NCBI GenBank assembly: GCA_018398765.1
Contig: JAHBMJ010000639.1
Coordinates: 1 to 30,000 of the forward strand
DNA: 30,000 nucleotides
Direction of reading: 5' to 3'
Origin: Chromera velia
Taxonomy: Eukaryota; Sar; Chromeraceae
Part shown: one piece after another, positions 1-30,000 of the stretch
Layout of the letters: every line of letters starts with the position of its first letter
Position numbering within the stretch: the stretch's first letter is position 1
The notes under the pieces: generated by a model
Seen by the model: the letters and a program-made list of their open reading frames with translations, nothing else
The model's database searches: none
What the model was told of the DNA's origin: nothing
Program-made: the position numbers and the translations under genes

Positions 1-2655
1 AGCAGTCGACGTACTGACCGCTGCACGTCACGCCATCTCCTGAATACCCCACAGTGTTGCAAGCGCAGGTGAAGGAGTCCGTCGTGTCGGTGCAATCTGC
101 CAGGCTGTTGCAGTTGTGAATTCCCCCTGTGCATTCGTCCATCTCTGCATCCAGTCATTCAGACGTTCGCTATGCGTTTTTTGACTTTACCCTTGCACCA
201 ACTACATGTTGTTGTACAATTAGCCAGACATATCCATCATTCATTCGACATGCATCTAGCGTAAGATCACGCTACAAAAATCAACTGCATGGGAAAAGAA
301 CACTGAGCAGAAACCTTACTTCGGAGGCAGAGGCCCTGTGATCGAACCTTCATTCATCCCTCAGCTCTGTGTACTAACTCACTCACTCATTCACTCACTC
401 AATCAATCAATCACTCACTCACAGTACTACCGACCCACCCAGTGAAATACGTTTGCCGTCTCATGAAAGACTCACCGAAGGAAAAACTGGCAGTCAGCCA
501 ATCAGCATCCGCGATGGTCGCCGTGTTTGCCGAGTGGGTTCTGCACGTCAGCGAGAACGGGTTGTAGGAGAAGAACAGACAGCCGGAGGTGACCATACAC
601 CGCCGATGACACCCCACATTGTCCCTCTCCGTGCGCGACTCGATTTGGTTCCCGTCTATTCGGACCCCTATCTGGTAGTTGTCTGCAGGCATGCACGTAC
701 CACCAGGAGGGATTCAACATACAGGCACTGGGAAAGGGAGTCATTAGCTGTTGCAGTTTGATTGAGCTGAGCAGAATTCCACTTCGAGGACAGGAGAAGA
801 ATTTTAATTCTGACCAGCTTCATCAAAAAGGACAAGAACGCCCCTCTGCTGCGCAGGCCACAACAGAATGAAAAGCTATGCATGTAGGGTGATCGAAGCG
901 TGCATGATCTGATTGCCGTTCGATGCCTACGGAGACGCATACACGCAGGAAAAGGGACAACAAAAGGCACCATGCCGTCGAACGTTCCTTCATCAGGTCA
1001 CCAACTTAGACGGTACGCAGACACATGTGGATGCATGGGTGTCAAGAGAGAGTGACACGATCCACGGAAACAATGCCACCAGTGGTCTCAAACAATTAAG
1101 GCCCCTCGGCCTTCCTTCCCTTTCTCTTTTCTCTTCCCTTCCCTTCCCGACACCCCCGCCCCCCCCTCACTCCCACCGCAAGTTCGGGGTCCGATGATGC
1201 TCCCTCTCGCGTCGTCTGAGGGGTCTGTGTCGTGGGGGAGGGTGTACAGTCTGCAGGTCAGGGGAGCTGCGTGCGAGCCTGAATAATCTGAAGTCCAAAA
1301 GTTGAAGAAGCGACAGGCGTCGTTGTTGTGACACAGATCCTGACAGGCCGTCACATTGGAGTTCAGAATCGTCGACAAGATGCCATCGTCCATTGTTCGC
1401 CCGTGGTAGAGACAACCTGCGAGAGAATGTGTGGGGAAGGGCGTGCGTCAATCGGTACGTCTCAGACACAGTCAACAAACTGCGAGAATGAGTGAGCGAC
1501 CGTCGAAGGGTGAAATGGAAACGGAGTTCCTGCTAAGGTTTCAACAGACAGACAAGTAACCGAGGAAACGAACAAACCATTGAAAGTAACGTAATTGACA
1601 CTTATGGAAGAATAATCTACAAAGAGAGACGAGAGACCACATGGAAGAATACAAAAAGAAGGACAGACAGACCAATGCATTCGGATCCATCAGTTTCTTG
1701 TGACGTGGTCAGACCGGGTGAGCGGTCGCACAGGCAGGTGAAGCTCCCTACTGTGTTTGTACAAGTGGCCCCGTATGCGCAGTTGTGCGCCCCAGTTGAG
1801 CACTCGTCGACGTCTGAAGTGAGAGAATAGAGGGCAGGGAAAAATAGAAAGGATATTTGTGTGAAATGCCGAAAAAATCAATCTGAAACTCATGTTTACA
1901 TGTGATTGGCGATGCACATATGATGGGAAACATCTTGCGCGGTGGATGAATCAAAAGTAAAGGATTCTGTAGTCTTTGTTCGAAGTGTTCTGTCACAACA
2001 ACTCCATTGGTTCTCATCCGACCGTCTCGTCGCTGCCTGCACTTCAGTCTGAGTCAGTCAGTGAGTCTGTCAGTCAGTCAGTCAATCAGTCGGTCTCCAT
2101 GTCTCGACCCGAAACTGACCTTGGAGGGCTCTGACATGTTCCCTGTGACTCTTTTCAATTTCTGTATTGGATTTGGATAGGTCTGCAGGCGTCGGAGAAA
2201 CGCATGCAGAGGTCAGGCAAGCAGACGGACGGACGCATGCATCGAAATACATACATACATATGCTCACATGCAGATCAACAAAGACCAAACGCCGAATCT
2301 GCACAAGACGGATGAGTTTCCATATATACATGGAGTCGAAGAGAGGCCCCACGAAGAGTCGACGATGCACAAGGAGGGTGCAACTTGACTTTGTGCGTAT
2401 ACATGCATAAACGCAAAGGGCAAAAATGCATGCAAATCAGTCAGAATTTGTAGGCGGACCTGAGTGAAGAGACCCCACGCTGCTTTCACTTCCCGTCCGA
2501 GTGAGCTCATAATTGTCGCTTGATCCTGCAATCCCTGTGGAGGTGATCTGTATCGCTTGGCTGCCTGATCCTCTCCAGTACAATAGTGCGAGAAGACAAA
2601 GAGGACGAAAAGGAAAGGCAGACTGAAGAAATCGCTTCATGACTTGAACGCTCAT
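1..2655 (-). CDS. Secreted cbEGF-PAN/Apple multidomain protein (5' part, five exons, runs off window)
   Basis: Exons on the minus strand, 5' to 3': 2655-2460, 1813-1715, 1416-1177, 682-476, 144-<1. The first exon gives a signal peptide (MSVQVMKRFLQ, then a hydrophobic PLCLLALLYW stretch); the second a calcium-binding EGF repeat starting DVDECSTGAHNC; the third and fourth two PAN/Apple-like modules (NVTACQDLCHNNDACRFFNF and DNVGCHRRCMVTSGCLFFSY); the fifth another cbEGF (MDECTGGIHNC ... GYSGDGVTC). Every junction is phase 1 and every internal exon is a multiple of 3, as expected for shuffled extracellular domains. Donors are GTCCGC, GTCTGA, GTGGGA and GTGAGT; acceptors end in CAG. In these families cbEGF binds Ca2+ and PAN binds protein or sugar, so a surface or secreted adhesion role is inferred. 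The first cbEGF lacks the usual last loop. A second in-frame Met lies at 2640. The 3' end is outside the window. Confidence 0.72.
376..422. repeat. (ACTC)n/(AATC)n repeat
   Basis: Tetranucleotide repeat in the last intron seen of the EGF/PAN gene (145-475), about 50 nt downstream of the donor at 475. Confidence 0.8.
2051..2092. repeat. (AGTC)n repeat
   Basis: Imperfect AGTC/AATC units in the first intron (1814-2459) of the EGF/PAN gene. Confidence 0.8.
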
Positions 2656-2944
2656 CTCGCGTGTCGTCACTGTATATCTGAAGGGGCCTGCAACGGCCTC
2701 TAAGATGTCTCTACGTATACACGCGCGTGCACGTGAATCTGTATGGCATAGATACCTACGAATCGGGAGCTTCGAACCAGGCAGCGATTCGAGCTCCAAG
2801 TGATGACAGTCAGAATTATGATCGAGGAGGATCGAGTATATATATGTATATAGCTAGGTGCTTTCCCACGCGCGGTCTGACTTTTTTTGGCGTCGATCCA
2901 TGCAATTTGCAATTATATGCATCTGACGCAAGCAAGCTTGCGAA

Positions 2945-3218
2945 CGGCCCCGGAAAGCAAGAAAAATGAGAACTTCACAATTGACGCACGCCGGCCAGCC
3001 TCGCGCCGACCCCCCCCCCGCGGGAAAAGCCGCAGAATCCCCCCCCCCCAGGAAAAAAGCCCGGGCGGCCTGTCGCTTTCCGGGGCCACTGACGCACGCA
3101 TGCATGGCGACGCGGGTTCATGCACGCTTTTCTGGGGCGGGATCTTTCCGGGGCCTTTTTTTGGCGAAAGACACAGTTTTTTGTTTTGTAAGTGCCCCCC
3201 GCTTCGCTTTCCGGTGCC
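2945..3218. promoter_or_regulatory. Cluster of GCTTTCCGGGGCC-like motifs
   Basis: Four copies of a GC-rich motif lie in 270 bp: 2946-2958 (reverse complement), 3075-3087, 3142-3155 (ATCTTTCCGGGGCC) and 3206-3218 (GCTTTCCGGTGCC). A related CTTCCGGGCC stands at 15531-15540 in the other divergent promoter. The pattern is seen directly; a regulatory role is inference. Confidence 0.4.
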
Positions 3219-3266
3219 ATGCATGGGGCGCAAACCGCGCGCGAGAAAAGGTGCCATATCCGGCCC

Positions 3267-3310
3267 CTCAAAAGTGGTCAATTTGTTGCTCAAAAGAGGT
3301 CAATTTGTGG
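3267..3310 (+). promoter_or_regulatory. 22-bp tandem repeat upstream of the ATPase gene
   Basis: Two adjacent 22-bp units (3267-3288 and 3289-3310) differ at two positions. Each contains CTCAAAAG, a GGTCAATTTGT core and a trailing TG/GG. They end 20 bp before a TATA-like box and about 140 bp before the chosen ATG, which is a typical place for an upstream activator site. Confidence 0.5.
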
Positions 3311-3330
3311 CCCTTAAATTAAGCCGCCCT

Positions 3331-3340
3331 TATATATTAA
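3331..3340 (+). promoter_or_regulatory. TATA-like box
   Basis: TATATATTAA lies 111 bp upstream of the ATG at 3451 and directly follows the tandem repeat. It supports transcription starting near 3360 and therefore the ATG at 3451, not the open frame that extends further upstream. Confidence 0.4.
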
Positions 3341-3450
3341 CCGACATCATTGAAGCCATCATTGTGAGCGGCGGCACTGAGCGCTCGATTGTTACGACAA
3401 AGGACTCCACCCTCTGGGAAGTGAAGCTTCTTTGGAGGGAGTGCAGCAGG

Positions 3451-5211
3451 ATGCTCCGATCACTCGTGGTCCTGTGCCTGGCGGTGGTTCCTCAGGCAGG
3501 TTGCTTCATCCCGTCTCGTTTTGCTTCTTCGAGATTCGCTTCACGCGAACGAAATACTGCGAGCAGTGCAAGTTCCCCCCGCTTCATGCCTTGTTTGATA
3601 GCTCTACGTGCTACTGAAATAGACGGTGATGCTGATCTGAGAAGATGGGAAGGTGCCGAGGAACTTCCTTGTCTCGACAACCGTCCCTACAGACGCCGTC
3701 TCCGTCTCCATGTCAACCAGCAGCCGTTCCCTCGACAGGTATTGCTGGTGTACGGTCCGAAGTCAGTGGGCAAATCGCGCATACTGCTAGAGGAGATAGA
3801 GAAGTGGCGGGGGGAGGGGCATCTGGTGGTGGACATCAATTTGAAAGGAGTTCCAATTGATTCCGAAAAACTTCCTCAGCTTTTCTGGTGTTGTTATTTT
3901 GAGGCGAAGGCAAGACAAGACCCCAAGTTTCAAGTCGAGCAGGCACTACGGGTAGCAGCAGAGAGTCTGCGTAGTGTGAATATTCCGCCAACGAAGGAGG
4001 GAAGAGGAAGGGCAGAAGAAGCGGGAAGTTTCTTTCACGCAGTCGCAAAGCCGTCTACTGATTGGAAGGGAAAAGTCTGGAAGGCTCTCACTCGCTTTGT
4101 GCATTCTTTGCCCGAGTCCGCCCTTGAAGCTTTCTTAGCGCGAAAAGTGTTTGAGATTATGCAGCCAGCAGAGACCGAACACCCGACAATTTTTCCGTAC
4201 ACAGCGCTGTTGCAACGTTTGGAGGAGGACAGCCGAAAGGGGAATAAGAAACCTGCCATCCTTGTGCTCCGATCTGTCGAGAAACTGTTGGCGGAGAAAG
4301 AAATCTTTGATGCCTTGTTTACGAATTTTGAGACACGCCAGGAGGGCGCGTCTGTGGTACCGGTCGTTGTTGAGAGTTCGGAGTCTCTCCATGAACATTT
4401 GGAGAGCACGATCTCCAGTTCTTCAGAATCGTTTAAGCCCTTTCTAGTCTCTGAACTGTCCAGAGAACAGATGTGGAAAGACTTGGTGCCCAGTATTTTT
4501 ACAGCAGATGAATTTGAGAAGGTGTTCGGGTTGGTGGGGGGGCATTTGGGGCAGCTGTTTGACCTCCACGTCGACCTCCGGGGAGGGATGACGTTAGATG
4601 AAGCCCTAAGGGCCAAACTGAGGGAGTGTGTTCAGAGGCTGCGAGTCGTTCTGAATCGATTGGAAGGACCTGATTATCATCAGATCGGCAGGAAAGGGCT
4701 TCAGAAGGAGGGGGAGGAGGAGGAAGGTGGACAGCTGGACTTGAAAGGGAGAGGGATAGAGGATCGATTGTGGTATTGTCGTCTTGAAGTGTTGCGATTA
4801 CTGAGTGAAAGCGGGTACGAGATACACCCCGATGAGCTGCGTAAGAGGGGCTTAAGGAAGTCTTTGCTTTGTTTATGTAAGAAGAAGGTTCTTTGGGAGG
4901 AGGAGAATCGTGTTGTGCCCCATCAGAGTGTCATGAGAGCAGCGATTCAAAGAATATTGTTGCTTGAAGGTCAGACCCTGGGCTCGTCGGTCACCGACAG
5001 CGTGAAGTCTGAACCTGCCCCAAATCCCGAGGCAGACCATCAGCTGTTGCATCCAAATCTTTTGATTGCACGTCACGATGAGCAGATGGACAGTCGAAAC
5101 TGGGAAGGGGACGTTGGTCATAAAGTAAAGAGAAGGAGAGGTCCAACAAAGGCAAGCATGGAGAAGGACCGAGATGCATTCGCTTCCCAGAAGTCATTAA
5201 GTGATTCCTAG
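3451..5211 (+). CDS. P-loop ATPase with plastid-type bipartite leader, intronless
   Basis: 586 residues in one exon. The frame stays open upstream to 2887, but Met at 3451 starts a clean signal peptide (MLRSLVVLCLAVVPQAGC) followed at once by Phe19 and a Ser/Arg-rich stretch (FIPSRFASSRFASRERN), the layout used to enter complex red plastids. Walker A is GPKSVGKS at residues 102-109. The likely Walker B strand is AILVLRSVEKLL (about 269-280), where the usual Asp is absent, followed by a sensor-like VVPVVVESSES (302-312). The arrangement recalls archaeal-type/STAND-like AAA+ ATPases; I cannot name the family. The C-terminal half is charged and helical, may hold a winged-helix-like segment, and ends with a basic KVKRRRGPTK patch. 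It is divergent from the EGF/PAN gene. A 10-bp tandem duplication (GTGATTCCTA) spans the stop codon. Lack of introns is odd beside its neighbours. Confidence 0.75.
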   Translation: MLRSLVVLCLAVVPQAGCFIPSRFASSRFASRERNTASSASSPRFMPCLIALRATEIDGDADLRRWEGAEELPCLDNRPYRRRLRLHVNQQPFPRQVLLVYGPKSVGKSRILLEEIEKWRGEGHLVVDINLKGVPIDSEKLPQLFWCCYFEAKARQDPKFQVEQALRVAAESLRSVNIPPTKEGRGRAEEAGSFFHAVAKPSTDWKGKVWKALTRFVHSLPESALEAFLARKVFEIMQPAETEHPTIFPYTALLQRLEEDSRKGNKKPAILVLRSVEKLLAEKEIFDALFTNFETRQEGASVVPVVVESSESLHEHLESTISSSSESFKPFLVSELSREQMWKDLVPSIFTADEFEKVFGLVGGHLGQLFDLHVDLRGGMTLDEALRAKLRECVQRLRVVLNRLEGPDYHQIGRKGLQKEGEEEEGGQLDLKGRGIEDRLWYCRLEVLRLLSESGYEIHPDELRKRGLRKSLLCLCKKKVLWEEENRVVPHQSVMRAAIQRILLLEGQTLGSSVTDSVKSEPAPNPEADHQLLHPNLLIARHDEQMDSRNWEGDVGHKVKRRRGPTKASMEKDRDAFASQKSLSDS

Positions 5212-5814
5212 TGATTCCTAGTAAGTGTTTGAGTCTTTATCGTTATCGATCAGCTCGAAGGTGTAGCGCTGTACATGTACCATTGTGCCCATTTCAATGG
5301 CACCGTGGTGTAGGAAAGACAGAGTTGAGATCTAGGTTGAGATGGAACTTGCATGAAGCCTGGATGGAAGCAATGCCTGGGGCGACCAATGCGTTAGCAC
5401 TGGTAGCATTGTACGATAACTTGTAACATTGTTAGTTGTATTTACTGTACATTGTTAAACTGCTAGTCAAACTGTTATTATTCATCATAGGATTAGGATT
5501 AGGATTTATGTCCGGAGGATTGGCCTCCCGCCCCAATGCCGAATGCCCGACGTGCGGCTTCCAGAGAAAGCGCCGAAGCGCATCAGACCTCTCTAGCCGG
5601 CCCGCACAGGTCTGGCCTGTGCCGAGAACGGTTTACACGAGGTTCTTTCTGAGCTCGATCGATCAATTGCGCAGATATAACATCTGACACATTTGTGAGA
5701 GCAATTCAATAGCTGGAAATCAAGTGATTTGATGGGGGGCAATCACACTGGACATTGATCTAGGGTAAAGCGAATAACAATCTTTTTCCTTTATAAGTTC
5801 TGAAACAAGAAGAG
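5212..5814. other. Intergenic, no gene recognised
   Basis: This is presumed to hold the 3' untranslated region of the ATPase gene. Short open frames of 70-83 codons at 5211-5426 and 5436-5687 show no recognisable domain or splice context. No RNA gene was recognised. Confidence 0.4.
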
Positions 5815-6310
5815 AGGGGTTGAGAGAAGAAAGAGAAATTGAGACCATGTAAGAAGAGAAAAAGCTCACTTCTCTTTGTCTTTACACTTTTCAGCGTAGC
5901 CAGGAACGTTCCTTTTCCCGAGACGCACGGAGGGGAAGCAAAAACCCTCTCTCTTCTTATGGGTTGCTTCTTATCGTTCTATCTAACTGAAGAAAGGTGA
6001 AGTGGCAAGCCACCGCAAGAGGAGTGAGATGAAGTTAGGTCTCTTCTTTTCCTTGCTTGCAAACAGAGAAGCAAAAAAGGATGCTTGGAGTCAGAGAAGG
6101 AAAGATGAAATAGAAAGGAAAAGACAAAGAAGTAGAGACTAAAAGAGAAATATCCACTTCTCTTCTTTCTTTCACTTTTTTGATACAATCAAGAACGTTC
6201 ATTCATTTTTCCTGAGATGTATTAAGGTGATAAGAGACCTCTCTCTTCTCGTTGGGTGTCTTCTTTTCATTCTAATCATCTCAAAAGAGTGAAGTCTTAC
6301 AAAGAAAAAG
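5815..6310. repeat. Two diverged direct repeats, period about 290 bp
   Basis: A block around 5815-6020 recurs around 6105-6310. Matching anchors are CACTTCTCTT at 5867 and 6155, GAACGTT at 5904 and 6193, and CCTCTCTCTTCT at 5946 and 6238, so the offset is 288-292 bp. The order of the anchors is kept, but the copies have diverged strongly. They may be an old tandem duplication or two copies of one short mobile element; no coding potential is evident. Confidence 0.6.
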
Positions 6311-7170
6311 TGGAATCTCAAGGGAAGAAAGAACAAGAAATGAAATATGACATGCTCCATAGGATGAGACGTCAGACAAACAGACCAACAAAGAAAGGAT
6401 TTTGATACCCAAATGGTCACTGGCCGCTGTTTCAGAGGCTTCAGACAAGGACTCTTCCTCCCATCAGTCCGAGTCCAGACAGTCAATCTCTTCATAGTAC
6501 AGGCTGTAGATGTACTGAGCTTAAAGCTTCATCATCATCATACACCATCATCGTCTGCCTAGACTATAGTAGCCTAGCCTTTGAGCCTTCCAACGTTCGG
6601 CAAAAGACAAGCTCGGCAGCCCTCCCCCGAAGGAGAAAGCATACGCAAAAACATGATAAATGACCCCTAACGGCTCAAAAGGGGCTTATCCTGAACTATG
6701 AGAAAAGGTTGGCTTTAAACGTTGTTCTGTAGGATTAAAAGGTGGCCGGGGGGAGCCAAGCTACCCGCTTTCTTCTGTCCCATCTCTCTCTCTTTCTCTT
6801 TTTCTTTATTCCTTTTGCTTTTCCCCAACTGCATGGTGTTTGAATACTGGGAAACCCACGCCATTACAGCCGTCCTGAAGTGCTCTATGCCATGTGTATA
6901 CGTGTGACTTGCCGTTCTGACCTAGGTGGAAAACCCCTATTGAGTCATGCCCCCAGACTTTCACCATCTGAGGCCCGTCTCCTCCGATTTTCTTCTTCTT
7001 TACACAGCACCGCCTTTTCAAAAACTGGCTGCAGCATGCTGCGGCCGTGAGCGCGGCTTGTCTGGTTGACATTGAAAGAAGGGGGAAACCTGGAAGGCTG
7101 GGATCTACCTCCAGGCATGCGAAGTCACGGCTAGAGTCACGGGCATCGCCGTGTTTGCCATTATCAATAT
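6311..7170. other. Intergenic, no gene recognised
   Basis: Short frames only; a pyrimidine-rich stretch lies at 6780-6830. No domain, tRNA or rRNA was recognised. Confidence 0.4.
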
Positions 7171-7600
7171 GAATTAACTAGAATTAACTAGTGAATTAAA
7201 AGCTCTACTAAGTAGAATCTAAGTAAAAGGAGAAAAGTAGTCTAGAAAGTACTAAAGTAGAAAGTTACTAGTATAGTAGCCTGTCAGAGTAAAGAGAAAC
7301 CTAGCTAGAAATATAGAAACAAAGTAAATGATTCTAAAATGAACTAGCTGTTTGCTGGAAGCGCTGGGCACAGACAAGTTAAATTCTTTTAGAGCTATCA
7401 AAATAATCATAAAAGGATCTTTAGAATTCTAGATCTCTAGTTGATCTTTCAATTGTTAATTAACATAGAATTGACTAGAATTATAAAAGGATTTTTTAAA
7501 AAAAATTATTGATCTTTCTAGCTAGCTTTCTAGTTATATAGTTACAAAGCTCCTTCCACTTAAACTAAGCTAGAGACGGAGTCAGTTCTAGTAGAATTAC
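7171..7600. repeat. AT-rich tract dense in CTAG
   Basis: The composition changes abruptly to AT-rich, and the tetramer CTAG occurs about 15 times in 430 bp, where one or two would be expected. It opens with a 10-bp tandem repeat GAATTAACTA (7171-7190). TCTAG, ACTAG and GCTAGC variants follow throughout. There is no open frame of note. It looks like an inserted or locally amplified repeat; no clean terminal inverted repeats were found. Confidence 0.5.
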
Positions 7601-10099
7601 GCCAGTCTTACAATTGATTTCAAAATCTGGGTAACCTTTAAGATATTTTAATTTGTATGGAAAATTACCCAGATTTAGACCCAGATACATAGAATCCTAA
7701 ATAGAATCACACATGCACAGACAGAAAAACATGTTATTGGAAGAATGACATGATTGACATCGATGATTGTCTTGATATTGGTCAAACGCAAAGATACAAT
7801 GCTTGGACACATGCACAGTCTCGCTTTCTTCCATCAAATCATTCATCCATTTATTCACTGATTGTTTCATCCATTATCACGACGCCTCCTCTGTTTGGCA
7901 TGACGCAGTGCACAAATGTATGATGTATTCATGGACTCGATCGAGGATTTGAAACCGATGCATTTCATTCAGTCAGGCAAGTTGTTCATTGTACAGTGGA
8001 AGGCTTTCAGCAGCAGAATCCAAGTAACAGTCAGGCGTAGACATGCGAGAAAGAATGAACCACATGCACAAGTACACATATATGCATTGGCCATGAAGCA
8101 GGATGGATACAAGGATAGTGAGTGCATTCATTCATTCTCTTCGCATCGGTGGTTGGGCAAAGAAAAGAAGAGACGGCTGGTGGAAACGGCACTTGAAAGA
8201 AGAAGAAGAAGTAGAAGAAGAAGGAGACGTTTGAAGAAGACAACTAAAGAAGCCGCTCTCCCTCAGTCAGAGAGACGGAGGGCTGCCTGCATGATCATGA
8301 GGCTGTACGTGCACACGATCGATCGATCGATGCACCCACTCGGATTTGAAAACAACAGAAGAGCTTCTTTTCTGCATCTTCTCATGCAAGCACAGACTTG
8401 ACTTTGAGTCACTGTGCGGTCGGCCGAGGGCATTTAGTCACTTTCTGGTTTCTTTTTTTCTCTGTGCCTCATTGGTTTGAAGCTTTTCCTTCCTTCCTTC
8501 CTTCCTTCCTCGCTATGTGTGTGTCTATCTCTCGGTATCATGCTCAGGAGCGCGCTCTGTTGACATGTACGCACAGACTGAGCCTTCCCCTCCACTGGCA
8601 AGTCATCCCATGAAACGTTTGCCCCCGTAAGGAATGATGAAAGAGAGAGAAGGTACGTGGAGATGGAAGAAGAGGCCCCCTAACGAGGCAAATGCGAATA
8701 TCGAGACATGAAAGGGAAGTGGGGAATGGAGGGCGGAGTGGAATGCATAAATGAATAAAGAGGCAAAGAAAACGCTCTGAAGCAATTCACTTCACCTGGA
8801 TGGATTCAATTCATGAAGGCACTCATAAATGTTTTCATTGATACGTGCATGCGTACAGGAAATCATTTGATTCATGCACAGAAAATCTGCATTCGGTCTT
8901 TCTGTTTGGAAACGCCCCAACATCAGACCTTCGACCCTCTCTTCTTCTGGTCTTTCTCCTTTGAGGATTTTTCACTTTCTTTCTTGCGCACATTCGGGAA
9001 CCCATACCCTGATGACAGCATACAGCATGTGCAGGTGGCTGAGTCAAGAACCCATACGGACGAATAAGAGGAAGCGAGGAGAAGCTTTTATTCTCTGCGT
9101 CTCTCTTTCCGTGTCCTTTCAGATACGAATGCATTGACGTTCACTCACACACACACAGACGGACAACCGGGGAAACTCGATCGTGTTCTTACTTTGACTC
9201 CTTGCTCAAAAATCGGTGACACGCAAGCAAACAAACAGACAGAGAGACCTCATCGATCGATCGACGCACGCACGCACGCGCTTCCTTCATCTCATTCACG
9301 AAGTGAGATTGTTAATCCGCCAGAAACAAATGAAGTGAGTGAGTGAGTGAGTGAGTGGGACTTGAGAGACTTTACTTTCATGCCCTGTCTTCTCTCTTTG
9401 ATCTACTTGCTTCTTTCTTCGCTTCTCAATTTATGGAAGCCACCAAGAAAGGAGACACGAGAGAAAGGAAGCAAACTGTTTTGCTGAACGGGACAAGAAG
9501 AAATTTGGAATTGGTGGATGAAAGGGCGAAAAGTCAAGCAGGCAGATGAGCAGATGCACGAACGGAGTGTGGACGTGATTGCATGGCTCTCTTTCTGTGC
9601 GCTCTTCATCCTCTTTTCTTTTCTGTTTTAGGAGAGAAAGAAGGGGGGACTTTTCCCTTCGCCCTTCCTTCTCTCTGACGCAACTCATGGGCATACCGTC
9701 AGTCTTTGATCGAATGTCGTATGAGGAAAGGCCAACAAACGGACACACACACACACACAATTGTGGCCGACAATGCGGCCGGACAGACGAAAGAACTCCA
9801 ACAAACAAAACAGACGCACCTCATCGCAAATACATACATAAATAAAAGATAGACCCCCCCCCCCCTTACTCTGTCCTCTTGGTCCCTCACTCACACACGT
9901 ACACAAAAGCATGCACACAATCTGTCAGAAAGAACAAAAACTGCGACTTTCTTCCCTTTTTTTTTCGTACCAAAGAGACAGAAAAGAAGGATAGAGGGGT
10001 ATTGTGAGAGTACGCCTCTGTCTTCTCTGACTCTCCTTTCCTCCGTGACCGTCTTTTCATCGTTATTCCTTCTCACGTCACGCTCGCTCTTTTCTAATG
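7601..10099. other. Intergenic with many simple repeats; presumed 3' flank of the RING gene
   Basis: No gene is supported here. The longest frame (7916-8401, 161 codons) is carried by an AAG-rich low-complexity stretch. Simple repeats include (CTTC)n 8486-8510, (GATC)n/(GCAC)n 9252-9280, (GTGA)n 9334-9357, (AC)n 9742-9759 and poly-C at 9854-9865. The 3' untranslated region of the minus-strand RING gene must begin at 10099, but no convincing polyadenylation signal was seen close by. Confidence 0.45.
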
Positions 10100-13000
10100 T
10101 CAACTGAAAAAGACATGAACAACCGACTCGACTTTCTGCCTACACACGGGACAAAGACCTGTTTTTCTTTCCACCTGCTCTGCACAATCTTTGCATGCAA
10201 CCATATGCCCCGTCTTTCCGTGTACAAAGACATGGTCAGCTGCCGTCTCTCTGCAGATGTGACACTTCCTGAACCCCCCATGAACGGCTGTCTGCCCCCC
10301 CGGACTCAAATCGTCTTTGCCCGAAACGCTCAGCTGACTCTCATACAGGATGGCATTGTTCGAAGCACGTCGCTCCTTGATGCCATCTCCTGCCGAATCG
10401 TCCATCGCATCGACCAAAGAGGTTCCGACGTCAGACAACCCTGGCGACCCCCCTAAGTGGAAGGGCATGGAACTTCCACTCCTCTGTTTCCCTCCCCCCT
10501 GAGAGACGACTAGGATCTCCGTCAGGTGTGTGCGCCATTTCTTGAGGAGACCAGGGAACGCTACGATCACGTCACCGTCGTCATACACTTTCGTGACCTT
10601 CCCTATCATCCCATGGGGCACACGACCCCACCCGTACAGAGGTTTGGCAATCGTCGGCTTCAGTCGACACGGGGCGCCTACCGAGATTCTCTCCGCTTCT
10701 TGATCGATCTCGATGTCCTGGGGGAGAACCTTGAAGGCCCTGTCGGCAGGGAAGGCGACGCACAGAATGGGGATCTCCATTCCCCCCTCGTCTGTCCCAT
10801 CTGGACCGGGCACCTTCACAGAGCCCCCCTTCAGTCCCCTCACAACTCCCACATCCGAACCCCTCGAGCCTCTCAGATTGCCCGAACCTGCACGACCATA
10901 GCCAGGGCAACACACACACGCACACACACACACACACATGTAAATATATATGAATATACGTGGACAAAGTGCCATACTGTTGGCACAAGAGAAACTCCGA
11001 TTCTTCTGGAAGACTGATCGTCAGACGTTGTGAAAAGAGAAAAAAAAAGGGACATACGCAGACGAACAGAGAGAGAAACAGACCGACAGAGCCGATGCAC
11101 AGAGAGAGGGAGAGGAAGTCATAAGAGGATCCCCACGAACGAACACTACAGAAAAACGTCGATCTAGAGACGGAAAAAAGGACGGACTGACCGAGCACCG
11201 GACTGCCAACGTCGTCCTTCAGTCTCACGCGGTCACCCAGGGAAAACCCGTCACAGATCTTCACATAGCGTTGCCGTTCTCCTGTCTCATGACTCGGAGA
11301 CGGCTTGTCTTTCCCCGACTGTTGTTCTGGATCGGTGGACGGACTGGAAGGGCCAGCGGTGCCTGCACCAGCGACCCCTGTGGTGGCCGCTGTTGGTGTG
11401 TTCCCCTCTGCATTGCCCCCCCCTTCAGCTTCCCCCTTAGTTCCTGGTGAGTCTGCTTGAGAGGACGCTGCTTGAGCTGATCCACCCTCTCCCTCCTTTT
11501 GCTCCTCCATTTCCCTCCCCTCTCCCTCTCCCTCTCCAGGTACCAAGGCAGGCCCCATACCGGCGAGATCGGGGCATTCTTTGGGATCTACAGCCTCCAG
11601 TTCTCCTAGGGGCGCCTTCCAACAGCACTGCTTGGAGGGAAAGTCCGCCTCCACGATACCATTGGCAGAGATCGCAAAGACACGACCAACGAGACCGGGA
11701 GCCACGGCACCCCACTCAAATCGGGGATTGTCGATGCTCGGCTTCACTCGGATAAGAGACCCAACCTGCATTGCAAGCAAGCGAGTAGGCGAAACGAATT
11801 ACTATGACGCGCATTCAATTGAAAGAGAACGTCTGCCTGTACCGTCTTTTACTCTTGTTTTTCATGCGCACGCATACGAACGCACACGAAGTACAGAAAG
11901 AGAATCAGAGAGGAAAATGAGAAGAGTCAAACAAGCCACCCCACTTGAATCATTTTCTCTCTTCTTTCCACCTGCGCATTATCTTACCTGCCTATTCACT
12001 GTGTGGCTCTCTGACAGAAAAGTGGAATCGAGCCACACAGCCGCACACCCAGCTTACCTGTATCTTTGCTGCCTCCTCATCTCTGCAAAGCTCCTCCTTC
12101 AACGCTTTGAAAGAAGGAGCTTCGGGAAAGTTCACGACCACCGCCAGCCCCTTCTCTGTCTGCTTGTGGTCAACCACCAGCCCCACGTCGTGACGGCAGT
12201 CGTCGACCATATTCCCGAATCCTGCAGGCAGGCAGGCAGGGAGGGAAGAAAAGGGAAAGGAGGAGGGAAGCAGGCTGATCGGATTACGTGGCTTCCTCCT
12301 TCGCTTTTTGACGCGGGAAAGACTTGCAAACATAAGCCACCAGGCAGGCAGGCAGGCCGGCATCCAGAGTGCTGTGCCCGCAAGCAGGGCGGAACGGAAA
12401 GGTTTGCCGGCTTGCAGGGGGAAGAGAAAACCGAAAACAGGTAGCTAAAAAGAAAGCAAAGGCAGGGAGGGTAGTCGGGGGAGGGAAAGCTCATTCTTCA
12501 AGACATATCCACGTATACGGACAGACACGAAGACGTGAAGATCGGCAGACAGTCAAAGATACTTGGACAGGCAGATAGAAGGATGGATACAGAGAAAGGC
12601 GCACTGCCTGGTTATCCAACTGACCGAAAGTCATGTTCTCCATTTCCGGTTTGACTCTGACTCTCTCGAGGATATCGAAGGAGCCTCCGGGTTTGTCCAT
12701 GGAGATTTTCAGTTCGGTGCCGTCCTCGTTCAGGACTGCGCTTGCACACTGGGACTGGAGGCAAGCCTCCCGAACGGCATTGCAGACAACCTCCCACACT
12801 CCCGAGTCGAACGTCGTTCCCTTTTCGAAGATGTGCAGGAGCATATGGAGGACCCTGCACATGATAGAGGGTAGTATGACCCCAGACCCTTCCAGGTGGT
12901 TCGAGGAAACCGTCTGGAGAGAGACCGTGTACGTGTCTGAATCTGCCTCCACCTGCAAGATAAAAAAGAATGAAGAGAAAACAAACAGAAGAAATCCAAC

Positions 13001-13146
13001 GAAGCAAGTCAGTGAATGGGCTGGGCCAAAAGACCACCCATAATTCTGCTAGAAGAAGCAAAGAGAAACAAATCCCAATCAGGCTTTTCCAGAACGCTGC
13101 GCAAGCGTCCAATCAAGCGAACGAACAAGAGCAATTGCAGCGATCG

Positions 13147-13209
<63 letters not shown>

Positions 13210-15190
13210 AGAAGAAGAGAGAGAGAGAGTTCTCTCCTCACCTGCACAAGCATGTTGTTGTCCGCGTCGTATCTCAGAGAGAGCCTCTTCACTGTGCCCT
13301 GCAGGAAGGGAGAGAAAAGAAAAGGAGAGGAGAAGGGTAGCAGAGGCGAGGATAAGTGAAGGATGCGCTAAGACAACAGGAACATTGCAGAAGAAAAAAG
13401 AAAACGGAATGAGCAGAGCACAGCAGCGGATCTGAAAAGGCTGGGAAGAGGAGAACGGGAAGACTGAGACGGAGAATAGGGCTGCAAAGGGCTTTCCTCT
13501 GGCATCTTTTGCGATGATGATCATCTCTCACACGCATGCACACATCTCGCTCCACAAAGCATACATATATATCCCTGCAGTCAATCAGACAGACAGACAG
13601 AGGGAGGGACTCACGTCGGGTGTTCCGCAAGGCTCTCCGTCAGGGTCGATGATCATGAGCATCTGTCCCTTCTTCGAGATCAGGTGGGAGGACGCGTACT
13701 TTGACTCCAGGTCCTTGCACAGCTTCGCGAACTGCTCTTCGCCTATGGAGGTCATGGGCTCTGCGATCTGGAGTGCGTGGTGGATCGCCTCTGACTCCTT
13801 GTATTCGAGGTCCTGGAAGTTCTTGACCTGCATGCAAAAAGAAGGAAGGAAGGAAGGAAGGAAAGAAAGAAAGAATTTATGGGTCGGACGGTGGGTTGGT
13901 TGATCCATGCCTCGAATCACTCAGAAGACACAGGGGGTCGGATCATCCTGGCAACGCATGGTCGGCTGGGATCGAGGAGAAGATTGAGTGGGGGAGCTGG
14001 AATACTTCCACCAGCTCGCTGTGTGCGGATTCAGGAAAGATGAAAAGAAAAACTGCCGGGGAAACCAGGGAATCAAGAGAGAAGGAGAAGAGGGGACAAC
14101 GCGTTTCTTTGAGTTGCTGCACTGCAAGCTGTTTGCTTCGGGCGTGACGGGTGAAAAGTACAGTGAAAAAGACCGGAACATGGGTGCGGGGTGGGGTGAC
14201 AGGATATGAAATGCCGGTGAGGGAGGCGGGGGGGAGGAGGAGGAATGAAGAAAAGAGGGAAGGAAGGGTCAAAGCAAAGAGAGACGGGGTGAAGATGTCG
14301 GGGGGGGGCACAGAGGAAGAAAACACACGGGACAGAAGGTGAAAGCACTAGCATGGGGGAGTGGGTGGGGGCAGTTGGTGTGAAAATGGACGGAAGGTCT
14401 TCGGCTGAGTTCAACGTACTGAGGACTAGCAGGGCAAGGGTGGGGCAGAGAGGGTGAAGCAGACTGGGGGTGCGACGGGAATGGAGCGGGTATAGGTAAG
14501 AAAGACACGGCAAGTAGAGCTGGGGGGGGGAGAAGGAAGGAAGGGCTACAGCGCTGGAAGCATAGAGGGGAGCAGCAAAAAGCGACTTCAGCGGGGTGGT
14601 TAGGTTCCCTTTTATCCTACTTCTTCAGGAGCTGCCTCTCGCCTCTCTGCCCTTCCTGCCTCTCCAGTTCATCCCACCTCTCCACCTGCCCCCCCCCCTT
14701 CTTCAGAGTGAGTGCACGACACACTCCTCCTCAGTCAATTCTTCTCAACTCAGTCTGCAGTCAACCTGTCTGAACGCTCTCACTTCGGCCTTCCCACACT
14801 TATTTCCGCCAGGGATGCTCTGAAAAGGGGCGGAGAGAGCTGAAGGAAAGGCCAGAGAAAAGTCTGACGACTGACCATGATAACAATCTCGTAGTACTTG
14901 CTGGTGCGGGTCTCGAATGCCAATCTCACAGCCCCTTCACATGTGATGTTGAAGGTCAGTTTCACGATTTCCTCATTCGACGGGCGGGGAGCTGGGGGCA
15001 TTTGAGTCAGGTCCTCCAGCCTGCTCAGGGCCGAGAAGAGCTCTGCAGAAATTCATTGGATGGGGATCGATGCATGGGGGGATGAGGTGTCTGTCTTATG
15101 GGAATGCAGAAGGAAGCTATAGAGGCGTCTGGAAGAAGACCACAAAAATGACTGACCTGCCATCGCGGCAGTACTTCCAGTTTCACTCAT
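10100..15190 (-). CDS. E3 ubiquitin ligase-like protein: MIB/HERC2-type SH3 repeats plus MDM2-type RING
   Basis: Eight exons: 15190-15157, 15042-14876, 13827-13615, 13298-13242, 12952-12625, 12221-12058, 11765-11192, 10887-10100. All junction phases agree and give 774 residues, starting MSETGSTAAMA. Residues 1-321 match nothing I recognise. Repeats like those of KEG, Mind bomb and HERC2 begin near 322 (VGSLIRVKPSIDNPRFEWG), near 494 (FSLGDRVRLKDDVG, with a Gly-rich insertion) and near 581 (ISVGAPCRLKPTIAKPLYGWG). An acidic, Ala/Gly/Ser-rich linker lies at about 385-480. The C-terminus is a RING with ligands C721, C724, H735, H740, C744, C747, C758 and C761. HGKTGH at 735-740 and a short aromatic tail are as in MDM2/MDMX. 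Such RINGs recruit E2 and often dimerise through the tail. Ubiquitin transfer to unknown targets is inferred. It is divergent from chlP. Confidence 0.83.
10909..10938. repeat. (AC)n microsatellite beside a splice acceptor
   Basis: A (CA)n tract interrupted by one G lies in the last intron of the RING gene, about 20 nt upstream of the acceptor at 10888 on the coding strand, where it reads (TG)n. Confidence 0.85.
12222..12360. repeat. Two (CAGG)n runs, one forming a splice acceptor
   Basis: The runs lie at about 12222-12243 and 12340-12358. On the coding strand of the RING gene the first reads (CCTG)n and its last unit supplies the CTGCAG acceptor of the exon that begins at 12221. Confidence 0.7.
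13149..13230. repeat. (AC)n(AG)n compound microsatellite in an intron
   Basis: About 15 AC units are followed by AG units with AAG interruptions. In the RING gene it starts about 12 nt after the donor at 13241 and reads (CT)n(GT)n on the coding strand. Confidence 0.9.
13842..13875. repeat. (GAAG)n repeat upstream of an acceptor
   Basis: GAAG/GAAA units on the plus strand read as CTTC units on the coding strand of the RING gene. They form the polypyrimidine stretch before the acceptor at 13828. Confidence 0.75.
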
Positions 15191-15827
15191 GCCTCTCTTA
15201 TGCACAAGACTCTATTCAATTTGAGACTTCGGTCAAATGAAGGAAAAGACAAGACTGGGCACGAAGAGAGCGCGTAGACAAGAACTGCGTACAGCGTACC
15301 GTCTTGAAGGAGGAGCTTCACGAAGCTGATGGAAGATAACTCAAACTCATCTTGCACACTGAAACCCTGAAACCCACTACGCTGTTGCAGAACAACACTT
15401 GGACCCCGGAAAGTGTACATTTCAATGCATGCGGCCCGGCCCGCGCCGCCGCCGCGCGCGCGACCGCGCCCTGCCCGCATTTCAGCCTTGCGGGGCCCGG
15501 CGGCTGTGCAAAAAGCGCTCGCAAATCTCCCTTCCGGGCCCCCGGAAAATGCGTGACGGATGCGCGGGAAGGGATTTCTTCGGCGTGGGGCCCTGCTTGA
15601 ATTTTCGGCCGACGAGACGCGCCTTTCCCTCCTGTGCTTATGGGGCTCTTGAAGAAAAACTTTCCGCACCCCCTATTTCTTTCTGCGACCCATACACACA
15701 CTCTCTTCCCCGCACATCGTACAGGAATCACGGAAAGTTCAGCTGGCTGGTGCAGCGTTGGTGTTTGGAAGCACATCGTGCACACGGAAAAAGCAGGAGA
15801 GACTGGCTAACTAAACTTGAAACAACA
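15191..15827. promoter_or_regulatory. Divergent promoter between the RING gene and chlP
   Basis: These 637 bp lie between two head-to-head start codons. The middle (15425-15620) is extremely GC-rich, with GCC/CGC runs and CTTCCGGGCC followed by a mirrored CCCGGAAAA. No clear TATA box was seen on the chlP side. A frame open from 15399 through chlP exon 1 crosses this segment and is taken as fortuitous. Confidence 0.5.
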
Positions 15828-18800
15828 ATGCAGAAGATCTGTGCTGCTCTTGCTGTCGGAGTTGCCTCCGGATTCCAGCTCTCCTCCGTCCCCTCCTCTT
15901 CCACCCTTCTCTCACGTCGATCTCACACGCCTCTCAATGCTGAGACACAGGAGGGTAAGCACCGCGCGACAGGGCAGAGACGACTTTTCATTTTGGAGGT
16001 TGGGGGTTTCAATTTTTTCCGTCTCCGTCTCTTTTCTTGCTTCTGCTCTTTGCAGCTCCCCGCAAGTACAGGGTTGCCGTCGTTGGAGGTGGTCCTGCCG
16101 GTGCGTGCGCTGCCGAGATTTTTGCAGAGAACAAGGACATGGTGGATGTTTACCTGTTTGAGAGAAAGATGGACAACTGCAAGGTGGGTGGAGAGAATTG
16201 AACTTCTTTCACTGGAGACTTCCCCTCTCTTCTTTTTTACGTTTTTCTTTCATGGCATCTCTTTGCTGCGTCGCGGCACCTCGAACGTGCTTTCCCCCCT
16301 CTGTTTTAGAGCGAGCTCTTTGTTCTTGCGCGATGGAAGGAAGAGGGCAACGGGAGCTGATCAAAGCAGCAGCCATACCTGTCCTTCACGACAAACAATC
16401 CCGGGCAGTCCCGGAGACGATGGTTTTCCGAGTCAGCATCACGTCATACGGCATCCACAAACTGTCTCCCACCAAAGCGCAACAATACGTGAACTCTACT
16501 TGTCGTGGCTGCAGCCCTGTGGAGGTGCCATTCCCCTGTGCATGATTGATGAGTTCTCTCTGCCCAGAGGTCCGTCTTTCACACACACACACACACACAT
16601 ACACACAGAGACGCACTCATGTACACATACATTATAAAGAGCGTCAAACTGTCTTCCGTATTTTCGTGCTGTTGGTTCCTGGCTCTCAGTTATTCTTCCC
16701 TCCCCTTTCCGCTCCCCCCTCACTCCCGCCCATGAACGAGTGAGTCCTTGTGTTTGGGTCTGCCCCTTGATTATTTCTTTCTGTCTCCTCTCCTCTCGCG
16801 TCGCCTGCTCTCTCGTTTGTTCGCGATGTCTTCGCATACCGGGCCCTGGTTTCATTTTGTGGGCTGTTTCCACTCGTTCCCTTGGTACTCGCATCTGCAA
16901 AGCTCGACTCTCTTTCTGTGCTCTCTTCGGACTTTCGTACACCTCTTCTGACGCACGCAGAAATTGTTGACCGCGAGGTCACCTCAATGAAGATGATCTC
17001 TCCCTCTGGAAATGAGGTCTGTTCGTGAGTGAGTTGTCCGGGGCAGGGAGAGGGCGAAGGCTTCAGGGTAGATCGACATGCTGGCTGCATTGTCAGGGAG
17101 CTCGAAAGGGAGTCAGAGTGGAGGAGAGAGTCATACGGGAGGAGCCCTCTGCTCCTTTCACCAGAATCTGTTTGTTGTGTCTTGCTACAATCTCTTTTCT
17201 CCGTGTCTTTCACCGACTTTGCGTGTTCTCCTCTCCCTTGCGTGTGTGGGTGTGTGTGTGTGTGTGTGTGTGTGAGGCTGTGGGCGTGGCTTTCTGGGCG
17301 TTTCTCTCTCTATGCTGCGGTTTGCCGATTTGAGGGAAAGGGTGGAGCATGCGGTTACTGAAACGAGATTGAGGCGCGGGCCTTCTGCATGCATATCAAA
17401 CAAGGAAGCAAAAGCTTGCAGTCTATGATGCGCAGTGTTTGTGTTCACTTTGGAGCATTCACTCATCTCGGTCTCTAGAGCTCCTGTAAAGCATTCACTT
17501 ATGTCGGTCGTTAGAGGTCCTGTAAAGCAATCATTCTCTGACGGGGTTTGTTCCTGGTGCTTTGCTACTCAGACTGCTGTATAGATCTCTGTGCATCGCA
17601 ACTGAACCTTCCTTCGCTGTGCAGGTGGATGTTGGTGCAACTTTGAAGGACGGCGAATTCATTGGCATGACCCGTCGTGAGATTCTGGATAAGTACCTGA
17701 GAGACAGGGCGGTCGAGAAGGGAGCTAACGCTATTAACGGGCTTGTGACCAAGATTGATCTCCCAAGGGAAAAGGACGGAAAGTATACTATTCACTATTC
17801 TGACTTCGGAGCATCTGGCACAAAGGGCCGCTCTGGGCTCCCCTCCTCGATGGACTTCGACTTGATCATCGGGGCAGATGGTGCGAACTCCCGCGTTGCC
17901 GAGGCAGTGGGTGCAGGAACGTATAACTACGCTATGGCCTTCCAGGAGAGAATCAAGATTCCCGATGAGAAGATGAAGTACTACGAGAACTTGGCTGAGA
18001 TGTACGTGGGAGACGATGTATCCCCCGATTTCTACGCTTGGGTGTTCCCCAAGTACGACCACGTTGGAGTGGGCACAGGCACCGTCGCCAACCGCCCCGC
18101 TATCAAGAAGTACCAAGAGGGAATCAGAGTGAGGGCCGCAGAGAAACTCGGAGGAGATCAGGGCAAGGTCATCAGAGTGGAGGCCCATCCTATCCCTGAG
18201 CACTACAGACCTCAGAGAGTCGTTGACAGAGTCGCTCTCGTTGGTGACGCTGCCGGGTCGGTTTTTTTCGTCTGAATCTTTCGCCTCTCTCTGTGTGGTT
18301 GTTTTCTTCGGGACTTTTTTCTTTACCTTTGACTCTCTAGACGAACAATGAAGGGGTCAAGAATGGAACGAGGAGAAGGCTGGATGGAAGGGGGGGTGCC
18401 AGAAGTTGTGTTTTCGCTTTCTCCATTCATGTATTGCTGTGGGGCAGAAAGGGGAGAGGGAGACACCGGGGGCCGGGGGGGCTTGGCGGATGGATGGAAC
18501 AGAGGGAGGGAGCGCACGCAGGCAGAGAAGCAAAGCAGAGAGACGGGAAGAAAGGCAAGAGAAGAGGCCTGCGGGTGCTGTGAGGACGTCCGTTCTTCCT
18601 CTCATGCCTTCTGGTTTGCTGTGTACTGATCGATACGGTCTGTCTCTCCGTACCTGTCTCTTCCTGCCTTCCTTCCTGTGTGCAGATACGTGACCAAGTG
18701 CTCTGGTGAGGGTATTTATTTCGCTGCCAAGTCTGGGCGCATGGCTGCTCAGGAGATCTGCCAGCTCATGAAGGAGAAGAACCGTCTCCCTACTCAGGGA

Positions 18801-19868
18801 GAGATCGAGGTGGGTCTTTCTGTTTGGAAAGCGGCCGGTTGACCCCCCGGGGGGGGGCGTATGGTTTCTTGGGAAGCGGGGAAGAGTTTTTGTGAAGATG
18901 CTCGCTTTGTTTGCGCGCTCCTGTTTTGTATGTGCCTTCAGTCTCGATCTCAGCAAAAAGGTGTTCCTTTCATTTCTTGCTTGGATTGAAAACAATTCTG
19001 CTGCTGTTCGTGGCTTTCTTTCGTTTGCAGGGAACCTACCTGAAGAAGTATGACGCTGCTTACGGCCCCACTTACTTCGTTCTCGATCTCCTTCAGAAGG
19101 TCCGCCTTCTTCGTGCTGTTCTTGTAAGATGATGAGAGCCGCCAGCTTGGGCTTGCCTAATCGCTCCAAGCGTGCTTGCTGTTCGCTGCTTTTTCTGCTC
19201 TCTGTATTTCTTCTTTTCTCCCTCCCCCGTACACGGACGTCCCTCTCAGACGAGCGAGAGAAAGACGGGGGAGACTATCAGCTCTCCTAACAGACCCATC
19301 GGATTGCTCGTCCGTTTTTTTGTCTTTTGATTGACAGACGGCCTTGTCGCCGAAGAGTTTATAAGGAAGCCTAGCCATGGAAGGGAGCCCAGGAAGGCGT
19401 CTTCCATTGAGGAAAGGAACGGATCTTCCATAAAATTCAGAAGGGGTTTCGGGCCAACGACTCCAACCCACCTCTTCTCATTGTCTTCTTGTGCTTGTTG
19501 TTTTGTCCCCCCCCCTCCCTCCCTCTATGTCTGTGTGCGCATGTGTGTGTGCTTGTGCTTGTTTCTCGTTTTTCCTTCCTTTCTTTTATTTTCTTCAGGT
19601 CTTCTTCTCCTCCAACGCTGCCCGCGAGGCCTTCGTGGCACTCTGCGGTGACGCCTACGTCCAAAAGGTCACCTTCGATTCCTACCTGTACAAGAAAGTC
19701 CAGGGCAACGACCCCCTTTCCGACATCAAGCTCCTTCTGAACACTCTCTCCGCACTTGCAAAGGGTAACTCCATGGCAAAGCCCGACGAGCCTTTCTACA
19801 ACCCCGTGGAGTCTAAGAAGAGACTCGGGTCCAACGTCGCCACCGGAAAGGTCCCCGTGATGGCCTAA
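15828..19868 (+). CDS. chlP: Geranylgeranyl diphosphate/geranylgeranyl-chlorophyll reductase, plastid-targeted
   Basis: Eight exons: 15828-15954, 16056-16183, 16515-16569, 16961-17016, 17625-18256, 18686-18809, 19031-19099 (or -19123), 19599-19868; 486 residues (494 with the later donor). It reduces three double bonds of the geranylgeranyl chain to phytyl for chlorophyll and tocopherol, using NADPH and bound FAD. The leader MQKICAALAVGVASG then Phe16 is a signal peptide plus transit start for a complex plastid. GGGPAG (53-58) is the FAD Rossmann motif; PCGGAIPLCM, the GADGANSRVAEAVG segment and GDAAG (329-333) are family marks; the tail has AREAFVALC and TFDSYLYKKV. All phases agree. ChlP proteins read LQKVF at the exon 7/8 junction, which favours the donor at 19100; the better-looking GTAAGA at 19124 would add eight residues. 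Donors are often GTC-type (GTCCGT, GTCTGT, GTCGGT). Confidence 0.95.
16580..16607. repeat. (AC)n microsatellite next to a chlP donor site
   Basis: The repeat starts about 10 nt into intron 3 of chlP (donor at 16570). Confidence 0.85.
17241..17274. repeat. (GT)n microsatellite in chlP intron 4
   Basis: A GT run of about 28 bp follows GTGTGTGGG inside the 608-bp intron 17017-17624. Confidence 0.85.
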
Positions 19869-19888
19869 AAAAGCGAAAACAGAGAAGG

Positions 19889-19894
19889 AATAAA
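19889..19894 (+). terminator. Possible polyadenylation signal of chlP
   Basis: AATAAA lies 21 bp after the stop codon. It is the canonical animal/plant hexamer; use of this signal in this organism is not established, and the distance to the stop is short. Confidence 0.3.
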
Positions 19895-21095
19895 GCCTCC
19901 CGTCTGTGTGGGGAAGGCTGAGGGGGGATGTTAGGCTTCGCTTGTCTCTGGGCCTCTCTTGTTGTTCTACGGTGTTGCGTGCAACAAGTAGCATTACTTA
20001 GTTCGTTGCCGGGAAGTCAGCTGACCAAGTGAAGAGAGGTTGAGAAGAAGAGAAAAACCACCGAGTAAAGAAGCCGTGTCTCGGCTTATTAAGAGGGGAA
20101 GAGAGAGACACTTTCCCAGCTGATTTCTTTCATTCTTTTCTGTTGTTTGCAGAGAATGCAGATGAAAGGGGAGTTATTTTTTCTCTGCCTCGTCTGCTCT
20201 GCTTGTTTTTCGTTTTTTCTGTCCATCTGTCGTTCCTTCCGTCTTCCTTTCCTTCTCTCTGTCTACTTTTCTCTGTCCTTTCTTTCTTTCCTGACTTGTT
20301 CTGAACGGAGGTGGTGGAAGGAATGAAGACAGGCTCGAGGAAGCTTCAGTCTTGCTTGTGTCTGTTCTTTCTTTCTTCCTCATGCGGTCCCTCCTGACTG
20401 TCTGACTTAGAGGCGAGCTGGAGTTTGGGGGGAGAGAAGAGAAAAAAAAGAGGGGGACGATCGTTTCGTTCGCTTTGTCCTCCTCTGTGTGGGGGTTTTC
20501 TTCTTCTTTCGCTTCTGCTTCGTAATATTATTTCAGAGAGAAAAAGGAATCTCAAGTGGCCGCCTGCAAGGACGGGCCGATGGCTGCTGGTTGCTTTTTC
20601 CTTTCAACGGGGTGGATGGGGCGGGGTGGGTGGGTGGGTGGGTAGGTTGAGGGGGGAAAGAGGTGTCTTTCTTTTCCTCCTTGCTTGCTTGATTTTCTTA
20701 TTGTGAACTTTCACTCAGTGGACGGGTGAGATTATTTTCTGTGAACACATACAGCCAAGAAAAGAGAGAGTGGCGCTGTTTCCTCACGATAAAATCGTAG
20801 GCGGACTCTTTGTTTGTTTCTGTTTGTTGGCTTTGACTCTTGTTGATCGATCGAGAAGAGAGGAGGAAAGGATTCCGTCCTCCTTACACGCACTGCTGTC
20901 TTGCCTTTTTCTTGTCCTGTCCTGTGCTTTCTGCCTCTTGTCTGTGCCACCGTCTTTTTAGTTCAGTCAAATGAGTAAAGTGAGTGAGTGCTTGGTGTGC
21001 ACGACATGTGTGTGCATCCGTGTGCTCTCATTAATCTGTAAACTCCTTTCTTGCCTGCCTTTTCTTCTTTCTCCTCACCTTTTGTGTCCACTCAC

Positions 21096-21211
21096 TTTGT
21101 TCTTGCTGTACCCTTTCTTTGCTCATCTTCCTCCATTTTGAGTGTGTGAATGATTTGTTCTTGCTGTACCCTTTCTTTGCTCATCTTCCTCCATTTTGAG
21201 TGTGTGAATGA
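21096..21211. repeat. Perfect 58-bp tandem duplication
   Basis: Units 21096-21153 and 21154-21211 are identical by eye, each beginning TTTGTTCTTGCTGTACCC and ending GTGTGTGAATGA. Full identity suggests a recent duplication or an assembly artefact. Confidence 0.9.
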
Positions 21212-21746
21212 ATGAAACGCCTTTTTATCCGTCAGTGTATGCACGCATGTCAAACAAGTTCAAACAACACGTCATGCTGATGCAAAAGTCTTCTCATCTA
21301 TCTCTGACACAGTACGTCGTGCTCGTGATTGATCATTGGAGTGACAGGTCGATCACCCGAGCTGTCTAGTCAAGTGCATGATCGAGAGTGAGTGCAAATT
21401 TCCTCCTTGTACGTGCATGTGCACATGCGTAAATAAAGTAATGGACGAACAATTTAAACTGCGGAAGATGGCCCCTCGACTATGGTGAGAGGGCATGCAG
21501 AAACAAAGCAGGATCCAATATCCCGTAGTGGCGGTAAAAACGGGAAGAAAGGAATGAAGCAGCGTCGCAAAACTCTGTTTCCCAGTTGGGTGCAGCTTAC
21601 ACCAAAACAGAAAGTTTGAAAGCGCAAGACCATATAATTGAACGAAAAAAATGTTATGGCAGTCGACCTTTGTCGTGACTCTTTGATTTTCTTTGATAAA
21701 CAAAGATTCAGAATTAACTTAATTTAGATACTGTATCTGTATACCT

Positions 21747-22363
21747 CCCTGCAGGTAGCCAGGATTTTACGGGATTTTAGCCCAGGATTTTAGCGGATTT
21801 TATGGGATTTTGGCTAGGATTTTGGTGGATTTTACCTAAGATTCTGCCGGACTCTTAACGTTAAAAATATAATCCCTACACCTAGGATTTTAGAATCTAA
21901 AATCCTGGAAGAAAGCTAAAATCCTAGCCACTTCCTAGGATTTTACAGGATTATACGGGATTATACGGGATTTTACGGGATTATATATGGGATTTTATGG
22001 GATTTTAAAGGAATGAATAAAATTAAATTCAAACATGAATGATACACTTCCAGTTTGACCTGAAGGGATAACCGGCATCGATTGTGATCGACTTTTATTT
22101 CATTGTTTTTGTTTATGTTAAAACTCCGTAAAATCCCGTATAATCCCGTAAAATCCTGGCATTCATTTCTAAAATCCTAGGATCCAGGATTTTAGTCTTT
22201 AGAATCCCTAGAGCCAGGATTTTAGATTCTAAAATCCTGCAGAAATAGTCCGGCAGAATCCTGGGCAAAATCCGCCTAAATCCGCTAAAATCCTGGCCAA
22301 AATCCCGTAAAATCCGCTGAAATCCTGGGCTAAAATCCCACAAAATCTTAGCTACCTGCAGGG
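21747..22363. mobile_element. Foldback-type element with GGATTTT-repeat arms
   Basis: The 617-bp segment starts CCCTGCAGGTAGC (21747-21759) and ends with its exact reverse complement GCTACCTGCAGGG (22351-22363). The arms (about 21747-22010 and 22115-22363) pair imperfectly over their length, including shared landmarks such as GATTCTGCCGGACT and TTTTAGAATCTAAAATCC. Both arms consist of degenerate units around AGGATTTTA(C/G)GG. A unique spacer of about 100 bp (22011-22114) separates them. No transposase is present, so it would be non-autonomous. A target duplication was not identified with certainty; GTATA stands just outside both ends in inverted orientation. Confidence 0.75.
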
Positions 22364-22515
22364 CTATTCTATACGTGGAGCGTGGTGACGCCGTGGTCTC
22401 GTTTAAATAGTATTTTTTATATATCCCCCCCCCCATGAATGTGTGCTCTGGGTTGTCCTCAAAGACTTGCTAGTGGCTTAGGATTTGGCGTCGCTAAATC
22501 TAGGATTTAACCTTT

Positions 22516-22516
<1 letters not shown>
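22364..22516. other. Spacer between the foldback element and the LINE tail
   Basis: Contains a poly-C run (22426-22434) and two more AGGATTT motifs (about 22480-22510) resembling the units of the foldback element. No gene was seen. Confidence 0.4.
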
Positions 22517-22548
<32 letters not shown>

Positions 22549-22562
22549 TATTATTATTATTA
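22517..22562. repeat. (ATC)n(ATT)n microsatellite, probable LINE 3' tail
   Basis: Ten or so ATC units run into five ATT units. On the minus strand this reads (AAT)n(GATGAT)n directly downstream of the LINE 3' region. Several LINE clades, the I element for example, end in short tandem repeats instead of poly-A. Confidence 0.7.
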
Positions 22563-22891
22563 ATCGGTCTATAGGCCATCATGCAATGCATGAGTCTAGG
22601 ATAATGCTTTATTGCCCCTTTGCCAGACCTGCATCATACAATGGGAGGGGGCTTCACTTTCGCAACTCTAAACACCCTGCATCTAGAAGATGCTTTCTGA
22701 ATCGCTGATGTCGTCTCCCTTCTGTGGGAGGAGTGCGACAACTGCAACAGAGACTGTCAGGTAGTAGAGGCAGACAGGAAGACCAGTGGAGAGGGGGGAC
22801 GGGAGATGTACTTGGCAGATAAAAAAAGAACATTCAAAAAGTGAGACGGGAAGAGGGGTAAGTAACCATCACATGCATCGAATCACAGGCC

Positions 22892-24129
22892 TTACGATGG
22901 AGGGCGCAGACAGATGTTTTGTAAGAGTCGCAGGGCCGGTATGGGTGAGTGTCTGAGTGCCAGGGTAACCTTCATTCGTGCCAACAATTCGCTTTGCGTG
23001 GCGTGTTTTAGAGGGGTGGAGTCTATCGATAGCAACCACTTTCTCTCTCTTTCTTGGGCTCTGTCTAATTTGGCTTCAATTTCGGTTACAATTGCATTCA
23101 GAGCCTCTCGATCTGCTCTTATTTCTGTGCATTCAGTCAGTCGGTGCAGTAGATCGTCTGCTTTGCCCCTGCATGCAGGGCAAACCACGTCTTCCAGCCC
23201 TCTGTAAGGTGCATGGGGGCGACCACCAAGCAACATATACAGTAAGGCTAAAAAAGGGCCTGAGGACCAGATCGCAGCGCGAGGGAGAGAAACGAAACGG
23301 GAGGACGAAGGGGATGAGGGAAAAGTAGAGGAAAGGAAGAGGAGAGACGAACGTTGGGCAGTAGGATAAGACGTTTGGAACACATTCGGTCTGACGCCTC
23401 TGCCAAACTGCAAAACCGCCCCCTGTGAAGCGGCCCTTTCTAGACAACCATCAATCCATTCATCAACTTCCCGGTTGATCACTGCTCTTAAGAGAAGGAG
23501 ACGGCCAACTTTGGTAGCTTTCTTCCTTCTCTTGATCGTTGGATTGACAGTCACAAATTCTTCCAATCTGGTCGACCCAATCAATTTTTGTGCATGCATC
23601 ATAGAGGAAGGACAATCACCATTCATTAAAGCCGACCAGGCACCCGCGGGCATCTTGAGGTCAATATGTTTTAAGTTAGTCAAATACCCCGCAAGTCTCA
23701 TCGACATGTGCACACGTGCAGGAAGTAGACCGACAGCACACAGAGTAGGTACACGGAAAGAGGAGAGAGACAGATTCAAAGCCCAACGGACAAAGCACAA
23801 TTGAAGGGCATCTAATGCATCCATGTCTAACTTGCGCACAGGCAGACAGTCAAACACGTATAGAGCAACAGGCAACCAGAAAGCGCATAGACACAAAATT
23901 TTTGCTACGGGGGGCAGGCGACCTAAAGAGAGTGCCACGCTCTTTGCATGACCCATCCGTCTACTCGCTATGCTAAGCCTCTCTTCTATTACCTCCCTTA
24001 AGTCTCCCCCTTCAAACAAAAGAACACCCAAATACTTATACGACCCCACTTTCTCGACTTCTTTTCCCCCAAACACAATCCTGCCTTCAATTGCAGGGTA
24101 AGAGTCGGATAGACGCATGATTTTCGTCT
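22892..24129 (-). pseudogene. LINE ORF2, C-terminal part after the insertion
   Basis: An open stretch of 408 residues from 24118 to the stop at 22892, in frame with sequence up to the insertion at 24129. It starts in the RT thumb region (GSYKYLGV at about 24046-24023) and ends with a zinc motif CPACRGKADDLLHRLTEC at 23182-23129, as found at the C-terminus of many LINE ORF2 proteins. It has no internal stop, in contrast to the upstream half. It is not a separate gene: its apparent first Met is internal to ORF2. The 3' untranslated part runs from 22891 to about 22563. Confidence 0.85.
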
Positions 24130-24137
24130 TTTTTAAA
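24130..24137. repeat. Target site duplication, left copy
   Basis: TTTTTAAA, immediately outside the left terminal inverted repeat; its partner is at 27519-27526. Because the flanking LINE sequence is T-rich, one base of length ambiguity is possible. Confidence 0.75.
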
Positions 24138-24182
24138 CTGACTGTACTGACAATTGAAACTTTTGTACTAGAAAGTGACTTT

Positions 24183-25770
24183 TTATTTTCTATATATCAT
24201 ACTAAATTTTATATAAAAAACTAAGTCTCTAAAGCACCTAGAATGATTCTATTTATTGTTTCTTACCTGCATGAAAGTATGAACAACTTTTAAAGATAAG
24301 GTTTAATGGGTTTGTGGTATGTATGTTGGAAATTGTTGGACGTGAGTGAGGTGAAAGAGTTATAGTATATTGATATATCGGGGAGTGATTGCAGACTCTG
24401 CAGGTATATGACAATGTACAGTGTAATGCACAAACAAGCTAACTTTTACTTCTAATGGAATACGCCGAATCCGGACACTGATGTAAGGAGGGAGCACATA
24501 GCGGGTAACCCCCATGAAAGGTAAGAATGAATGTCCGCAAACAGATCTACCGATTTGACACCCACAGAAAGCAGTTCAACCAAACAAATGTTGAGCACTA
24601 TGACCGTGCAAGAGGTAAATGCTTAGCTTCTGAAAGCCTGATCGATCCATGGCCTCTAGCCAGAGGGCCTTGCCCACGACCAGCCATCATAGCGTTCTTA
24701 TTTTTTCTGGGTGAGGCCCGGCACTGGCCAGGTAGTCTGGCCACTGGGTTTTAGTCCACCGAGGAGCCCTACCTCCAAATTCTTATGCAAACAAGAGCTG
24801 CGCCTCACTCCCACAACTTCAGATCACCTGAGATTACCAGCCGTAATGCTTCTTCACGAAACCCAAGCACCGACAAACGGTCAGTCTGACCTGCAGCATA
24901 GATATGCAAAAAATTATAAAGTGGCTCACCTTCTGGCCACCCAAAGCTGGCCCCCTCATCCAGAAAGCCTTTTCAGCTCCTCATTTAGAGCTTGTTAGAG
25001 CGTACGTATGGAAAGGATTCAATAGAAGCTTTACTGGGGCAACTTTGTAGGCCCCTTTACGTGGAGACGGGCCGTACCCTTCGTGATGGAAGATCGAAAT
25101 TGCCCTCTCAGGGCAGCCAGTAGAGTGAATATCATAAACCCAAGAAAAAGCAAAGAAGCCAATCCTCTAGGCTTTCGATTAAGCCTACTTTCATTGCTGG
25201 AGAGCAAGTCTGTGTGATGGGAGAGAGGCGGCACTAGGTTGTGCTCTGATCGACTTGAAACATTCAACGGAAAGCCGATTTGGGGAGCGGATTTTAGATC
25301 GGCCAACCATGTGACGGCCCCGAAAGGCAAGCTACGCGTTATAGGCCAGGGCCCGGCCGGCCACTAAGGCCAAAAAGCACTTCCCGGCTGCGCGCTGACC
25401 CATCAAAATGCCGATCTGAAAAATTTGCAGTCAGGTCTTCAGAAAGTTCTCCTCCAGTCAAAAAGTCGGATCAACAGAATGGGCCTCTATCCACAAAATC
25501 TCATTGTCAAACATTCCATTGGATTGTATTGGAAGGCTTGACAACGACGAAATCGTGTGCAGCTTTTTATTCCAGAACCTCATTTTTGGAGGGGTTACAG
25601 ATTCCAGAGTTTTTTCCTCCTCCGGTATCTGTGTTAGCTGGACACCTCTGATTACTCGTGGGAGTGGTTGCCTCGGTGCAAAGGAGTTGTACAACAACTA
25701 AAAGGGTCAGCGGAGTGGTTTGGATCGCTCAATCAGGTCAGTTCGTTTTGTGTCGTTCCACCAGCAACAA
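24183..25770. other. Interior of the DNA transposon, origin unknown
   Basis: Several unrelated frames of 65-99 codons lie on both strands (for example 25330-25031 minus, 25697-25458 minus, 24527-24754 plus). None carries a motif I recognise. A segment with GGCCCGGCCGGCC at about 25350 breaks the AT-rich trend. It could be captured host or organelle sequence, or a decayed element body. Confidence 0.35.
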
Positions 25771-25994
25771 GGGGGGGTGGACCCTTTCGCAGGGGTACGA
25801 AGCGGCCCAATTTCGTACCCCTAGTGGAGGGGGAGGGTCCGACCTGCTCTGCAGGTTTGCGTCCAAAATGTGTCTAGGAAATACTCCTAGACACATTTTG
25901 GACGCAAACCTGCAGAGCAGGTCGGACCCCCCTCCTCCACCAGAGGTACGAAATTGGGCCGCTTTGTACCCCTGCGAGAGGGTCCACCCCCCCC
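25771..25994. mobile_element. Hairpin MITE, near-perfect palindrome
   Basis: A 224-bp inverted repeat: the left arm begins GGGGGGGTGGACCCT and the right arm ends with its complement. The arms are about 110 nt each with only a handful of mismatches and a 5-nt loop around 25880 (TCTAGGA-AATAC-TCCTAGA). It contains no coding capacity. It would form a very stable hairpin as RNA or single-stranded DNA. A target duplication was not resolved. Confidence 0.8.
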
Positions 25995-26387
25995 TCCCAG
26001 CGAGGGAATTAAAAAAATTTTGTTTGCAGAGATGAGCTTTCTTGGTACATACAGAAGGCTTTGTATGATGTCTATAAGTGTTCCTGTGTGGTTGCAACCT
26101 GGCCATTGTGGTTGCTGAGCGACTGACCGGTCTGCCCTCGGCAAGGCAAAAAACTGCCGTCTCCCTTTACGTGTGTTGCTCACCCTTTCCCCCCTTCTCT
26201 GCTCTTTGTAGGTCGTTGGTCTCATTTGGGAGATGTTTGTTCTGGGCCCCAGGCTTTCTTCAACTCTTTTAGAGGTAGGTCTTTGCATCTTCGTTACGGT
26301 CGCAGTCTTCAGACTGCGAAAGGGAGCAGCACCCATACGTGCCGAGCCTGTGTTTTTTTCTACCAGCCTGACTGCTTCCAAAATTTT

Positions 26388-26955
26388 GCCCTTCTTTCCT
26401 GCTTGACTGCCCTCTAGCTTTCAGCCTTTCTGTCTGGCTAAATGCCTTTCCAATTTTAGCCTTTCTGCCCATTCTATTGCCTTTCTAATTTCGGCCTTCG
26501 CCGTGCTTCCAATTTTGGTCTTTCTGTCTGCCTCAATGCTTTCCAAATTTCGGCCTTTCTGTCTGCCTGACTGACTTTGCAATTTTGGCCTTCCTGCTTG
26601 TCCGGTTGCCTTCCCAATTTTGGCTTTCCTGCCTGCCTGATTGCCTTCTCTATTTCAGCCTTCGTTCCCGCCTAAGTTTCCTCCTAACGCTTCCTAATTT
26701 CGGTCATCCTGCTTGCCCGATGGCCTTCCCAATTTTGTTTTTCCTGCTGGCCCGACTGTCTTCAAAAGTTTGGCCTTTTTGTATGTCTGACTGCCTCCCA
26801 GAGTTCGTTCTTTCTGCCCACTTGCCTGCCTTCCAATTTCGGTCTTCTTGGCGGCCTGACTGCCTTCCAATTTTAGTCTTCCTACCCGCCTGATTGCCTT
26901 CCCGATTTCGGCCTTCCTGCCCGTCTGATTGCTTTCCCAATTTCGGTTTTCCTGC
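26388..26955. repeat. Minisatellite, 34-36-bp unit, about 15 copies
   Basis: Degenerate units follow the pattern CCAATTTYGGCCTTCCTGCC then TGACTGCCTT. The AATTT landmark recurs at intervals of mostly 34-36 bp from about 26450 to 26940. The unit length is not a multiple of three, so the basic, Gln/Gly/Arg/Lys-rich frames on the minus strand are a by-product and not evidence of a protein. Confidence 0.8.
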
Positions 26956-27120
26956 TTTCATGTACTTTCATATATCATTCTGACGCAAATTAAAGATACA
27001 AGTTATGTTTGCATGCATGCTTTTATGTGGATTCTGGCGATTCGACTGACTTTCTGTTTGTGTGCACGTATTTTTGCAGGTGGCGTTTACGGGTGTGTAT
27101 GTTTGATATATACTGAGATG

Positions 27121-27152
27121 TCCCCCCCCTCCCCCCCCCCNCCCCCCCCCCT
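27121..27152. repeat. Poly-C run with an undetermined base
   Basis: A C homopolymer broken by single T residues and one N at 27141. The true length is uncertain because such runs are hard to sequence. Confidence 0.9.
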
Positions 27153-27518
27153 GCCCCTGACATGCCCGCCGTTGAGCAGTGCCTCATATGAATTAAAAAC
27201 AAAACAGTTATGATCATGAGAAGAAATGCTTCAATCAGATCGATTCAAAGCCATTCAGATGCATTTTTTATTGTGTTTTCATCTTAGCGTTAATTTATGA
27301 TGACAGGTACCAGACAATTTATGGTTTTAAAAAAATATATACTCTATATATACATTTTTTTATTTCATTTTTTAAACATCTTACTAAGCTTAAATAGTCT
27401 TAAATAAATTATGAAAATCAATTTGTTTAAAGGTTAAACTATCTATTTTAATGGTTTAAAAACTAAATTTTTCAAAGTCACTTTCCAGTACAAAAGTTTC
27501 AATTGTTAGTATAATCAG

Positions 27519-27526
27519 TTTTTAAA
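27519..27526. repeat. Target site duplication, right copy
   Basis: TTTTTAAA, immediately outside the right terminal inverted repeat, followed by the interrupted LINE sequence TTAACAGTGAG. Confidence 0.75.
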
Positions 27527-29969
27527 TTAACAGTGAGCCCTCTCTCTTCACAGAAAAAATTCAATTCATTCAAGCTGCATAACCTGCAGGTCATGTACGC
27601 TCTCAGCAACGAGGACAAGGTCATCGGCGTAACCAAGGCTATCGCACTCAACCCCACCGAGCAGAACCTCTGTACGATCGGAAGCCTTCACTCTTTCATA
27701 CAGATCATTAATGAAAATCAAGAAGAGAAGAGGGGAGAAAGGATCTTCTTGTTTCACCCCTTTCTCTTCTTTGAACATAAAAGGGCTGCCAGTGATGCTT
27801 CCGTACACATTTGTATACATTGTCCGAATCATTTTGATATCGATTGCACTCACCTTTTGCTTCAATAAAACTTTAAACAAAACATCCCTGGGCAGGGAGT
27901 CAAAGGCTTTGCTGAAGTCTACAAAGCATGCTAACAAGGGCTTCTTTCGTTTCTTTGCCTTTTGCATCAGCGTGGTAAGTGTTCCAATGGCTTCTCTTGT
28001 TCCTACCCCTTGCTGAAAACCCAACTGCCTATGGTCAATCTTCACCTGCGATGTAAGACGGGCAAAAAAGAGTGAAGAAAAGAGTTTTAATAAGAGTGAG
28101 ACAATATGAATCGGACGCTATTCACCAGAATCGGGGTAGGGAGGCCCCTTTGGAACCGAACAGATTTTAATTACATTCCATTCATCTCGCCAAGTAGATG
28201 TCAAGTGAATTAAATTCAAATGGATAAATAACAAAGCATGAGAAAGAGGTGAATATTGAAAGCAGAGGGAGAGGTGGTTGGGGGCGAGTCCGGACAACCC
28301 TGCAGCCTTTTCCTCTTTTGTAGACCGAAGGACTTTCCTTATTTCTTCTATGCAAAAATAAGGGCAAGACGGAGGGATTGGTGGGGGCAAGGGGGGAGAG
28401 TGAATGCTAAAGGGAACCTAATAAGAGTGGGCATGCAGTTGCAAAAAGACGCCAGGGTGCAAAGAAGAGTTAAAAACGGGCGGGGCTGGCTGTGAAGGAG
28501 GGAAAGGGGGAGCACTTCCTTATGTAGATTCCCTACCACAGGGAGAGTCAGCGAAGATGGAAGCCCAGTGGCAAAAAAAGTCCTTTAATGAAGGCTGGGA
28601 ACCAGGAGGGGCTTTCTCTTTATTGCTTCTTTGCAGCTTTCTTCTCAATGACCAGACCTTTGAAGGGTTGGAGGACAACTCGAGTGCAACCTTTTCTGCA
28701 CAGAGCTTCTCGTACACCTTTCTTTTCCTGTTATGCAATCGCAGACATCTGCGGGCCTGCTTTTCAACTGTCTGTCTTAAAGCAACCACGTTCACTCTGC
28801 TGCTCCCACTTCTCCCCTCATTCTCACATGATTGCACAAGTTTATTCAACGTCTTCCTTGCTTCCCTCCAAAGTGTCGCTGCTTCCTTGCATTTATTATC
28901 AAACCATTCGGCCTTTTTCTTTTGTCTCACTTTTTTCCTGCCCTGTTGACCATCCAAATCCTTCCGCTTGATTTCTTTTGTCGGGCCGGCCAACGTGGTT
29001 TCCCATTCTTTCAGCAGTAACTTTTCCTATTCACAGAAAGACAAGGGCACCGGTTGCTCACATAAGTTGGGAGCAGACAGTGGGGGGGGGGGAGCGGATG
29101 GAAAAGAAGAGAGATCAATGTTTTCAGCTTTGCAAGCTATTTTTACAAGTCCAGGCCATAGCTGTTCAGCCAATTGACCAGCTGCTGCAGCTGAGGGGAG
29201 AAGCTCCTCGTCTGAGACAGGAGTGGATCTGACGGAGCAATGAAGGGAAGGGATAGGTAAAAGGGAGTTCTCTTTGCTGTTTGGCTACTGAGGGGGAATG
29301 AAAGGGGTAGCAACAAGGGATAAAGAAAGTGATACAGCTGCATGGTCAAGCTTGGACAGTTCTGCTGGCTGTTTCACATCGAAGTGAGTATAAGCACGGA
29401 GGAGGGGAGGATCAACAAGAAAAAAGTCAATCAGAGTGTGACCCCTACCTTTCCAGAGGAAGGTGCATGCAGTCACGTGAGAAAGAGCGTGCTTCCCCAC
29501 TCCAAGCGGGGGCAGAACCATCAATGCAGAGACCATTTAAAGGGAGAAGATTCATTAGTTCACAGAGTTTTAAAAGAGAACGGCCCTGCTGATCAACTTT
29601 TTGGTTGCAAGACGAAGCACAGACTACTCCCGATACATTCTCTTCCTAAATGATTCCGTTCTTGTTTTGTACCCCCCTATCCTAGGTAATTTCTTTTGGC
29701 AGCTCATCGGAGATGTGAACGTTGAAATCACCAGTCATAATTCTCCTTTCTCCTAGAGGAACTTCCGACAATGCATCTGTTAGGCGTTTCCAGTGGCTTG
29801 GATCCCCGCCTTCCTCCCCTCTCCTAGTAGACCGTCCGTATAGCACATATACTCCAAACACATGCAAAATACAGGACTTGCTGTGTGCATCGAATCCACC
29901 AACACGCAATGACGCACGCAGCATGGATGGGCCGACCAGTTCGATCTCAGGCCTTAGTCGGCCTCTCAA
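27527..29969 (-). pseudogene. LINE ORF2, endonuclease and reverse transcriptase part (broken)
   Basis: Endonuclease: GDFNVHISDE at 29732-29703, then DQQGRSLLKLCE, the IDFFLV strand (29431-29414) and SKLDHAAVSL (about 29356-29327), the SDH-like catalytic His motif. A linker rich in Lys/Arg follows (28993-28523). Reverse transcriptase: EEIRKVLRSTKEEKAAG, QLGFQQGVGTREAI, FVDFSKAFD (27925-27899) and YADD (27631-27620). Breaks: stops at 29684-29682, near 29646, at 29287-29285, 28522-28520, 28420-28418 and 28120-28118; a frame change near 29525; another near 27575, just after YADD. GVKQ is followed by Glu where the family has Gly. Stretches between breaks stay in one frame, so decay is moderate. 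Upstream coding continues past the window. Confidence 0.85.
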
Positions 29970-30000
29970 TAACTTCTGAATTAGGACAGCGCTGAATTAG

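Follow-up and report, generated by a model that had tools for sequence, protein, structure and literature searches.

A probably non-autonomous DNA transposon with 4-bp target-site duplications nested in a LINE of Chromera velia

Introduction

Superfamilies of DNA transposons include ones with targets of 8 bp, of 3 bp, TA or TTAA; hAT, P and Merlin elements make 8-bp target duplications, and piggyBac and Kolobok elements use TTAA. A typical MITE is shorter than about 3.4-3.6 kb. Of the described elements that come closest to the family reported here, Sola2 has AT-rich 4-bp targets and ends of 12-21 bp (PMC3627910, in the excerpt used here). Ginger elements have ends of the form TGTNR and targets CCGG/CCGT or RTATAY, according to the excerpted text of PMC2836005, and Chapaev (CMC) elements make 3- to 4-bp duplications and have ends that are invariably CAC...GTG, as stated in an extract of PMC4079192.

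Here we examine a window of 30,000 nucleotides from Chromera velia (assembly GCA_018398765.1, contig JAHBMJ010000639.1, positions 1 to 30,000), in which the initial annotation had placed a DNA transposon inside a LINE. Comparison with other copies in the genome indicates that a non-autonomous cut-and-paste DNA transposon very probably inserted there into a LINE already in place. The event is an ordinary nested insertion, and it is used below to define the ends and the target-site duplication of the transposon family.

Results

Element boundaries and terminal inverted repeats

The element occupies positions 24136-27520 on the plus strand and is 3,385 bp long, in keeping with the approximately 3.4 kb first proposed, and its paired ends recur in the same genome. 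Its left terminal inverted repeat (24136-24182, plus strand) is 47 bp long, starts with AACTGACTGTACTGACAATTGAAAC and is identical to the right one (27474-27520, minus strand) at 43 of 47 positions. In the window sequence itself the inverted arms extend over 53 nt (24130-24182 and 27474-27526, 89% complementary), of which 47 bp form the true inverted repeat, so that the long inverted ends initially claimed at 45 bp are real and slightly longer. The element begins with AACTGACTGT, slightly altered in some copies, and ends with the complement of AACTGACTGT; AACTGACTGTACTGACAATTG is an end sequence of the transposon family.

The edges had earlier been set at 24138 and 27518, two bases inside the true ones at 24136 and 27520. 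The LINE reading frame had also been taken to place them with an uncertainty of one base, but a model with 4-bp duplications and one with 8-bp duplications both delete 3,389 bp and yield the same joined sequence, and because an outward shift of both edges changes element and duplication in step, the frame cannot separate the two. The boundary is instead fixed by comparison among copies, in which the left-end start position is common to copies with differing flanks.

The host LINE and its empty sites

The host LINE lies on the minus strand. Its upstream part (27525-29026) contains a reverse transcriptase at 27566-28117 (RVT_1, E 4.4e-20) whose protein continues beyond the insert on the low side, and an open reading frame at 28520-29026, without a Pfam match, is assigned to the LINE by position only. 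The part downstream of the insertion in the LINE direction covers 22892-24135; the frame continues across the joined site and stays open as far as 22892. Removing the insert with one duplication rejoins the LINE codons in frame (...ERGLTVNLKKTKIMRL...), as the initial annotation had stated.

Empty sites were sought with the joined flanks as query (400 + 400 bases, extending 400 bases into the upstream part), which gave 113 candidates, 40 of them scored. All 40 scored LINE places match the 800-base query at 91-94%, each spanning the junction, and thus run through this place without the insert. In all six LINE copies read base by base the junction reads CTTTTTTA|AATTAACAG, and no base is inserted or deleted there.

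The window's own LINE copy contains, 53 bases beyond the right duplication, a 4-bp insertion, CATA (27578-27581), which is absent from the six other LINE copies read and shifts the LINE frame. This frameshift is separate from the transposon scar. The insertion accounts, in the six copies read, for a match length of 796 rather than 800 bases, a length shared by 27 of the 40 LINE matches. It is conceivable that CATA is an excision footprint of a transposon, its length equalling the family's duplication, although the 4 bp do not form a clean duplication.

A target-site duplication of 4 bp

The element is flanked by TTTA on both sides (24132-24135 on the left and 27521-27524 on the right; both are assigned by copy comparison, the left one also by the empty sites). 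Duplications were examined across the family in 40 fetched loci, two of which are halves of one copy, so that together with the window copy 40 copies were available. Six without an end pair were excluded, leaving 34 with both ends recognised, and 33 with both flanks once L062, which ends at a contig edge, had been dropped. Directly outside the termini, with the offset kept constant, an exact 4-bp duplication is present in 21 of these 33 copies and one within one mismatch in 28, compared with 2 and 50, respectively, of 1056 control pairings of one copy's left flank with another copy's right flank. All 21 exact duplications differ in sequence, and the targets show no clear base preference and no AT preference.

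When lengths from 2 to 9 bp were scanned at offsets between -2 and +2, more than three exact matches were reached, besides the 4 bp, only in its 2-bp core (22/33); if one mismatch is tolerated, 13 copies match in a 6-bp cell that includes these 4 bp. Five of the seven one-mismatch copies differ by a transition (TGAT/CGAT, TGAG/TAAG, GCAC/GTAC, CCAA/CTAA, ACGG/ATGG) and the other two do not (TTGA/TAGA, ACAA/AAAA). No 4-bp duplication within one mismatch was found in 5 of the 33 copies (L052, L055, L063, L064 and C2017), of which L055 and C2017 are long copies with N interiors and the other three are without explanation.

A family of paired ends

The assembly that contains the window (177.8 Mb, 4040 contigs) was searched for further copies. 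First-look searches yielded 331 candidates with the left end and 306 with the right, as well as 203 and 208 with the interior; in each case 40 were scored. From two listings (100 of 120 places, and 74) and a selection of the scored left- and right-end matches, 189 ends were listed, among which at least 36 adjacent, inward-facing pairs occur: 26 spaced by 3,354-3,660 bp, five shorter and five longer. The family can therefore be defined by its termini, as had been proposed, since these do recur as pairs elsewhere. A search for the same inverted repeat with another adjoining base found 33 ends, 31 of them family ends already listed and the remaining two on C596 and C896.

Recurring paired terminal inverted repeats, a target-site duplication of constant 4-bp length and an empty site in paralogous LINE copies are all features of a TIR DNA transposon (class II). 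The 36 recurring pairs and the empty LINE sites (40/40 scored, 6/6 read) hence uphold the original proposal of a DNA-transposon-type element inserted in a LINE; the same internal sequence was not encountered at this place in the scored copies.

Reading of three of the five shorter pairs (C672, C3421 and C1755) showed them to be deletion derivatives. The first is 1,143 bp long, has the duplication GACT and retains approximately 540 bp at its left end and 600 bp at its right; the second, 935 bp long, retains both ends between flanks ACGG/ATGG. Shorter derivatives that keep both ends would be expected if the elements were moved in trans.

Interior of the element

The left 1.6-kb blocks of 28 copies have a mean identity of 93.4% (range 90.7-96.8%) and long tip branches. 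The right interior is less similar, its best pieces matching the window at 77-91%. Near the centre lies a near-perfect palindrome of 223 bp (25771-25993), self-complementary at 206 of 223 positions, and inverted arms occur near this position in 22 of 28 copies, three of the 22 having arms of only 33-62 nt. Long palindromes are usually unstable. Further to the right, Tandem Repeats Finder identifies a degenerate, pyrimidine-rich 35-bp tandem array of 12.5 units on the plus strand (26509-26955).

None of the four window ORFs scanned inside the element has a Pfam match at E <=0.1, and in the left-block majority sequence, where four of the five frames of at least 90 aa were scanned, the sole match (0.25) is at chance level. 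In the right half the scan took in window ORFs only. No transposase was recognised in the frames scanned, that is, the window ORFs and the left-block majority sequence. Rfam gave nothing in the window at gathering scores.

Sequence decay and order of insertions

Among 27 copies, 1260 of 1520 changes relative to the column majority are C>T or G>A and 114 are the reverse, demonstrating a strongly C-to-T-biased decay of the transposon copies. The window copy follows the same pattern (45 of 59 changes in 24136-25735). Rates depend on the following base, at 0.120 for CpG, 0.086 for CpA, 0.043 for CpT and 0.032 for CpC. The same lean is seen in seven LINE sequences, where it makes up 31 of 45 changes across 292 columns. 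Either methylation with subsequent deamination or a general mutation bias would be compatible with this C>T excess, the comparison being among repeats only.

The "dated order of events" of the initial annotation stands as an order at this locus, the LINE first and the transposon second, and gives no absolute date. This order is not general, since LINE-type frames were recognised by eye inside transposon copies C2574 and C2017, the former with its outer 4-bp duplication AAAG intact. By eye, the LINE proteins within these two copies are relatives of the one in the window yet distinct from it. Together these arrangements suggest that LINE and transposon were active over overlapping times.

Search for an autonomous partner

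The autonomous partner that had been hoped for was not found among the ends examined, which comprise the five longest pairs and 16 further left ends. The inserts of the long copies were judged by their reading frames rather than by Pfam. Two of the five have good outer ends and a long N run in the interior (C671, that is L055, and C2017, that is L053/L054, which also contains the LINE-type frames), and a partner could be missed there; in C671 the N may stand for a gap or for withheld sequence. C2574 contains LINE-type frames, judged by eye; in C436 the insert shows retroelement-like frames, likewise recognised by eye, and the 2.6-kb insert of C967 has no stop-to-stop frame of at least 160 aa.

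Twenty further left ends were sampled approximately 590-800 bp inside; four ran off their contigs and 16 were read. Ten of the latter have the usual interior, one is at a right end and five gave no match, these five being a 520-bp derivative (C3048) and four copies that diverge after 377-631 bp. Of these four, C2092 and C3437 share a new sequence, another high-copy short repeat; for the new sequence of C2205 and C3500, the 40 scored of 362 candidates gave no match other than to itself. No pointer to a coding partner emerged from the 16 left ends read, which are part of the unpaired ends. Most pieces of the high-copy short repeat inside the transposon copies L086 (C2092) and L093 (C3437) match at 94-99%, some at 86-90%.

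Discussion

Three other readings of the locus were weighed. The initial annotation had the element start with CTGA between 8-bp duplications of TTTTTAAA, which would point to superfamilies such as hAT. Such a match is indeed present at the window locus, yet it is exact in the window copy alone (1/33), against 21/33 for the 4 bp outside AACTGA, and at the proposed offset only 3 of 33 copies come within one mismatch, the other two being L038 and L066. Moreover, the bases AA and TT that it assigns to the duplication recur beside the ends in copies with different flanks. Beyond the 4 bp, the 8-bp match takes in the two outermost bases of each terminus together with letters that agree by chance, and we give this model practically no weight. 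The locus is thus a clean example of why target duplications are best called by comparing many copies rather than by inspecting a single one: the letters beside its ends imitate an 8-bp duplication that would point to the wrong superfamilies.

An arrangement of repeats that is composite or due to chance, rather than a mobile unit, might be suspected from the tandem array and the palindrome inside the element. It is extremely improbable, given that this unit recurs with its ends at many sites, between differing flanks and with 4-bp duplications, and that LINE copies have empty sites. Somewhat more room, though still little, is left for a decayed autonomous transposon whose interior would be a broken-down transposase gene. 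The left 1.6 kb common to 28 copies at a mean of 93.4% would suit such an origin, as would the longest open frame of the left-block majority sequence, whose 160 aa were equalled or exceeded in 7 of 200 shuffles; the scanned frames, however, have no Pfam match beyond chance, although heavy C-to-T decay could hide remnants.

A non-autonomous cut-and-paste element accommodates these observations by the following route. A transposase made elsewhere would bind the 47-bp inverted ends and excise the element, which would be joined to staggered cuts 4 bp apart in a target without clear sequence preference; gap repair would then leave the 4-bp duplication. That the enzyme is of the DDE type, that the route is cut-and-paste rather than another and that supply is in trans we infer from this pattern. 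The cut-and-paste route is proposed from sequence copies, excision not having been observed.

The family resembles non-autonomous cut-and-paste DNA transposons, such as deletion-derivative and MITE-like families, in its inverted ends and constant short duplication, in having no recognised coding and many copies, and in the shorter derivatives that retain the ends. Its length of approximately 3.4-3.6 kb exceeds that of a typical MITE, and its autonomous source was not found here.

A 4-bp duplication without clear base preference excludes superfamilies with 8-bp, 3-bp, TA or TTAA targets, so that hAT, P and Merlin are set aside by the single exact 8-bp match among 33 copies at the proposed offset, and piggyBac and Kolobok by the absence of TTAA from all 21 exact duplications. 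Sola shares the 4-bp duplication, which is not specific to it; the targets without AT preference and the 47-bp ends set the present family apart from Sola2 by description, not by transposase, as far as the excerpted account in PMC3627910 extends. Ginger1 and Ginger2 are alike in 4-bp duplications and long inverted ends, but the termini here are AACTGACTGT, with AACTG rather than TGTNR, and the 21 exact targets all differ (PMC2836005, excerpt). Chapaev, with its 3- to 4-bp duplications, is similar in this length and differs in its termini, which here are AAC...GTT and not CAC...GTG (PMC4079192, extract).

This is a new family of a known kind, its superfamily left unassigned. It was not seen among the papers listed for Chromera transposable elements or for 4-bp duplications; Repbase and Dfam lay outside the comparison, and no claim of an undescribed family is made. 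The combination of 4-bp duplications without clear target preference, 47-bp AACTG...CAGTT ends, a central palindrome in most copies and a transposase unrecognised so far in the genome might conceivably mark an undescribed superfamily, a prospect that we consider distinctly unlikely. The exact ends supplied here, of a family whose candidate places number in the hundreds, should be useful in repeat annotation.

Other features of the window

Elsewhere in the window, a geranylgeranyl reductase-type domain, which suggests that the host is photosynthetic, lies at 17526-18275 (GGR_cat, E 8.9e-7), and a RING finger together with a Mind-bomb-type SH3 repeat domain lies at 10100-11020.
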